64,000 nucleotides of DNA, taken from the NCBI RefSeq assembly GCF_001971705.1, contig NZ_CP019327.1:2666001-2730000 (forward strand). The letters are read 5' to 3'. This DNA comes from Natronorubrum daqingense. Its GTDB lineage: Archaea; Halobacteriota; Halobacteria; Halobacteriales; Natrialbaceae. The position numbers and the translations under genes are program-made. Of the stretch, positions 1-64,000 are shown piece by piece (the first letter of the stretch is position 1; each line of letters begins with the position of its first letter). The notes beneath the pieces were generated by a model, which saw only the letters and a list, made by a program, of their open reading frames with translations, made no database searches and was not told where the DNA came from.

Positions 1-887
1 GGACTCGATGGGCCTTTCACCCCTAGACATAGGTCACGCGAGGGTATTGTAGGACACCAACGCTAACAGGCCTCCACGTGGCTTTCGCCACGCTTCACCT
101 TGCCCATGCCTAGATCGTCCGGTTTCGGGTCGTGCCCGATTGACTCCCCGCGCTTGAACACGGCGGCCCTTGTGCAAAGCACTGCGGCCATGTCGGTTTC
201 CCTACGCCTTCCCCGATACCCGGGTTAGACTCGTCAATCAGGCACACTCTCTGGTTCGTTTTTCAAAACGTACGACGGAACACCGGCTTCCCGTGATGCT
301 TACTACAGGTTCGCACCTGATTCATTACTCACAGGACCTTGTGTGCCCCGTCGCTCTATCGCCAACTGATTTCACGCCCTATTGCACCTCCCTTCTGGGG
401 GTACTTTTCAGCGTTCGTTCACACTACTTGTTCGCTATCGGTCTTGAGGAGTGTTTAGTCTTCCCAGTCGATGCCTGGGATATTCACGAGGGATATCCAA
501 CCCCCGATACTCTGGAGCTGACTCGTCTCATACTAATCTACACTACGGGACTGTCACCCTGTCTCGTGCTCTATTCCAAGAGACTTCCTGCAGATCTTCT
601 GAAAGTGATCGTCAGTCCGAACACCACATTGCCCGAAGGCTTCGGTTTGGACTACATCGCGTTCCTTCGCCAGTACTAACGACATCACATTACGTTTTCT
701 TTTCCTGCCGATACTGAGATGTTTCAGTTCTCGGCGTTCCCCATTGCGCGAAGCAATTGCGGTGGGGATTCCCATTCGGAAATCCTGAGTTCTTTCCCTC
801 CGTGCGGGTCCCTCAGGCTTATCGCAGCTTGGCACGTCCGTCTTCAGCTCTCAAGCCGAGCGATCCACCAGCTGGCACAGTAGCCAC
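1..887 (-). rRNA. 23S ribosomal RNA, 5' part (cut by window start)
   Basis: Read on the minus strand, the sequence from about 887 downward starts like archaeal 23S rRNA (GGCTACTGTGCCAGCTGG, then GGACGTGCCAAGCTGCGAT). It continues with conserved 23S domain I and II sequence to the window edge. The 5' end is placed by similarity to known haloarchaeal 23S starts and may be off by a few bases. The gene follows 16S and tRNA-Ala in the usual archaeal order. All ORFs inside it are spurious. Confidence 0.95.
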
Positions 888-901
888 GTTCATCGGATCG
901 G

Positions 902-922
902 GATTACATCAAAGATGTAATC
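902..922 (-). other. Perfect hairpin in the tRNA-Ala/23S spacer
   Basis: GATTACATC and GATGTAATC form a perfect 9-bp stem with a 3-nt loop, 15 nt before the 23S 5' end in transcript direction. It probably belongs to the 23S leader structure. Its partner region beyond the 23S 3' end is outside the window, so the role in processing cannot be tested here. Confidence 0.5.
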
Positions 923-1121
923 GTTAAGTGACCCGGGAACGGGTCCAGTGGACGCCTGGACTACACGTACACACGGTCTCATCTGCACGCCGGTAGACGG
1001 CCGGCCTGCATTGACCCTTCCCAGCCACACTTGCGCGGGCTGGTGCATCGGTTCTGCTTCGGATTCAATCCTCGGGCCGTCTCCCACTTAAGAGACACGA
1101 TCCGTGATTGACTCCGAGTCA

Positions 1122-1193
1122 TGGACCCACAGGGATTCGAACCCTGGGCATCCTCCTTGCAAAGGAGGCACTCTACCACTGAGCTATGGGCCC
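1122..1193 (-). tRNA. tRNA-Ala (anticodon TGC)
   Basis: The 72-nt minus-strand sequence starts GGGCCCATAGCTCAGTGG and ends with the TTCGAATCCC T-arm and TGGGTCCA. The acceptor stem is GGGCCCA paired with TGGGTCC (one G-T pair). The anticodon loop CTTTGCAAG gives anticodon TGC. CCA is not encoded. It lies in the 16S-23S spacer, as is standard in Euryarchaeota. Confidence 0.97.
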
Positions 1194-1195
1194 AC

Positions 1196-1216
1196 GTCCA
1201 CCACTCGATGGTGGAC
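1196..1216 (-). other. Hairpin between 16S and tRNA-Ala
   Basis: GTCCACCA and TGGTGGAC form an 8-bp perfect stem with a 5-nt loop, directly upstream of tRNA-Ala in transcript direction. It is likely a spacer structure used during rRNA/tRNA maturation; this is inference. Confidence 0.45.
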
Positions 1217-1226
1217 ACGAGATGAC

Positions 1227-1284
1227 TGTTAGCCTTGGTAGTTCTGAGGTGCTCGATCGGCCTAACGGTGGGCGATCGAACGTG
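1227..1284 (-). repeat. 16S rRNA processing stem, 3' arm
   Basis: This segment is largely the reverse complement of 2908-2968, on the other side of 16S. Both ends match closely (TTAGCCTTGGTAGTTC at one end, GATCGAACGTG at the other), with a less regular middle. In archaeal pre-rRNA such arms pair into a long stem carrying the bulge-helix-bulge cut by the splicing endonuclease. That endonuclease is encoded in this window at 35420-36481. Confidence 0.75.
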
Positions 1285-1346
1285 AACTGCGTGACGGATA
1301 ACCGTCACGACTTCTGGGCTGGGGCAACGCCCCAGTCCCGGTCTGT

Positions 1347-2819
<1,473 letters not shown>

Positions 2820-2907
2820 GCTATATCTAACTCCCAGCCCCAATGGGCTGGGAGGGCTAAATTTGGCGGTGAATGTCGTATCCAAGATACACACTCACAC
2901 ATGGGTC

Positions 2908-2968
2908 CACGTTCGATGTCCCCCAGATCGTCGACCGATCAAGCGACACCGAACTACCAAGGCTAACA
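2908..2968 (-). repeat. 16S rRNA processing stem, 5' arm
   Basis: This is the inverted partner of 1227-1284 in the 16S leader (CACGTTCGAT at one end, GAACTACCAAGGCTAACA at the other on the plus strand). Pairing would loop out the whole 16S, as expected for archaeal pre-16S maturation. The exact bulge-helix-bulge was not modelled. Confidence 0.75.
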
Positions 2969-3040
2969 TCAAATCCCATCTATACGGCGGACCGCAGGGG
3001 TGAGATTCTCATTTCCTTCGGATCTACTCCTAAGCCATCC

Positions 3041-3432
3041 GGGGTACATAACCCCTTCGGACCGGAGCGATCCATGCTGATGGAGCGAGTTGAACGCCCC
3101 ATCGATCACATTTTCTTTTGCATTCCATCCGAGTTGCCTTATACACTTAAGGGCGTCGGATCGAAGCTCGCCGGAAGTCGCATCCGGCGAGCGATTACGA
3201 TTCAATCTGAACGCCCTGGGACGTATAAGGGCACCGGATCGTCGAGCCAATCGACATCGACCCAACAGATCAACGGCAGATACCCCCATACGACACACCC
3301 CCTGGATGAACCAGCGGGATCGGTACAGGTGGATGGAGTGTCAACCTCCGTGCCGGGAAACGGCCAGAGGGGACGTAGCGGAGTGCGCCACGTCGTTCGC
3401 ATTACTATCGGATGGTGGGTACATACATAAGG
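3041..3432 (-). promoter_or_regulatory. Tandem candidate rRNA operon promoters
   Basis: Four TATA-like elements lie on the minus strand upstream of 16S: TTATGTATGT at 3421-3430, CCTTATACGT at 3221-3230, a TTAAGTGTATAAGG-type element around 3138-3150, and TTATGTACC at about 3043-3051. The outermost and innermost share TTATGT-ACC, and several are preceded by a run of C or G. Tandem promoters with such boxes are known for haloarchaeal rRNA operons. The rest of 2969-3751 shows no gene. Confidence 0.65.
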
Positions 3433-3751
3433 CCGTCGAACGAGACGGCCATAGAAACCCGCTACCATGGGACGATTTTACACTGTTCGAAGAACACTGC
3501 CATCGACGTACCGTACGCTCGAGGAACGGTCGCTACTCCAGAACGAGCACTAGCAGCCGTAGAATATCACGCGGGCGGAGGTCGGCCGGTCATTCCACCC
3601 TTGCAGGCACGGTCGGGCCGAATGAGACCCGCGTAAATTGGTCTCGAGCGTGCACGCGCAAGAACCTGTCGTGACCGAGTGCGACTGAGCCGGTGTGTAC
3701 GTGCGAATGTATCGATGGCGATAAACCCCGCGCGTCGTAAGAGATACACGA

Positions 3752-4129
3752 ATGGTCCGGGATCCGATCGCGTCGGAGTCAACGCCGCCAGCAGAGGAAA
3801 TCTGTGCTGCGCTCGACGACCCCGATTGTCGTGAAATTATCCGGAACCTCGAGGAGCCGATGACGGCGTCGGAGCTCACGGCCGCGTGTGAGATTCCACA
3901 GTCGACGCTGTACCGGAAACTCGAGGTGTTGACCGATGCGACGTTACTCGAGGAGTCCACCGAAATTCGTCAGGATGGACATCACGCGAGCAAGTACGCG
4001 GTTGCGTTCAACGAGATTACGATCGTGTTAGACGACGACCGCTCGCTCGCAGTCCAGATCGAGCGTCCAGCTCGGACGGCGGACGAACGACTGGCCGAGT
4101 TGTGGTCGGAGGTGCGAAAGGAGACATGA
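3752..4129 (+). CDS. Winged helix-turn-helix transcriptional regulator (ArsR-like)
   Basis: This 125-aa protein is almost entirely one winged-helix DNA-binding domain. A helix of the type DDPDCREIIRNLEEPMTASE is followed by a recognition helix in IPQSTLYRKLEVLTDATLL and a wing ending near KYAVAFNEI. Haloarchaea carry many such small ArsR-like regulators paired with a small membrane protein. Here the stop codon overlaps the next start (ATGA at 4126), so the two are translationally coupled. A TATA-like GGCGATAAAC lies about 30 nt before the ATG, consistent with a leaderless transcript. The signal sensed is unknown. Confidence 0.85.
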   Translation: MVRDPIASESTPPAEEICAALDDPDCREIIRNLEEPMTASELTAACEIPQSTLYRKLEVLTDATLLEESTEIRQDGHHASKYAVAFNEITIVLDDDRSLAVQIERPARTADERLAELWSEVRKET

Positions 4130-4422
4130 GTCCGATCGATGTCGGTGGAACCGAAATTGCGCTCGCACTCGCGGTCGTCAAGACGCTCGTCCTCGTCGTC
4201 GGGAGCGCGATCACGTATATCGCGTTCAAGGCGTACAGACGGACGCGCCAGCGTGCACTCGGAATGCTCGCACTCGGGTTCGGCCTCGTAACGCTCGGAC
4301 TCGTGCTGGCGGGGTTGCTCTACGAGTTGCTCAGCGTGCGACTCGCGACGGGGATCTTGCTCGAGAGTCTGCTCGTTCTCGCCGGGTTCGTCGTCATCGC
4401 GTACTCGCTGTACGTGCAATAA
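4126..4422 (+). CDS. Small three-helix membrane protein coupled to the HTH regulator (DUF7521-like)
   Basis: This 98-aa protein has three hydrophobic segments at about residues 10-33, 45-68 and 72-96, and a short basic loop (RRTRQR) after the first. There is no signal peptide cleavage site and no catalytic motif. Start ATG 4126 is chosen because it overlaps the stop of the upstream regulator, rather than an in-frame GTG 24 nt earlier. The HTH-plus-small-membrane-protein pair recurs in haloarchaea; I recognise the arrangement but no function. It could be a membrane partner or sensor for the regulator. Confidence 0.75.
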   Translation: MSPIDVGGTEIALALAVVKTLVLVVGSAITYIAFKAYRRTRQRALGMLALGFGLVTLGLVLAGLLYELLSVRLATGILLESLLVLAGFVVIAYSLYVQ

Positions 4423-4443
4423 GAAAGAATACCGGGTCTGTTT

Positions 4444-5586
4444 TCAGCCGTCGTAGCCGGCTTCCTCCATAATTTCTGCGAATTCGTCGGTTTCCATAGC
4501 GCTCTCGTAGACGATGGCGGTCGCCATTCCGCCGGGATAACTTCCCTCGGTAGTGACGTGGTGGACCTTGTGGCAGTGAGCCGGGTAGATTCCGGGGTCG
4601 GCGTCGGCTTCGAACTCGAGGGTGTAGCGTTCGGCGGGTCCGATGGTGATGACGTCCTCTTCGTGCTGGGCAGATTCTGGAATCGGCGCGCCGTCCTTCT
4701 CGATGGCGGTGAACCGGTGACCGTGCGTGTGGAAGGGGTGTGATTCGTAGCCGTTGTTCGCGATGTGGAGGTGGACGGTGTCGCCTTCCGAGACGATCAG
4801 CGGCGTTCCGAGTTCGGGGTGGAACGTCGTTGGCGCGCTACGGCCGTTGAGCGTGTACGCGTCGGAGGATCGTTCGACCGGGTCGTACTCGGCGTCGCCG
4901 CCTGCTTCCCACTCGTGGAGGTCGGTATCCCAATCCCGCAGCGTGAAGAAGTACTCCCGATCCGGTGGTTCGTACCCCTCGGGATCGACGCGGAGGATCC
5001 CGTACATTCCCATGTCGAGGTGATTGTGCGTTTGGTAGTGACAGTGGTAGACGTGCGTGCCGGGGACGTCGCCTTCGAGCGTGTAGGTGTGGCTCTCGCC
5101 AGCAGTGACGTGTTCGCGGGTGCTGACTGGTGCGCCGTCGTCCTCCCAGGATTTGCCGACAGCGTGGACGTGGACGGTGTGTGAACGATTGTGATCGCTG
5201 TTGTCGTAGGTGAGTTCGAACGTGTCGCCTTCGGACAGTCGGTAGATGGGACCGGGAACGGACGGACCGAGGTCGTCCGCCTGCCAGGCCCAGACTTCGG
5301 GGAGCTCGACGGGACCGTCCGGCGAATCAGCACTGACGAGTTCGTGACGGGCCGGAACCGTCCGGAGGGTCGATTCGTACCCCTGATCGGCGATATCGAC
5401 GATCTGTGGTGGTTCGGTGTACTCGTAGTCGGTGAGTGGTTCGTCCTCGCTTTCGTCATCAGTATCGCCGGTATCGTCGTCGCTCTCGAGCAACGACGCA
5501 CAGCCGGCGAGTCCACCGAGTGTGCCCGTGGCTGCGATCGATAGGACGGTACGTCGGCGAATTCGGTGGGGAGTGGTGGGCGTCAT
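4444..5586 (-). CDS. Two-domain multicopper oxidase, Tat-exported lipoprotein
   Basis: The protein is 380 aa from ATG 5586. An in-frame start 75 nt upstream would put 25 residues before the signal peptide. The N-terminus has RRRTVLSIA and the lipobox LAGC, so export by Tat and lipid anchoring outside the membrane are expected. Two cupredoxin domains are visible. The first contains HVHAVG and HCHYQTHNHLDM; the second contains HPFHTHGH and HCHKVHH followed by PGGM. Each domain therefore has HxH-type (type 2/3) histidines and a Cys-His-Met (type 1) set. The length and two-domain layout differ from three-domain laccases. A substrate cannot be read from sequence; a phenol/metal oxidase is more likely than a nitrite reductase because both domains keep HCH. 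Confidence 0.88.
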   Translation of the reverse strand: MTPTTPHRIRRRTVLSIAATGTLGGLAGCASLLESDDDTGDTDDESEDEPLTDYEYTEPPQIVDIADQGYESTLRTVPARHELVSADSPDGPVELPEVWAWQADDLGPSVPGPIYRLSEGDTFELTYDNSDHNRSHTVHVHAVGKSWEDDGAPVSTREHVTAGESHTYTLEGDVPGTHVYHCHYQTHNHLDMGMYGILRVDPEGYEPPDREYFFTLRDWDTDLHEWEAGGDAEYDPVERSSDAYTLNGRSAPTTFHPELGTPLIVSEGDTVHLHIANNGYESHPFHTHGHRFTAIEKDGAPIPESAQHEEDVITIGPAERYTLEFEADADPGIYPAHCHKVHHVTTEGSYPGGMATAIVYESAMETDEFAEIMEEAGYDG

Positions 5587-5736
5587 GCCGTCAGTCGATA
5601 GTCGGGACCGGGGAGAGAAGATGAAAGCGAGAGTTCCCATCGGTCGGGAAGTTCGACGCATACTCCAGCGCGTAATGGAGTCATACGGTCCGAAAACGGG
5701 AGAGTCGGCGAAGTGAAATCTCGACGCGACGGCGGA

Positions 5737-7200
5737 CTACCGGTTCAGCGTGTGAATCGCGTGGCCGAGCGCGTTCTCCGCGGCTTCCATCACCGATTCG
5801 GAGAGCGTCGGGTGGGCGTGGACCGTCGACGCGACATCCTCGAGCGTGGCGCCTAACTCGATCGCGAGACAGAGTTCGGCGATCAGTTCGGAGGCTTCGG
5901 GGCCGACGATACTGGCTCCGAGGACGTATCCATCGGATTCCTCGGCCACAATTTTGACGAAGCCGTCGGCGTCGCCGGTCGTCAACGCGCGACCGCTGGC
6001 CCGGAAGGGGAACTGTCCGACGACGGGGTCGTAGCCCGCTTCTTCGGCGTCGGTTTCGGTCAGCCCGACGGTCGCGATTTCGGGATCGGTGAAGACGACG
6101 GCGGGCATCGCCTGGTGGTCGATCGCGGCCGGTTCGCCGGCGATGACCTCCGCAGCGGTCTGTCCTTCCATGCTCCCCTTGTGGGCGAGCATCGGCTCGC
6201 CGGCGACGTCGCCGACCGCGAAGATGTGGTCGACGTTCGTACGCGCGCGCGTATCGGTTTGGATAATTCCACGGTCGTCCGTTTCGACGCCGGCAGCCTC
6301 GAGATCGAGCGTGTCCGAGACTGGTTCGCGGCCAACGGCGACGAGTACCTTCTCGACGTCGAGTTCGAGGCGTTCTTCGTCGATCGCTTCGGCGCTGCCG
6401 CCGTTGGCCGCCGCACCGTCGACGGGTTCGGCGACGACGCGGATGTCCTCGTCCGGTTCGTACCACTCGGAGGCGGTGTGCTCGAAGACGAACTCGATTC
6501 CCAGATCGTTCGCCCGCTGTTTGACCGGCCGTTTGAGGTCGTCGTCGTATCCCGGTAAGATCGAATCCAGCATTTCGACGACGGTGACGTCGGTCCCGAG
6601 TTTGGCGTAGACGCTGGCCAGTTCCATGCCGATGTAGCCCGCACCGACGACGACCAACGAGTCGGGGACGGAATCGAGTGCGAGCGCCTGTCGCGAGTCG
6701 ATGACCGGATCGGCGTCGAACGAAAAGTCGGGAATCGCGATCGGACGCGAGCCGGTTGCGACGATCGCGTGTTCGAACTCGAGGCTTTCAGAGCCCTGCC
6801 CCTCGCCGCTGTGAGAGATTCGGGCGGTGTGCTCGTCGACGAACGTGGCGGTTCCCTCGAGCAGGGAGACTTGATTCGCCTTGCAGAGCTTCTCGACGCC
6901 GCTCGTGAGCTGGTCGACGACGCCGTCTTTCCACGAGACCATTCCCGAGAGATCGATCGCCGGGTCGGCGTGGATACCCATCTCCTCGGCGGTCGCGGCT
7001 CCGTGTGCGACGTCGGTCGCCGTGATCAGCGCCTTCGAGGGGATACAGCCGTGGTTCAGACAGGTACCCCCGTAGGCTTCCTTCTCGACGAGCGTGACGT
7101 CCAGATCGAGTTGCCCGGCGCGGATCGCAGCGACGTAGCCCGCGGGGCCGGCCCCGATCACCAGAACGTCCGTCGCGGTCGTGACGTCTCCGACGACCAT
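5737..7200 (-). CDS. lpdA: Dihydrolipoyl dehydrogenase (E3)
   Basis: This 487-aa FAD/NAD flavoprotein reoxidises dihydrolipoamide on E2. The FAD-binding GAGPAG lies at about residues 16-21. The redox disulfide is in GGTCLNHGCIPSKAL, with cysteines near 47 and 52. A second Rossmann motif is VVGAGYIGMELA, and the catalytic C-terminal motif HAHPTLSE is near 461-468. Length and motifs are normal for the family. It is the last gene of the minus-strand E1a-E1b-E2-E3 cluster, with 71 nt between E2 and E3. Being last, it may also serve other lipoyl systems such as glycine cleavage. Confidence 0.95.
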   Translation of the reverse strand: MVVGDVTTATDVLVIGAGPAGYVAAIRAGQLDLDVTLVEKEAYGGTCLNHGCIPSKALITATDVAHGAATAEEMGIHADPAIDLSGMVSWKDGVVDQLTSGVEKLCKANQVSLLEGTATFVDEHTARISHSGEGQGSESLEFEHAIVATGSRPIAIPDFSFDADPVIDSRQALALDSVPDSLVVVGAGYIGMELASVYAKLGTDVTVVEMLDSILPGYDDDLKRPVKQRANDLGIEFVFEHTASEWYEPDEDIRVVAEPVDGAAANGGSAEAIDEERLELDVEKVLVAVGREPVSDTLDLEAAGVETDDRGIIQTDTRARTNVDHIFAVGDVAGEPMLAHKGSMEGQTAAEVIAGEPAAIDHQAMPAVVFTDPEIATVGLTETDAEEAGYDPVVGQFPFRASGRALTTGDADGFVKIVAEESDGYVLGASIVGPEASELIAELCLAIELGATLEDVASTVHAHPTLSESVMEAAENALGHAIHTLNR

Positions 7201-7271
7201 CAGTTCGGTCCCTCCCTCGTGTGTCGTGTGTCAGCGTTCATAGGTCGTAGTAGTCGGTAGTTCTGCTACGG

Positions 7272-8897
7272 TCACTCGAGCAGTAGTAAGTGTGGGTTTT
7301 CGAGAGACTCCATCACGGTGTTCATAAACTGTGCGCCGATTGCACCGTCGATGAGTCGGTGATCGAACGACAGCGAGAGCGTCAGGACGGATCGCGGTTC
7401 GATCGTCTCGGTGCCCTCCTCGTCGGTCACGACGCGTGGCTTGCGTTTGATTTCGCCGACGGCGAGGATGCCCGCTTCGGGGTAGTTGAGAATCGGCGTC
7501 GCGTACTCGCCGCCGATGCCGCCGACGTTGGTGACGGTGAACGTCGATCCCTGCAGTTCGGTGGGACTAACCGTGCGCTCGCGGGCCTTCTGAACCAGTT
7601 CGTTCATCGAGGACGCGAGCGCTAAGAGCCCCTGCTGGTCGGCGTTCTCGACCACCGGCACTAACAGCCCGGCGTCGGTCGCGGTCGCGATGCCGACGTT
7701 GTAGTAATCGCGGTAAACGATCTCCTCGGCGTCGTCGTCGATGACCGCGTTCATCTCGGGGTATTCCTTCAGCGCTGCCACGACGGCCTTCACGATGAAG
7801 GGCATGTAGGTCAGCCGAATTCCGCGATCAGCAGCGCGAGGTTTCAGGTCCTCGCGAGCCTCGACGAGGGCGGTGACGTCGACCTCGTCGTGGTGGGTCA
7901 CGTGTGGGGCGGTGAACTTCGACTCGACCATCGCGTCGGCGGTTCGTTTCCGGACGCCCGCGAAGGGTTCGCGGCGTTCGCGTTCACCGTCCGAGAAGTC
8001 GACACCGGTCGCGTCGGCCGCTCCGCCGGCCTCGAGTCCCTCACTCTCAGCCCCCTGTCGCTTGGCCTCGGCGTACTCGCGAACCGCGTCGGGGGTGACG
8101 AACGGTTGGCCGTCACGCTCTTCGACGGCGGGGACGGCGTCGATGTTTACTCCTTCCTCCTCGGCGATCCGACGAGTTGCGGGCGCAGCCAACGTCTGCT
8201 CACGGTCTGCGTCCTCGAGGTCGGTCGACGGAGCGGACGTGGCTCCGGAAACGGAGGAAGTCGTCGGCGTCGCCTCCGTCCCTGCTCGGTCGTCGACAGT
8301 GTCACTCGAGTCGCCAGCCGTCTCCGTGTCGCTCGACCCAGAATCAGGGGTTTCCTGCCCGCCATCGTCGGCTGCGCTCGCCGCTCGAATGTCGGCCGCG
8401 GTGATCCGACCGCCCGGGCCGCTGCCCCGCACGCTCGAGAGGTCGAGGCCGTCCTCGCGGGCTTTGCGTCGGAGTCTGGGCGGGACGAAGACGCGATCCT
8501 GGGGCGTTCCAGTCTCCTCGGTATCGGCACCGATCGCACCGGGACTGCCGGCCTCGCTCTCCTCGTCTGTCGGGGCGGATTCTGCGTCAGTTGTTGGTTC
8601 AGTTTCCTCGTCCGCGCTCGCGGATCCGCTGTCCGGCTCGGCCGTCTCCGCGTCCTCGCCCTCGAGCGCGAACGTGACGAAGACGTTGCCGACGGGGATC
8701 ACGTCGCCTTCCGCGTAGTGTAACTCGCTGACCGTGCCGTCGACCGGCGAGGGAACCTCGACGAGCGCTTTGTCGGTTTCGACCTCCGCGACCGGTTGAT
8801 CCTCCGTGACCTCGTCGCCTTCTTCGACCAGCCACGAGACCAGTTCGCCCTCCGCGACGCCCTCGCCGACGTCCGGCAGCTTGAACTCGCGAACCAT
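7272..8897 (-). CDS. pdhC: Dihydrolipoamide acyltransferase (E2) of a 2-oxoacid dehydrogenase complex
   Basis: The 541-aa protein has the E2 layout. A lipoyl domain has Lys43 in ETDKALVEVPSP. A long Asp/Glu/Ser/Thr-rich linker follows. A peripheral-subunit-binding domain spans about 137-172 (PPRLRRKAREDGLDL), and a second linker leads to what looks like another binding domain at about 237-275 (APATRRIAEEEGVNI). The catalytic domain starts near 310 and ends with the active-site HRLIDG near 513-518. It moves the acyl group from E1 to CoA. One base separates it from E1b. Two binding-domain-like segments are unusual for an E2. Confidence 0.93.
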   Translation of the reverse strand: MVREFKLPDVGEGVAEGELVSWLVEEGDEVTEDQPVAEVETDKALVEVPSPVDGTVSELHYAEGDVIPVGNVFVTFALEGEDAETAEPDSGSASADEETEPTTDAESAPTDEESEAGSPGAIGADTEETGTPQDRVFVPPRLRRKAREDGLDLSSVRGSGPGGRITAADIRAASAADDGGQETPDSGSSDTETAGDSSDTVDDRAGTEATPTTSSVSGATSAPSTDLEDADREQTLAAPATRRIAEEEGVNIDAVPAVEERDGQPFVTPDAVREYAEAKRQGAESEGLEAGGAADATGVDFSDGERERREPFAGVRKRTADAMVESKFTAPHVTHHDEVDVTALVEAREDLKPRAADRGIRLTYMPFIVKAVVAALKEYPEMNAVIDDDAEEIVYRDYYNVGIATATDAGLLVPVVENADQQGLLALASSMNELVQKARERTVSPTELQGSTFTVTNVGGIGGEYATPILNYPEAGILAVGEIKRKPRVVTDEEGTETIEPRSVLTLSLSFDHRLIDGAIGAQFMNTVMESLENPHLLLLE

Positions 8898-8898
8898 C

Positions 8899-9912
8899 TC
8901 AGAACCCCACCGCGTCGCGAATGCCGTCTTCGATGCGCGCCGGTTCGGGCAGGTAGTAGTCCTCGAGCGCGTACAGCGGGAACGGCGTGTCGAAGCCCGT
9001 GATCCGTTCGACCGGCGCTTCCTGATAGAGCAGGGCCTCCTCCTGGAGCGTCGCGGCGATTTCAGCGCCGAGACCGCCCGTTTTCGGTGCCTCGTGAACC
9101 ACCGCCGCGCGGCCGGTTTTCTTGAACGACTCGACGATCGTCTCCTCGTCGAGTGGCGAAAGCGTCCGCAGGTCGATCACCTCGGCGTCGATCTCGCCCT
9201 CGAGGTTCTCCGCGGCCTCGAGCGTCGGCCGAGTCATCGCACCCCACGTGTAGACCGAGATGTCGCTTCCCTCCCGGCGAACGGCGGCCTCGCCGATCGG
9301 TACCTCGTATGAGTCCGTGGGAACGTCCTCTCTGAACGCCCGGTAGATGAGCTTCGGCTCGAGGAAGATCACCGGGTCCGGATCGCGAATCGCGCTCGTG
9401 AGGAGGCCTTTCGTGTCGTAGGGGGTCGACGGCATGACGACCTTGAGCCCGGGCTGGTGGACGAACATCGCCTCCGAGGACTCGGAGTGGTGTTCCGGCG
9501 CACGGATCCCGCCGCCGTAGGGGGCGCGGACGACCAGCGGACACGTGTATCGCCCGCGCGAGCGCGTTCGGAGGCGCGCGGCGTGGGAGACGATCTGGTC
9601 GAATGCGGGGTAGATGAATCCCAGAAACTGCATCTCGGCGACGGGGCGCATTCCGTAGGCGGCCATTCCGATGGCCGTTCCGACGATACCCGACTCCGCG
9701 AGGGGCGTGTCGACGACGCGATCATCGCCGAACTCCTCGTAGAGGCCCTCCGTCGCCCGGAAGACGCCGCCGTTTTTCCCGACGTCTTCGCCCATGACGA
9801 GGACGTCGTCGTCGCGTTCCATCTCGGTGTGCAAGCCGTCTCTCACTGCTTCGACCAGCGTGAGACGCTCCGATTCGTCGTGCGTTTGCGATCGTGTCTC
9901 GTGTGTTGCCAT
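8899..9912 (-). CDS. pdhB: 2-oxoacid dehydrogenase E1 component, beta subunit
   Basis: The 337-aa protein matches the transketolase-like beta subunit of heterotetrameric E1. It has EDVGKNGGVFRAT near residue 42, DTPLAESGIVGTAIGMA, QIVSHAARLRTRSRG, and a C-terminal transketolase domain (VIDLRTLSPLDEETI, VVHEAPKTGGLGAEI). It pairs with E1 alpha to decarboxylate a 2-oxoacid with thiamine diphosphate. It is one base from each neighbour in the operon. Sequence alone does not separate pyruvate from branched-chain 2-oxoacids. Confidence 0.94.
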   Translation of the reverse strand: MATHETRSQTHDESERLTLVEAVRDGLHTEMERDDDVLVMGEDVGKNGGVFRATEGLYEEFGDDRVVDTPLAESGIVGTAIGMAAYGMRPVAEMQFLGFIYPAFDQIVSHAARLRTRSRGRYTCPLVVRAPYGGGIRAPEHHSESSEAMFVHQPGLKVVMPSTPYDTKGLLTSAIRDPDPVIFLEPKLIYRAFREDVPTDSYEVPIGEAAVRREGSDISVYTWGAMTRPTLEAAENLEGEIDAEVIDLRTLSPLDEETIVESFKKTGRAAVVHEAPKTGGLGAEIAATLQEEALLYQEAPVERITGFDTPFPLYALEDYYLPEPARIEDGIRDAVGF

Positions 9913-9913
9913 G

Positions 9914-11047
9914 TTATCCTTCCAGGAGCTCGTCGTCGCCGTGTCGCTCGCGGATCGATTCGAAGTACTCGAGCTGTCGTTGTAAGCGTCGGGGCATACC
10001 CTCGTAAACGTGTGCGAAGATTTCCTCCGGATCCGGGCGTGTAACCGACTCTGCGGTGTCGATTGCGTCGGCGACGCGCTCCTCGATTTCCGAGTCGATT
10101 CGCTCGACGCGCTCGTCGTCGAGGATCCCCTCGTTGCGAAGGTACTGCTCGAGTCGCGGAATCGGGTCCTTTCCTTTCCAGTGTTCGACCTCCTCGTCGT
10201 CGCGGTAGACGGAGGGATCGTCGGCCGTCGTGTGCGCGCCGTAGCGGTACTGGACGGCTTCGATCAGCGTCGGGCGCGTCGCGCGGCCGGCCGCGCCGTC
10301 GCTCTCGACTGAGTCGGGATTCTTGGCCTTCTCGACGGCGTCTCGAGTGACCTTATAGACGGCGAGCGGGTCCATGCCGTCGACCTGGACGCCCTCGAAG
10401 CCGTAAGCCTCGGCCTTCTGGGCCAGCGTGGCGCTGGCGGTCTGGCGCTCTCGAGGAACGGAGATGGCCCACTGGTTGTTGTTACAGAAGAAGACGTTCG
10501 GGGTGTCGAAGACGCCCGCGAAGTTGAGCCCTTCGTGGAAGTCGCCCTCCGACGTGGCACCGTCGCCGAAGTAACAGAGGAACGCCTTCTCTTCGCCCTT
10601 GAGCTTCGAGGCCCAGGCGGCCCCCGTCGCGTGGGGAATCTGCGTCGCGATGGGGACTGCGACGGTGAAGATGTTCGCATCGTCTGGAATCTGGTTGCCC
10701 CGTTCGTGGCCCATCCAGTAGAGCAACGTTCGTTCCAGGCTCATTCCACGAACCAAAGCGGTGCCGTGTTCGCGGTAACTCGGGAACACCCAATCGTCGT
10801 CGGCGAGTGCGTACGCGCTGGCGATCTGAGAGGCTTCCTGGCCGGACAACGGGGGGTACGTCCCCATTCGGCCCTGGCGCTGGAGGCTCACGGCCCGTTC
10901 GTCGAAGTGACGAATCAGGCACATCTGCTCGTACATCTGGACGAGTTCCTCGTCGGTCAGGTCGGGGACATCGGCACCCTCGAGAACCCGTCCAGACTCG
11001 TCGAGAATCTGTACTCGGTCTCGGGGGCTGCGTTGTAGCGTACTCAC
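9914..11047 (-). CDS. pdhA: 2-oxoacid dehydrogenase E1 component, alpha subunit
   Basis: The 377-aa protein carries the thiamine-diphosphate motif [20 protein letters not shown] followed by [10 protein letters not shown], and the E1-alpha motif [22 protein letters not shown] 11047 is preferred as start: it gives [16 protein letters not shown] at the N-terminus and sits about 17 nt behind the start predicted from a TATA box at 11088-11095. The ATG 60 nt upstream would lie at that predicted transcription start. It is the first gene of the four-gene complex operon. In haloarchaea such complexes exist although pyruvate is oxidised mainly by ferredoxin oxidoreductase, so the true substrate is uncertain. 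Confidence 0.92.
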
Positions 11048-11087
11048 GGGTAAACCCACCTGTACATACCCTAGGGAACAATCGCTC

Positions 11088-11095
11088 ACAATAAA
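11088..11095 (-). promoter_or_regulatory. TATA box of the E1-E2-E3 operon
   Basis: TTTATTGT on the minus strand lies 41-48 nt before the GTG start of E1 alpha. It is the only AT-rich box in this 344-nt spacer (11048-11391), which otherwise holds no gene. Transcription would start near 11064. Confidence 0.5.
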
Positions 11096-11391
11096 GGAGT
11101 TTCCCAAAATAGGGTATCAGAGAGGTATTTCTTTCACTCGAGTCCGTCAAAAGTGGACGTGTTTGATCAGTTTTGGCTAGTATCGTCCGAATTGGGGACG
11201 GCAAGTTTCGACGGCGAGGCGACGGCCGCGCGGGGCGCGCCGGTGAGCGACGTTCGCGTCGGTCGCAACGGAAGGGTGCAGACAGTACGAACGAGGCTGG
11301 CTCGAGCACGAAACAGGAACCGACGCGCTCGCAAACCGATACCGCTCCCAAACCGACGCGCACGCGAGTAGAGAATGAACTCGAGAGGAAG

Positions 11392-12363
11392 TTAGCTTCG
11401 AGAGTGCGTCTGGCCGGCACCGCCTGCACTTCGAGCCTCGGCTCTCGCCTCGGCGACGCTCTTGCCCTCGCGCAAGACGGCGTCGACGAACAGTTCGCCG
11501 GCCTTGTAGGACGAGCGAACCATCGGCCCGCTGGCGCAGTAGAGGAAGTTCAGTTCGTCTTCGGCGACGCGACGCCACGTCTCGTACTTGTCCGGGTGGT
11601 CGTAGCGTTTCACCTCGAGGTGATCGCTCGAGGGCCGGAGGTACTGTCCGAGGGTGACGATGTCGACGCCGCGCTCGCGCAGGTCCGCCATCGTCTGGTA
11701 GACTTCGTGGTCGTACTCGCCGTGGCCGAGCATGATCGACGTTTTCGTGTAGATGTCGGACTCGCGTTCGACCTGCTCGAGAACGGAGAGGCTCTGCTCG
11801 TAGCCCGCACGACGGTCACGGACGGGAAATTGCAGGCGTTCGACGGTTTCGACGTTGTGTGCGATGACGTCCGGTTCGGCGTCGATGATCTTTCGGACGA
11901 GGTGAGCTTCCCCCTGAAAGTCCGGAATGAGGACTTCGACGAGAATCCCCGGGTGTCGATCCTTGATCTCGCGAATCGTCTCCGCGAAGTGACCCGCCCC
12001 CTGATCCGGCAGGTCGTCTCGGTCGACGCTCGTCAGGACGACGTAATCGAGTCCGATCTCGGCGACCGCGTCCGCGACGTTCGCGGGTTCGTCGGGGTCG
12101 AGCGACTCCATTCCCCCGGTCTGGACGTCACAGAAGTTACAGGCTCGAGAGCAGCGATCGCCCATCAACATGAACGTCGCCGTGCCGCCCGAGCCCTCGC
12201 CCGTCCCGGCCCCGCCGGACCAGCACTCACCGAGGTTCGGGCAGTTGGCCTCCTCGCAGACGGTATGGAGGTTCCGCTCGCGCAGCGTCTCCCGAATCCA
12301 CGCGAACTCCCGACCCGACGGCGGCCGCATCTTGAGCCAGTCGGGCTTGCGAGTGGTGCTCAT
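11392..12363 (-). CDS. lipA: Lipoyl synthase (radical SAM)
   Basis: The 323-aa enzyme inserts two sulfurs into protein-bound octanoyl groups to make lipoate. The auxiliary cluster motif CEEANCPNLGEC is near the N-terminus, and the radical-SAM motif CSRACNFCDV follows at about residue 80. The start ATG 12363 gives STTRKPDWLKMRPPSG; a longer in-frame extension of 55 residues is not family-like. It lies upstream of the E1-E2-E3 operon in the same direction, which fits a role in lipoylating that E2. A spacer of 344 nt with its own TATA box separates them, so co-transcription is uncertain. Confidence 0.95.
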   Translation of the reverse strand: MSTTRKPDWLKMRPPSGREFAWIRETLRERNLHTVCEEANCPNLGECWSGGAGTGEGSGGTATFMLMGDRCSRACNFCDVQTGGMESLDPDEPANVADAVAEIGLDYVVLTSVDRDDLPDQGAGHFAETIREIKDRHPGILVEVLIPDFQGEAHLVRKIIDAEPDVIAHNVETVERLQFPVRDRRAGYEQSLSVLEQVERESDIYTKTSIMLGHGEYDHEVYQTMADLRERGVDIVTLGQYLRPSSDHLEVKRYDHPDKYETWRRVAEDELNFLYCASGPMVRSSYKAGELFVDAVLREGKSVAEARAEARSAGGAGQTHSRS

Positions 12364-12630
12364 ACCGGAACGAGGGGAGCCACCGTGAAAAACCGTGGTG
12401 ATCCGGGGGCCGTGGCTACCGAGAATTTCGAGACGAAGCCCCCTCGAGGCCGAGTACGGACCGGTTTCCACCACCGGGCAGGCCACTCTCGAACCGGTGC
12501 TATCGCCGCTGGCTACGATCGAAACCACCCCGTTCGTTTCGTTTGGAGCGGATGAGTTTCAGCCGAGAAGGACTGTATGGGCATCGTACTCCCGGTAGAT
12601 TTACCAGAGAGAGTAGAATAGCCACGGTTC

Positions 12631-13146
12631 ATGGCGTTCAGCACGACTCCCGACTGGTTTCACATCAGCGACGAAGACGATGTCGTCTGGGAGAGTCGGC
12701 CACATCCGATCACGATGGGAGTCGGGCTCCCCGCCGGACTCGTCCTCATCCTCTTCGGATTCGTCCTCGCCGGGTGGACCGCGAGCGACGGCGTCGGCGT
12801 TCTGACGGTGCTGGGCCTCCTCCTCTTGATCGCCGGCCTCGCCCTCGCCGGCGCTCGCTACCTCGTCTGGACGAACACCCGCTACGTGATCACGACCTCC
12901 GAGTTGTACAAGAAACACGGCGTGATCTCGAGGGACGTAACCCAGTTTCGCCTCGATCGCGTCCAGAACACGAGCCTCAACCAATCGATGATCGGCCGTG
13001 CACTCGGCTATGGCGACCTCACGGTGTACACGGCCGGGTCGGGCGACCCCGAGCTGACGTTCGAGCGCGTGCCGAGTCCGGAGCGGGCCTCGAGTCTGTT
13101 GAGCGACCAACTCGACGAGACATCGGCAAACGATCAAGTCGTCTGA
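12631..13146 (+). CDS. Membrane protein with bacterial PH-like domain (bPH2)
   Basis: The 171-aa protein begins with a short segment containing WESRPHP, a common start of bPH2 proteins. Two membrane helices follow at about residues 29-49 and 55-75. The PH-like domain is at about 82-160 (TNTRYVITTSELYKKHGV, FRLDRVQNTSLNQS, YGDLTVYTAG). Related proteins are membrane-associated, and their function is mostly unknown. It is divergent from lipA; the 267-nt spacer 12364-12630 shows nothing else. Confidence 0.85.
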   Translation: MAFSTTPDWFHISDEDDVVWESRPHPITMGVGLPAGLVLILFGFVLAGWTASDGVGVLTVLGLLLLIAGLALAGARYLVWTNTRYVITTSELYKKHGVISRDVTQFRLDRVQNTSLNQSMIGRALGYGDLTVYTAGSGDPELTFERVPSPERASSLLSDQLDETSANDQVV

Positions 13147-13235
13147 GACCCCATACACCCGGATTCAACCGTTTTAGAGTGGTTTTGGTATTGTAGTTAT
13201 TATTACATAAGTTTCCGTGAAAACCACAAGACTCA

Positions 13236-13242
13236 TTATATC
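13236..13242 (+). promoter_or_regulatory. TATA box of the membrane-protein gene at 13266
   Basis: TTATATC is centred 27 nt before ATG 13266, the distance expected for a leaderless haloarchaeal transcript. The surrounding 13170-13260 is AT-rich compared with the coding DNA. Confidence 0.6.
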
Positions 13243-13265
13243 AACTGGCTTTCGGACCCGATACA

Positions 13266-13862
13266 ATGTCACGATTGGCGACAGCCAACGACGGTCCAGC
13301 ATCGCGTGGCTCGAGCGTCGCGGCGAGTGCCGGACTCGGCGTGCTGGCGGCCGCGATCGGCTACCTCGCGTCGTACGTGCTCATCATCGACGAGGCCCGC
13401 GAGGCCGTGGGCGACGGCGTCGCCGACTGGAAAGGCGTCGCCTGGTACTTCTACAACGCACATCTCGTTGACATCGAGACCAGCGGAGAGTTCGGCGCCT
13501 GGGGCGGAACTGATACCGCTAACCTCATCGCCGAATCAGGAAGTACGAGCGCGACGTTGCTGTACGTGCTGCCGCCACTCGTGTTGTTCACGATCGGGGC
13601 GATTCTGGCCGCCCAGTGGCACGTGAACGATATCGGCGGCGCAGTCCTCGCCGCCGCACCGGTCACGATCGGGTACGCAGTCGTCCTCAGTATCGGCGCA
13701 CACGTCGCCGAATCCAGCAGCGAAGGGACGTTCGGACCGATCGAGATGAGCGGATCCGTTGCGCCGGAACTCCTCCCCGCAATCTTGCTCGCTGGCATCC
13801 TCTACCCGCTGGTGTTCGCGACCGCGGGGGCAGTCCTCGCGTCGACTCTCACCGGTCGATAG
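13266..13862 (+). CDS. Conserved haloarchaeal membrane protein, function unknown
   Basis: The 198-aa protein has about four hydrophobic segments, near residues 20-42, 96-115, 120-145 and 170-195. A Gly/Ser/Thr-rich loop around residues 55-95 is probably extracellular. There are no catalytic motifs and no lipobox. The start is fixed by a TATA box 27 nt upstream. It looks like the DUF7978-type proteins of haloarchaea, but I assign that only weakly. It is monocistronic between a PH-domain gene and a helicase gene. Confidence 0.7.
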   Translation: MSRLATANDGPASRGSSVAASAGLGVLAAAIGYLASYVLIIDEAREAVGDGVADWKGVAWYFYNAHLVDIETSGEFGAWGGTDTANLIAESGSTSATLLYVLPPLVLFTIGAILAAQWHVNDIGGAVLAAAPVTIGYAVVLSIGAHVAESSSEGTFGPIEMSGSVAPELLPAILLAGILYPLVFATAGAVLASTLTGR

Positions 13863-13964
13863 TCGGGTCGCGAAACCGAGACGCCTCCGTTTCGCTGCGT
13901 GACTCGAGTCAATCTCGCGACTCGAAGGAAACGCCTTTGACCCGCCGCTCCCCGTTTTCGTGTG

Positions 13965-16328
13965 ATGGAGGTCGCCGAGGTTCTCCCCGAATTCGCCGAC
14001 GCCTTTGCCTTCGAGGAGTTCAACCGGATGCAACGCGAGGCACTGCCCGGATTGCTCGAGTCGAACGAAAACGTGGTCGCGAGCGCGCCGACCGCCTCGG
14101 GCAAGACAGCCCTCGCGGAGCTGGCGATCTGTAAGGCGCTCGCCAACGGCGGGACGGCGCTGTTTATCGCCCCGTTGCGAGCGCTGACGAACGAAAAGGA
14201 AGACGACTGGGACCGATTCGAGAGCCTGGATTACTCCGTTTACGTCGTCACCGGCGAGCGGGATCTGAATCCGCGGCGCGCGCGACGCGCGGACATCCTC
14301 GTGATGACGCCCGAGAAACTCGACTCGGCGACCCGCAAACACGAGTCGCGACGGTACGACTTCGTCACGGATATCGACGTCTGCGTCATCGACGAGGTCC
14401 ACCTGCTGGACGCCGACCGACGCGGCTCGGTGCTCGAGGTGACGGTCTCTCGCCTGCGCCGGCTCTGTGATCCCCGCGTGGTCGCGCTCTCGGCGACGAT
14501 GCCGAACGTCGACGACGTGGCGGCGTGGCTCGACGCGCCCGCGGAGACCACCTTCGAGTTCGGCGACGACTACCGACCGGTCGACCTCAACGCTGGCGTC
14601 AAGACCTACACGCACGGCGAGAACTCCTTCGCGGACAAGTACCGACGGCTCTACCGCGCGATCGACCTCGCGGAGCCCCACCTCCGAGATGACGGTCAGG
14701 CGCTCGTCTTCGTCTCTTCCCGTCAGGACACCGTGCAGGCGGCCAAGAAGGCTCGAGACGAAATCGCCGAGCGAGACGTTCCGATGGGCGTTCGCGGCGA
14801 CATCGAGTTCCACGACGAGTCGAAAGCCGCACTCGACAACGACACCCTCCGAAACTCCGTCCTCGACGGCGTCGCGTTTCACCACGCGGGCCTCTCGAAG
14901 ACGGAGCGAGACCTCGTCGAGCAGTGGTTCAAGGAGGGTCACATCGAACTGCTCTTCTCGACCTCGACGTTGGCCTGGGGCGTCAACATGCCCGCGCGCT
15001 GCGTCGTGATTCGCGACACGAAGATCCACGACCCCCTCGAGGGCGAAGTGGACATGAGCCCCCTCGACGTGCTCCAGATGCTCGGCCGTGCTGGACGGCC
15101 CGGCTACGACGACGTCGGCTACGGCTGGGTCGTCTGCGACGGGTCGGACGCGGACAAGTACCGCCGACTACTGCGAGACGGCAAGGAGATCGAATCCCGT
15201 CTCGCGGAGACGCTCGAGACCCACCTCAACGCCGAAATCGCGATGGGGACGATCACCTCGCTCGAGGAGGTGATGGACTGGCTCGAGACGACCTTTTACT
15301 ACGTCCGCGGCCAGTCGAAGCCCGAAGAGTACGACTTTCCGAACCTCCGCGGGCGCGTCCGCGACTGCCTCGAGGAACTGGTCGAGCGCGGCTTCGTCGA
15401 GATGGACGCCGACGATCTCTCGATCGAGGCGACCCCGCGGGGCGTTCTCGCCTCGAAGTACTACCTGCGCCTCGAGACGGCGGCGACGTTCGCGGAACTC
15501 TGTGATCGAGTCAGCGAGGACGGCGCGGTTCTCGAGGCCGACGACGTGCTCGAGGCCGTCGCGACGGCGGAGGAGTTCGACTCGGTGTCGGCGCGCCAGT
15601 CCGAGCGCGACGCGATCAGCGCGACGCTGGTCGGCCACGAGACGGGAGACCTCGAGGCGGGCCAGCGAAAGGTGCTCGCGATCCTGCGCGGCGCTGCGAA
15701 CGGCTCGACGCCGACGGAACTCGCGAGCGACGCCTGGGTGATCCGACGCAACGCGACGCGACTCATCTCGGCGCTCGGCGCGTTCCTCGATCGACTCGCC
15801 GGGCCACACGCGGCGAACCTCGCCAAGCGAGTCGAAGCCAGAATAGAGAACGGCGTCGCCGAAGACGCGGTCGGATTGACGGCCATCGATCAGGTTGGCC
15901 CGGGTCGGGCGAGCAAACTCGCCTCGGAAGGGCTGACGACGCCGGGAGACATCGTCGAGGAGGGAATCGGCGGCCTCGTCGACGCGGGGCTGACGGAGGG
16001 GGTCGCCGAATCGGTCTACGAGGGTGCCCAGTCGCTGCCCTCGATCGAATTCGACTGGGGACAGTTCCCCGAAACCGTCGCAACCGGGGAGAACGAAGTC
16101 TGTGACGTGACCGTCAGGAACGTCGGTGAACCCGCCCGCGCGGGCGTCCGCGTCACCGTCAACGGCGTCGAGATGACCAGCACGAAGACCTACTTGCGAG
16201 GCGAGGAGACCGTTCCCGTGGGCGTCTTCGGTGCCGACGCCGAGGAACTCGAGTTCACCGTCACCGTCACGTTTCCCGAGGAGTCGCTGTTACCACTCGA
16301 GTCGACGCGGACCGTCGACGTCGTCTGA
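13965..16328 (+). CDS. Ski2-like/Hel308-like DEAD/DEAH-box helicase with C-terminal HhH and Ig-like domain
   Basis: The 787-aa superfamily 2 helicase has all core motifs: APTASGKT (Walker A, about 41-48), DEVH (about 143-146), SATMPN, and QMLGRAGRPGYD (motif VI). A winged helix and a Sec63-like helical domain follow the RecA domains. A helix-hairpin-helix (IDQVGPGRASKLA) is near residue 645. The last 90 residues look like an Ig-like beta-sandwich (VCDVTVRNVGEPARAGVRV). The order helicase, WH, ratchet, HhH, Ig-like resembles the Brr2/Mer3 half rather than plain Hel308, which lacks an Ig domain. ATG 13965 is used; GTG 13962 is possible. Role likely in replication-fork or RNA/DNA remodelling. 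Confidence 0.88.
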   Translation: MEVAEVLPEFADAFAFEEFNRMQREALPGLLESNENVVASAPTASGKTALAELAICKALANGGTALFIAPLRALTNEKEDDWDRFESLDYSVYVVTGERDLNPRRARRADILVMTPEKLDSATRKHESRRYDFVTDIDVCVIDEVHLLDADRRGSVLEVTVSRLRRLCDPRVVALSATMPNVDDVAAWLDAPAETTFEFGDDYRPVDLNAGVKTYTHGENSFADKYRRLYRAIDLAEPHLRDDGQALVFVSSRQDTVQAAKKARDEIAERDVPMGVRGDIEFHDESKAALDNDTLRNSVLDGVAFHHAGLSKTERDLVEQWFKEGHIELLFSTSTLAWGVNMPARCVVIRDTKIHDPLEGEVDMSPLDVLQMLGRAGRPGYDDVGYGWVVCDGSDADKYRRLLRDGKEIESRLAETLETHLNAEIAMGTITSLEEVMDWLETTFYYVRGQSKPEEYDFPNLRGRVRDCLEELVERGFVEMDADDLSIEATPRGVLASKYYLRLETAATFAELCDRVSEDGAVLEADDVLEAVATAEEFDSVSARQSERDAISATLVGHETGDLEAGQRKVLAILRGAANGSTPTELASDAWVIRRNATRLISALGAFLDRLAGPHAANLAKRVEARIENGVAEDAVGLTAIDQVGPGRASKLASEGLTTPGDIVEEGIGGLVDAGLTEGVAESVYEGAQSLPSIEFDWGQFPETVATGENEVCDVTVRNVGEPARAGVRVTVNGVEMTSTKTYLRGEETVPVGVFGADAEELEFTVTVTFPEESLLPLESTRTVDVV

Positions 16329-16481
16329 GACGGTTCGCCGTAATTGTGTATCGGTGCAACTGCAGACGTGTCGCGGTTGCACCGGGAGTGACTTTCAGTG
16401 GATCGTATGAGCGCGCACGAGTAACGGGCCCGGAATTCGCGCGTCGTGTTACTTTCACGTCGGCCAGTGGAGATGCTCGTG

Positions 16482-16802
16482 ATGGAATCACAGAATCGAC
16501 CGCGAGATCCGGCACCGACGATGGACGAGTTGGACGGCGATTACGAAGACCTCGATCCGATGGCGTTCGGGTTCGCCTGCGGGACGACGATGGCACTCAG
16601 CGTCGGATTGATCGGAATGCTCTCTCGAGTCGGTATCGCCGAGGAGTGGCGAGGGCTCTTCGCGGATATGTACCCCGGCTTCGAGTCGGACGACGGCGGC
16701 ACCCTCGCCGGCGTCGTGTGGGCCGGTGCCGACGGCTTCGCGATGGGGATCACGTTCGGTTGGCTCTACAACGTGTTCCAGCGAGGCGGGCAACGACGGT
16801 GA
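16482..16802 (+). CDS. Small two-helix membrane protein (holin-like annotation family)
   Basis: The 106-aa protein has an acidic N-terminus (about 1-27). Two hydrophobic segments follow, around residues 29-47 and 78-98, with AEEWRGLFADMYPGFES between them. Similar haloarchaeal proteins, with the pattern DLDPMAFGFA...LFADMYPG, are often called bacteriophage holin. No phage gene is nearby, so I would not infer lysis. ATG 16482 is chosen over ATG codons 36 nt upstream and 39 nt downstream. Confidence 0.7.
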   Translation: MESQNRPRDPAPTMDELDGDYEDLDPMAFGFACGTTMALSVGLIGMLSRVGIAEEWRGLFADMYPGFESDDGGTLAGVVWAGADGFAMGITFGWLYNVFQRGGQRR

Positions 16803-16846
16803 ACGCGACACGGTAGCGGTCGCACGTGAGATGGGCAAAGCCGCAC

Positions 16847-17497
16847 TTAGCGTACCTCCTCGAGCACCGTCTCTCGAACCTCGGCGGGCGTTTCGACGAC
16901 GTGGTCGGCCGACGAGTAGTCGAGGTCGTCGTGAGCCTCGATTCGGTAGGCGACGACGGTCGTTCCGGCTCGAGAAGCGGCTTCGATCCCGTTTTCGGAG
17001 TCTTCGACGACGAGCGAGTTCTCAGGCGAGACGTCCAGTTCGGCCGCCGCGTGTTCGAAGACGTCCGGATTCGGCTTGCTCGGCGCGTCGATGTCGTCGG
17101 CGCTGACGACGCGGTCGAAGGAACCCTCGAGGTCGAATCGCTCGAGAACCTGCTCGATCCAGTGGTGGGGAGACGAGGAGACGAGTGCCGTGTGGACGCC
17201 CCGCTCGTCGAGTTCCTCGAGTAAGTCGTGGAGACCGTCGAGGAGGGACACGCGTTCGGTGTAGACGGTTTCGGCGGCCGCGTCGAAGCGATCGATCCAC
17301 TCGGAACGAGAGATTTCGGTTCCGTACTCGGTCTCGAGGTAGTCGTAGACGTCGCGAAAATTCATGCCGCTGGTTTCGGCGCGGTCGATGTCTTCGTCGG
17401 GGACGGCGTCGGGAAACAACTCCTCGTGTTCGAACGTCGACCAGTAGGTCTCGCTGTCGACGAGGACGCCGTCCATGTCGAACAACACTGCCTTCAT
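16847..17497 (-). CDS. HAD-superfamily hydrolase (phosphoglycolate phosphatase/beta-PGM-like)
   Basis: The 216-aa protein starts at ATG 17497 with MKAVLFDMDGVLVDS. FDMDG supplies the nucleophile Asp and the acid/base Asp. Motif II is VSSSPHHW, the motif III lysine is in DDIDAPSKPNPDVF, and motif IV is VVEDSENGIEA. The helical cap lies between motifs I and II. Such enzymes hydrolyse small phosphate esters or isomerise sugar phosphates; the substrate is not readable. A longer in-frame N-terminal extension is not family-like. Confidence 0.9.
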   Translation of the reverse strand: MKAVLFDMDGVLVDSETYWSTFEHEELFPDAVPDEDIDRAETSGMNFRDVYDYLETEYGTEISRSEWIDRFDAAAETVYTERVSLLDGLHDLLEELDERGVHTALVSSSPHHWIEQVLERFDLEGSFDRVVSADDIDAPSKPNPDVFEHAAAELDVSPENSLVVEDSENGIEAASRAGTTVVAYRIEAHDDLDYSSADHVVETPAEVRETVLEEVR

Positions 17498-17599
17498 TGT
17501 GACTGGGCGTACCCGACCGTCGCATTTAGCGGTTGGGCTGGATTCGGGTTTTGTTTGTGAGGGCGAGTGTGACTGCGGTCGAACCCCTCCGTCGATAGG

Positions 17600-17615
17600 T
17601 TTACCAACTGGTAAG
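17600..17615. promoter_or_regulatory. Operator-like dyad O1
   Basis: TTTACC-AACT-GGTAAG is a near-perfect 16-bp dyad in the divergent spacer between the HAD gene and the CoA-transferase gene. It ends 130 nt before the CoA-transferase ATG. The same 16-bp pattern recurs at 19740 and 24549, next to other genes of the cluster. It is probably the binding site of the TetR protein encoded at 19064-19678. Confidence 0.6.
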
Positions 17616-17745
17616 GCAATACTTGTCACGAGAGAAGTACTCGGGGTGTATGTTCGCAAGTAACGCGCTCGAGCGGACCACGTCGATTACACGATACCAT
17701 GGAATACGGACACACTAACGATAGGCATCGAACCGAGGGGAACGG

Positions 17746-18960
17746 ATGAGCGAACGCGATAAGATTCTCGAGGGAGTCACCGTTCTGGATCTCTCGACGT
17801 TCGTTACCGGCGGGTTCTGCTCGGCGATGCTCGCAAATCAGGGAGCGGAGGTGCTCAAAATTGAACAACCCGGATACGGAGACGCGATTCGCCACTCCGG
17901 ACCGCCGTTTATCGAGGGCGAGTCGCCGTACTACTGGACGGTCAACTACGGAAAGAAGAGCCTCGAACTCGACCTGAAAAACCCGCGAGCGAAGGAGGCG
18001 TTGTACGAACTCGTCGAGGAGACCGACATCTTCATTCAGAACTTCCGGCCGGGCACCGCAGAGCGACTCGAGGTCGATTACGACACGATCGCACAGCACA
18101 ACGAGGACGTCATCTACCTCGCGATTTCCGCGTTCGGACAGACCGGCCCGTGGCGAGAGCGAGCGGGCTACGACCTGCTCATACAGGGAATGGGCGGAAT
18201 CATGGACGTGACCGGCGAGGAAGGTCGCCAACCCGTCAAAACTGGGCTACCGATGACGGATCTCATCACTTCGATGTGGGCATCTTTCGGGGCGATGACG
18301 GCACTCTACCGGCGAGAACGGACCGGCGACGGCGAGTACATCGACCTCGGGATGCTCGAGTCGACGCTTCCCTGGCTCACTAAACAGGCCGGACAGGTCT
18401 TCGCGGGCAACGAGACGCGGCGGATGGGGACGAAAGATCCGGTGCTCGCACCGTATCAAACGTTCGAGACCAAAGACGGGTTTCTCAACGTCTGTATCCT
18501 CAACGAGAAGCTCTGGGGTGAGCTGTGTGAGGCGCTCGAGCGACCCGACCTCCCCGAAGACGACCGATTCGAGACGAACGCCGACCGCGTCGACCACTTA
18601 GATGCGTTAGAAGCCGAAATCGAAGCCACGCTCGGGACGAAGACGACCGACGAGTGGATCGAGATCATCGCCGAGGACGCCGGCGTCCCGGCCGGCCCCG
18701 TCTACGACGTTGAGGAAGCGTTGACGAATCCACAGATCGAGGCCCGCGGCACGATCACCGAACTCGAGCACCCCGAACTCGGAACGGTACCGGTCATCGA
18801 ACACCCGCTGAAGTTCGACCGCGCGGAGACCGGATTCGACCGTGCGCCGCCGCTTCTCGGCGAGCACAACCGAGACGTATTCCGTGATCTGGGATACACC
18901 GAAGCCGAACTCGACGAGTTGGCCGAAGAAGGCGTCTTCGGCGCTCGAGAGGAAGAGTGA
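17746..18960 (+). CDS. CaiB/BaiF (family III) CoA-transferase
   Basis: The 404-aa protein transfers CoA between carboxylic acids through an aspartyl-CoA intermediate. It starts with the family pattern LEGVTVLDLSTFVTGGFCS. It contains VEVLKIEQPG-like and DLKNPRAKEAL segments, and a conserved Asp at about 172 (PMTDLITSM) that aligns with the catalytic Asp of formyl-CoA transferase. C-terminal GPVYDVEEALTNPQ is also typical. Length is normal. An operator-like dyad (O1) lies upstream and the TetR gene is convergent downstream, so it likely activates an acid in the pathway encoded here. Donor and acceptor acids are unknown. Confidence 0.92.
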   Translation: MSERDKILEGVTVLDLSTFVTGGFCSAMLANQGAEVLKIEQPGYGDAIRHSGPPFIEGESPYYWTVNYGKKSLELDLKNPRAKEALYELVEETDIFIQNFRPGTAERLEVDYDTIAQHNEDVIYLAISAFGQTGPWRERAGYDLLIQGMGGIMDVTGEEGRQPVKTGLPMTDLITSMWASFGAMTALYRRERTGDGEYIDLGMLESTLPWLTKQAGQVFAGNETRRMGTKDPVLAPYQTFETKDGFLNVCILNEKLWGELCEALERPDLPEDDRFETNADRVDHLDALEAEIEATLGTKTTDEWIEIIAEDAGVPAGPVYDVEEALTNPQIEARGTITELEHPELGTVPVIEHPLKFDRAETGFDRAPPLLGEHNRDVFRDLGYTEAELDELAEEGVFGAREEE

Positions 18961-19012
18961 TCGGGCGGCCATCCGGAATCAAAACCGGTGAGTTTGGTGA
19001 CTCGAGGGAGCA

Positions 19013-19056
19013 GCCACGTTCCACCTCGAGTGCGGCCACGTTCCACCTCGAGTGCG
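19013..19056. repeat. Two tandem copies of a 22-bp unit
   Basis: GCCACGTTCCACCTCGAGTGCG occurs twice head to tail (19013-19034, 19035-19056), without a mismatch. It lies in the convergent spacer between the CoA-transferase and tetR genes, 7 nt from the tetR stop codon. It may be a slippage product. Confidence 0.85.
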
Positions 19057-19063
19057 GGTCGAG

Positions 19064-19678
19064 TTAGCCCTCTGCGTACAGCGAATCGAGGATGAACTCG
19101 TCGATGGCCGCTCGAGCCTCCGCCGGGGCGTCCTCGTGGCCGAGCGAGATGCGTCGGCCGCGTGCGGCGTGGATGACGTCCGTCACGAGTTGGCCCATCA
19201 GTTCGGCGTCGACGGCCCGGAACGCACCCTGCTCGATGCCCGTCTCGATGACGTCGACGATACTCCCGCGAATTCGGTCGTAGTGGTCGGTGAAGATTTT
19301 CCGGTGTTCGCCGTCGTTCTGGGCGTAGGTGTACAGTTCGTGGTAGACTTTCATCCGATCCCAGTGGGAGAACTCCTCGAACTCCGGGCCGAACAGGCAC
19401 TGGTCGATCCGTGCGTCGAGTTCCGTGCGCGGGTCGGCGTCCTCCTCGACTTCCACGCTTCCCTCGTACTGCTCGATGACGTGTTCTAAAAACGAGGAGA
19501 GGAGGTCGTACTTTCCGTCGAAGTGATAGTGGATTACCTGCCGCGTCAGATCCATTTCCTCGCCGATGTCGCGCATTCGGAGGTCCTTGTAGCCGTGCTC
19601 GCTCAGCGCACGGAACGTCGCTTCCATGATCACCTCCTTCGTGTCCGCGGTGGACTCCCCCTCTCGAGCATCGCTCAT
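19064..19678 (-). CDS. TetR/AcrR-family transcriptional regulator
   Basis: The 204-aa protein has an N-terminal TetR HTH at about residues 15-60 (TKEVIMEATFRALSEHGY, MRDIGEEMDLTRQVIHYHF, GKYDLLSSFL). A helical ligand-binding and dimerisation domain follows, rich in His, Tyr and Phe (HWDRMKVYHELYTYAQ). It is divergent from the amidohydrolase gene. The shared spacer contains the dyad O2, and identical-type dyads stand before the CoA-transferase and between the TatD-like and propeller genes. It is therefore the best candidate for a local repressor of this catabolic set, possibly also of itself. Its ligand may be an acid or CoA ester of the pathway; this is inference. Confidence 0.92.
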   Translation of the reverse strand: MSDAREGESTADTKEVIMEATFRALSEHGYKDLRMRDIGEEMDLTRQVIHYHFDGKYDLLSSFLEHVIEQYEGSVEVEEDADPRTELDARIDQCLFGPEFEEFSHWDRMKVYHELYTYAQNDGEHRKIFTDHYDRIRGSIVDVIETGIEQGAFRAVDAELMGQLVTDVIHAARGRRISLGHEDAPAEARAAIDEFILDSLYAEG

Positions 19679-19696
19679 ACGCCTACTGCGGGTGAT

Positions 19697-19707
19697 GGAT
19701 ATATAAC
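19697..19707 (-). promoter_or_regulatory. TATA box of the tetR gene
   Basis: GTTATATATCC on the minus strand is centred 24 nt before the ATG at 19678, giving a nearly leaderless transcript. Operator O2 lies about 33 nt further upstream. Confidence 0.6.
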
Positions 19708-19739
19708 AAATTTGTTCCAGAAACGCTCGAGGAGAATCC

Positions 19740-19755
19740 TTTACCAGACGGTAAA
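19740..19755. promoter_or_regulatory. Operator-like dyad O2
   Basis: TTTACC-AGAC-GGTAAA is a perfect inverted repeat with 6-bp arms in the tetR/amidohydrolase divergent spacer. Its right arm overlaps the AT-rich box TAAATTTTTG, which lies about 34 nt before the amidohydrolase ATG. A repressor bound here would block TBP/TFB access. Confidence 0.7.
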
Positions 19756-19789
19756 TTTTTGCCTCCGTGGTTAGATTATCTACCCGACT

Positions 19790-21148
19790 ATGTCACGTAC
19801 GATCATACAACACGGGACGGTCGTCTCGCTCGATCCGGAGATCGGACAACTCGAGGACGCGGATATCCTGATCGAGGACGGGGAAATCGTCGAAATCGGA
19901 GCGGGGCTGTCCGCGGAGAACGCGGAGGTCATCGACGCGAGCGACCACATCGTGGTTCCCGGGTTCGTCGACTCGCACATCCACCTCGCACAGACGCAGG
20001 TACGGGGTATCGCCGGGGACTGGTCGCTCATGGGCGACTACTTCGACGACATGCTCGGCAACATCACCGGGCTCTACCAGCCCGAAGACATGTACCTGGG
20101 CGGCCTCTTCGGCGCGCTCGAGAAGCTCTATACGGGGACGACCACGGTCTTGGATTGGTCGTACCCCAACACGCCCGAGCACGCCGAACGGGCCGTCGAC
20201 GCGCTGCAGGATACCGGGGTGCGAGCGGTGTACACCTACGGCCCGCCGGGTGACGACGCGGCGACGTGGTGGTTCGAGAGCGACGTCGGTCTCCCCGAAC
20301 AGCAAATCCGCGAGTTCGACGCCGAGAAGATCCGCGACGACGACCGACTCAGCCTCGCACTCGGGTTGCGAGGGCCGGATTTCTGTACCGACGAGACCGC
20401 CCGCGGCGATCTGGAACTGGCCCGCGAACTCGACGCCCTCGCCACGCTTCACATGGGCGCTGCATGTTGGCCGTCCTCGGTCTACGGCGACGACTACCAG
20501 GGCTTTGGTTGCCTCGAGGACATGCTCGGCCCGGACGTCAATGTCGCCCACGGGAACCACTTTGCCCAGGAGGACATCGACCACGCCGTCGAGCAGGGGG
20601 TCTCCTTTTCGTCGACTCCGGAAGTGGAAATGCAGATGGGCCACGGCATCCCCGTCACCGAAAAGGTCATAGAGGCCGGTGGCCGGCCGGCGTGGGGCGT
20701 CGACGTCTGCTCGGACATCAGCGGCGACATGACCAGCCAGATGCGGATCGGCCTGCAAGTCCAGCGGATGTTCGAGAACCAGGCGGTCCTCGAGGGAGAC
20801 GAGGAGGTCACGGAGCTCCAGACCACTGCACGGGACACCCTCGAGATGGCCACCATCGAGGGGGCGAGAGCCCTGAACCTGGAGGACGAGATCGGAACGC
20901 TCACGCCGGGTAAGCGCGCGGACATCGTGATGATTCGGACGGACGACTTCATGACCGCGCCGAGTCACAACCCAATTCAGACCGTCGTCTTCCAGTCCGA
21001 CACTTCTCACATCGACACCGTACTCGTCGACGGCGAACCCGTCAAGCAAGATGGCGAACTGCGCAATCCGCTCGTCGAGGAGGAGTTCGACCGCTTCGTC
21101 GCGTCCGGCGAGCGACTGATCGACGAGGCCGGAATCGACCTCGAGTAA
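19790..21148 (+). CDS. Amidohydrolase-superfamily deaminase/hydrolase (chlorohydrolase-like)
   Basis: The 452-aa metal-dependent hydrolase has the composite N- and C-terminal beta domain (IIQHGTVVSLDP at the start, TPGKRADIVMIR near the end) around a TIM barrel. Metal ligands are visible: HIHL at about residue 63-66, HMGA, HGNHF and the Asp in GVDVCSD. It belongs with the guanine/SAH deaminase, AtzB and TrzN type of cyclic amidohydrolases. The substrate, probably a ring or C-N bonded compound, is not readable. It is followed after 24 nt by the FAH-family gene, so they form an operon under O2. Confidence 0.9.
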   Translation: MSRTIIQHGTVVSLDPEIGQLEDADILIEDGEIVEIGAGLSAENAEVIDASDHIVVPGFVDSHIHLAQTQVRGIAGDWSLMGDYFDDMLGNITGLYQPEDMYLGGLFGALEKLYTGTTTVLDWSYPNTPEHAERAVDALQDTGVRAVYTYGPPGDDAATWWFESDVGLPEQQIREFDAEKIRDDDRLSLALGLRGPDFCTDETARGDLELARELDALATLHMGAACWPSSVYGDDYQGFGCLEDMLGPDVNVAHGNHFAQEDIDHAVEQGVSFSSTPEVEMQMGHGIPVTEKVIEAGGRPAWGVDVCSDISGDMTSQMRIGLQVQRMFENQAVLEGDEEVTELQTTARDTLEMATIEGARALNLEDEIGTLTPGKRADIVMIRTDDFMTAPSHNPIQTVVFQSDTSHIDTVLVDGEPVKQDGELRNPLVEEEFDRFVASGERLIDEAGIDLE

Positions 21149-21172
21149 CTCACACCCACCAATTCACTCACG

Positions 21173-22066
21173 ATGCGACTCGGACAATACACGACGACGA
21201 ACACGGAACAGCCCTGGTATGGCGCCAGGACGGACGAACAGACGGTCGTCAACCTCGCCGAGGCGGGCGCTGCCACCGGCGTCGACCTGCCCCGGCGGAG
21301 TACCGAATTGCTAGCCGGCCGGGAGTGGCAACGGAAGGCAGAACTCGCTCTCGAGCACGCCGAGGAGACTGGAACCGGCGTCTACGACCTCGACGGTCTG
21401 GACCGGCACGCTCCCGTAGGCGATCCGCAGAAGGTCGTCTGCGTCGGGCTGAACTATCGGGACCACGCAGAGGAGGGCGACAACCCGATTCCGGACGAAC
21501 CCGTGCTCTTCTCGAAGTTTCCGACGACCGTGACCGGCCCCGGGAGTACGATCAGCTGGGATCCCGACCTCACCGAGAAGGTCGACTACGAGGCCGAACT
21601 CGTCGCCGTCATCGGAAAGGAAGCGCGACGCGTCGACGAGGACGAGGCCCTCGAGCACGTGGCGGGTTACGTGGTGGGCAACGACGTCTCCGCTCGCGAT
21701 CTCCAGCACGGCGACGGGCAGTGGGTTCGGGGGAAGAGCCTCGACGGCTTCGCACCCATCGGGCCGGAACTCGTGACCGCGGATGAAGTGTCAGACCCTC
21801 ACGACCTCGAGATCTGGGCCGAAGTCAACGGCGAGCGCTTGCAGGAGTCGACGACCGCGAACCTCATCTTCGGGATCGACGAGCTGGTCTCGTTCTGCAG
21901 CCAGGCGTTCACACTGAAACCGGGCGACCTCATCTTCACCGGCACGCCGCCGGGCGTCGGCGTTTATCGAGAGCCACCCGTGCTGCTCGAGGACGGCGAC
22001 GAGGTGACGATCGGCGTCGACGAACTCGGGGAACTGACGAACACCTGTTCGTTCGATACGCAGTAG
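21173..22066 (+). CDS. Fumarylacetoacetate hydrolase family protein
   Basis: The 297-aa protein has the FAH-fold signature: VCVGLNYRDHAEE, EPVLFSKFPTTVTGPG, the metal-binding VDYEAELVAVIGKEA, VVGNDVSARDLQ, WVRGKSLDGFAPIGP and GDLIFTGTPPGVG. Members hydrolyse or isomerise 2-oxo/diketo acids in ring-cleavage and sugar-acid pathways. Examples are hydroxyheptadienedioate isomerase, acylpyruvases and 2-keto-3-deoxy acid dehydratases. An N-terminal domain of about 70 residues precedes the catalytic fold. It is in the amidohydrolase operon; the downstream toxin-antitoxin pair is convergent. Confidence 0.93.
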   Translation: MRLGQYTTTNTEQPWYGARTDEQTVVNLAEAGAATGVDLPRRSTELLAGREWQRKAELALEHAEETGTGVYDLDGLDRHAPVGDPQKVVCVGLNYRDHAEEGDNPIPDEPVLFSKFPTTVTGPGSTISWDPDLTEKVDYEAELVAVIGKEARRVDEDEALEHVAGYVVGNDVSARDLQHGDGQWVRGKSLDGFAPIGPELVTADEVSDPHDLEIWAEVNGERLQESTTANLIFGIDELVSFCSQAFTLKPGDLIFTGTPPGVGVYREPPVLLEDGDEVTIGVDELGELTNTCSFDTQ

Positions 22067-22086
22067 TCGGGAACACGACTTTCGGT

Positions 22087-22548
22087 TCAGTTTTCCTCGA
22101 GCGCGCCGACGGATTCGAGATGGTCACGGACCTCGATAAGGAACTGCCGATACCGCTCAAGGTCCTGTAAGGCGTTGTAGACGACATCATGCTCGATGAT
22201 CTCTCCGTAGGTGTGTGCGAGGACGTTACGGAATCGAGCTCCCTGTGCCATTTCGGTGGCTGTCGAAGCCGAAAGGATGTCGAGTTCCTCGAGTGCGCGC
22301 ATCGATTTCGGATTGCTCTTCGGCGGTGAGCCCCGTTCGTGTTTGACCAGTTCCTCCGCGATATCGATCGCTGCCTCGGTCATTTTCACGAACCTGCGCT
22401 CGACGATATCCTGGCTATCGGTGTCGGCGTAGTACTCCTTTCTGGGTAGTGACTGTTTCCGAGCAAGGATACCCAAGCTGACCTCGATCGTCTCGACAGC
22501 GTTCAGGATCCTGTTGAGTCGATCTGGTGGGAAGGGCTCATCCGTCAT
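22087..22548 (-). CDS. hepT: HepT-like ribonuclease toxin
   Basis: The 153-aa helical protein contains RNVLAHTY, the RX4HXY motif of HEPN RNases such as HepT. HEPN toxins cut RNA and are silenced when the partner nucleotidyltransferase MntA adenylylates the tyrosine of this motif. The start ATG overlaps the MntA stop by 4 nt. GC at third codon positions is visibly lower than in neighbouring genes, suggesting transfer. The pair lies inside a catabolic gene set between two hydrolase genes. Confidence 0.88.
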   Translation of the reverse strand: MTDEPFPPDRLNRILNAVETIEVSLGILARKQSLPRKEYYADTDSQDIVERRFVKMTEAAIDIAEELVKHERGSPPKSNPKSMRALEELDILSASTATEMAQGARFRNVLAHTYGEIIEHDVVYNALQDLERYRQFLIEVRDHLESVGALEEN

Positions 22549-23027
22549 TCGTTGTGCGTCTCGCCGTCCGTTGCTGTCACAGCAGATCCGCTTAGATGTT
22601 CGTCGATTTTGGTTAGTGCCGCATCGAACCGTTCACGCGGAGACTGAGGGGACGACTCCGTCTCCATCAGCCGGTCTCGAAGGGCAGTTGCATGATTTGG
22701 ATTACCGACGAGGAGTATTCCACGGTCGAAAACTGTCGCTGCCAGTTCCGGTGAAGCTCTGTGAAGATCCACGAGGTCTACCTCATCAGTCTCGAGTGTC
22801 TCACTGAGATCGGCACTCAGTCCGAAGAAGCGTTCGTTGTACTCCGGATCGGTCGGTTGGACGTCTTCGAGTTCGACTGCGAGATCAATATCACTTCGAG
22901 AATGGGTTTCTCCGCTCGCGTGAGATCCAAACAAGATCGCCAGTTGGATCTCGTGTTCCTGGAACACTTCCTGTAGCCTCTCGAGTGGGAGCGAGTCGTC
23001 GAGAGTAGCCTCCCTCCAGGTTCTCAT
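22545..23027 (-). CDS. mntA: MntA-like nucleotidyltransferase antitoxin
   Basis: The 160-aa protein has the minimal nucleotidyltransferase motif ILFGSHASGETHSRSDIDLA, i.e. GSX10DXD, at about residues 32-51. A third acidic position is likely in DEVDLVDLH. MntA proteins AMPylate their HepT partner to neutralise it. It is the first gene of the pair and overlaps hepT by 4 nt. The length is close to known MntA proteins. Confidence 0.87.
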   Translation of the reverse strand: MRTWREATLDDSLPLERLQEVFQEHEIQLAILFGSHASGETHSRSDIDLAVELEDVQPTDPEYNERFFGLSADLSETLETDEVDLVDLHRASPELAATVFDRGILLVGNPNHATALRDRLMETESSPQSPRERFDAALTKIDEHLSGSAVTATDGETHNE

Positions 23028-23194
23028 CGTCCGAAAACACGTCCTCGGTGTACATAAACGCTCAGGGAATATCGATGGAACAGAGTACTGATCTCGAGAT
23101 TGCGACTATACGCAAGGACAGAGAATAGTTTGCATACCTGACGAACGATACGGACAGGTGGACGACGAATCACTTCGGATCAACCCTTCTTTCT

Positions 23195-23310
23195 GCGGTG
23201 GCGCGCGCTGTCGGACGACCGAGTGTAAACGAGAGCGGCCGACAATGCTGCGCGAGGGATGAGCGAACGCAGTGAGCGAATCGGCTGGGGAGGGCGTGGC
23301 CATCCCGTGT
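23195..23310 (+). repeat. Dispersed repeat, copy A
   Basis: This copy starts GCGGTGGCGCGCGCTG, has a variable centre, then CGCGAGGGATGAGCGAACG, GAATCGGCTGGGGAGG and CGTGGCCATCCCGTG. Two related copies lie at 27558-27675 and 27883-28007. The rest of the 502-nt spacer 23028-23529 shows no supported gene. It may be a non-autonomous mobile or structured repeat. Confidence 0.7.
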
Positions 23311-23529
23311 GGCCATGTGAGGAGAGTCTGCTTCCGTAGTTATCACCGCGAAAGCCCTGGCCCCTTTCAGTCCCACCCGACGGTGGTTGGTCAAGGCTGC
23401 AGACTCGACGGCGAACGTTCCGTGACCTTCTCTACGTAACGATCGGTCGCCTCAGATCAAACACCCTCACTGAATACCAAAACCGTCGTACCAATTACTG
23501 CTAAACGTCGACAGTTCCCTTTGCGAAGC

Positions 23530-24534
23530 TCACTGGCCGATGTCGAACACGTCGCGCGGGTTCTCGAGCACCACCTGCCTGATGGCCTCCTCGTCGATCC
23601 CGTACCGATAAAGTTCGAAAATCGCCCGCTTCAGCGCGAACGGGTCCGTTCTCAGGACGTTGGCACAGTCGGTGTCGATCATGATCCGATCGGGTCCGTA
23701 CTCGTCGATGGCGTCGGCGACGTCTGCAGCGTCGACGCCGATCAGCCACGAGTGACCGATCGTGTAGCTCAGGTAGCAGTCGGTCTCCGCCATCAGGTAC
23801 TCGGTGTTGTTCTCGTCCGCGTGTGAGGCGACGACTCGCTCCTCGTCTAATCCGGCGTCTCGGGCCGCCTCGACGTCGATTTTTACCGCCTCGAGCGCGG
23901 GATTCTCCCTCTCAATGACCGGTTCCTGACCCAGGCCGGGGTTCTTCTCGTAGCCCGGCGTTCCGAGTTCCGGGCGGTAGGAACGGCCCGAATCGCTCGA
24001 GGTGTTCGGCGTGTGGAGGAGCACCGGCAGGTCGTGGGCGTCCGCGAGTTCCATCTGGGCCTGGACGACCGCGCGCTGCTCGTCGAGGCCCCACGAGCTA
24101 ACGTGCTGGGAGGGGGTAACTCCGGTTTCGCCGATCGCGACGACCTCCTCGAGGTCGCAGTAGTCGGCCATCGCCTCGAGCAACTCGTCCGGGTTCTCGA
24201 TCCGAACGCCCGTGTGGATCCCCAATCCGAGTTTGGCTTCGAAGAAGTGGTTCCGTTCGATCGCCCCGCGTCGGTTGATCGCGTCGTCCCAGAGGTAGCG
24301 GACGTCGGACGCCTGCACGGGTTTGTACGGCGTCCAGTGATAGCCCGAGGAGACCATCACCATGGATCGACACCCCGAGAGGGCGTAGCGCTCACGGTCG
24401 TCCCACGAGAGCGTGTGTGCGTGGTTGTGAACGTCGATCCACGGGAGGTTGAGAAGCTCCGTCGGGAGGTCGACGTCTCGGTCCTCGAGGTGCGCTGCGT
24501 CCGTCGGCCGGGCGGTCGGATGCGGTGAGGTCAT
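23530..24534 (-). CDS. TatD-like metal-dependent hydrolase (amidohydrolase superfamily)
   Basis: The 334-aa TIM-barrel protein has metal-site motifs of the TatD/PHP-like amidohydrolases: VHNHAH near residue 35, the Glu in AIGETGVTPS, the His in LLHTPNTSS, the His in ASHADENN and the Asp in MIDTDCAN. It lacks the compact length of TatD DNases (about 260 aa), so a small-molecule hydrolase or lactonase is as likely. It is transcribed away from the propeller gene, and dyad O3 lies 15-30 nt before its ATG, where its TATA region would be. It is probably part of the same regulon as the CoA-transferase and amidohydrolase. Confidence 0.82.
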   Translation of the reverse strand: MTSPHPTARPTDAAHLEDRDVDLPTELLNLPWIDVHNHAHTLSWDDRERYALSGCRSMVMVSSGYHWTPYKPVQASDVRYLWDDAINRRGAIERNHFFEAKLGLGIHTGVRIENPDELLEAMADYCDLEEVVAIGETGVTPSQHVSSWGLDEQRAVVQAQMELADAHDLPVLLHTPNTSSDSGRSYRPELGTPGYEKNPGLGQEPVIERENPALEAVKIDVEAARDAGLDEERVVASHADENNTEYLMAETDCYLSYTIGHSWLIGVDAADVADAIDEYGPDRIMIDTDCANVLRTDPFALKRAIFELYRYGIDEEAIRQVVLENPRDVFDIGQ

Positions 24535-24548
24535 GGGTAACGTAGCGT

Positions 24549-24564
24549 TTTACAGGCTGGTAAA
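24549..24564. promoter_or_regulatory. Operator-like dyad O3
   Basis: TTTACA-GGCT-GGTAAA is a 16-bp dyad with one mismatch to TTTACC-N4-GGTAAA. It lies in the 62-nt spacer between two divergent genes, abuts the TATA box of the propeller gene and covers the TATA region of the TatD-like gene. One bound repressor could silence both. Confidence 0.65.
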
Positions 24565-24566
24565 AC

Positions 24567-24573
24567 TTTATTG
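24567..24573 (+). promoter_or_regulatory. TATA box of the propeller gene
   Basis: TTTATTG is centred 27 nt before ATG 24597, predicting a leaderless mRNA. It directly follows operator O3. Confidence 0.55.
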
Positions 24574-24596
24574 TGCGAGTGATACACAAACATAGT

Positions 24597-25667
24597 ATGC
24601 CACTGTTGATCGGGACAGATGACGGTCTGTACCGAGTCGAAAGCGTGCCGTTCGAGCGTGAGGAAGAAGAATTGGTCCTCGAGTGTGGCGTCGTGACGGC
24701 GCTTCGATCGTGGGGCCACACCGACGGCGTCTTCGTCGCGTCCTCGAGCGGAGCGTACCGGTCGCTCGACGGCGGGGAGACGTGGGAGGACCTCAGCGTG
24801 CCGCTGGGCGATCGCTTCTGGCACGCCGGCGAGAGCGAGGTGTGGTCGATCCTCGCGACCGCGGACGGCGCGCTCTACGCCGGAACGAACGACCCCTACA
24901 TTTACCGATCCGTCGACGAGGGCGAGTCGTGGTCGGAGCTGAAGGGATTCCGTGACCTGCCGTCTCGCGGCCACTGGGAGTCGCCGATCGATCCCCACTA
25001 CGCGCGCTTGCGCGCACTCGAGACCGTGCCGGGACGACCCGAGCAACTGATCGCCGGCGTCGAAGCCGGCGGGATTCACCTGAGCGAGGACGGGGGACAG
25101 ACGTGGATCGACCGCCGCGAGACCATCGTCGACGACGTCCACCAGATCCTGCCGATTACCGAAGACGTCTGGTTGGCGACGGCGGGATACCTCGACATCG
25201 ACCTCGAGAACCTCGGACTCGGCCACGCGGTCGGCGAAGGGGGGCTCCATCGGACGACCGACGGCGGCGGGTCGTGGACCCGCCTCGATCGGGGCAACGA
25301 CTTCTCGTACATCCGCTGCGTGTTCGTCCACGACGGCACCGTCTTCTTCTGTGGGGGCGAAGAGGCTCCGCCGGCGTGGGTCGACGACGACCACGAGGTC
25401 GCGCTGTTCGAGTCGACGAACTTCGGTCGCGACTTCGAACGGGTCTCCTTCCCCGGCGAGCCACACGAGATCATCGAAGCGTGGGCCGTCCACGACGGGG
25501 ACGTCATCTGCGGCTCGGGACTCTTCGACGTGCCCGATCAACGCGACGACGTGAACGGCCGAATCATGCGCCGGACGGATGCTGGCGAGTACGAGACGGT
25601 CGGCCGCGTCGGGGCCAACGTCGGCCGACTCGAGGTTGTCAACGCCGGTTCGGAGGGTGAACGATGA
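24597..25667 (+). CDS. Cytoplasmic Asp-box beta-propeller protein (BNR/Ycf48-like)
   Basis: The 356-aa protein is built from repeated Asp boxes of the SxDxGxxW type: SLDGGETW, SVDEGESW, SEDGGQTW, TTDGGGSW and a degenerate STNFGRDF. It also begins LLIGTDDGLYRV, typical for a propeller blade. There is no signal peptide or lipobox, so unlike sialidases it should act inside the cell. ATG 24597 is preferred over a start 24 nt upstream because it lies 27 nt from the TATA box. It could be a lactonase-like enzyme or a scaffold for the neighbouring hydrolases; no catalytic residues can be named. It overlaps the DoxX-like gene by 4 nt. Confidence 0.8.
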   Translation: MPLLIGTDDGLYRVESVPFEREEEELVLECGVVTALRSWGHTDGVFVASSSGAYRSLDGGETWEDLSVPLGDRFWHAGESEVWSILATADGALYAGTNDPYIYRSVDEGESWSELKGFRDLPSRGHWESPIDPHYARLRALETVPGRPEQLIAGVEAGGIHLSEDGGQTWIDRRETIVDDVHQILPITEDVWLATAGYLDIDLENLGLGHAVGEGGLHRTTDGGGSWTRLDRGNDFSYIRCVFVHDGTVFFCGGEEAPPAWVDDDHEVALFESTNFGRDFERVSFPGEPHEIIEAWAVHDGDVICGSGLFDVPDQRDDVNGRIMRRTDAGEYETVGRVGANVGRLEVVNAGSEGER

Positions 25668-26059
25668 CGGAGCGGACTGCGCAAGCCGATCCACCCTCGT
25701 TCGTCGGCCGGGCACTCTACAGCGGCATTCTGGCGTACATGGCCATCGACGGATTCCAGAACAACGAGAAGCGCGTGGAGGTCGCCAGAGAGAAGGGGGT
25801 GCCCGCCCCGGACGTCCTCGTGCCGTTCGTCACGGGGATGCTCTTCGTCGCGAACGTCGGTATCTTGCTCTGGAAGTTCCCGCGGGCGTCCGCCGGCGCG
25901 CTCATCGTCTTCTTTCTCGGGACGACGCCCGGCATTCACGACTTCTGGACGATGGACGGCGAGGAACGCCAGGCGAACAAGATCAACTTCCTCAAGAACG
26001 TCGCCCTGCTCGGTGGCGCACTGTTGCTCCTCGAGCAGGCGGGGGATCAAGCCGAGTGA
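25664..26059 (+). CDS. DoxX-family membrane protein
   Basis: The 131-aa protein has about four hydrophobic segments. It also has the DoxX-like patterns RALYSGILAYMAIDGF, VPFVTGMLFVANVGILLWKF, PGIHDFW and NFLKNVALLGGALLLL. DoxX family members are small membrane proteins linked to redox or quinone chemistry, with poorly defined roles. It is coupled to the propeller gene by ATGA. Its last codons and stop are the first unit of a 24-bp repeat array. Confidence 0.82.
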   Translation: MTERTAQADPPSFVGRALYSGILAYMAIDGFQNNEKRVEVAREKGVPAPDVLVPFVTGMLFVANVGILLWKFPRASAGALIVFFLGTTPGIHDFWTMDGEERQANKINFLKNVALLGGALLLLEQAGDQAE

Positions 26060-26157
26060 TCGGCTAGAATTCGAGCCGAGTGATAAGCGGGGGCTCGAAG
26101 CGAGTGACCTGCTGGAACTTGAACTGGGTGATCAGCGGGGACTCGAGCCGAGTCATG
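26051..26157 (+). repeat. Imperfect 24-bp tandem repeats starting at the doxX-like stop codon
   Basis: Four diverged 24-bp units (26051, 26075, 26099, 26123) and a partial fifth start with GCCGAGTGAT or a variant such as AGCGAGTGAC or ACTGGGTGAT. They end near TCGA or TTGA. The first contains the final codons and stop of the DoxX-like gene, so the gene tail has been copied downstream in units of eight codons. Confidence 0.8.
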
Positions 26158-26178
26158 CTCCCCACTCGAGAAACTTGA

Positions 26179-26772
26179 TCAGCCGAAAATCTCGTCGCGC
26201 TCGTAGGCCATCTCCTCGCTCACCGTACTCGAGACGTCCGCGCCGAACTCGCGTTCGACGAGCCACAGCGCCAGGTCGAGGCCGGACGTGACGCCGCCCG
26301 CGGTCAACACGTCGCCGTCGTCCACGACCCGCTCGTCGACCACGTTCGCGGCGTGGGATGCGAGGTCGTCCTCCGCAACCGGGTGGGTCGCGGCGGGACG
26401 GCCCTCGAGCAGGTCCGCCTCCGCAAGCACCATCGCGCCAGTGCAGACCGAGGCGACCGTCGCGCCGTTCGTGAAGCGCTCGTCGACGGCGTCCGGCAGC
26501 TCGCCGTCGTCGACGACGGCCCGAACGCCTTCGTTAGCGGTCGTCCACCCGCCGCCGGGTACGACGAGGATATCGGGCTGGTCGAGGGTCCCTTGCGTCT
26601 CGACGCGCAGATCGTGACTCGCCGTCACGAAGTCGGAATTATCGAGCGTGACGAGGCTCGTCTCGAGGGACGCGCCGGCCTGGGCGGCGTTTTCGAACAC
26701 TTCGTAGGGACCGATCGCGTCGAGTTCGTCGAAGCCGTCGAACAACACGATTTCTGCGGTGGTGTCGGCCAT
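26179..26772 (-). CDS. DJ-1/PfpI-family protein (isonitrile hydratase-like)
   Basis: The 197-aa protein has the class I glutamine-amidotransferase-like fold: EIVLFDGFDELDAIGPYEVF at the N-terminus, ILVVPGGGW, and the nucleophile elbow VCTGAM with the catalytic Cys. AGGVTSGLDLALWLVE follows. The DEL-IGPYEVF start is typical of isonitrile hydratases and of the amidase domain of GlxA regulators, but no HTH is attached. ATG 26772 removes a non-family N-terminal extension of 93 residues. It is divergent from the Lrp-domain gene. Confidence 0.88.
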   Translation of the reverse strand: MADTTAEIVLFDGFDELDAIGPYEVFENAAQAGASLETSLVTLDNSDFVTASHDLRVETQGTLDQPDILVVPGGGWTTANEGVRAVVDDGELPDAVDERFTNGATVASVCTGAMVLAEADLLEGRPAATHPVAEDDLASHAANVVDERVVDDGDVLTAGGVTSGLDLALWLVEREFGADVSSTVSEEMAYERDEIFG

Positions 26773-26901
26773 GTCGAAGGCGTCGACTCGCTCGGGCAAA
26801 CGTGTTGTGCCGGCGCGTCGACAGCCGGATTCGCCGACAGGTCCGCGCTCGTGAGGGTCGCGGGTCGTTATTTGGCCCTCGGCGGCGGAGTCTGCGAGCA
26901 C

Positions 26902-27132
26902 ATGATTCGCGCATTCGTGTTGATCGACGTTGCGGCTGAAATGCCCGACTCGGTATGTCGAGCCGTCCGCGACAGCGACGACGTCCTCGAGGCCCACGTC
27001 GTCGCGGGGGACTTCGACGTGATCGCCGACCTCGAGGGCGACGATCCACACGACGTTCTCACGACGGTCACGTCGGACATCCGGCCGCTCGAGGGCGTCG
27101 GAACGACGCGAACGTACATCTGCCTCGACTGA
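26902..27132 (+). CDS. Stand-alone Lrp/AsnC ligand-binding (RAM) domain protein
   Basis: The 76-aa protein is one RAM domain: MIRAFVLIDVAAE, VLEAHVVAGDFDVIADLEG, ending GVGTTRTYICLD. It lacks the HTH of Lrp regulators. Such short proteins bind amino acids or partner with full-length Lrp proteins. It stands 40 nt before a MazG-like gene in the same direction. Confidence 0.85.
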   Translation: MIRAFVLIDVAAEMPDSVCRAVRDSDDVLEAHVVAGDFDVIADLEGDDPHDVLTTVTSDIRPLEGVGTTRTYICLD

Positions 27133-27172
27133 ATTCGGATCGTTTTTTCACGCGGCTGAAAAATTAGCTTCT

Positions 27173-27478
27173 ATGGACGAACAACAGACCGTCGCCGCGT
27201 TCGTCGACGAGTACGACCTCGAGACGCCCCCCGAGTTCCGACTGCTCGACCTCGTCTCGGAGGTCGGCGAACTCGGGAAGGACGCGAACACGTCGACCGG
27301 CTACGGCGATCTGCCGGCCGAACTGACCCTCGAGTCGGACGAGATCGGCGACGTGCTCTTTGCACTGCTCGCGCTGGCCGACTCGCTCGAGGTCGACGCC
27401 GGCGAGGCACTCGAGGAGGCACTGGAGAAGTACGAGCGGCGACTGGACGACGGCGGGACGGCCGGTTCGGGCGAGTAG
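27173..27478 (+). CDS. MazG-like nucleotide pyrophosphohydrolase
   Basis: The 101-aa helical protein has the MazG-type metal-binding pattern EVGELGKD (about 31-38) and DEIGDVLFALLALAD (about 63-77). MazG proteins hydrolyse (d)NTPs to monophosphates and pyrophosphate, cleaning the pool or lowering ppGpp. A TATA-like AAAAATTAGC lies just before the ATG. It is probably a single gene or in a short operon with the RAM-domain gene. Confidence 0.88.
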   Translation: MDEQQTVAAFVDEYDLETPPEFRLLDLVSEVGELGKDANTSTGYGDLPAELTLESDEIGDVLFALLALADSLEVDAGEALEEALEKYERRLDDGGTAGSGE

Positions 27479-27557
27479 CACGGTTGTCGGGGTCACCCCC
27501 GGATCTCGTGGTCGAGATCCGCGACGGAGGTTCCACTTCGGACCGACCAGACCTCGA

Positions 27558-27675
27558 GCGGTGGCGCGTGCTGTGTCGCGGCGAGCGAGCAGCGAGCCGC
27601 GGGACAACGGCACGCGAGGGAGAGCGAGTGAGCGTGCGAACGAGTGAATCGGTTGGGGAGGGTGTGGAATCCCGA
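27558..27675 (+). repeat. Dispersed repeat, copy B
   Basis: This copy runs from GCGGTGGCGCGTGCTGTG through CACGCGAGGGAGAGCGAG to GTGAATCGGTTGGGGAGG and GTGTGGAATCCC. It matches copy A at both ends with a different centre and lies 80 nt after the MazG-like gene. The 584-nt spacer 27479-28062 holds copies B and C and a short tandem array, and no supported gene. Confidence 0.7.
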
Positions 27676-27718
27676 GGTGCCAGTGTCTCAGGAGACATCG
27701 TAAGTTGACGATACTCTG

Positions 27719-27769
27719 TCTCTCTTCGATAGATATCTCTCTTCGACAGATGTCTCTCTTCGACAGTGT
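27719..27769 (+). repeat. Three tandem 17-bp repeats
   Basis: TCTCTCTTCGATAGATA, TCTCTCTTCGACAGATG and TCTCTCTTCGACAGTGT follow each other exactly. They lie in AT-richer DNA between dispersed-repeat copies B and C. Confidence 0.85.
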
Positions 27770-27882
27770 AGAATCGAAACGTCGAATTCGAAACGTGCGT
27801 GTGAGTAGTTGCTGTTCCGCTTCTTGGAGCGAGTGTACCGACGACGAGACGACGAGACGACGAGTGCGCTGCAATTGCTGGA

Positions 27883-28007
27883 CACGGTGATTTCCACGTC
27901 CTCCCCAGCCGATTCGTTCGGTCACTCCGCTCCCTCACTCATCCCTCGCGCAGTGTCAGTGGCGCACCCTCGCGAGACTCGAGTGCGCCACCAGCGCGCG
28001 CCACCGC
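27883..28007 (-). repeat. Dispersed repeat, copy C (inverted relative to B)
   Basis: On the minus strand this copy reads GCGGTGGCGCGCGCTGG, an internal palindrome (GGTGGCGCACTCGAG with its complement), CGCGAGGGATGAGTGAGG, GAATCGGCTGGGGAGG and CGTGGAAATCACCGTG. It faces copy B across about 207 nt, giving a large inverted arrangement. Confidence 0.7.
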
Positions 28008-28062
28008 AGGTCACGCAATCGAAGCGACGCGACGCCGTTCCAACACCGATCGAAAACGACGG

Positions 28063-29238
28063 TTACGGAACCACATCGGCCTCGACCGCGAGCACCGACG
28101 AGGCCGCCTCCCGGACCGCCTCGAGGTCGTCCGGCCGCGCGTAGACGCCCAGACGCCATATTTCGGCGGCACAGGCGTCCAATCCGGCGACCAGCGACGA
28201 TCGTTCCTCGAGGCGCCGAAGTTCGCCGTCCACGACGATCCGAGCCCTGGATTCGGGCGAACTCGGTTCGGAGGGACTGTCGACGATGACCGCGGCGGGA
28301 TCGACGCCGGCTACGTCGGCGATTTCGCGCTCGAGGTCGCGCGTGCGCTCGTACTCGAGGCCGGCGAATCGGTCGGGAACGTCGTCGCGTCGGGTCCAGA
28401 CCGCCCGCTTATAGAGTCGGCGTTCGCGCAGACGGGTCGAAAACTCGGCCGTCGGCGCGTGGTCCTCGAGTGTGGCGAGCAGTTCGGCGTCGGTCAACCG
28501 GGCGAATCGCTCGGCATCGATCGCGCCGTCGGCGAGGAGTCGTTCGCTGGCGCGATCGAGCATCGCGCCCGCGATCCGCGAGACGTGGTGTCGGTAGACG
28601 GTCGCGTTCATCAATGTTCGGGCGATCAGCGCGCTCTCGGCGGTCGCGACGTCGTCCGCCTCGAGGGCGAGCGTGCCGTCGACGGTTTGCAGCGAGTACA
28701 GCAATCGCGCGTGGTCGATCGTGCCGTAGGGAACCCCCGTGTGGTGGGCGTCCCGGACGAGGTAATCGAGGCGGTCGACGTCGAGCGGGCCGGAGACGAG
28801 TTCGCCGAAGGGACCCCGGCCGTCGACGGTCGCCGCGACGGCTTCCGGGTCGAGACCCTGCTCCTCGAGGGCGTCTCCAAGATCGCTGTCGGTCAAGAAC
28901 CACTCGATCTCGTCGTGGTGACGGCCGAGGTGGCGCTCGATGGCGGCTTCGGTCTGGTGGCCGAAGGGACCGTGGCCGACGTCGTGGACCAGCGCCGCGG
29001 CGCGCAGGCGCTCGGCGAGGTCAGCCTCGAGTTCCAGTCGGTCGACGGCGCGCGAGGCGAGGTGGTAGACGCCGAGGCTGTGTTCGAAACGGGTGTGGTT
29101 CGCGGAGGGATAGACGAGTTGAACCGTGCTCAGTTGGCGGATCGACCGCAGTCGTTGCATCGCTGCGGTGTCGAGGAGCGCCTCGGCAGTGGGACCGAGT
29201 TCGATGTAGTCGTGGACGCTGTCCTTGATCATCGTCAT
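28063..29238 (-). CDS. HD-domain phosphohydrolase (dNTPase/SAMHD1-like)
   Basis: The 391-aa protein has the HD metal site: SANHTRFEHSLGVYHLA, LVHDVGHGPFGH (the HD pair) and the later Asp in LDVDRLDYLVRD. The start MTMIKDSVHDYIELG is typical of archaeal members of this group. The C-terminal 150 residues are a helical and mixed domain, similar in layout to SAMHD1-like dNTP triphosphohydrolases. The likely role is nucleotide pool control, but other phosphate substrates are possible. Confidence 0.88.
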   Translation of the reverse strand: MTMIKDSVHDYIELGPTAEALLDTAAMQRLRSIRQLSTVQLVYPSANHTRFEHSLGVYHLASRAVDRLELEADLAERLRAAALVHDVGHGPFGHQTEAAIERHLGRHHDEIEWFLTDSDLGDALEEQGLDPEAVAATVDGRGPFGELVSGPLDVDRLDYLVRDAHHTGVPYGTIDHARLLYSLQTVDGTLALEADDVATAESALIARTLMNATVYRHHVSRIAGAMLDRASERLLADGAIDAERFARLTDAELLATLEDHAPTAEFSTRLRERRLYKRAVWTRRDDVPDRFAGLEYERTRDLEREIADVAGVDPAAVIVDSPSEPSSPESRARIVVDGELRRLEERSSLVAGLDACAAEIWRLGVYARPDDLEAVREAASSVLAVEADVVP

Positions 29239-29379
29239 CTGCAGATGTGTAGACTCTCGAGGGGAACGCCTTAGACGCGATGGTTCGACGACAACTCGGT
29301 CGGAGCCGTCGCATTCGCCGGCGATCGGCGGTCACACGCGTACGCGCTCGGTTCGAGCGTGCGACCGCCACCGATCCGC

Positions 29380-29435
29380 CTACAGTACCAGTCGCTCGAG
29401 TTGTCGGTCCGCTACAGTACTAGTCGCTCGAGTTG
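29380..29435 (-). repeat. Duplicated 3' tail of the small-kinase gene
   Basis: CAACTCGAGCGACTAGTACTGTAG, the last seven codons and stop of the kinase gene (29412-29435, minus strand), recurs at 29380-29403 with one mismatch, 32 nt further downstream. The second copy is outside the gene. Confidence 0.85.
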
Positions 29436-29912
29436 GTCGTGGGTTTCCTCGATCGTCTCCGAGTTGTCGATCACGACGTGTGCTCGCTCGAGCGGATCGA
29501 ACGACTCTCGGAGGAGCATGTGCTGTTCGAATTCGGCGTCGCTGATCGTCTCCGTCCGACTCTCGATGCGCTCTTTGACGACCTCGAGCGCGCAGGTTAC
29601 GTGGACGAAGCGAATTTCGGCACCGACCTCCTCGGCAACCGTCGCCGCGCGTTCGCGCTTCTCAGCCGACTGGAACGTCGCGTCGAGGACGACGTGGTCG
29701 CCGGACTCGAGGGTGTTACGTCCGCGTGAGAGGAGTTCCTCGTACGTCGCGGCGCTCTCATCGGCGGTGTACGACGGGTCGGAGAACAGCTGTTTTCGAA
29801 CCGCGTCACTGCGATATCGCGTCGCCGGGAATCGATCCGCCGTGTACGACGACGCCATCGACTTGCCGACGCCCGGGAGCCCGCAGTAGACGAGGAGCGT
29901 GGGGCGAGTCAC
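29412..29912 (-). CDS. Small P-loop kinase (AAA_33/zeta-toxin-like)
   Basis: The 166-aa protein has Walker A GLPGVGKS at about residues 11-18 and a lid-type Arg segment (RIESRTETISD). VVLDATFQSAEKRERA is a pattern of small kinases that phosphorylate metabolites, nucleosides or RNA ends. It ends with VIDNSETIEETHDQL. There is no toxin partner nearby. The substrate is unknown. The 3' end of the gene is duplicated just downstream. Confidence 0.82.
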   Translation of the reverse strand: MTRPTLLVYCGLPGVGKSMASSYTADRFPATRYRSDAVRKQLFSDPSYTADESAATYEELLSRGRNTLESGDHVVLDATFQSAEKRERAATVAEEVGAEIRFVHVTCALEVVKERIESRTETISDAEFEQHMLLRESFDPLERAHVVIDNSETIEETHDQLERLVL

Positions 29913-30100
29913 GGGCGCTAGTGGGGGAAACGGATACTAAACCGGTCCGGTTCTCGAGTGCGTTCACCCCGACTCGAGCGACCGTGACAGAGATGTCGAC
30001 GATCCGAAATCGATAGCAGGCTCGCGGATGTAACACACGATTCAACTGCAACTTGAATGGACAGAGACATATATTGACGGACGTTACGCAACTATCATTA

Positions 30101-30109
30101 TTTTTATAG
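30101..30109 (+). promoter_or_regulatory. TATA box of the phnD-phnC-phnE operon
   Basis: TTTTTATAG is centred 27 nt before the phnD ATG at 30132, predicting a leaderless transcript. Confidence 0.65.
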
Positions 30110-30131
30110 TGTCCGAATCCTCGTACTACGT

Positions 30132-31136
30132 ATGCCGGAACACACGCGCGGTGGGAGTGGCACGCGACGAACGTTTTTGAAAACGACTGGTGCAATCTCG
30201 CTCGCCGGACTGGCGGGTTGTTTGAGCGAAACCGATCACGGTATTCGGTTCATCCTCAACCCGGCGGAAGAACAGACCGACATCGTCGAAGAGTACACGC
30301 CGATGAAGGAGTACCTCGAGGACGAAACCGGCGAGGAGATCGACTTAGAGCCGGCGGGAAGCTACGTCGAAACGCTCGAAGCGCTCGAGACCGAGCAGGG
30401 AGAGCTCGCCGACACCTCGCCGACGGGCGTCCCCGGCGGAGACGGGTTCGCGGACGTCATCGGGATGCGAACGGCGTTCGGCGGGAATCAGTACTTCTCG
30501 ACGATCGTGACGCTTCCGGACAGCGACATCGAGGAACTCGCAGACCTCGAAGGCGAGCAGATCGCCGTCGGGGCCCAGCTCTCGGTGAGCGGAACGCTCG
30601 TGCCGGCGCTGATGCTCCAAGACGCTGGGCTCGATATCGGTGATTTCCCGAACACGCAGGACGCGCCTGATCTGGACATCAACGTCGCGGACGATCACGA
30701 CACGGCTCGCCAACAGTTAGAAGACGACCCGGACGTCGTCGCGGCGACGACGGGTGCATTCGCATCCGCGCCACAGATTCCACAGGAGCAGTTCGACGAG
30801 TACGAGGAGTTCGTCGAACACTCGGCCGAGTACGAGGGTGCCGGCAGCGACATCGACGACGACGACAGTCCAGAACTGCGACTGCTCGACGTCTCGGAAT
30901 CGCTGACTCGAGCCCCGATCATGGCTCGAAGCAACTGGGACGATCCAGCTCGCGACGAGATCGAACAGGCGCTGATCGACGCCGAAGAGGAGGACCTCAT
31001 TCCGGAGGGAACCGACGAAGACCTCGAACTCTGGTTTACGGGTATCGACGAAGCCGACCGCGACGACTACGAGTACGTCGACGAGGTCTTCGACGACCTC
31101 GGCCTCGAGTTCGAGGACTTCGACGACGAGGACTAA
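30132..31136 (+). CDS. phnD: Phosphate/phosphonate-type ABC transporter substrate-binding lipoprotein (PhnD)
   Basis: The 334-aa protein starts with a Tat signal (RRTFLKTTGAISLAGL) and lipobox AGC, so it is anchored outside the membrane. It matches the PhnD family: RFILNPAEEQTDIVEEYTPM, a ligand loop near YFSTIVTLPDSDI, and LEGEQIAVGAQLSVSGTLVP. It delivers a phosphonate, phosphite or similar anion to PhnE/PhnC. The tail is very acidic. It is the first gene of a three-gene operon; there are no C-P lyase genes in the window. Confidence 0.9.
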   Translation: MPEHTRGGSGTRRTFLKTTGAISLAGLAGCLSETDHGIRFILNPAEEQTDIVEEYTPMKEYLEDETGEEIDLEPAGSYVETLEALETEQGELADTSPTGVPGGDGFADVIGMRTAFGGNQYFSTIVTLPDSDIEELADLEGEQIAVGAQLSVSGTLVPALMLQDAGLDIGDFPNTQDAPDLDINVADDHDTARQQLEDDPDVVAATTGAFASAPQIPQEQFDEYEEFVEHSAEYEGAGSDIDDDDSPELRLLDVSESLTRAPIMARSNWDDPARDEIEQALIDAEEEDLIPEGTDEDLELWFTGIDEADRDDYEYVDEVFDDLGLEFEDFDDED

Positions 31137-31208
31137 CCGGTTAGTACCGTCCGCGGATTTCGACGGCGATTAAACAGGCAGCCAGCAATACTAGATAGAG
31201 AGTACAAA

Positions 31209-31982
31209 ATGGCCGGCATTCGTGTAGAGAACCTTACCAAAGAGTACGGGGACACGGTCGCACTCGATAACGTCTCGTTCGAAATCCACGAGGGAGAGTT
31301 CACCGTCGTTCTCGGAATCTCGGGATCGGGGAAATCAACCCTTCTCAGGTGTATTAACGGGCTTACGAAGCCTACGGAGGGACAGGTTGTTATCCAGGAC
31401 GGACCAGTCGTCGCACCTCGAGAAGAGATCGCGATGGTGTTTCAACAACACAACATCATCGGCGGAATGAGCGCGTACTCGAACGCGCTGAGTGGCGCGC
31501 TGGGACGGAACGGACTGACGACGAGTCTCCTTCGAACTCACGACCGGGAGGACAAATTGCAAGCGCTCGACGCCCTCGAAACCGTCGGGCTGCTCGACGA
31601 AGCCGAACAGCGCGCCGGGCAGATGAGCGGCGGACAACAACAGCGCGTCGGAATCGCCCGCGCGCTCGTTCAGAACCCGGATATTATCCTGGCCGACGAG
31701 CCAGTTGCGAGCCTCGATCCGGGAAGCGCCCAGGACGTGATGCGGTATCTCCTCGAGGCGGCCGACGAGCGAGGGTTGACGGCGATGATCAGCCTCCACC
31801 AGGTCAACCTCGCCCGCCAGTTCGGACAGCGGTTTATCGGCCTCGCTGACGGGCAACTCGTCTTCGACGGCTATCGCGACGACCTCACGTTCGACGTGAT
31901 CGACGACATCTACGGCGGTATCGATATGGAACAGTTTCTCTCCGGAGACGACACCGAGACCACGACCGAGGCGGTACGATGA
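31209..31982 (+). CDS. phnC: Phosphonate-type ABC transporter ATP-binding protein (PhnC)
   Basis: The 257-aa ATPase has Walker A GISGSGKST (about 38-46), the Q-loop VFQQHN, the signature MSGGQQQRVGIARALVQ, Walker B IILADEPVASLD and a switch His in MISLHQVN. The segment YSNALSGALGR is typical of PhnC-type proteins. It follows phnD by 72 nt and overlaps phnE by 4 nt. Confidence 0.93.
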   Translation: MAGIRVENLTKEYGDTVALDNVSFEIHEGEFTVVLGISGSGKSTLLRCINGLTKPTEGQVVIQDGPVVAPREEIAMVFQQHNIIGGMSAYSNALSGALGRNGLTTSLLRTHDREDKLQALDALETVGLLDEAEQRAGQMSGGQQQRVGIARALVQNPDIILADEPVASLDPGSAQDVMRYLLEAADERGLTAMISLHQVNLARQFGQRFIGLADGQLVFDGYRDDLTFDVIDDIYGGIDMEQFLSGDDTETTTEAVR

Positions 31983-32866
31983 GTACGGATTCCACGCTCG
32001 AGCGACGCCTCGAGAAGATCAAACTGACGCGCCGGATTCGGTGGGTTACGTACGCGTTTCTGGCGGTCGCCTTCGCCGCCGCGTTCTACGGCTCGCTGCT
32101 GTTGGTCAACTTCTCGGTCGGTGACCTCGTCAACCAGATGCCGACGTTCATCGATCGGGTCCAGCAGTATAACCCGAACTGGGAGTTCATCAGTGAGGCA
32201 AACCTCTTCCGCGAGTCGGGCATTACGCTCGCAATCGGCTTCGCCGGAACGGTCATGGGTATACCGTTCGCGTTGCTACTCGGCGTCCTCGGAAGCGGAC
32301 GGGTCATGCCGTTCCCGTTTAACTTCCTGTTCAGGACGATCATGGGCATTTCACGGGCGATTCCGGCCCTGATCTGGTTCCTGATCTTCGTCCCGCTTGC
32401 CGGGCTGACAGCCGTGACGGCGACGATTGCCATCGCGGTGAGCACGGTCGGCAATCTCGGCCGACTGTTCACGGACGAACTCGAGGAGGTCAAAACGGGG
32501 CCGATCGAAGCGATGGAAACGACGGGGGCCTCCCAGTCACAGACCGTCGTATTCGGAATGCTCAGTCAGGTCAAGACGTCGTTCATCGCGTGGACGCTGT
32601 ACATCTTCGAGGTGAACGTCCGGCAGGCCGTCACGCTCGGACTGCTCGGCGGTGGCGGTATCGGATACATCATCCAGGCTCGACAGGGAATGCGGGCCTA
32701 CGGGGACATGATGGCCGGTATCGTCGTCGTCCTCGTCCTGATCGTCCTCGTCGAGATGGCCAGCCAGCAGCTTCGATCCTACCTCCGGGACGACGAAGAG
32801 GCAGACGGACTGGTCGAACTCGTCCTCGGACTTCCACAGCGAATGGCCGAATCGGTGCTCAAGTAA
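31979..32866 (+). CDS. phnE: Phosphonate-type ABC transporter permease (PhnE)
   Basis: The 295-aa protein has about six membrane helices: one near the N-terminus at 20-42, then a periplasmic-side segment (PTFIDRVQQYNPNWEF), then the permease core. The EAA loop is EAMETTGASQSQTVVFGML. The last hydrophobic helix is near residues 245-262. It forms the membrane channel with PhnC and PhnD. Only one permease gene is present, so a homodimer is expected. Confidence 0.92.
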   Translation: MSTDSTLERRLEKIKLTRRIRWVTYAFLAVAFAAAFYGSLLLVNFSVGDLVNQMPTFIDRVQQYNPNWEFISEANLFRESGITLAIGFAGTVMGIPFALLLGVLGSGRVMPFPFNFLFRTIMGISRAIPALIWFLIFVPLAGLTAVTATIAIAVSTVGNLGRLFTDELEEVKTGPIEAMETTGASQSQTVVFGMLSQVKTSFIAWTLYIFEVNVRQAVTLGLLGGGGIGYIIQARQGMRAYGDMMAGIVVVLVLIVLVEMASQQLRSYLRDDEEADGLVELVLGLPQRMAESVLK

Positions 32867-32902
32867 CGACGCGATTTTCTTCTCCGTTTTCCGCCGAGCC
32901 AG

Positions 32903-33634
32903 CTACTCCGTTCGACTCGAGTGCACAGCAAACCCGAGTGCTCGAGCGCGCTGGACGAACAACGCTGCGACGTCTTCTCCCCGCTCGAGGACGGGAGGTT
33001 CGCACTCGAGGGTCGGACGCTCGTGGTCGCCGTTCGGGAGGTACCGTGCGAGTTCGTCCCGACCGACGGCGCTGTCGGCCGCGTCGACCAGTCGTTCGTC
33101 GGCGCTCGAGAGGTCGATTTCGAACGCCTCGCGGACGACCTCGGCGAGGTTGGCTTCGGCGCGGGTGTAACCCGGAAGACTTCGCTTGACCGGCGCGGGG
33201 ACGTCCGCCAGGTACGCCTCGGTGGCGTCGTGGAGGAGCCCCCACCGGATCGCGTCCCGACTGCCCCCGCGCGCTTCGACCTCGTGGCTCACGTGAACCG
33301 AGTGACGAGCGACGCTGTAGAACTCCGTCCCCTGACCCGCAAATCGGGTGAGATGGGAGAGTGCGTGAGCGATGTCGTCGAGCGAAAGAGCGTCGGGATC
33401 GGCCTCGAGCGGCGTGATCCGTCCGCCGGTTCGCGTGTCGATCGTCCCGTGGCCGCCGTTCGCCTCGGCGAGGAGCGCCTGCAGTTCGCCCACGACGGCT
33501 TCGACTCGAGTCCGAAGAGCCGATCCGCCCTCGTGACTCGTTCGCTGCGTCCGTCTGAGCGTGGCGAGTTCGTCCTCGAGTTGCTCGAGTCGTCGCTCGA
33601 GGGAGCCGTTCTCGTCGCCGCCGAGACCATTCAT
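32903..33634 (-). CDS. HD-family hydrolase (5'-deoxynucleotidase YfbR-like)
   Basis: The 243-aa protein starts at ATG 33634 with a coiled-coil-like N-terminus (LERRLEQLEDELATLRR, about 12-60). The HD domain follows with HVSHEVEARGG, WGLLHDATEAYLADVPAPVK and a later DAADSAVGRDEL. The pattern HDATEAYLxDxPxPxK is that of YfbR-like 5'-deoxynucleotidases. The N-terminal coiled coil is an addition that could mediate dimerisation. Confidence 0.85.
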   Translation of the reverse strand: MNGLGGDENGSLERRLEQLEDELATLRRTQRTSHEGGSALRTRVEAVVGELQALLAEANGGHGTIDTRTGGRITPLEADPDALSLDDIAHALSHLTRFAGQGTEFYSVARHSVHVSHEVEARGGSRDAIRWGLLHDATEAYLADVPAPVKRSLPGYTRAEANLAEVVREAFEIDLSSADERLVDAADSAVGRDELARYLPNGDHERPTLECEPPVLERGEDVAALFVQRARALGFAVHSSRTE

Positions 33635-33738
33635 GGGCTGACGTTCAGGGTAGATTGACAAAAGCGATCCGTTGAACGGCGGCTGCAGTACGCAAGGAAA
33701 ACACACACCCGACTCGGCATCGTGTTCTCCTCATCACC

Positions 33739-34452
33739 GTGTTCGACGGACGCGAGGCGCTCCGATCCCCACCGAGTGCACACCGACGAGCGGTCGTTCT
33801 CGGCGTCTGCTCGACAGAACTGGCGTCGTTGGCTGGCTGTCTCGAGGAAACCGATCCCGGATCACCCGCATCGGGCGACGACGGCGACGACGCTGCGCGC
33901 GAGACGTCGTCCGACGAGGTGGAGACGATCGACGCGCCGGGGAGCACGGCGGGAACGGTCGCCGTCCCAGCACCCGAACGGATCCAACTCGTCAACTTCA
34001 CGCGACGACTGTGTCCGACCAGCGAGGGGCTGCTGGCGGAGATCGACGACGCTCGCGCGGAACTCGCCGAATCCGAGTCGATCGAGGCTGACGAAACCGT
34101 CGACACGCTCTCCGTCATCGACGGCGACAGCGACGAACGACCCACGGAGGACGAACTAGCCGAGTGGTGGGACGACCACGACGGCGACTGGCCGATCGGG
34201 TTCGACGACGACGGCTCGCTCTCCGAGGCCCTCGAGATAGCCGTGCGCCCGACGACGGTCGTCCTCGACGACACCGGGACGGTTCACTGGCGAACCGAAG
34301 GCGACACGAGCGCAAGCAACATCGCCAGCGCGGTCGAATCGGCGCTCGAGGACGGTGACGGTGACGTCGATGCCGACGATGACGGTGATGTCGATGCCGA
34401 CGATGACGGTGACATCGATACCGACGACACTGATAGCGACGACGAAACGTAA
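33739..34452 (+). CDS. Degenerate thioredoxin-like (TlpA-type) lipoprotein with acidic repeat tail
   Basis: The 237-aa protein starts at GTG 33739 with a Tat-like RRAVVLGVCSTELASLAGC lipobox. A disordered acidic linker follows, then a TlpA/SCO-like fold. VNFTRRLCPTSEGLL aligns with the VNFWATWCPPC region but keeps a single Cys. WPIGFDDDGSLSEALEI and VRPTTVVLDDTGTVHWRTEG are the cis-Pro region. The last 30 residues are repeats of DGDVDADD. Loss of one Cys argues against dithiol redox activity. It may be a copper or haem-assembly chaperone or a structural homologue. Confidence 0.72.
   Translation: MFDGREALRSPPSAHRRAVVLGVCSTELASLAGCLEETDPGSPASGDDGDDAARETSSDEVETIDAPGSTAGTVAVPAPERIQLVNFTRRLCPTSEGLLAEIDDARAELAESESIEADETVDTLSVIDGDSDERPTEDELAEWWDDHDGDWPIGFDDDGSLSEALEIAVRPTTVVLDDTGTVHWRTEGDTSASNIASAVESALEDGDGDVDADDDGDVDADDDGDIDTDDTDSDDET
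34357..34428 (+). repeat. Three in-frame 24-bp repeats
   Basis: Units at 34357, 34381 and 34405, each 24 bp and starting GACGGTGA, encode DGDVDADD, DGDVDADD and DGDIDTDD at the C-terminus of the thioredoxin-like lipoprotein. They preserve the frame and acidic charge. Confidence 0.9.
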
Positions 34453-34520
34453 CCACCGGGCAACCCGGCATCGCGTCGCTCGCCCTCGAGTTTAAATACG
34501 AACGGGCGGCCAACCGTGGC

Positions 34521-35297
34521 ATGATCGACGACGCGATTCGCGTGCTCGCGGGTGACTGTACGGTCATCGCCGAGGACGCAGACCGCGAGGAGTACCGCGG
34601 GCGTGTGACGACCATCGTCAAACCCGATAACACCGTCTTAGTCCACGACAGCGACGGCTACCAGCCCGTCGCGTGGCTCACTCGAGCCGACAGCGTCTCG
34701 AGCGACCGCGCGGGCGACTTCACGCTCGTCGCGAAAAAAGACACGCAGACGCTGCGAATTGCCGCCCACGAGCAGGACGGCTTCGCGCACTATCCGGTCT
34801 CTCGAGCGGGAACGCCGATCGGGCACTGTCCGGCGTGTGAAGGTGCACTCGTGCGCTCGAACGGCGTCAACTGTGTCAGTTGCGAAACCCGCTATGCCAT
34901 CCCCTCGGATGCGACGATCCGCGACGAGCACAGCGACTGTGCGTGTGGCTTGCCACGGATGCGCGTCGAGCGCGGCCTCGCGTTCGACATCTGTCTGGAC
35001 CGTGGCTGTGAGTCCCTCGACGAGGCCGTTTCGACGGCCTTCGACCGCGAGTGGGAGTGCCCGGTAGACGACTGCGACGGCGACCTTCGGATCCTCCGTC
35101 GCGGCGGCCTCATCGCCGGCTGTGAGCACTACCCCGACTGCGACACCGGCTTCGTCGTTCCCACCGGCGTCGTCGACGGTGAGTGTGGCTGTGGGCTCCC
35201 GACGTTCGAAACCCGGAGCGGAACGCGTTGTCTCGACGCGACCTGCGAGCAGGTCCGAAAACGGACGCTCGAGGCCGAGTACACGGCTGGTAACTAA
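34521..35297 (+). CDS. DUF91/NucS-N-like protein with zinc-ribbon repeats
   Basis: The 258-aa protein begins with a small beta domain (RVLAGDCTVIAED, VLVHDSDGYQPVAWL) like the N-terminal DUF91/NucS region. Several cysteine clusters follow: CPACEGAL with CVSCETRY, CACGLPRMRVERGLAFDICL, CPVDDCDGDL with CEHYPDCDTGF, and CGCGLPTFETRSGTRCL. The later clusters resemble topoisomerase-I C-terminal zinc ribbons. No NucS nuclease domain is present. A nucleic-acid-binding role is likely; I cannot be more specific. It precedes endA by 122 nt. Confidence 0.8.
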   Translation: MIDDAIRVLAGDCTVIAEDADREEYRGRVTTIVKPDNTVLVHDSDGYQPVAWLTRADSVSSDRAGDFTLVAKKDTQTLRIAAHEQDGFAHYPVSRAGTPIGHCPACEGALVRSNGVNCVSCETRYAIPSDATIRDEHSDCACGLPRMRVERGLAFDICLDRGCESLDEAVSTAFDREWECPVDDCDGDLRILRRGGLIAGCEHYPDCDTGFVVPTGVVDGECGCGLPTFETRSGTRCLDATCEQVRKRTLEAEYTAGN

Positions 35298-35419
35298 CGA
35301 GCGGGTGAGCGCCGAGCAACACGGCTACCGATCGAGTGAGCGGCGGGCAGCACGAACTCGAGGCGTACCCGGCGAGAATCGATCCGCACGCACTTAATCC
35401 CGCACGCCAAAAGCCGGGT

Positions 35420-36481
35420 ATGGGACTCGAGGGGCGATTCGACGAGGACGCTGGCGTGATCCGCGTCGGCGGCGACGCACGCCAGCGCTATCACGATTCG
35501 CGGGGGTACGGCTATCCGCTCGAGGGCAACGAGATCGCACTCGCACCCGTCGAGGCGGCACACCTGCTCTATCGCGGGGATCTCGACGCTGTCGTCGACG
35601 CCTCGAGCGGGGAGCGACTGGACTTTCGCTCGTTCGCGGCCCGCGAGCCGGGCGAGCGCTTCGGCGTTCGGTTTCTCGTCTACGCAGACCTCCGATCTCG
35701 GGGCTTCTACCTCTCGCCGGCCGCGGAGCCGTGGATCGACGTGCCGCCGGAGGGACCGACGGATTTCGCCGTCTTTCCCCGCGGCAAGGGGCCAGGGGAC
35801 GGCGAAATCGAGCACGCCCTCCGCGTGATCAGCGAGCGAACCGACGTTCCGGCGGCCGGCCTTCAGGACTGCGTGCTCGCCGTGGTCGACGAGGAGAGCG
35901 AAATCACGTACTTCGACGTCTCGCAGCGAGATCCGACGGGATCGTCGAATCCGGACGCGTCGCTTCCCGATCGCTGCGAGGCCGACCTGTTGACCGACCG
36001 GGTCATCGTCTGGGAACCCCCACGCGACCTCTACGAAGCCACGTTCTACGGCCAGCCACTCGAGGGGCGAGAGTACGAGGAGCCGACGCTGCAGTGTTCG
36101 TTGCTCGAGGCGACCTATCTCGCCGAACGCGACGCGATCGACCTCGAGGTGGAGACCCTGCGAGCGCGCGGCGAAGCCGTAGAGGGCGAACGATTCGGGC
36201 GTCGGCTGACGGTGTACACCGAACTGCGCGAGCGAGAAATCGTCCCCAAGACGGGCTACAAGTTCGGCGCGGACTTTCGAACGTACGCCGACGTGGAGTC
36301 GGTCGAGAACCTCGGCCACTCCGAACTCTTGATTCGGGTTCACCCAGCCGATCACGTCTTCGAGCCGCGAGATCTCGCACTCGACGTTCGCCTCGCCCAC
36401 GGCGTCCGCAAGACGATGGTGTTCGCGCTGGTCGACGGCGGCGAGATCGAGTGGTGGTCGCTCGAGCGACTGACGCCCTGA
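35420..36481 (+). CDS. endA: tRNA-splicing endonuclease EndA (fused double-repeat form)
   Basis: The 353-aa protein is twice the length of homotetrameric EndA because two repeats are fused, as known for haloarchaea, which form homodimers. The C-terminal repeat keeps the catalytic set: Tyr in YKFGADFRTY, His in NLGHSELLIRV and Lys in GVRKTMVFALV. The N-terminal repeat (FGVRFLVYADLRSRGFYLS) is structural. It cuts bulge-helix-bulge introns and probably the rRNA processing stem at 1227/2908. ATG 35420 is chosen; the longer frame is not family-like. Confidence 0.93.
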   Translation: MGLEGRFDEDAGVIRVGGDARQRYHDSRGYGYPLEGNEIALAPVEAAHLLYRGDLDAVVDASSGERLDFRSFAAREPGERFGVRFLVYADLRSRGFYLSPAAEPWIDVPPEGPTDFAVFPRGKGPGDGEIEHALRVISERTDVPAAGLQDCVLAVVDEESEITYFDVSQRDPTGSSNPDASLPDRCEADLLTDRVIVWEPPRDLYEATFYGQPLEGREYEEPTLQCSLLEATYLAERDAIDLEVETLRARGEAVEGERFGRRLTVYTELREREIVPKTGYKFGADFRTYADVESVENLGHSELLIRVHPADHVFEPRDLALDVRLAHGVRKTMVFALVDGGEIEWWSLERLTP

Positions 36482-36554
36482 AGCGACTCGAGACTCCAGG
36501 ATCGGGTTCCACGCGAGCGCAACCGTAAAAACCCCGACGGACGAGCATGGGAGC

Positions 36555-37733
36555 ATGCAACTCGAGGTGATCGGCGTCGGCGGCGCGGGCTGTCGGCTCG
36601 CCGACGCGATCCGTGCGGCGGAGCCGGCGAACCACGCTTTTCTCACCGACGTCTACGCGTTCGATACCGACGAGGCGGCGTTAGGACGGACGGTGATTCC
36701 CGAATCGAACCGCCATCGCTACGGCGAGGGGGACCCAGCCCAGGGAGCAACTGACGGTGGGGACGGCGACGGCTCGAGCCCGATCGAACGCGGCTTCGAA
36801 CGCGGACAGGAACGCGCCGACGAACTGCTCGAGGTGCTCGGACGCGGCGAGCCGTCGGCAGCCGACGCGTTTCTCGTCACGGTCGGCCTCGGGGGGACGA
36901 CCGGCGGGGGAACGGTACCGGCGCTCGTCGCGACGCTCCAGCGGACCTCCGAGCAGCCAGTGTACGTGCTTGCGACGCTGCCGGCCGACCGGGAGTTCGA
37001 CGCGTCAGCGGGCGAGACCGACGGACTCGCCGGTCACGCGAGAACGGCCACCGCCACTTCAGACACCGAACCACCGCGTCCGGAGGCAGCGACGAACGCC
37101 CTCGCCACGCTCGAGCGACTCGAGGGGGTCGCGAGCGCAATCGTGCTGTTCGACAACGAGGCGTGGCTTCGCCCGGGGGAAACGCTAAGCGACGCCCGAG
37201 ATCGATCCAACCGGGAGGTTGCAACGCAGGTTGCGGCCGTGTTCTCGGGGAGTGCTGGCGAGTCGGGCGAGACGACCGCCCAGACCGTGATCGACGCGAG
37301 CGACGTCGAACGGATCGTGGGGAGCGAGTCCGCGTTCGTCACGCTCGGCTACGCCGAGCAGGCCGTCGAGACGACGAGTTCGCGCTTCGGGCTCGGCCTC
37401 CTCACGACGGAGCGCGACGTCGACACCGCCGAGGCCGTCAGCGCCGTCGAAACCGTGGTCAGGAAGGCGATTCGCGGCAAACGCAGCCTCGAGTGCGACC
37501 CCGAGGCTGCCGACCGCGGGCTGTTGATCGTCGGCGGCCCGCCGGCGTGGCTCAACCGGAAGGCGATCGCCGACGGTCGACGGACGCTCCAGACGGCGAT
37601 CGACGGCTCCGGAATTCTCGGCGGCGACGCGCCGCGCCCCGACGGTGAGACGGTGTTCGCGGGCGTCGTCCTCGCCGGTATCGGGCCGGTGGAGCGACTC
37701 GAGGAGTTGCGCGAGACGGCGGGTACGAGATAA
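36555..37733 (+). CDS. Divergent FtsZ/tubulin-superfamily GTPase
   Basis: The 392-aa protein begins like FtsZ: LEVIGVGGAGCRLADAI, then FDTDEAALGR in place of NTDAQAL. The G-box is VTVGLGGTTGGGTVPAL, matching the tubulin signature loosely (GGGTGTG expected). IVLFDNEAWL and a T7-like VIDASDVERIV follow. About 30 non-family residues lie around 60-75 and 150-175. Haloarchaea encode FtsZ1, FtsZ2 and CetZ proteins; this one is none of these in canonical form. Membership in the superfamily is fairly sure, filament formation is not. It follows endA by 73 nt. Confidence 0.78.
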   Translation: MQLEVIGVGGAGCRLADAIRAAEPANHAFLTDVYAFDTDEAALGRTVIPESNRHRYGEGDPAQGATDGGDGDGSSPIERGFERGQERADELLEVLGRGEPSAADAFLVTVGLGGTTGGGTVPALVATLQRTSEQPVYVLATLPADREFDASAGETDGLAGHARTATATSDTEPPRPEAATNALATLERLEGVASAIVLFDNEAWLRPGETLSDARDRSNREVATQVAAVFSGSAGESGETTAQTVIDASDVERIVGSESAFVTLGYAEQAVETTSSRFGLGLLTTERDVDTAEAVSAVETVVRKAIRGKRSLECDPEAADRGLLIVGGPPAWLNRKAIADGRRTLQTAIDGSGILGGDAPRPDGETVFAGVVLAGIGPVERLEELRETAGTR

Positions 37734-37753
37734 CGTTCGCTGTCGCTCGCGCT

Positions 37754-39532
37754 CTACTCGGAGTCGGACAGCGCATCGCCGTCGGCGGTCGTAATTCTCG
37801 GTTCGGCACCGATCTGTGGCGCGTCCCCGTCCTCGAGCACGAGCATCGTCGCGGTTCCGACGGACGGCGCGTCCACGACATCGTGCCCGCGGTCCTCGAG
37901 GTCATCGAGCACGTCCGAGGGGTACGACGATTCGATCTCGAGCGTGTTCTCGGCGTCGTAGGGGACGTCGGTCGCCGGAAACGCGGTGCTGACGAATCGA
38001 GGGTGGGAGATGGCGTCCTGTGCGTCGAGTCCGAACTCGACGACGTTGAGAAACTGTTGGGTCTGGCCCTGGGGTTGGGTATCCACGCCGGTGTTTCCGC
38101 CCAGAATGTAGGGGTCGCCGTCGCGGAGGGCCAGGTAGGGATTCGACGTGTGCCGGACCTTGTAGCCGGGGGTGACCTGATTCGGATTCTCGTCCTCGAG
38201 CGCGAGCATCCGCATTCGGTTGTTGATGTGGATCCCGGTCTCGCCGACGACCAGAAACTGCGCGCCCAGGCTGGTCGTCACGGCTGCCGCGTTGCCCTCC
38301 TCGTCGACGACGTGGAACGTGGTGGTGTGGTCGGCGTCGCCGACGGAGGCGGTGGAGCTTGAAGCGGAGGCGTTCGTGTCCTCGAGTTCTGAGTCGATCG
38401 GCCACTCCATGGCCTCGTCCGTGTCGATTCGGTCGCCCTGGTCCGCCGCGTACTCCTCGTCGAGCAGTTCGTCGACCGGCACGTCGACTCGCTCGGGGTC
38501 GCCGACGTGGTGGTAGCGGTCGGCGAACGCGAGTTTGATCGCCTCGGCTTGCAGGTGTACCGCGTCCGCGTCGTCGGGCTCGAGGTCGGAGAGGTCGTAC
38601 TCCCGCAAGATCGCCAACGCCAGGAGCTGCGTGATTCCCTGACTGTTCGGGGGATTCTGATAGACGTCGATCTCCTCGTCGTACTCGATCGAGATCGGGT
38701 CGACGAGTTCGGCCTCGAACGTCTCGAAATCCTCGTCCGTGAGGTACCCGTCGTGTTCCTCGGAGAACGCGACGATCTCCTCGGCGATCGGCCCGCGGTA
38801 GAAGTAGTCTCTCGCGGCCTGTACCGCCTCGGATCGACCCTCGTCGCGTTCGTCGTCGTACGCGTCGACGAGCGACTCGAACGTCTCCGCCATCGCCTCC
38901 TGGGAGACCGTCTCGTCCTCCGCGAGGAGGTCGCCATCCGGCATGTAAATCTCCGCCGCGTTGGGTCGATCCTCGATTGGGCCTGATTCGTCCTCGAGCC
39001 AGTTGGCCATCTCCTCGCTGACCGGGTAGCCCTCTCGAGCGAGCGTTGTCGCCGGCGAGAGCACCTCCTCGAGATCGAGCGCGCCGTACTCCTCGAGCCA
39101 CAGCATCCAGCCGTCCCAGGCGCCGGGGACGACTGCCTGGTGCATGCCGTCTTCTTCGGCGCGCTCCTCGAAGTCTTCGACCGTCGCATCGGAGCCGACG
39201 GGACCGACGCCGTCCACGCTAGTCACCTCCTCGTCGTCGGCGTCGTAGTAGAGCGCCCAGGTGCCCCCGCCCAGCGCGGAGGAAAACCAGGGCTCGACGA
39301 CGCTCAAGGCACAGGCGACGGCGATGGCGGCGTCGGCGGCCGTTCCGCCCTCCTCGAGGACCTCGAGGCCGGCCTCGGTCGCGAGGTGGTGCTGGGAGAC
39401 GATCGTTCCGGAGCCAGATTCCACGTGCTCCTCGGAGTCCGTCCCCGGAACGTTGGTACAGCCGGCGATGGTCGCCGCGCCGATCCCGCCGCTGCTCGCG
39501 AGAAATGCGCGGCGAGAGCGATTGGTTCCCAT
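37754..39532 (-). CDS. ggt: Gamma-glutamyltransferase, Tat-exported lipoprotein
   Basis: The 592-aa protein starts with SRRAFLASSGGIGAATIAGC (Tat signal and lipobox). It has the Ntn-hydrolase layout: SQHHLATEAGLEVLEEGG, SALGGGTWALYYD, and the self-cleavage region DHTTTFHVVDEEGNAAAV, whose Thr becomes the catalytic N-terminus of the small subunit. LGGNTGVDTQPQGQTQ and GIHINNRM are also conserved. It hydrolyses or transfers gamma-glutamyl groups outside the cell. The exported lipoprotein form suits peptide scavenging or gamma-glutamylcysteine turnover in haloarchaea. Confidence 0.92.
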   Translation of the reverse strand: MGTNRSRRAFLASSGGIGAATIAGCTNVPGTDSEEHVESGSGTIVSQHHLATEAGLEVLEEGGTAADAAIAVACALSVVEPWFSSALGGGTWALYYDADDEEVTSVDGVGPVGSDATVEDFEERAEEDGMHQAVVPGAWDGWMLWLEEYGALDLEEVLSPATTLAREGYPVSEEMANWLEDESGPIEDRPNAAEIYMPDGDLLAEDETVSQEAMAETFESLVDAYDDERDEGRSEAVQAARDYFYRGPIAEEIVAFSEEHDGYLTDEDFETFEAELVDPISIEYDEEIDVYQNPPNSQGITQLLALAILREYDLSDLEPDDADAVHLQAEAIKLAFADRYHHVGDPERVDVPVDELLDEEYAADQGDRIDTDEAMEWPIDSELEDTNASASSSTASVGDADHTTTFHVVDEEGNAAAVTTSLGAQFLVVGETGIHINNRMRMLALEDENPNQVTPGYKVRHTSNPYLALRDGDPYILGGNTGVDTQPQGQTQQFLNVVEFGLDAQDAISHPRFVSTAFPATDVPYDAENTLEIESSYPSDVLDDLEDRGHDVVDAPSVGTATMLVLEDGDAPQIGAEPRITTADGDALSDSE

Positions 39533-39667
39533 AGGGGGTGGACGGCGCGAACGGGGTAAAATGGCGTGGGGTGTTTCGACGCGTAGTGTGACATTACGAC
39601 TGCACGCGCCGTCGAACGTGAGTCGAGCGAGTCGAGGAGCCGCGTCGGAACTGGCTCCGTATATCGT

Positions 39668-40609
39668 TCACTCCGCCGAAGACGCAAACGCCTCGAGAAA
39701 GCTGTTTCCGAGGACGACCTCCGTTCCGGCGAGGCCGACCGAACAGAACACCGTGAGGTCGTCGGCGCTCGAGCGCCCGCGGTCGGGGTCCGCGAGTACG
39801 TCGGCGAGTTCGACGAGTTCGTCGTCGGTCTCGCGTCCGACGATCGTCGGTCGGTCGGCGGCCTCGAGTTGTGGTATCGAGTCCGTCGTGATCGCGTCGG
39901 CGCGCTCGAGCACCTCGAGTGGCAGTTCGTGTGCGGTTTCGAACTTCGGGCCGATGGTCGTGACGTGCGTGCCCGACTGGAGCCACTCTGGGTCGAAGAC
40001 GGGGTCCGTGCTGTTCGTCGCACAGACGAGGGCGTCGGCCGATCGAACGACCGGTTCGGGGTCCTCGAGTGCACGGACGGAGGGGGCGACGTCGTCGTCG
40101 GCCGTCTCCGCGAATTCGCGTCGACTGTCCGGCGTCGGGCTGTAGACGAGGACCTCCTCAAAGTCGCGGACCGCACAGGCCGCGCCGACCTGCGCTCGAG
40201 CCTGAAAGCCGCTTCCCAGCACGCCCAACGTGGCGCTTTCCGCGGGTGCGAGTGCGTCGATCGCGACGCCACCGATCCCGCCGGTTCGCAGGCCGCCGAC
40301 GGCGTGGCCGAGGAAGAGCCCCCTGAACGCGCCGGTCGTCGCGTCGAAGACGGCCACGAGTTCCGTGTGGTCCGCGCCAGTCTCGGGATGGGTCTCGTAG
40401 ACTCGGAAGCCGGCCGCGTTCGTCGAACCGGTCGCCGCACCCGCGGTGAACACCAGATCACCCTCGCCGGCGGCGACACGCCAGCGCGGCGGGGCCTCGA
40501 GCGTTCCCGCGGCGCGCTCGGCGAAGGCGTCTCGCACGGCGTCGACGACCAGCTCGTAGTCGTACTGTGAATAGACGTCGCCGTCAGTGAGGATCGGAAC
40601 GGTGGACAT
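39668..40609 (-). CDS. Ornithine cyclodeaminase/mu-crystallin family protein
   Basis: The 313-aa NAD(P)-dependent protein has the family start ILTDGDVYSQYDYELVVDAV, PPRWRV, LRTGGIGGVAIDALA, the Rossmann GVLGSGFQARAQV (about residue 130-142), VVRSADALVCATNSTDPVF and GTHVTTIGP. Members are ornithine cyclodeaminases, alanine dehydrogenases or ketimine reductases; sequence does not decide. It probably belongs to amino acid or imine metabolism. It is downstream of the MGMT-like gene on the same strand. Confidence 0.88.
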   Translation of the reverse strand: MSTVPILTDGDVYSQYDYELVVDAVRDAFAERAAGTLEAPPRWRVAAGEGDLVFTAGAATGSTNAAGFRVYETHPETGADHTELVAVFDATTGAFRGLFLGHAVGGLRTGGIGGVAIDALAPAESATLGVLGSGFQARAQVGAACAVRDFEEVLVYSPTPDSRREFAETADDDVAPSVRALEDPEPVVRSADALVCATNSTDPVFDPEWLQSGTHVTTIGPKFETAHELPLEVLERADAITTDSIPQLEAADRPTIVGRETDDELVELADVLADPDRGRSSADDLTVFCSVGLAGTEVVLGNSFLEAFASSAE

Positions 40610-40671
40610 ACGGAACCAGTCGGTCGCGGCGACTATAACAGTTAGAGCGACGCTTGCTGGAGAGTGGCCGG

Positions 40672-41067
40672 CTACGGCTCGCCCGGAATCGCCGCCCCCT
40701 CGTGCTCGAGAAGCCGTCGTTTCAGGTCCAGACCGCCGGCGTAGCCCGTAAGCGAATCGACGCCGACGATACGGTGACAGGGGACGATGACGGGGATCGG
40801 ATTCCGTCCGCAGGCCTGCCCGACCGCGATTGACGCGCTCTCGAGGGCCGTCGCGACCTCGCCGTAGGTTCGCGTCTCGCCCGCCGGAATGTCTACCATC
40901 GCTCGCATGACCCTGCCCGTGAACCCCTCGAGATAGTCGACCTCGAGGTCGAACTCGGTGCGCTCGCCTGACTCGTACTCGCGGATCTGCTCGCGAACCG
41001 TCGCCGGGTCGGCGTCGATCCGCGACGCGTCGATGTCGCGCGTCGTGTCGAATAGCTGGATCTCCAT
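40672..41067 (-). CDS. Methylated-DNA-[protein]-cysteine S-methyltransferase (or alkyltransferase-like)
   Basis: The 131-aa protein starts at ATG 41067. The C-terminal domain holds the full active-site motif VPCHRIVG with the acceptor Cys, preceded by YGEVATALESASIAVGQACG and followed by YAGGLDLKRRLLEHEG. It repairs O6-alkylguanine by irreversible transfer to Cys. The presence of PCHR separates it from alkyltransferase-like proteins, which have PWHR. The N-terminal domain is short. Confidence 0.9.
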   Translation of the reverse strand: MEIQLFDTTRDIDASRIDADPATVREQIREYESGERTEFDLEVDYLEGFTGRVMRAMVDIPAGETRTYGEVATALESASIAVGQACGRNPIPVIVPCHRIVGVDSLTGYAGGLDLKRRLLEHEGAAIPGEP

Positions 41068-41177
41068 GAGTGGGTATCGATATGGACGTGCGAGGTAATG
41101 GATCACACGGATAGTGTCGAGGCGCACGACGGCGAAGCCGAAGGCTTTTGCGCGCCCGAACGCGAAGAAAACCAGTA

Positions 41178-42806
41178 ATGACCGGAGACGAGCCACTCGA
41201 GGGAGCCGAGTCAGGGGAACCGACGACCGATGGAGGTGAACGCTCCGTGCCAGCGCAGTCAGCGCTTCGTGCCGACGGCGGCGCTGCCGGAGCCGACGAC
41301 GTTGCCCTCGATCCGTGGGGTTCCTCGAGCGTCTCCGACTATCGGAACCTCTTCGAGGAGTTCGGCATCGAGGAGTTCGACGAGGTACTCGGGGAGGTAC
41401 CCCATCCACATTACCTGATGCGCCGAGGCGTCATCTTCGGCCACCGGGAGTACGGGCCGGTCGCGGAGGCCCTCCGGAACGACGAGCCCGCAGCCGTTCT
41501 CTCTGGCTTTATGCCCACGGGCGACCCCCACATCGGCCACAAGCTCGTCTTCGACGAGATCATCTGGCACCAACAGCAGGGAGCCGACGCCTACGGGTTG
41601 ATCGCCGATCTCGAGGCCAATGCCGCCCGCGGCATGAGCTGGGAGGAGATCGACGAGCACGGTCGCGACTACCTGCTCTCCCTGCTCGCACTCGGTTTCG
41701 ACCCCGAGGAAGGCACGCTCTACCGCCAATCCGAGAACCGCGAACTGCAGGATCTGGCGTTCGAACTCGGTGCCGAGGCCAACTTCTCGGAGTTCCAGGC
41801 GATCTACGGCTTCGACGGCGAGACCGACGTCTCGCACATGCAATCGGTCGTCACCCAGATGGCCGACATCCTCTATCCCCAACTCGAGGAGCCAAAGCCG
41901 ACCGTCATCCCCGTCGGCCCGGATCAGGACCCCCACGTTCGACTCGCTCGAGACCTCGCCGAGCGGATGCGCTTTTTCAAGGTCTCGAAGGCCTACGCCA
42001 GCTTCGAACTCGAGCCTGCAGAGCGCGACCTCGTCGCCGGCTTCTACGAACGACTCAATCCGGCCGACTGGAACGACGACGACCTTCGGTGCGTCCACGT
42101 CGCGGAGGCGCTCGAGGAGACGCCGCTTTCGGACCTCGACGTCTCTGCCGACACGCTCGCGTCGGTTCTGACGAAACTCGAGGAAGCCGGAATGGAACCG
42201 GTTCGTCCCCGCACTCGATTCTTCGACCGGCGGGCGACCGAGGACGCCTTCGACGCCCTCATCGACGCCATCGAGGGCGAGAAACGGGTCTACGAGAGCC
42301 ACATCGACGCCTTCGAGATCGAACTCGAGGAGGCGGCCGAACTCGCTCGCAAGGTCGAAGTCGACAACGGCGGCTACGGCTTCCAGCCACCCTCGTCGAT
42401 CTACCACCGGTTTATGACCGGCCTGACGGGCGGCAAGATGTCCTCCTCGATTCCGGCGAGTCACATCTCGCTGCTCGACGACCCCGAAGACGGCTACGAT
42501 AAGGTGAAATCGGCGACGACCGGCGGCCGCGAGACGGCCGAAGAACAACGCGAGAAGGGCGGGAAGGCCGACGAGTGTCCCGTCTACGAACTCTACGCGT
42601 ACCTGCTCGCCGGCGACGACGACGAGTTCGCCAAGCGCGTCTACGACGAGTGCGTCGGCGGCGAGCGTCTCTGTGGCGACTGCAAGGAACAGGCAGCCCA
42701 ACTTATCAAGGAATTCCTCGCAGAACACCAGGAAAAGCGCGCCGAGGTCGAGGAGTTGCTCGAGCGAGCGGACATCGAACTCGAGTCTCCGCGTCGTCGC
42801 TCGTAA
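41178..42806 (+). CDS. trpS: Tryptophanyl-tRNA synthetase
   Basis: The 542-aa class I synthetase has the HIGH motif in GDPHIGHK (about residues 118-121) and the KMSKS equivalent in GGKMSSSIP near 420. GFMPTGDPHIGH and VGPDQDPHVRLARDLA are typical of archaeal TrpS. A haloarchaeal N-terminal extension of about 50 acidic residues is present. ATG 41178 is preferred over a GTG/ATG frame 30 nt upstream. It is followed, after 328 nt, by pheS. Confidence 0.96.
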   Translation: MTGDEPLEGAESGEPTTDGGERSVPAQSALRADGGAAGADDVALDPWGSSSVSDYRNLFEEFGIEEFDEVLGEVPHPHYLMRRGVIFGHREYGPVAEALRNDEPAAVLSGFMPTGDPHIGHKLVFDEIIWHQQQGADAYGLIADLEANAARGMSWEEIDEHGRDYLLSLLALGFDPEEGTLYRQSENRELQDLAFELGAEANFSEFQAIYGFDGETDVSHMQSVVTQMADILYPQLEEPKPTVIPVGPDQDPHVRLARDLAERMRFFKVSKAYASFELEPAERDLVAGFYERLNPADWNDDDLRCVHVAEALEETPLSDLDVSADTLASVLTKLEEAGMEPVRPRTRFFDRRATEDAFDALIDAIEGEKRVYESHIDAFEIELEEAAELARKVEVDNGGYGFQPPSSIYHRFMTGLTGGKMSSSIPASHISLLDDPEDGYDKVKSATTGGRETAEEQREKGGKADECPVYELYAYLLAGDDDEFAKRVYDECVGGERLCGDCKEQAAQLIKEFLAEHQEKRAEVEELLERADIELESPRRRS

Positions 42807-43134
42807 CGGATTTTGCGGCGAGTGGCTCCCCGTTCGTTCGATCCTCGGGATGGCTGCAATCGTGAAATCTCGAGCGACACAAGATTTTTCGAGTGGTAAC
42901 TCGATGCGAGACGTATGGCACTCGAATCCCCCGTCCGTGTCAGGCGAGACGCCAGACGACTGCGCGACAGACGGGGATTCGGTTTCTTCTTCGCCCGGTG
43001 ACGTCGGGCCGGTGGATCCCCGAACGCACACACCGTGTGATCGGGGCGAAACCGCACCGTCGAATCGGCTGTCGGGAGCACCGACGAGTATCGGAACCGC
43101 TAACTGAGAGACACGCAGCCATACGAACAAGCGA
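42807..43134 (+). other. trpS-pheS spacer without a supported gene
   Basis: This 328-nt spacer shows only short ORFs: a 28-codon frame from ATG 42915 (ALESPVRVRRDARRLRD) and a 67-codon frame from 42904. Neither has a recognisable domain. An AT-rich box (AAGATTTTTCG) lies near 42883-42893 and may be a promoter for pheST or for an RNA. A leader acting on pheST expression is possible but not shown. Confidence 0.4.
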
Positions 43135-44661
43135 ATGCAACTTCCCGAACAACAGGTCGCGGTCGTCGAGGCCGCGAGCGCAGACGAGGCCCAATCCGTC
43201 GACGCCCTCGCTGCGGCGACCGACCTCCCCCCCGAGACCGTCACCGGCGCGGTTTTCGCGCTCGAGGAGGAGGGGTTGGTCGCCGTCGACGAACGCGTCG
43301 ACGAAACGATCGCGCTCACCGACGAAGGGCGCGAATACGCGGACGCACAGCTCCCGGAGATCCAACTCTACGAGGCCGCACTCGAGGCCGGTGCCGACGC
43401 CGACGCCGTCGGAATGGGCCAGGCGATCGGAACGAGCGGCCTCGAGGGGCCACAGGTCGACATCGCCCTCTCGAACTACGCCCGGAAGGGCTACGGCGTC
43501 GTCGACAGCGGCGAGATCACCGCCGATCCGGACGCCGACCCGACCGCCGACGCCGAGGCGAACGCACTCGACGCCCTCGCCGGCGAGGACGGCGTTCCCG
43601 CCGATAGCGTCGACGCGGACGAGGAGACCCTCGAGCACCTCGAGCGACGGGGCTTACTCGAGGTGAGCGAATCGACCGTTCGCGAGGTGACGCTCACCGA
43701 GGTGGGCGTCACGGAACTGATGGCCGGTATCGAGACGGCCGAGACGGTCGGCCAGGTCACGCCCGAACTCCTCACGAGCGGCGACTGGGAGTCGGTCGAG
43801 TTCGCCGAGTACAACGTCGAGGCCGACGCGGAGTCGGTCGAGGGCGGGCGCGTCCACATCCTCCGACAGATGTCCGAGCGGGTCAAAGACGTGCTCGTCG
43901 GCATGGGCTTTCAGGAGATGGACGGCCCCCACGCCGACGCGGACTTCTGGATCAACGACTGTCTGTTCATGCCACAGGACCATCCCGCGCGCACGCACTG
44001 GGACCGGTTCGCCCTCGAGCAGCCGACGCACATCGACGAGTTGCCGGAGGACCTCGTCGAACGCGTTGAGCGCGCCCACAGAGAGGGCGTCGGCGAGGAC
44101 AGCGAAGGCTACCACTCGCCGTGGGACGAGGACTTCGCGCGGGCGCTCGCCCTGCGCGGACACACCACCTCGCTCTCGACGCGGTACCTTTCGGGGACCG
44201 AAATTGGCGAGATCGAACCGCCCGCACGATTCTTCAGCGTCGAGAAGGCCTACCGAAACGACACGCTGGACGCGACGCACTTGCTCGAGTTCTACCAGAT
44301 CGAAGGCTGGGTCATGGCGGAGGACCTCTCCGTGCGCGACCTGATGGGCACCTTCGAGGAGTTCTACGCCCAGTTCGGGATCGAGGATATCCAGTTCAAA
44401 CCCCACTATAACCCCTACACGGAGCCCAGCTTCGAACTGTTCGGTACCCACCCCACGACGGGCGAACTGATCGAGATCGGCAACTCGGGTATCTTCCGCG
44501 AGGAGATGTTAGAGCCCCTCGGCGTCGACTGCGACGTCATGGCCTGGGGGCTCGCCTTAGAGCGCCTCGCGATGCTCACCACGGGCGCGGAGGACATCCG
44601 CGACCTCCACGGCACGCTCGCCGACCTCGAGTTCCTGCGAAACGCGGAGGTGACCTACTGA
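43135..44661 (+). CDS. pheS: Phenylalanyl-tRNA synthetase alpha subunit
   Basis: The 508-aa protein has the archaeal/eukaryotic-type N-terminal winged-helix region (about 1-200), with repeated HTH-like segments such as EGLVAVDERVDETIALTDEG. The class II core follows: GFQEMDGPHADADFWINDCL, DHPARTHWDRF, FFSVEKAYRNDTLDATHL (motif 2), and GNSGIFREEMLEPLG with WGLALERLAML (motif 3). It activates Phe and charges tRNA-Phe with PheT. Its stop codon overlaps the pheT start by one base. Confidence 0.97.
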   Translation: MQLPEQQVAVVEAASADEAQSVDALAAATDLPPETVTGAVFALEEEGLVAVDERVDETIALTDEGREYADAQLPEIQLYEAALEAGADADAVGMGQAIGTSGLEGPQVDIALSNYARKGYGVVDSGEITADPDADPTADAEANALDALAGEDGVPADSVDADEETLEHLERRGLLEVSESTVREVTLTEVGVTELMAGIETAETVGQVTPELLTSGDWESVEFAEYNVEADAESVEGGRVHILRQMSERVKDVLVGMGFQEMDGPHADADFWINDCLFMPQDHPARTHWDRFALEQPTHIDELPEDLVERVERAHREGVGEDSEGYHSPWDEDFARALALRGHTTSLSTRYLSGTEIGEIEPPARFFSVEKAYRNDTLDATHLLEFYQIEGWVMAEDLSVRDLMGTFEEFYAQFGIEDIQFKPHYNPYTEPSFELFGTHPTTGELIEIGNSGIFREEMLEPLGVDCDVMAWGLALERLAMLTTGAEDIRDLHGTLADLEFLRNAEVTY

Positions 44662-46490
44662 TGCCAACCGTCGACATCGACCCAGACGAACTCCGAGAAC
44701 TGACCGGCCACGAGGAAACGAGCGACGACGATCTCATCGACGACCTCTTCGGCCTCGGCCTCGAGTTCGAAGGCCGAACCGAAGACGGCGAGTTCGAACT
44801 CGAGTTCGCCCCGGATCGACTCGATCGCCTCTCCGTCGAAGGCGTCGCCCGCTCGATGCGCTATCACTACGGCGACGCTCGAGGGGTCCACGTCCCCTCG
44901 CCGAACTCGGCCGAGTGGACCATCGAGGTCGACGAGTCGGTTCCGGTCGAGCGACCGTACGTCACTGGCGCGGTGATCCGCGACGTGAACCTCGATGAGG
45001 ACGCACTGGACTCGCTGATCCAGCTGCAAGAAAAGCTCCACGCGACGATGGGGCGAAAGCGCGCGAAGGGAGCCATCGGGATTCACGATCTGACGATGCT
45101 CAAAGGGAGTACGGCGACGGACGGCGGCGGGTCGGCGATCCAGTACGTCGGCGTCGACCCCGAGGAGGATACGTTCGTTCCGCTCGATTCGGACGTCGAG
45201 ATGACGCCGGCACAGGTCCTCGAGGACCACCAGACGGGCCAGACCTACGCCGACCTCGTCAGCGGCTACGAGCGCTACCCCGCGATCTACGACGATCTCG
45301 GGCTGTTCTCGTTCCCGCCGGTGATCAACGGCCGGCGCACCGAGGTCTCGACGGACTCTCGAGACCTCTTCGTCGAGATGACGGGCACCGATCAGTGGAC
45401 AATCGACAAGATGCTGAACATCGTCTGCTACGCGCTCTCTGCGCGCGGGGCGACGATCGAGGATGTTTCCGTCGAATACCCCGATCACGAGTTGGTGCGA
45501 CCGGATCTCTCGACGAAGACGAAGACGGTCGCACACAGCCGTATCGAAACCATTCTCGGGATCGATTTCGATCCTGCGGAAGTGATCGACCTGGCCGAAC
45601 GCTCGGGACTCGATGCCATGAAACGCGAGGATGGAGAGACGGGCAATGGCGAAGAGAGCATCACGCCGCTGGCAGATCGAGATGGACTCGAGGAACGAGA
45701 CGCCGCGAACAGCTCGGACACGCCCCAGGCACCCGACGACGCCGCGTCATCGGGCGACCTCGTCTACGAGGTCACCATCCCGCCCTACCGCGTCGACGTG
45801 CTCCACCCGCTCGACGTCATCGACGACCTCGGGCGCGCCTACGGCTTCAACGACCTCGAGCCCAAGTACCCCGACGTGGGCACCGTCGGCGGCCGCCACG
45901 AACGTTCGCGACTCGAGCGGGCCGTTCGCACGCAGCTAACCGGCCTCGGCTTCGAGGACATGCTCAACTTCCACATGATCAACGAAGAGGAGAACTACGA
46001 GCGCCTCGAGCTACCCCCGGATTCGGCGGCCTACGGCGCCGGCGAGCCGGCGACGATCAAAGAGCCCTACAGCGAGGACTACACGATGCTCCGGACGTGG
46101 GTGCTCCCCTCGCTCGTGATGGTTCTCGAGCGAAACACCCACCGCTCGTACCCACAGCACCTCTCCGAGATCGGCTTCCGCGCGGCACTCGACGACGGCG
46201 AGAACACCGGCGTCGGCGAGAGCCGACACGTCGGGGCCGTCCTCGCGAACCACGACGCAGGGTACGAAGACGCCAAGGCGCGGCTTCAGGCGGTCGTCGA
46301 CGATTTCGACGGCGACCTCGAGACCCCGCCGACCGACCACCCATCCTTCATTTCGGGTCGAACGGCAGCAATCGTCGTCGACGGCGAAGAAGTCGGCGTA
46401 ATCGGCGAGGTTCACCCCAAAGTGCTCGTCGAACACGACCTCGAGGTTCCCGTTGCGGCCTTCGAGTTCGATCTCGAGGCGTTGCGGTAA
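44661..46490 (+). CDS. pheT: Phenylalanyl-tRNA synthetase beta subunit
   Basis: The 609-aa protein is of archaeal type: B1-like N-terminus, B3/4 editing domain (RKRAKGAIGIHDL, YPAIYDDLGLFSFPPVINGR), B5 (VTIPPYRVDVLHPLDVIDDL) and a catalytic-like B6/7 end. An acidic low-complexity insert of about 50 residues, near 317-366, separates the two halves of B5 and is not expected in the core family. The last twelve codons and stop are copied downstream with three changes (46556-46594). Confidence 0.96.
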   Translation: MPTVDIDPDELRELTGHEETSDDDLIDDLFGLGLEFEGRTEDGEFELEFAPDRLDRLSVEGVARSMRYHYGDARGVHVPSPNSAEWTIEVDESVPVERPYVTGAVIRDVNLDEDALDSLIQLQEKLHATMGRKRAKGAIGIHDLTMLKGSTATDGGGSAIQYVGVDPEEDTFVPLDSDVEMTPAQVLEDHQTGQTYADLVSGYERYPAIYDDLGLFSFPPVINGRRTEVSTDSRDLFVEMTGTDQWTIDKMLNIVCYALSARGATIEDVSVEYPDHELVRPDLSTKTKTVAHSRIETILGIDFDPAEVIDLAERSGLDAMKREDGETGNGEESITPLADRDGLEERDAANSSDTPQAPDDAASSGDLVYEVTIPPYRVDVLHPLDVIDDLGRAYGFNDLEPKYPDVGTVGGRHERSRLERAVRTQLTGLGFEDMLNFHMINEEENYERLELPPDSAAYGAGEPATIKEPYSEDYTMLRTWVLPSLVMVLERNTHRSYPQHLSEIGFRAALDDGENTGVGESRHVGAVLANHDAGYEDAKARLQAVVDDFDGDLETPPTDHPSFISGRTAAIVVDGEEVGVIGEVHPKVLVEHDLEVPVAAFEFDLEALR

Positions 46491-46594
46491 GATAATCGAC
46501 GGTTTTTGGTCCAGATTTTTGCGCGAACGGCGACGCCGTGAGCGGAAAAAGGTGGGTTGCAGCCTTCGAGTTCGATCTCGAGGCGCTGCAGTAA
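46452..46594 (+). repeat. Duplicated 39-bp tail of pheT
   Basis: The final 39 bp of pheT (46452-46490, encoding VAAFEFDLEALR and stop) recur at 46556-46594 with 36 of 39 bases equal, and encode VAAFEFDLEALQ and stop. All three changes are transitions. The copies are separated by 65 bp containing T-rich stretches. This looks like an att-like direct repeat or an old tail duplication. Confidence 0.85.
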
Positions 46595-46817
46595 GCGGTC
46601 TTCGTTCGCTCTCGAGTTCTGGAGCCGACCTGTGGTCGCGGTCCAGCGTATTGTACCGCGAGCGAGTGAAACGAGCGAGCGGGCCGACGACTGATGTGAG
46701 CGAGCAACGCGAGCGAACGGAAGGAGGAGTGCTTTTCATCGAAGTTTTGCCGAGCGACGACGCGCCGTGCGGCAGCGTAGCTGCCGTCGGCGCGAAAAAG
46801 CGCAGCGCAAAAGTTCG
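46595..46817. other. Repeat-rich spacer after pheT
   Basis: No gene is supported here. The sequence is dominated by GCGAGCGAGTGAAACGAGCG-type low-complexity and by short inverted segments such as TGCGGCAGC with its near complement. Such GCGAGC-rich spacers recur in haloarchaeal genomes. A structured RNA is possible but I see no known family. Confidence 0.4.
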
Positions 46818-47015
46818 TTAGAATTCGTGTTCGACGTCCTCTTTGTCGGCCTTTTGGATAATGATCTTGCCGTCCCGAACTCGAACGAAGACTTCGTCTC
46901 CGATATCCATCCCCGCGACTGCGAGTTCGTCCTCGTGGAGATTGAGGTGGACGTTGTGATAGTTGCCATCTTCGTCTTTCGCACCGCTTGGACTCAGCTT
47001 CTTTTTCCGTACCAT
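46818..47015 (-). CDS. Small AbrB-like DNA-binding protein
   Basis: The 65-aa protein is basic at the N-terminus (VRKKKLSPSGAKDEDGN) and ends with the swapped-hairpin pattern ELAVAGMDIGDEVFVRVRDG. That is typical of SpoVT/AbrB-fold DNA-binding proteins, including toxin-antitoxin and regulator types. It has no toxin neighbour. A TATA box on the minus strand lies at 47046-47055. It is divergent from the chromosomal protein MC1 gene. Confidence 0.72.
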   Translation of the reverse strand: MVRKKKLSPSGAKDEDGNYHNVHLNLHEDELAVAGMDIGDEVFVRVRDGKIIIQKADKEDVEHEF

Positions 47016-47045
47016 CGCGGGATTCTATTCCGAACTTCGCCGTAG

Positions 47046-47055
47046 GATATACTTA
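47046..47055 (-). promoter_or_regulatory. TATA box of the AbrB-like gene
   Basis: AAGTATATCC on the minus strand is centred 35 nt before the ATG at 47015, predicting a short leader of under 10 nt. Confidence 0.6.
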
Positions 47056-47213
47056 AGTGTTTTCGACGCCTCAAGGAATAACCGGGACGCTCACGAAACG
47101 CACTCGGGGCCGAGTCGGCGAAGACGACAGTCGGAGGGACTGAAGAGACTCTTAGAACACTGGCGCAGGCAATCTACATAAAAGTAGTGGCACGTTCACT
47201 CAGTTTTCAGGGA

Positions 47214-47223
47214 TATCTTTATG
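47214..47223 (+). promoter_or_regulatory. TATA box of the MC1 gene
   Basis: TATCTTTATG is centred 27 nt before ATG 47246, favouring that start for MC1 with a leaderless transcript. Confidence 0.55.
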
Positions 47224-47245
47224 TCGGACCATGTGCTGAGTTGGC

Positions 47246-47569
47246 ATGGAGTCGAAAACCATGGTACGTGAAGACGGTAAACGAAACTTTGCACTGCGCG
47301 AGTCGGGCGGCGACGAGTCGAGCGTCTTTTCGGGTAATACACCCCGTCAGGCGGCGCTCAAGGCGGCCCGACGACTCGAGCCTGGCTCGAGTGAAAGTGA
47401 CGCAGAACGTGTCGAACTCCGACTACGGGAGAAAGGAACGAGCAAGGTACACATCTACGAGGGGTGGGCGTGGGAGGAGACGGCACCCGACGACAAGCCC
47501 AACTGGATGCCCGACGAGATCACCGAAGCGAACGTCTCGAAGGAAGGCATCGAACACTTAGAAGAGTAA
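47246..47569 (+). CDS. Non-histone chromosomal protein MC1
   Basis: The 107-aa protein matches archaeal MC1: RNFALRESGGDESSVFSG, TPRQAALKAARRLEPG, VELRLREKGTSKVHIYEGW, PNWMPDEITEANV. MC1 monomers bend DNA and compact the chromosome. The haloarchaeal version is more acidic than the methanogen protein. The start at 47246 is favoured by the TATA spacing; ATG 47261 is an alternative. Confidence 0.93.
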   Translation: MESKTMVREDGKRNFALRESGGDESSVFSGNTPRQAALKAARRLEPGSSESDAERVELRLREKGTSKVHIYEGWAWEETAPDDKPNWMPDEITEANVSKEGIEHLEE

Positions 47570-47745
47570 CGTTGTCCTCGAACGTGCTTTCGCGTTCCAC
47601 ACACCTCGAGTGTGGGTTGTCGAATTATTGCAGCGATTAGCTGAGATATCGTCGTTTTTCGAGCTGCGAGAGGTAGTTGTCAGATCCTTAAACGGCTCTA
47701 GGTTGGATGAGTGGTATGCCCACGTCGTGTTATTATTGGGTGTGA

Positions 47746-47757
47746 CTAATAAATACG
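47746..47757 (+). promoter_or_regulatory. TATA box upstream of the transporter gene
   Basis: CTAATAAATACG is 37-48 nt before ATG 47794 and about 185 nt before the transporter ATG. It predicts a transcript starting near 47779, with a leader of about 160 nt before the transporter gene. No gene is seen in 47570-47745. Confidence 0.45.
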
Positions 47758-47793
47758 TTTAACCGACTCTGTGCGTCCACTGTATAGCGTGAT

Positions 47794-47943
47794 ATGAGTC
47801 CAAACGTCCATGGAATCTCGAATTGGGAAGAGACTTGTGTTCCGAACCTCCAAGAATTGTGGCTGTGTACAACAGAACGGTTCGTCTCGAGTGCGACGCC
47901 ACTCGAGCGTGACGGTCGTTTTAGCGGCGGGGGAACGCGATGA
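47794..47943 (+). CDS. Candidate 49-codon leader ORF of the transporter gene
   Basis: An ORF from ATG 47794 (SPNVHGISNWEETCVPNLQE) ends in a TGA that overlaps the transporter ATG as ATGA, a common coupling signal. It starts about 15 nt after the predicted transcript start. Against it: third-position GC is only about half, far below neighbouring genes, and no domain is visible. It may be a leader peptide or a chance frame. Confidence 0.25.
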   Translation: MSPNVHGISNWEETCVPNLQELWLCTTERFVSSATPLERDGRFSGGGTR

Positions 47944-49265
47944 TCGACCGAAAGTGGATCAACCTGTTGCTCGCGACCGCGATGTTCAATCTGGGGTTCG
48001 TCATCTGGTTCTCGTTCGCCCCCTTTACCGACGAAATCGCCGCGGAGTTCGGGCTATCGGTAGCCCAACTCGGATTGGTCTCGAGTGCGGCCGTGGTCGC
48101 CGTCCCCCTCGGCCGGATCGTTATCGGGCCGATCACCGATAAACTGGGTGCGCCGGTGACGGCTGGAGTCACGCTCGTCGTCGTCGGAATCTTCTCGATT
48201 CTCAGCGCGTTCGCGCCGACGTACGAGATATTCACCGTCTCGCGGATTATCGCCTCGTTGGCGGGGATCACCTTCGTCATCGGCATCCAACACGTCGCCC
48301 AATGGTTCGAAGAGGAGAACCTCGGTCTGGCTGAAGGAATCTTCGCCGGCGTCGGCAACGCCGGTGCCGGTCTCGGGGCGTACTTTACGCTGCCGCGAAT
48401 TTTCGGCGAGGGGTACGCCGACCCCCTGTTCGCCTCGAACTGGCGAGCGGCGTTCTTCTACACCGGCGTTCTCGCTGTCGTTCTCGGAATCGTCTACTTC
48501 GTCGTCGGCGACGCCGCCAGGACCGAAGAACGACGGCAGGCTGCCAAAGCGGGCGTCACCAAATCTCAGTGGCTCTACATTGCGACGCGTCACGGTGCCG
48601 TCGTGCTTTCGGCCGCCTACATCATGACCTTCGGCCTCGAGGTCGCGATGAACGGCTGGCTCGGTACCTACTACCGCGAAGGGTTCGGCGAAGGCGACCT
48701 CGTGATCGCGGCGACGTTCGCGGCCACGTTCTCGATCACGGCCGGGTTACTCAGACCGCTTGGCGGGTGGATCAGCGACGTTCTGGCGCGCAACGAGCGA
48801 AACATCCTCCCGTGGTTCGAGGGCCGCTACCGCGAGCAGTGGACGTTCGCCACGATGGTGTTCGTCGTCGTGGCCTTATTCGGCATGACGGCTGCCGGGT
48901 TGTCCGGTAACATCTATCTGGCCGTGTTCGCCGGCTTCCTGGTCGGCGTCGGCTGTGCGTTCTCCGAAGGGGCGATCTTCGCGCAGGTGCCGGCGATGTT
49001 CCCCGACAACTCGGGAACCGTCGCCGGCGTCGTCGGCGGGATCGGCACGGTCGGCGGATCGGTGTACCCGCTCCTGTTCGCCGCACCCTTCCTGCCGAAT
49101 CTCCACGTGGGCTACACCGTCGTCGCGCTCACGATGATCCCGATTCTGGTGCTAACCGCCTGGGTGTTCCAGCCACACATCGCCGAACACGCGACCGAAG
49201 ACGGCTGGATCGTCGACGAACAGCCAGCGCCGACGACCGCCACCACCTCTCCGAGCGACGACTGA
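47940..49265 (+). CDS. MFS transporter, nitrate/nitrite (NarK/NNP)-like
   Basis: The 441-aa protein has 12 hydrophobic helices. It has NNP-like glycine-rich signatures: IFAGVGNAGAGLGAYFTLP in the first half and GVVGGIGTVGGSVYPL in the second. LGRIVIGPITDKLG is the MFS loop 2-3 motif. The family moves nitrate or nitrite, but an amidase gene follows and no nitrate reductase is near. Another small anion is therefore possible. Its ATG overlaps the stop of a candidate leader ORF. Confidence 0.88.
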   Translation: MIDRKWINLLLATAMFNLGFVIWFSFAPFTDEIAAEFGLSVAQLGLVSSAAVVAVPLGRIVIGPITDKLGAPVTAGVTLVVVGIFSILSAFAPTYEIFTVSRIIASLAGITFVIGIQHVAQWFEEENLGLAEGIFAGVGNAGAGLGAYFTLPRIFGEGYADPLFASNWRAAFFYTGVLAVVLGIVYFVVGDAARTEERRQAAKAGVTKSQWLYIATRHGAVVLSAAYIMTFGLEVAMNGWLGTYYREGFGEGDLVIAATFAATFSITAGLLRPLGGWISDVLARNERNILPWFEGRYREQWTFATMVFVVVALFGMTAAGLSGNIYLAVFAGFLVGVGCAFSEGAIFAQVPAMFPDNSGTVAGVVGGIGTVGGSVYPLLFAAPFLPNLHVGYTVVALTMIPILVLTAWVFQPHIAEHATEDGWIVDEQPAPTTATTSPSDD

Positions 49266-49430
49266 GGTGACACTGACAGACGATTGTGGCGAGATCGGCG
49301 GGCGACCGCGGCGACGCAGTCCGTCTCGAATCACGCGCCCGGAACTGCGTACTCGAGTGCGTTCACGAATACGTGACGTTCGTCTTTGACGTCAATTAAC
49401 GACTTTACCGGGCGTCTCGAGTACCTCCGT

Positions 49431-50957
49431 ATGCCGATTCGACCGCCAACGAAACAGACGCTGCGCGAACTCGGCGAATCGTTGTTTCTCGACCTCACCG
49501 ACGACGAACTCGAGCAGTTCGTCTCGCTGGCCGAATCCCGCGTGAGCGCGTACGAAACGGTTCGGTCGTACGACCCCGAGTCTCGATTCGGCGGGTCAGA
49601 CCGACGCGAGCGAAGCGCTGGAGTCCGTGTGCCAGACGAAGAAAATCCCCACAACGCCTGGGTGAATCGCTGCTTCGTCGCCGGTGACGACGGCGGCGAA
49701 CTGGACGGCCTCGAGGTGGCGATCAAGGACAACGTCTGCGTCGGCGGCGTCGAGTTGACCTGTGGCTCGCAGGTCGTCGAGGGGTACATACCGGACGTCG
49801 ACGCGACGATTGTCACGCGGCTACTCGAGGCCGGTGCGGACGTCACCGGCAAGGCGAACATGGACGACTTCGCGATGACGAGGACGGGTCACAGCACGTT
49901 CGGATCAGTTACGAATCCACACGACGACACCCACCTCGCGGGGGGCTCGAGCGGCGGTAGTGCGGTCCTCGTCGCGACGGGCGACGCGGATGCGGCGATC
50001 GGCACCGATCAAGGTGGGAGCGTTCGGATTCCGGCCGCCCTCTGTGGGATCGTCGGCCACAAACCGACCTACGGACTGGTTCCCTACACCGGCTGCATCG
50101 GCCTCGCACACGCGATCGACCACCCCGGACCGATGGCCCCGGACGTCGAGACGACCGCTCGGCTGCTCTCCGTCATCTCCGGGAGCAACGAGCGAGATCT
50201 GCGTTCGCACGCGCCAGTTCCCGTCGAACCGTATCACGAGCGACTCGAGGGCGACGCGGCCGACCTCTCGATCGGCGTGCTCGAGGAGGGGTTCGATCGG
50301 GCCGAAGCCGACGAGGGCGTCCTCGAGCGCGTTCGAACGGGACTCGACGCGCTCGCGGACGAAGGGGCGACACTCGCGGACGTTTCCGAGCCGATGCACC
50401 GCGATGCGGGCGACATTCACACCGTCTGTACGGCGGAGGGGTTACTCGACGCGATGATCGGCGAGGGGCTGGGCCACGGCTGGAAGGCCTGGTACAACAC
50501 CTCCTGGATCGAGTTCTTCGGCTCCGCGCGTCGCGTGCAGGCCGACGACTTCCCGGCGCCGCTGAAGCTGTCCCTACTGATGGGCGCGTACGCGAACGAG
50601 GCCTATCACTCGCGGTACTACGCCGACGGAATGAACCTCGTCGTCGAACTCACCGAACGCTACGACGCGTTGCTCGCGGAACACGACCTGCTGGCGATGC
50701 CGACGACGCTCGACACCGCGCCGGAAACCGCCCCCGAAATGGACGAATTCGACCGAATGCGAGAAGAGATCGTCGTCGCCAACACGACGCCGTTCAACCG
50801 AACCGGCCACCCCGCGATCAGCGTTCCCGTCGGCGAGGTCGACGGCCTCCCCGTCGGACTCATGCTCGTCGGCTCTCGATTCGACGACGCGACGGTCCTC
50901 GACGCGGCGGCGACGCTCGAGGAGGCGACACCGTCGACGCCGTCGGTACCGACCTAG
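49431..50957 (+). CDS. Amidase-signature family amidohydrolase
   Basis: The 508-aa protein has the Ser-cisSer-Lys triad: Lys in EVAIKDNVCV, the first Ser in LAGGSSGGSAV and the nucleophile Ser in TDQGGSVRIPAALCG. PTYGLVPYTGCIGLAHAIDH and TTPFNRTGHPAISVPVG are also typical. It hydrolyses an amide to acid and ammonia. ATG 49431 is preferred over a TTG 45 nt upstream. It follows the NNP-like transporter by 165 nt, suggesting uptake and use of a nitrogen source. Confidence 0.92.
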   Translation: MPIRPPTKQTLRELGESLFLDLTDDELEQFVSLAESRVSAYETVRSYDPESRFGGSDRRERSAGVRVPDEENPHNAWVNRCFVAGDDGGELDGLEVAIKDNVCVGGVELTCGSQVVEGYIPDVDATIVTRLLEAGADVTGKANMDDFAMTRTGHSTFGSVTNPHDDTHLAGGSSGGSAVLVATGDADAAIGTDQGGSVRIPAALCGIVGHKPTYGLVPYTGCIGLAHAIDHPGPMAPDVETTARLLSVISGSNERDLRSHAPVPVEPYHERLEGDAADLSIGVLEEGFDRAEADEGVLERVRTGLDALADEGATLADVSEPMHRDAGDIHTVCTAEGLLDAMIGEGLGHGWKAWYNTSWIEFFGSARRVQADDFPAPLKLSLLMGAYANEAYHSRYYADGMNLVVELTERYDALLAEHDLLAMPTTLDTAPETAPEMDEFDRMREEIVVANTTPFNRTGHPAISVPVGEVDGLPVGLMLVGSRFDDATVLDAAATLEEATPSTPSVPT

Positions 50958-51023
50958 CGTTTGAGCGTTTCAGAAGGGGCGACTCGAGCGCGTCAGCGAC
51001 GGTTCGAAAAATTTTAGCACCCG

Positions 51024-51248
51024 TTACGCCGATTGCGACGCCGACGAGTTTCCGCCGCCGATCAGTTTGAGCAGGCCCTGTGCGGCCAGCCCGATGATCA
51101 TCCACTTCCAAGCGAGAACGGCGACGCCGAGCAAGGCGAGTGCGCGGATGCGCTTTCCGTTGTTGAACGCGGTTCGTGCCGCTGAAAGCACCGAGACCAC
51201 CGTGAGCGACCGCGTCGCCGTCGAGCCGAGCAGGCGTTTGAGTACCAT
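51024..51248 (-). CDS. Small membrane protein, function unknown
   Basis: The 74-aa protein has a basic start (VLKRLLGSTATRSL), an amphipathic segment and one or two hydrophobic helices (ALALLGVAVLAW, MIIGLAAQGLLKLIGG), then a Ser-rich tail. No motif is recognised. It is divergent from the MutS-like gene and convergent with the amidase gene. Confidence 0.65.
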   Translation of the reverse strand: MVLKRLLGSTATRSLTVVSVLSAARTAFNNGKRIRALALLGVAVLAWKWMIIGLAAQGLLKLIGGGNSSASQSA

Positions 51249-51362
51249 GCCTCGCGTTGGGAACCCGTTCGAATAACGGCCGACCCGGAAGGCGCAAGCC
51301 GAACGCCGCCGCCGCGGGCGGGAGCTTTTTCTCGCTCCGGTTTGATACGCTGCTCACGAAGC

Positions 51363-53408
51363 ATGGATCTCGAGTCGATCCCGGGTGTGGGCGAAAAGAC
51401 CGCCCGGGCGCTGGAAACGCTCGACGACCCCGAGCGCGCACTGCAACGCGGCGACGTCGCGACCGTCGCGAGCGCACCGGGAATTTCACAGGGTCGCGCC
51501 GCCCGAATCGTCCGCGGCGCGATCAGGCGACAACACGACGACCCGGGCGGCTTTTTGGCGACCGACCGCGCTCGCGACGTGTATCGCGAACTGTTGGCCC
51601 TGCTCAAAGCGCGGACGGTCACCGACTACGCCGCTCAGCGACTCGAGACGATCTATCCCAGTCCGAGCCCATCGCGAATCGAGGACGTGCAGGCGTTCGC
51701 CCGGCGAGCGATCGATCGCGAGTGTGACTCGGCCGCGGTTCGAACGGCCCTCGAGGACGTCGAATCGCTCCGGACGCCGGGCGACGTTCGAGTCCGTGAG
51801 CGCTGTCTCGCGACGACCGACGCCGAGCGCTACTCGAGCGCGCGAGAAGCGATTCCGGAGCTGTCGGTCGAAATCGTCGAGGACGCACAGGGGCTGGCCG
51901 AACTCGCCCGCGGCTACTCGACGGTGATCGCGCTGGACGAATCGTTCGCCGGGGTAACCATCGACGGCGACGTGCAGGTCAGACCCGACGCCCTCGAGAA
52001 CCCGGCGGACGTCGTCCCCGAGCGTTCGCTCGCGTTCTACGCGCGCAACCGAACCCGACTGCAGGCGGCGATCGAGGTACACCGGGAGGCGGGCCTCGAG
52101 CCAGCGTGCGACCTCGACGCGCTCGAAGACGGGCTCTCCCGACTCGAGGCGGACGGGACCGTCGCCGGCGACGACGAACTCGATCGGTTGACGGTCGCCG
52201 TCGACGATCTGGACGCCGCAGCGAGCGCGGCCGAAAGCGTCGCCAACGATCGCCTCCGAGAAGCGATTCAAGCACAGGACGTGACGATCGAGGGCTCGGA
52301 CCTGCTCTCGCTCGTCGAACGCGGTGCCGGCGTCGACTCGCTGCTCTCGAGAGAGCTTGCAGACGAGTACGCCGCCGCCGTCGAATCGGCGCGAGAGCAC
52401 CTGATCGACGCCCTCGAATTGGATCCGGGGGAAGCCGAAATCGCTCGACGAGCGTTCGGCGACGAACCGACGTTCCCGGTCGAACGCGACGAGGACGTAA
52501 TCTCGCGGCTTCGCAAAGACCTGACGGCGACCAAAGAGCGACGCGCAGGCCGGCTCAAACGAGAATTGGCGGCTGATCTCGCAGACCAGCGCGAGGACGC
52601 GCGCCGACTGGTGCGAGACGCCCTCGAGCTCGACGTCGAACTGGCCATCGCCCGTTTCGCGAACGAGTTCGAGTGTACGATGCCGACGGTCCGCGAGCCG
52701 TCGACCACTGACGACGAGCCGTCGGTCGGATTCGCCATCGACGGCGGTCGCTCGCCGCTGCTCGAGGAGCCACTCAAAGAGATCGATCCCGTCGACTACG
52801 AGGTCTCGGGCGTCGCGTTACTCTCGGGAGTCAACAGCGGCGGGAAGACTTCGACGCTGGATCTGGTCGCGAGCGTCGTCGTCCTCACCCACATGGGGCT
52901 GCCGGTTCCAGCCGAAGACGTGGAGGTGCGGAGGTTCGACGACCTACACTACCACGCGAAGACGCAGGGCACGCTCGACGCGGGCGCGTTCGAGTCGACC
53001 GTCCGAGAGTTCGCGGACCTCGCACAGGGCGGCGAGGGCTCGCTCGTCCTCGTCGACGAACTCGAGAGCATCACCGAACCCGGGGCGTCGGCGAAGATCA
53101 TCGCGGGCATCCTCGAGGCGCTCTCCGAAAACGGCGCAACGGGAGTGTTCGTCTCGCACTTAGCCGGCGAGATTCGCGAAATGGCCGACTACGACGTGAC
53201 CGTCGACGGCATCGAAGCCGTCGGTCTCGTGGATGGGGAACTCGAGGTAAATCGCTCGCCGGTCAAAGACCACCTGGCTCGTTCGACTCCCGAACTGATC
53301 GTCGAAAAACTGGCTGAGGAAGCCGCCGAGGAGCCAGTCGCGGCCAACGGCGGGAGCCCGGCCGAGTCGCCAGTCTTCTACGATCGGTTGCTCGAGAAGT
53401 TCAACTGA
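51363..53408 (+). CDS. MutS-family ATPase with N-terminal helix-hairpin-helix
   Basis: The 681-aa protein starts with two helix-hairpin-helix motifs (ESIPGVGEKTARALE, APGISQGRAARIVRGAI). A long alpha-helical clamp/lever region follows. The MutS ATPase has Walker A GVNSGGKTST, the segment FDDLHYHAKTQG, and Walker B LVLVDELES, then a His in FVSHLAGEI. The N-terminal mismatch-recognition domain of MutS1 is absent. This is the archaeal MutS5-like HhH form, probably acting on branched DNA or in a non-canonical repair process. It starts at ATG 51363. Confidence 0.87.
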   Translation: MDLESIPGVGEKTARALETLDDPERALQRGDVATVASAPGISQGRAARIVRGAIRRQHDDPGGFLATDRARDVYRELLALLKARTVTDYAAQRLETIYPSPSPSRIEDVQAFARRAIDRECDSAAVRTALEDVESLRTPGDVRVRERCLATTDAERYSSAREAIPELSVEIVEDAQGLAELARGYSTVIALDESFAGVTIDGDVQVRPDALENPADVVPERSLAFYARNRTRLQAAIEVHREAGLEPACDLDALEDGLSRLEADGTVAGDDELDRLTVAVDDLDAAASAAESVANDRLREAIQAQDVTIEGSDLLSLVERGAGVDSLLSRELADEYAAAVESAREHLIDALELDPGEAEIARRAFGDEPTFPVERDEDVISRLRKDLTATKERRAGRLKRELAADLADQREDARRLVRDALELDVELAIARFANEFECTMPTVREPSTTDDEPSVGFAIDGGRSPLLEEPLKEIDPVDYEVSGVALLSGVNSGGKTSTLDLVASVVVLTHMGLPVPAEDVEVRRFDDLHYHAKTQGTLDAGAFESTVREFADLAQGGEGSLVLVDELESITEPGASAKIIAGILEALSENGATGVFVSHLAGEIREMADYDVTVDGIEAVGLVDGELEVNRSPVKDHLARSTPELIVEKLAEEAAEEPVAANGGSPAESPVFYDRLLEKFN

Positions 53409-53493
53409 GGTCGCCTACGGCCGCTTTGCTTCGGCGAGACGGTGAGCACCTGCAAGTGTAATTCCCATATCGGTTCCCAGCCAATGGTACGTC

Positions 53494-53661
53494 GTGACCT
53501 ACCAGTTCGAGTGTTCGACGGGGCCCTGCCAGTTCCTGATTCGCTCGAGCAGCGCCGAGGAGGTCGAACGGCTGGTGCGAGCGCACGTTCGGATGACCCA
53601 CAACGGGCGAATCGATCCGGCCGACCTCGAGCGCGAAGTCGAACGAGTCGAGGCGGCGTGA
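53494..53661 (+). CDS. DUF1059-like small protein
   Basis: The 55-aa protein from GTG 53494 reads TYQFECSTGPCQFLIRSSSA, EEVERLVRAHVRMTHNGR and a helical C-terminus. The pattern of two Cys at the start and a later HVRMTHN segment matches DUF1059 small proteins. It has high third-position GC, like real haloarchaeal genes. It lies between the MutS-like and Orc1/Cdc6 genes in the same direction. Function unknown. Confidence 0.75.
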   Translation: MTYQFECSTGPCQFLIRSSSAEEVERLVRAHVRMTHNGRIDPADLEREVERVEAA

Positions 53662-53740
53662 GGTGAAACGCCACGTTACACGGCCAGAACGGTGAAACTG
53701 CGGCGAAGAACTAAGTAGCTACGAGAGCGTGGTGAAAGTG

Positions 53741-54871
53741 ATGGTGGACGACCCCGACGGGGAGATGTTGTCGTGGGACGAATCCGTGTTCAAGAACGAA
53801 CACGTCTTCGAAATCGACTATCTTCCCGAGACGTTCAAACACCGCGAGAGCCAGACACAGGGCCTAACGTATGCGCTCCGGCCAGCGGTGCGCGGGTCGC
53901 GACCGCTCAACGTGATGGTCCGTGGACCGCCCGGAACCGGGAAGACGACCTCGATTCAGAAACTCTTCGACGAGGTCGGTGCCCAGACCAGCGACGTGCG
54001 AACGATTCGCGTCAATTGTCAGGTCAACGCGACGCGCTACTCGGTGTTCTCGAGGCTGTTCGAAGGGACGTTCGACTACGAACCGCCGTCGTCGGGCATC
54101 TCCTTCAAGAAGCTCTTCGGGCAGATTGCCGAGAAGCTCGTCGAGGAAGACCGCGTGCTCGTCGTCGCCTTAGACGACGTCAACTACCTCTTTTACGAAA
54201 ACGAGGCCTCGGATACGCTGTACTCGCTCCTGCGAGCCCACGAGGAGTATCCCGGTGCGAAGATCGGTGTCATCGTCGTCTCCTCCGATCCCGCACTCGA
54301 CGTGATCGACGAACTCGACTCGAGAGTCCAGAGCGTCTTCCGGCCTGAGGACGTCTACTTCCCCGTCTACGGCCAATCCGAAATCGTCGATATCCTCTCC
54401 GAACGCGTCGAACGCGGCTTCCACGACGGCGTGATCGCCCGCGAGACCCTCGAGTACGTCGCCGACCTCACCGCCGAAAGCGGCGACCTTCGCGTCGGCA
54501 TCGACCTGTTGCGACGGGCCGGCCTCAACGCCGAAATGCGTGCCAGTCGCACCGTCGAGCGCGAAGACGTGGAGTCGGCCTACGAGAAATCCAAGTACAT
54601 CAATCTCTCGCGAAGCCTCTCGGGGCTCGCCGACACCGAACGAGCCTTGCTCGAGGTCATCGCCAACAACGACGGCGAGCAAGCCGGGAGCGTCTACGAG
54701 ACGTTTCACGAGCGAACCGATCTCGGCTACACGCGTTACTCCGAAATCGTCAACAAACTCGATCAACTCGGCCTGATCGACGCCGACTACGCCGACGTCG
54801 ACGGCCGCGGTCGCTCGCGGTCGCTTTCGCTATCCTACGAGAAAGACGCCGTCTTAGACCGTCTCGAGTGA
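53741..54871 (+). CDS. Orc1/Cdc6-family replication initiation protein
   Basis: The 376-aa AAA+ protein starts with DEMLS-like DGEMLSWDESVFKNEHVFEI and DYLPETFKHRESQ, the family start. Walker A is RGPPGTGKTT (about 61-70) and Walker B LVVALDDVNYL. Sensor-1 and sensor-2 regions (VVSSDPALDV, GDLRVGIDLLRRAG) follow. The C-terminal winged helix has GYTRYSEIVNKLDQLGLID. Haloarchaea have many paralogues, most near an origin; this one may be a secondary initiator. ATG 53741 is used; GTG 53729 is also in frame. Confidence 0.9.
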   Translation: MVDDPDGEMLSWDESVFKNEHVFEIDYLPETFKHRESQTQGLTYALRPAVRGSRPLNVMVRGPPGTGKTTSIQKLFDEVGAQTSDVRTIRVNCQVNATRYSVFSRLFEGTFDYEPPSSGISFKKLFGQIAEKLVEEDRVLVVALDDVNYLFYENEASDTLYSLLRAHEEYPGAKIGVIVVSSDPALDVIDELDSRVQSVFRPEDVYFPVYGQSEIVDILSERVERGFHDGVIARETLEYVADLTAESGDLRVGIDLLRRAGLNAEMRASRTVEREDVESAYEKSKYINLSRSLSGLADTERALLEVIANNDGEQAGSVYETFHERTDLGYTRYSEIVNKLDQLGLIDADYADVDGRGRSRSLSLSYEKDAVLDRLE

Positions 54872-54904
54872 TCGGTCGCGGATCCGTTCCGACAGGTCTT
54901 GCGG

Positions 54905-54985
54905 ACTGAAACCGCTGTTCGCTGACCGAAACCTCCGTTCGCGGATCGAAACGTCGGTCACGCGACTCGAGACATCGATTTCACG
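54905..54985 (+). repeat. Imperfect 20-bp tandem repeats after the Orc1/Cdc6 gene
   Basis: Units ACTGAAACCGCTGTTCGCTG (54905), ACCGAAACCTCCGTTCGCGG (54925), ATCGAAACGTCGGTCACGCG (54945) and a degenerate fourth share the start A-C/T-C/T-GAAAC. They lie in the 170-nt spacer after the initiator gene. They do not match the haloarchaeal origin-recognition-box consensus I know. Confidence 0.7.
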
Positions 54986-55041
54986 CTCGTCGATAGCTAT
55001 GCCGGCACGTCACTTACCCGCTAACAGGCACGAGTGAGTGC

Positions 55042-56130
55042 ATGACGGTCCTGATATACGGCTCGTACGGATTCGTCGGATCGCTGATCGCGGAAGAAGC
55101 GATCGAGCGCGGACTAGACCCGATACTGGCCGGTCGTGATCGCGAAAAGCTTCGCGAGCAGGTCGACGACCTCGAGCAACCGGGCCGACGCTTCGCGCTC
55201 GAGGATCCCCGAATCGTCGCCGAGGCGCTCGCAGACGTCGACTGCGTGTTGAACTGCGCCGGCCCCTTCTCGAACACCGCAGACCCGCTCGTCCAGGGCT
55301 GTCTCGAGAGCGGAGCGGACTACGTCGACATCACGGGCGAGATTCCCGTCATCGAATCGATTCGGGGCCGAGATGCAGAGGCGGATGACGCCGGCGTCAC
55401 GCTCCTCCCGTCGGCCGCGCTCTCGACGGTCCCGATGGACTGTCTCGCCGCCCACCTCGCCGACAGGTTGCCCGAGGCGACGACGCTCGCGCTGGGCGTC
55501 GACTCGTTCCGCGTGCCGTCGGTCGGGACGGTTCGAACGGTCATCGAAGGTGCCGACGACGGCGGAGCGATCCGTCGGGGCGGGGAACTCGAGGACGTCC
55601 CGACGGTCTGGCGCACCCGCGAAATCGACTTCGGTCGCGGAGCGCGACCGGCGATCACGATGCCGATGGGGGACGTCTCGGTCGCCCACTACACGACCGG
55701 GATTCCGAACGTCGAGATGTACGCGGTGATGCCCGAGCCCGCCAGGACGGCCCTCAAACTCCACCGCGTTCTCGCGCCGATACTTTCGGCTTCGCCCGTT
55801 CAGTTGACGCTGAAGCTGCTCGCTGGAATTCGTGAGGGGCCGTCCAAGCGGGCACGCGAACGCGGGTCGGCCTACATCTGGGGCGAGGCTAGCACCGACG
55901 GCGACGAAACGATCGTCTCTCGCCTCCGGACGCCGGATCCCTACGTCGTGACCACCGATGCGGCCGTGACAGTGACGGAGCGGGTGCTCGCAGGCGATGC
56001 TGCGGACGGCTTCCAGACGCCCGCGGGAGCGTTCGGTCCCGAGTTCGTCCTCGATCTCGAGGGCGTCAAGGGCTTTTTCGACGAGTCGACGCCTGAGGCG
56101 TCGTCGCCGGTGAATCCGTTGCTTCGATAG
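55042..56130 (+). CDS. Saccharopine dehydrogenase/trans-acting enoyl reductase family protein
   Basis: The 362-aa protein has the Rossmann start VLIYGSYGFVGSLIAEEA, then LAGRDREKLREQ, VLNCAGPFSNTADPLVQGCL, GADYVDITGEIPVIES and GVTLLPSAALSTVPMDC. This matches the saccharopine-dehydrogenase-like group that includes trans-acting enoyl reductases, rather than true lysine-pathway enzymes. It likely reduces a lipid or prenyl-type enoyl substrate; inference only. Single gene. Confidence 0.88.
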   Translation: MTVLIYGSYGFVGSLIAEEAIERGLDPILAGRDREKLREQVDDLEQPGRRFALEDPRIVAEALADVDCVLNCAGPFSNTADPLVQGCLESGADYVDITGEIPVIESIRGRDAEADDAGVTLLPSAALSTVPMDCLAAHLADRLPEATTLALGVDSFRVPSVGTVRTVIEGADDGGAIRRGGELEDVPTVWRTREIDFGRGARPAITMPMGDVSVAHYTTGIPNVEMYAVMPEPARTALKLHRVLAPILSASPVQLTLKLLAGIREGPSKRARERGSAYIWGEASTDGDETIVSRLRTPDPYVVTTDAAVTVTERVLAGDAADGFQTPAGAFGPEFVLDLEGVKGFFDESTPEASSPVNPLLR

Positions 56131-56155
56131 CAAACGCCGACGGCGACCGGTCTGC

Positions 56156-57172
56156 TCAGCGCTGGGACTTCCGGAGGATCTGCGGACCGATCGCGAGCGT
56201 TCGCTTGGCGACGGTCGCCACTCGAGTGACGTACGTCGTCAACAACAAGAACGGGACGAGCGTGATCGAGAACGCGGCGCCGACGAGCCAGAGCAGGTTG
56301 TTGATACCGAGCGTCGACCCGGGAACCGTCGCCTCGTTGACGAACGTCAGCATCATCCCCGAGACGAGTAAGGCAGGGATACCGGCGTAGAGTATCAGCC
56401 GCATGAGGTCGATCAACTCCCACTGGAAGTACAGCGTCTTGACGTGCTCGCGGGCGGGTCCGAACATCGCCAGCGACGTTCGCAGGTCGTCGAACGCCGC
56501 GGTCTGCTCGTCCTCAAGCACGTCCTGGTAGTCGTCTTCCATGCGATCGATCTGGAACATCTTCCAGGAGTAGTTGTAGTCGAGCGCCGCGTTGACCACG
56601 TCGAACGTCCCGAATTGCTGTCCCTCGAGTTGTTCTCGGACGGCATCGCTGTTTCCGGTGATGCTCTCCGTGAAGTCGTTAACGTCCTCGATGAGTTCCT
56701 GATCGTCGAGTTTCTCCACCGACTCCTCGAGATCGTTGGCTCGTTTCTCGCTGGTGTCGACGATCTCGCGGAGCAGCGCCGACGGGTCCGCCGGCGCGGG
56801 TTTGCCGGTCACTTCCTTGATGTAGGTTCTGAAGTCGAGCGCCTCGCTCATTCGCTGGCGTTGATCGCCGAGGGGCCCGTTCTCCTGAGAGATGATTAAC
56901 TGGCTGATCGTCACGACGAGGGTGATGCCGGTGATCAGCGCGCTGATCATCGTCGAGAACATCGCCTCGATGACCGCCCGCTCGGCGACCATGTCCGAGA
57001 GCACCGGATCGACGAACACGCCCGTCATGAACGCGAGGAAGAAGGCCACCGTGAGCAGGCCGGTGAGCACGAGCCGGTTCGCCCTGAGCAGGAACCAGAA
57101 CTTGAATCGGCTCTCGCCGGCCCGCTCGCGCATCGTGTTCGCCGTTCCCGGGCCGTCCTCGTCGTTACCCAT
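56156..57172 (-). CDS. Conserved haloarchaeal membrane protein, function unknown
   Basis: The 338-aa protein has about four hydrophobic segments: two near residues 35-55 and 70-95, and two near the C-terminus at about 245-265 and 285-310. A helical middle (EKRANDLEESVEKLDDQELIE) could form a coiled coil. No catalytic motif. It overlaps the DUF4177 gene by 8 nt. Confidence 0.75.
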   Translation of the reverse strand: MGNDEDGPGTANTMRERAGESRFKFWFLLRANRLVLTGLLTVAFFLAFMTGVFVDPVLSDMVAERAVIEAMFSTMISALITGITLVVTISQLIISQENGPLGDQRQRMSEALDFRTYIKEVTGKPAPADPSALLREIVDTSEKRANDLEESVEKLDDQELIEDVNDFTESITGNSDAVREQLEGQQFGTFDVVNAALDYNYSWKMFQIDRMEDDYQDVLEDEQTAAFDDLRTSLAMFGPAREHVKTLYFQWELIDLMRLILYAGIPALLVSGMMLTFVNEATVPGSTLGINNLLWLVGAAFSITLVPFLLLTTYVTRVATVAKRTLAIGPQILRKSQR

Positions 57173-57371
57173 CGTCGCCCTCGCCAGCCGGCCGCTTGAA
57201 GACGAGGAACTTCGTCCCGCCGCCGCTGTAGTCGATGGTGTCGACCAGTTCCCAGCCGTCGGCAGCCATCTCGTTTAATTCCTGCTTCGGATCCGCAGCC
57301 TCCTCCATCGTCGGATCCCGCGGCGGACGAACCGTCTCGTATTCCCACCGTGTCGCGGTGCTGTCGTCCAT
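57165..57371 (-). CDS. DUF4177-like small protein
   Basis: The 68-aa protein has the DUF4177 pattern WEYETVRPP, LNEMAADGWELVDTI and TKFLVFKRP. The function of the family is unknown. It overlaps the downstream membrane-protein gene by 8 nt, so they are probably co-transcribed. Confidence 0.85.
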   Translation of the reverse strand: MDDSTATRWEYETVRPPRDPTMEEAADPKQELNEMAADGWELVDTIDYSGGGTKFLVFKRPAGEGDDG

Positions 57372-57577
57372 CTATCAGATGATTGGACGACCGTCACCGA
57401 AAACCGTCACCTTGCAATCGCGTCTCGACGGGCGTACTCGAGACCGTCGCGGTCGAGTTCGACGTCCTCGATTGGTTGCTCATGGGAATCGTTCGCCCTC
57501 AAGTTGACCTCGATGCGTGAGTCAACGTGCTCGAGTGCTGTGGGACCGACCGTTCAGTTGGTTGCGATTCGAGTGAT

Positions 57578-58909
57578 TCAATCGGTCCGTTTGTCAGCCA
57601 GCCTCCTCTCAGTTGTGTCGTCGGGTGGCATCGGTCGGTTCCGACGCCGTTCGAGTGCGTTCATCACGGGGCCCGCAGTCACTCCGTGGAGAACGATCGA
57701 GGTGAGCACCACCACGCCGACGAGAGCCCACAGCCGTTCCGCCGCGATGAGCAACTCGAGTTCTTCGAACGAGACGTGTGCGAGCGCGAAAGAGAGGTAA
57801 TAGAAGGAACCGATTCCGCGAATGCCGAAAAAGGAGATTACCGTTCGATCGCTCCACGGCGCGTCGGATCCGACGAATCCGAGCAATCCAGCAAGAGGCC
57901 GGACGAGCACTATCACTGCCAAGCCAACGAGGACGTCAGTGCCGGTCAACGGGGCGAGGAGTCCGTCTGCGATCGCAGCGCCAAAGAGCACGAGAACCGC
58001 CGCCATCAGGAGTCGCTCGACGAGCGCGGCGAAATCGTGCAACTCACGGTGATACTCGTGTTCCCACTCGTATCGTCGTAACTCGAGCGCCGCGACGAAT
58101 ACCGCGATAAATCCGTATCCACCGAGCAGTTCCGTGACGCCGTAGGCGAGTAACGTCGCCACGATGGCCTCAGCACCCGCCATTATTTCGGCTCGGTGCG
58201 ACGGCGCCGGCGCGTAGAAAACGAGTCGGGCCATCAGGTTCCCGATCGCGTACCCCAAGAGGAGCCCCACGGCAACCCGGTACAGTCCGTCGACGAGCGC
58301 CCACTCCGCGAGCCACACGTGCGTCGTCGTATTGTCCGCCGCGGCGACGGCGATCGCGAGGTACGTGAATGGAAACGCTAACCCGTCGTTGAGGCCGGCC
58401 TCCGACGTCAGCGAAAAGCGGACTGACCCCCACCGGTGGGCCGGTGCAGCTTCCTTCTCGAGTTCGGTCAGCGGTGCGCCGGCGTCCACGTCGGAGGCGA
58501 GAACGGGATCTGTGGGGGCGAGGACGGCCCCCAAGAGGATCGCCGTCGCCGGGTGGAGTCCGAGCACCATCCAGCTCAAGAGCGCGATCGCGCCGATCGT
58601 CAGCGGCATCGTAATACCGATCAGTCGCCACGTCGCCGACCAACTCGTCACGTCGAACGGTCGATCGATTTTCAATCCAGCACCCATCAGGGCGATGATC
58701 ACCACCAGTTCGGTGAGGTGTTCGGTCACCGTCGAGTTGGCGACCGGATCGATCGTCGGCGCAGTCGGGACGACGGTGAAGAGCACGCCACCGAGGGCGA
58801 CGTAGAACATCGGCAGGGAGAGTGGCTTGCCGGCGAGCAGACGCGGCAGGACGATCGCCCCCAGCAGTCCCACGGCGATGATAATAAGCGCCGCTTCGTA
58901 CGCACTCAT
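57578..58909 (-). CDS. Na+/H+ antiporter (NhaP/CPA1-type)
   Basis: The 443-aa protein has 12-13 hydrophobic helices. It has the CPA1 ion-site motif LGAVLAPTDPVLASDV, and FSLTSEAGLNDGLAFPF, which resembles the conserved ND site of the family. FFGIRGIGSFYYLSFAL near the end is typical as well. It exchanges sodium or potassium for protons, important in salt-loving cells. Single gene. Confidence 0.92.
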   Translation of the reverse strand: MSAYEAALIIIAVGLLGAIVLPRLLAGKPLSLPMFYVALGGVLFTVVPTAPTIDPVANSTVTEHLTELVVIIALMGAGLKIDRPFDVTSWSATWRLIGITMPLTIGAIALLSWMVLGLHPATAILLGAVLAPTDPVLASDVDAGAPLTELEKEAAPAHRWGSVRFSLTSEAGLNDGLAFPFTYLAIAVAAADNTTTHVWLAEWALVDGLYRVAVGLLLGYAIGNLMARLVFYAPAPSHRAEIMAGAEAIVATLLAYGVTELLGGYGFIAVFVAALELRRYEWEHEYHRELHDFAALVERLLMAAVLVLFGAAIADGLLAPLTGTDVLVGLAVIVLVRPLAGLLGFVGSDAPWSDRTVISFFGIRGIGSFYYLSFALAHVSFEELELLIAAERLWALVGVVVLTSIVLHGVTAGPVMNALERRRNRPMPPDDTTERRLADKRTD

Positions 58910-59004
58910 CGTCGTTCAGTGACGGACGGGCGTAGAAAAGGCGTTTGTCGGGTTCGCTGGACACTTCACGAAGACGGCACGAGGACACGAACCGACCGGC
59001 GAAC

Positions 59005-59085
59005 GGAACGACCGCTCCGAAGACCGGCAGTGGAACGACCGCTCCGAAGACCAGCAGTGGAACGACCGCTCCGAAGACCGGCAAT
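59005..59085. repeat. Three 27-bp tandem repeats in a promoter region
   Basis: The unit GGAACGACCGCTCCGAAGAC followed by seven bases is repeated at 59005, 59032 and 59059 with few changes. It contains GAACGACCGCTCCG. The array lies in the spacer between the divergent antiporter and DUF2267 genes, 44 nt before the latter. Confidence 0.88.
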
Positions 59086-59129
59086 CGCCGGCCAAACGCC
59101 CACGGACGCCATCGCACAAGGGTCACGGT

Positions 59130-59534
59130 ATGGAACGTCACGACTTCTACGGCTCCGTCCAACACGAGGCGAGCCTCGCGAGTCAAACTGACGCGGAAGT
59201 TGCGACGCAAGCCGTCCTCTCCGCGCTCGGCGAACGACTGGACGAGACTCGCTCACAGCGCCTCGACGGCATGCTCCCCAGAGAGATCGGTGACCACCTC
59301 ACCGACGGGGCCTCTGACCGTCGCTTCGACTACGCGGAGTTCTGCTCGAGAATCGACGAGCGAAGCGAACACGCCGATATCGACGACCCGGAACCGGTCG
59401 CACGGGCCGTGGTCGGCACGCTCCTCGAGCACGTCGACGACGACGAGAGCGAAGCCCTGCGCGAGCGACTCGCGGAACTCGAGTTCGAGGACGCGATACC
59501 GGAGTCCGGACCGGGTGCGAAGCGTTCAAACTGA
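59130..59534 (+). CDS. DUF2267 protein, first copy
   Basis: The 134-aa protein is helical, with TDAEVATQAVLSALGERLDE, LPREIGDHL, FDYAEFCSRIDERSEHAD and RAVVGTLLEHVDDDESEALR. The paired N- and C-terminal halves are typical of DUF2267. Its function is not known. A second copy follows 88 nt downstream. It may respond to the 27-bp repeat region upstream. Confidence 0.85.
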   Translation: MERHDFYGSVQHEASLASQTDAEVATQAVLSALGERLDETRSQRLDGMLPREIGDHLTDGASDRRFDYAEFCSRIDERSEHADIDDPEPVARAVVGTLLEHVDDDESEALRERLAELEFEDAIPESGPGAKRSN

Positions 59535-59622
59535 ACGAAGGACGGTGGAGGTCGACCGTCTCGGCACGTCGGCCAGCAATTGCCGACCGAACAGTGAGGG
59601 AGCGCGTGACCCAACGCCGGCT

Positions 59623-60039
59623 ATGGAACAGGCAGCCATCGTCGAGACGGTCAGCGACCGCACCGAGGCGGACGAAGACGGCGCGATGGACGCGACGAGC
59701 GCCGTCCTCCAGACGCTCGGCGAGCGTCTGAGCGAGGATCAGAGCCGGGATCTGGCGGCCGAACTGCCCGCCGACCTCAGCGAGCACCTCACGACGGGCG
59801 AGAGCGGCCAGCGATTCTCCGAGGAGGAGTTCGTCTCGAGAGTCGATCAGCGCATGGAAACCCACGACGTCACCGGCGAGCGCGCCGCGACTGCCGTCAT
59901 GGCGTCGCTGCTCGAGGAGGTCGACGGGCGAGAACGCGACGCCGTCGTCGACCAGTTCGAACACTACGGCTTCGAGACGCTGCTCGGCGAGACTGACGCC
60001 GATATCGACGTGAGCGAGCGCTCGCCTCGAGAGCGGTAG
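59623..60039 (+). CDS. DUF2267 protein, second copy
   Basis: The 138-aa protein parallels its neighbour: MDATSAVLQTLGERLSEDQS, LPADLSEHL, FSEEEFVSRVDQRMETHD and TAVMASLLEEVDGRERD. It looks like a local duplication that has diverged. ATG 59623 is chosen. Function unknown. Confidence 0.85.
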   Translation: MEQAAIVETVSDRTEADEDGAMDATSAVLQTLGERLSEDQSRDLAAELPADLSEHLTTGESGQRFSEEEFVSRVDQRMETHDVTGERAATAVMASLLEEVDGRERDAVVDQFEHYGFETLLGETDADIDVSERSPRER

Positions 60040-60205
60040 CATTCTTTGAGACGGGGCGTACTCGAAGCGAGCCACCGGGTGACGGAAGAGCGTGAGTGAA
60101 ATACGCCGGAGCGACGCTGGAATTTGGAACGTCCGGCGAAACCGGGAGTAACCGGTATCGCCAACCACAGCGACTTTTGGTCACACATCACTTGGTTTCG
60201 GTATC

Positions 60206-60877
60206 GTGACGACCATACTCGAGACGAACGCCCTCACACGGGTTGTCGGGGGCGAGCCTATCGTTGACGAAGTGTCGATTCGAATCGACGAAGGAGCAGT
60301 CCTCGCCATCGTCGGCCCGTCGGGTGCGGGCAAATCGTCGTTTCTCAGGCTGTTGAATCGACTCGACGAACCGACGGCCGGAACGGTGACGCTCTCCGGT
60401 CGTGACTACCGGGAAATCGATCCGCAGACGTTGCGCAAACGTATCGGGCTGATTCCGCAAGATTCAGCGCTCCAGTCCGGAACCGTCCGGGAAAATATCG
60501 CTATCAGCGATCGCATACGGGGTGAGCCGGTCGACGACCGGCGGGTGAGCGAGCTACTCGAGCAGATGCGACTCACCGGCTACGAGGATCGACCGATTAC
60601 CGACCTCTCCGGCGGGGAACGTCAGCGAGTGAGCATCGCTCGCACGCTCTACGTCGAACCCGACGTGTTGTTGCTCGACGAGCCGACGGCCCACCTCGAC
60701 GCGGCGACGGAGGCGACCATCGAACAGCTCCTCGCCGATCGGATTGCCGACGACGACCTGACGTGCGTGCTCGTCACCCACGATACGGCCCAAGCCAAAC
60801 GCCTCGGCGATCGCGTCGTCGAATTCGCGGACGGGACCGTCGTCGCCGAGGGAGAACCCGACGAGGTGCTTTCGTGA
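60206..60877 (+). CDS. fetA: ABC transporter ATP-binding protein, FetA-like
   Basis: The 223-aa ATPase has Walker A GPSGAGKSS (about 36-44), Q-loop LIPQDSAL, signature LSGGERQRVSIARTLY, Walker B VLLLDEPTAHLD and a switch His in VLVTHDTAQAKR. It starts at GTG 60206. Its stop overlaps the start of the FetB-like permease gene (GTGA), so they form one transporter. In bacteria FetAB exports iron; the substrate here is inferred from FetB. Confidence 0.88.
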   Translation: MTTILETNALTRVVGGEPIVDEVSIRIDEGAVLAIVGPSGAGKSSFLRLLNRLDEPTAGTVTLSGRDYREIDPQTLRKRIGLIPQDSALQSGTVRENIAISDRIRGEPVDDRRVSELLEQMRLTGYEDRPITDLSGGERQRVSIARTLYVEPDVLLLDEPTAHLDAATEATIEQLLADRIADDDLTCVLVTHDTAQAKRLGDRVVEFADGTVVAEGEPDEVLS

Positions 60878-61698
60878 GCGACGCTGCGCTCGAGACGTTT
60901 CTCGAGTACGCGGCCGATCCGGTGATCGTTACGGGGTTCGGACAGATTGCCATCGCTGCGGTGCTGACAGCGATCGTCCTCGCCGTCATCTATCTCCGCC
61001 AGTTAGGGTTCGGCCGGGAAGTCGTCACGACCGCGGTTCGGGGGTTGGTACAGGTCGTGGCGGCCGGGGCGATCATCGGGATCCTGTTGACGATGCACCT
61101 CGCGTGGGCTGGCGTCGTTCTCGTGTGTATGATCGTCGTCGCAGCGTGGATCTCTTACAAGCGCGCCACTGCGCTGCCGGGCGTGTTTCGGACGTCCGTC
61201 GTCGCAATCGGATTCGGAGGTGGGCTCACGATCGTGGCGATGACGGCCGCGGGGGCCATCGAGATGACGATGGAGGACGTCATCGTCATCGGCAGTATGG
61301 TTATCGCGAACTCGATGCAGACGAATTCGCTCGCGCTAGATCGCTTCACCGGAGAGATTGCGGCCAACCGAGACGAGATCGAAGCGCTGCTGAGCGTCGG
61401 TGCCTCGCCGGATCAGGCGATCACCGAGTACGTCTCGACGAGCGTCTACGCGGCGTTGATTCCGACGTTAGATGCAATCAAGAGCCTCGGGGTCGTCAAA
61501 ATACCGGGGTTGATGGCGGGGATGATCATCGCCGGCGCGAATCCGATCTACGCCGCACAGTACCAGTTCGTGATCATGCTGATGATCTTCGCCGCCGGCG
61601 GCTTAACCGTCGTCGCAAACACGCTACTCCTCAGTCGGCGCGTCTTCACCGATTCGAAACAGTTGGATCAGGATATCGTCGACGCGATCGAGACGTGA
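60874..61698 (+). CDS. fetB: FetB/UPF0014-family permease
   Basis: The 274-aa protein starts at GTG 60874. It has about seven hydrophobic helices. UPF0014 motifs are SYKRATALPGVFRTSVV, SMVIANSMQTNSLALDRF, SVGASPDQAITEYVSTSVYAALIPTLDAIKSLG and IPGLMAGMIIAGANPIYAAQYQF. It is the membrane part of a FetAB-like exporter, possibly for iron. Confidence 0.9.
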   Translation: MSDAALETFLEYAADPVIVTGFGQIAIAAVLTAIVLAVIYLRQLGFGREVVTTAVRGLVQVVAAGAIIGILLTMHLAWAGVVLVCMIVVAAWISYKRATALPGVFRTSVVAIGFGGGLTIVAMTAAGAIEMTMEDVIVIGSMVIANSMQTNSLALDRFTGEIAANRDEIEALLSVGASPDQAITEYVSTSVYAALIPTLDAIKSLGVVKIPGLMAGMIIAGANPIYAAQYQFVIMLMIFAAGGLTVVANTLLLSRRVFTDSKQLDQDIVDAIET

Positions 61699-61703
61699 CG
61701 GTA

Positions 61704-61973
61704 TCAGTGTTGCTCGAGCGTCTCGCGATAGTCTTCGGTCGTCTCGATGGCCGACTCGAGTTTTGCCTTCGTATTGCCGTCGGCCTCCTCGCGAGCCAAT
61801 CGGAGCGTGTTGAGCCGTTCGTCGAGGAGGGCGTGATCCGGCGCGCTGTCGCTCATCACGTAGTCGGAGAACGCCTCGGACGTCTCGCGGATGTCCTCAC
61901 GAATGTCGTCGTCGTCCGCCGACTTCGCCGCCTCCTCCAAGTCGTCACGGGCCTGCTGCAGTTGCTCGGTCAT
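61704..61973 (-). CDS. Small helical haloarchaeal protein (DUF7553-like)
   Basis: The 89-aa protein is acidic and all-helical (EQLQQARDDLEEAAKSADDD, DYVMSDSAPDHALLDERLN, AREEADGNTKAKLESAIETT). Similar proteins are conserved in haloarchaea as DUF7553; I do not know a function. It starts at ATG 61973, not at upstream frames. It is convergent with fetB and divergent from uvrB. Confidence 0.75.
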   Translation of the reverse strand: MTEQLQQARDDLEEAAKSADDDDIREDIRETSEAFSDYVMSDSAPDHALLDERLNTLRLAREEADGNTKAKLESAIETTEDYRETLEQH

Positions 61974-62167
61974 ATATGGACACTCCTCGAGTCGCCTCAT
62001 AACGATTTGGCGGGCAGTCGCCACGTTCGGATGGCCGGGTCGGAGTCTGTTTCGTCCCGAGTCTTCCCGTCGGTAGATTCGATGACGCAAGCGCTCGAAC
62101 GCGACCGCTTTGGTGCGACCACTCGAGATGCGAGCGCGTAAAGTACCTCGACGCCCTGAACCTGATA

Positions 62168-64000
62168 ATGAGTGACTCCGACTCTCGAGGCCCGCTTCAG
62201 CCGGACCGACCCGACGTCGATCGTCCGTTCGAGGTCGACGCTCCCTTCGACCCGGCGGGAGACCAACCCGAAGCCATCGAGCAGTTGGCCGATGGATTCC
62301 GGTCGGGCGTGGACAAGCAGACCCTCCTCGGCGTGACGGGATCGGGCAAGACCAACACCGTCTCCTGGACCATGGAGGAAGTCCAGAAGCCGACGCTGGT
62401 CATCGCCCACAACAAGACGCTCGCCGCCCAGTTGTACGAGGAGTTTCGTGAGCTCTTCCCCACCAATGCCGTCGAGTACTTCGTCTCCTACTACGACTAC
62501 TACCAGCCCGAGGCCTACGTCGAACAGAGCGACACCTACATCGACAAGGACGCCTCGGTCAACGACGAAATCGACCGCCTACGCCACTCCGCGACGCGCT
62601 CGCTTCTGACCCGCGAGGACGTCATCGTCGTCGCCTCGGTGTCGGCCATCTACGGGCTGGGTGACCCGCGAAACTACATCGACATGTCGCTGCGACTCGA
62701 GGTCGGCGAGGAGATCGGTCGCGACGAACTGCTCGCCCAGTTAGTCGATCTAAACTACGAGCGAAACGACGTGGACTTCACGCAGGGCACGTTCCGCGTC
62801 CGGGGCGACACGATCGAGATCTACCCGATGTACGGCCGCTACGCCGTCCGCGTGGAGCTGTGGGGCGACGAAATCGATCGCATGGTCAAGGTCGACCCGC
62901 TCGAGGGGACGACCCAGGGCGACCAACAGGCCGTCCTCGTCCACCCCGCGGAGCACTACTCGATTCCGCAGACGAAACTCGAGCGGGCCATGGACGAGAT
63001 TCGGGACGACCTAGATTCGCGCATTTCGTACTTCGAGCGACAGGGCGACCTCGTCGCGGCCCAGCGCATCGAGGAACGAACCTCCTTCGACCTCGAGATG
63101 ATGCAGGAGACGGGCTACTGTTCGGGCATCGAAAACTACTCCGTCTACCTCTCGGATCGAGAATCCGGCGAGGCCCCCTACACCCTGCTGGATTACTTCC
63201 CCGAGGACTTCCTGACCGTCGTCGACGAATCCCACGTCACCCTCCCGCAGGTTCGCGGGCAGTACGCCGGCGACAAGTCCCGGAAGGACTCGCTGGTCGA
63301 AAACGGCTTCCGACTCCCCACGGCCTACGACAACCGGCCGCTGACGTTCGAGGAGTTTCAGGAGAAGACCGACCAGACGCTCTACGTCTCGGCGACGCCC
63401 GGCGACTACGAGCGCGAGCACAGCGACCAGATCGTCGAGCAGATCGTCCGCCCCACGCACCTCGTCGACCCCGCGATCGAGGTCTCGCCGGCCAGCGGGC
63501 AGGTCGACGACCTCATGGATCGCATCGACGACCGAATCGAGCGCGACGAGCGAACCCTCGTCACCACGCTCACGAAGCGGATGGCCGAGGATCTGACCGA
63601 GTACCTCGAGGAAGCCGGTGTGAACGTCGCGTACATGCACGACGAGACCGACACGCTCGAGCGCCACGAGATCATCCGCTCGCTTCGACTCGGTGAGATC
63701 GACGTGCTCGTCGGAATCAATCTTCTGCGAGAGGGACTCGACATCCCCGAAGTTTCGCTGGTCGCAATTTTGGACGCCGACCAGGAGGGCTTCCTCCGCA
63801 GCGAGACGACGCTCGTCCAGACGATGGGGCGAGCGGCCCGAAACGTCAACGGCGAGGTCGTCCTCTACGCCGACGAGCCCTCGAACGCGATGGAGTCTGC
63901 CATCGAGGAGACCACACGTCGCCGTGAAATTCAGCGCGAGTACAACGAGGAACACGGCCTCGAGCCGACGACCATCGAGAAAGACGTCGGCGAGACCAAC
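62168..64000 (+). CDS. uvrB: UvrABC system protein B, 3' end cut by window
   Basis: An open frame from ATG 62168 runs to the window edge (611 codons). It has a Walker A in [15 protein letters not shown], the beta-hairpin region [36 protein letters not shown], motif V-VI ([29 protein letters not shown]). The C-terminal UvrC-binding domain is beyond the window. It verifies DNA damage with UvrA and loads UvrC in nucleotide excision repair. Confidence 0.96.

Follow-up and report, generated by a model that had tools for sequence, protein, structure and literature searches.

A short hairpin element, here called E, lies directly behind many haloarchaeal housekeeping genes, and beyond it the last few dozen letters of the gene usually appear again. 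The repeated 3′ end of pheT in Natronorubrum daqingense, found in a window of 64,000 nucleotides (the whole stretch of DNA that was analyzed), is one case of this pattern. E is non-coding, conserved, and covarying, and the pattern is widespread in the class and undescribed in the open-access literature searched, in which we found no account of E, none of gene-tail copies linked to a hairpin, and no occurrence of the exact sequence of the E left arm.

Results

The end of pheT is repeated on the far side of a hairpin element

The pheT gene (44661–46490, plus strand, as are the tail copies, the leader, and E described below) is a 609-aa ORF encoding the phenylalanyl-tRNA synthetase beta chain, with Pfam matches to PF17759 and PF03484 above the cut-off. 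The original prediction, made from the sequence of the window, held that the last 39 bp of this gene recur after 65 bp, and alignment confirmed this: the working gene end including its stop codon (tail copy 1, 46452–46490) and tail copy 2 (46556–46594) are identical at 36 of 39 positions, with a 65-bp spacer between them (46491–46555), and a repeat finder extended the match by one base (37/40). The second tail was also correctly predicted to code up to a stop, reading VAAFEFDLEALQ-stop in its own frame, and the gene proper ends ...LEALR-stop; two of the three differences between the tails are synonymous and the third replaces R with Q. A chance or low-complexity repeat was ruled out, as the runner-up ungapped downstream recurrence of the tail reached 20/39 and, among the 43 gene ends that were checked in the window, pheT alone had a tail copy.

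The spacer is made up of a 12-bp leader (46491–46502), running from the pheT stop codon to E, and E itself (46503–46555), the sole match in the window with zero expected. At other E loci, the position of the leader is usually taken by a terminator-like hairpin. Tail copy 2 begins directly at the right edge of E. Farther downstream, another hairpin, of a different subtype (TTTTCATCGAAGTTTTGC ... GCAAAAGTTCG) occupies window positions 46733–46817; its arms (46740–46750 and 46807–46817) pair at 10 of 11 positions, it adjoins the stop codon of a convergent gene (46818–47015), and its TTTTCATCGAAGTTTTGCC motif is also present in the same intergenic region of genus members. A gene for an MC1 chromosomal protein (PF05854; 47246–47566) lies shortly downstream of the pheT locus.

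E is a covarying hairpin widespread in the class

E has the general form TTTTTGGxNNAGATTTTT-hairpin-AAAAAGGTN'N', and at pheT it spells TTTTTGGTCCAGATTTTTGC...AAAAAGGTGG. There, its 5′ part comprises a T5 tract (46503–46507), GG, T, CC (46511–46512), AGA, and another T5 tract (46516–46520); after the inner hairpin follow an A5 tract (46546–46550), GGT, and GG (46554–46555). The CC pairs with the last GG and T5 with A5. The fold of 46491–46555 has an energy of −21.8 kcal/mol with a z score of −1.85, a modest value that concerns the pheT spacer alone. Among 138 distinct copies of E, 137 have the two bases (NN) preceding AGA complementary to the two that follow GGT, whereas shuffled partners gave a mean of 62 and a maximum of 78; the combinations CC/GG, GC/GC, GG/CC, and CG/CG are all in use. 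Selection therefore maintains the outer helix, whose end coincides with the right edge of E. The T5 and the A-tract are invariant. RNAalifold, applied to 39 elements aligned with MAFFT, recovered the inner hairpin only (six pairs, each with some two-sided change); misplacement of the 3′ arm in part of the alignment rows hid the outer pairs, which were assessed by direct counts over the 138 copies.

The left arm of E occurs once in the window, with zero occurrences expected, and the same genome contains 13 matches to E (at most 3 mismatches in 20) at nine loci. These loci are often arrays of the form tail-E-tail-E-tail, and at all nine the tail of a neighboring gene is copied beside E, weakly so at L044 (21/29). 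The pattern TTTTTGGNNNAGATTTTTN{14,44}AAAAAGGT was found in 167 of 391 genomes and in 55 of 86 genera of the class, and its reversed control gave 0 matches in every listed row. The CC/GG form is found in many named haloarchaea and was absent from the viral contigs searched. Carriers of E include Haloferax species such as H. prahovense, H. gibbonsii, and H. sulfurifontis. No Rfam covariance model matched positions 46400–46900 up to an E-value of 10.

T-tracts are present on both strands of E at gene 3′ ends, suggesting that E is probably a bidirectional transcription terminator. In Haloferax volcanii, T-stretch and hairpin terminators have been reported, with hairpins near termination sites; T5 tracts terminate transcription, T5C by 95% in the reported test (PMC7237163). 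E resembles these terminators in having T5 tracts and a hairpin behind genes. The H. volcanii terminators are single, whereas E forms a dispersed, covarying family accompanied by gene-tail copies, which the accessible part of that report does not describe.

A sense-oriented E and a copy of the gene tail go together

We compared gene ends with and without E. A tail copy was present at 50 of 59 gene ends with a sense E within 110 nt and at 13 of 402 gene ends with no E within 260 nt. A second sample consisted of elements retrieved by pattern from named genomes, less 14 already in the first sample and six near contig edges; in it, 35 of 41 elements behind a sense gene had a tail copy, compared with 3 of 24 elements that follow no sense gene. 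Of the 138 E copies of the first sample, 53 had a tail copy beginning at most 12 nt from the right edge of E, and the score threshold was reached by 58/138 true pairings versus 48/1094 control pairings. The coupling of sense E with a tail copy is thus well supported. Simple duplication of the tail, which the original prediction had offered as its alternative, proved insufficient, because tail copies without E are rare (the 13/402 above). Most of the 14 tail copies whose spacer had no E motif showed, by eye, a degenerate or E-like hairpin.

The host genes matched Dph6, GatB, and ArgF above the model cut-offs; IleS, GyrA, and malic enzyme were best matches that stayed below the cut-offs because the queries were gene pieces. 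Pfam further indicated TiaS, EtfA, a DapD-like protein, aminotransferase V, and others, and the ATPase host gene matched NF010335, a PINA-type ATPase, above the cut-off. The host gene of the E array at L113 (L113:1899–3356) is a piece of the DNA polymerase II large subunit (PolC DP2) with a LAGLIDADG domain, which suggests an intein.

In the 32 independent junctions left after the 53 pairs had been narrowed first to 48, the copy starts 0–8 nt past the right edge of E. The duplicated tail is about 20–130 bp long and varies among loci. This geometry could arise by hairpin-driven template switching, in which a newly copied E folds and frees a strand end at the helix base, and this end re-anneals 104–281 bp upstream and recopies the tail. 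The copy does begin at the helix base, the distance back is short, and GGT-like microhomology is slightly enriched ahead of the copy start (AGGT at 4 of 32 junctions versus 1.4 expected), although this excess is weak. Template switching does not fit the dependence of the copy on a sense gene before E, since a hairpin alone should duplicate any preceding DNA; moreover, the expected intermediate, a sense E without a tail copy, is uncommon (9 of 59 gene ends), and a second E is usually absent. We therefore regard template switching as quite improbable.

At elements with no tail copy, the mean scores of inverted copies equaled those of the control, with a few single scores up to 19. Half of the first-sample elements that scored below the threshold (40/80) were in antisense orientation, and a convergent gene had its stop at their right edge, compared with 7.6% at random positions, and several others adjoin tRNA 3′ ends. 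The tRNA genes at L065, L101, L127, L128, L135, and L136 are followed by a spacer, a repeat of their own 3′ tail, and then directly an antisense E; at L127 and L128, the spacer also contains an inverted T-arm, giving a long fold-back. In several families, an antisense or neighboring E lies beside the same two conserved genes (L071, L082, L124, and L140; L066, L102, L109, L127, and L150), which we take to be those of elongation factor 2 and a CDC48-type ATPase.

The downstream copy at pheT is the native gene end

In all eight genus members that have no pheT repeat, the DNA after pheT, from near the stop codon, aligns with the DNA after tail copy 2, and the spacer has no collinear counterpart. 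Copy 2 is therefore the old, native end of the gene, displaced by the spacer and the new tail. We surveyed pheT in 51 of 61 family genomes and in two genomes of other families, with two duplicate loci removed. The tail copy was present in four of the 51 family genomes (the source genome, its sister G003, G014, and G041), and absent from the other 47. A weak second match in G058 (26/30, 1.17 kb downstream, without E) was taken as chance. In G014 and G041 (L013 and L014), the spacer is a diverged E-like hairpin with a T-tract, CCAT, GTTTTGC ... AAAAG, and ATGG, and judging from these two loci, other hairpin subtypes may act alike.

The pheT repeat had originally been read as an attachment-site scar left after an integrase-bearing element was lost. 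The geometry of that proposal stands: direct repeats of a gene 3′ end flank inserted DNA, the native copy lies downstream, and presence is patchy (4/51). Its departed element and its integrase do not. The spacer is no empty scar and itself holds a structured, dispersed, conserved element that is the same at many unrelated genes, and no longer insert between the pheT tails was found in the 51 family genomes, which were inspected to 1.5 kb downstream. The accompanying statement that no integrase lies nearby was borne out, with the nearest Phage_integrase match (PF00589) starting about 77 kb away, outside the window. These observations largely refute the scar of a lost integrase-bearing element, which we consider very unlikely.

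The same survey bears on an ordinary tandem duplication of the unit of tail and E, in a gene already terminated by E, followed by loss of the last E. Perfect tandem arrays do exist (ileS of G006, L113, and L160), and distal E copies are often truncated (L055 and L057). An ancestral E at pheT would, however, require many losses to account for the 47 of 51 family genomes with no copy, and a sense E with no copy is, again, uncommon (9/59 gene ends). Tandem duplication accounts for the growth of arrays and not for their first appearance, and we give it a slender chance as the origin of the pattern.

Presence of the copies also varied within the genus: among ten genomes, two had a copy at pheT, two at malic enzyme, four at the ATPase gene, three at argF, and six at ileS. 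The ATPase gene of G002 has E without a tail copy, and that of G005 has an extra gene-proximal unit ahead of the unit common with G009. At ileS, the source genome has one clean 148-bp stretch more than its sister, composed of the end of a shorter gene, a stop, a hairpin, E, a seam, and a tail; the displaced ileS copy has a Ser-Asp-stop ending, as in the sister and most of the genus. This difference appears to be an insertion, a polarity suggested by the C-terminal codons common to relatives; loss in the sister is possible.

The two tails differ like functional alleles, and some seams are shared across families

We counted differences in 48 tail pairs (the 53 pairs minus two without a usable ORF and three removed by filters) and found 111 synonymous and 30 non-synonymous ones. 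Free decay of copy 2 combined with synonymous-only change in copy 1 would be expected to give 49.3 ± 5.7 non-synonymous differences, with one of 2000 simulations as low as observed, and full neutrality would give 99 ± 5.5. By codon position, the differences numbered 23, 9, and 110, being mostly at synonymous third positions. A diversity-generating retroelement had been considered in view of the gene-end repeat lying beside a hairpin; as far as inspected, the differences showed no particular preference for adenines. In 39 of the 48 pairs, the aligned codon of copy 2 is still an in-frame stop, and 10 of these 39 use a different stop codon; this count left out L095, L134, and L135 (non-protein or doubtful) and array rows. 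From the ratio of differences and the retained stops, it follows that the tails differ as two functional alleles do. Translation of copy 2 in a fixed frame with the gene was rejected, as copy-to-copy distances of 104, 236, 148, and 156 place it in different frames. No mismatch gradient was seen along the tail across the tail pairs. The freshest pairs were 100% identical, some including untranslated sequence; in Halopiger (L341), identical stretches of 129/129 bp flank E exactly to its first T, in the arrangement [X][E + 5 nt][X].

Of the independent junctions, 23 had a filler ≥4 nt long. In 11 of these, the first 3–4 nt past E matched the gene and then came one extra base, mostly C; there were 0 in-register matches and 1 two-base shift in the same set. 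The position of the extra base hardly differs between unrelated genes across the 32 independent junctions (e.g., L038, L132, L161, and L178). Some seams are common to different families, with each tail matching its own gene (malic enzyme in G000 and G087; M29 peptidase in G158 and G092), and the ileS seam ATGCC occurs in four genus members, Halopiger, and Natrialba. Junctions are thus inherited or transferred, and the tails are refreshed.

The identity of the fresh pairs, above all at Halopiger L341, could also be explained if E were a non-autonomous transposable element that is mobilized by an undiscovered enzyme and makes unusually long, variable target-site duplications (about 20–130 bp), both tails then being the recipient's own. 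The co-occurrence of E with the copy and the exact right edge of E accord with this explanation. On the other hand, even fresh pairs do not agree on where the duplication ends on the left, which can be at the stop codon, within the leader hairpin, or at E. One and the same seam is found at a given gene across genera, pairs with 95–99% identity otherwise can have different stop codons, and no candidate enzyme gene recurs near E loci. Transposition thus appears unlikely.

E differs from the known mobile elements with which it was compared

Structured hairpins kept by compensatory change and located after stop codons or between genes, as E is, are found in integron attC sites and REP/RAYT systems; integron cassettes, unlike E, carry whole genes and not gene tails. 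Neither an integron integrase or RAYT nor any integrase or transposase family was seen to recur beside 127 E loci. A site-specific integrative element was rejected, as the window contains no integrase and no integrase ORF recurs at the 127 loci, and an integrative element with a fixed target and att core is at odds with the many unrelated hosts and the variable length of the duplication. A MITE or similar non-autonomous transposon fits poorly as well: the outer arms join in the helix of a single hairpin, and the duplicated stretch, which should be constant for such an element, is long and differs in length.

The integrative elements of archaeal tyrosine recombinases have att sites in the 3′ ends of genes or tRNAs (PMC8371274). 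E is like them in that the insert restores the gene end, forms a direct repeat, as seen at pheT, and pushes the native end downstream; it is unlike them in that the insert is mostly <200 bp, non-coding, and without an integrase, one hairpin serves many unrelated genes, and the tail is variable. The PATEs, MITEs, and small mobile repeats (SMRs) of Haloquadratum are likewise short, non-coding, palindrome-bearing dispersed haloarchaeal repeats; PATEs and SMRs are reported to cause no target duplication (PMC3119063), whereas E is tied to host gene-end copies of 20–130 bp and sits just behind genes. A PATE/IS605-type element is accordingly not supported, since no target duplication is expected of it and a tail copy accompanies 53 of 138 E copies.

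Discussion

The best explanation of these data, in our judgment, is that E arrives together with a new gene end and displaces the old one, as a cassette with homology arms; we hold this tentatively, at slightly less than an even chance. A sense unit of gene tail, stop, leader, and E would be placed before another copy of the tail of the same gene, so that the new end serves the gene and the old one stays just beyond E. The two tails could then act as homology arms, so that ordinary homologous recombination would carry the unit from one strain or species into a conserved gene of another, irrespective of the downstream sequence. Mating or DNA uptake would provide the occasion for entry, and arrays would lengthen or shorten through recombination between tails. 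That recombination occurs between haloarchaeal species is stated in published abstracts (PMC4500145), and E probably spreads by homologous recombination through its flanking tails. Possible, though we hold it more loosely, is the fuller proposal of an enzyme-free, self-spreading non-coding cassette: a terminator hairpin with a conserved-gene 3′ end on both sides, inserted by homologous recombination into the same gene of other strains or species and leaving the old end as a relic.

A cassette with homology arms would explain the conserved hosts, the shared seams with local tails, the patchy presence within one genus, and the absence of a neighboring enzyme gene. It is also supported by the coupling in both samples (50/59 versus 13/402 and 35/41 versus 3/24), the junction of the copy with the right edge of E, the native state of pheT copy 2 (8/8), the one-unit insertion at ileS, the additional gene-proximal unit at the ATPase gene, and the allele-like tails. 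Several observations count against it. The tail pairs show no mismatch gradient, although a simple two-crossover mosaic might yield one, and the freshest pairs are completely identical, as local duplication rather than import would make them. Antisense E at gene ends offers the arms model no tail copy to work with, yet some of these elements are found repeatedly at one gene across several families. Finally, the extra base in the seam is not accounted for by this model.

If the cassette explanation is correct, pheT, ileS, argF, gyrA, gatB, and other genes would repeatedly gain new 3′ ends by way of a tiny recurring cassette, and non-coding DNA would spread without the action of a transposase or an integrase. 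The cassette would then give rise to duplicated gene tails and novel C-termini and would serve as a countable marker for gene-end exchange, and the claim that it exploits recombination between haloarchaeal species would be testable. Even if the mobility of E is explained otherwise, the tight link between hairpin and gene tail across the whole class calls for an explanation.
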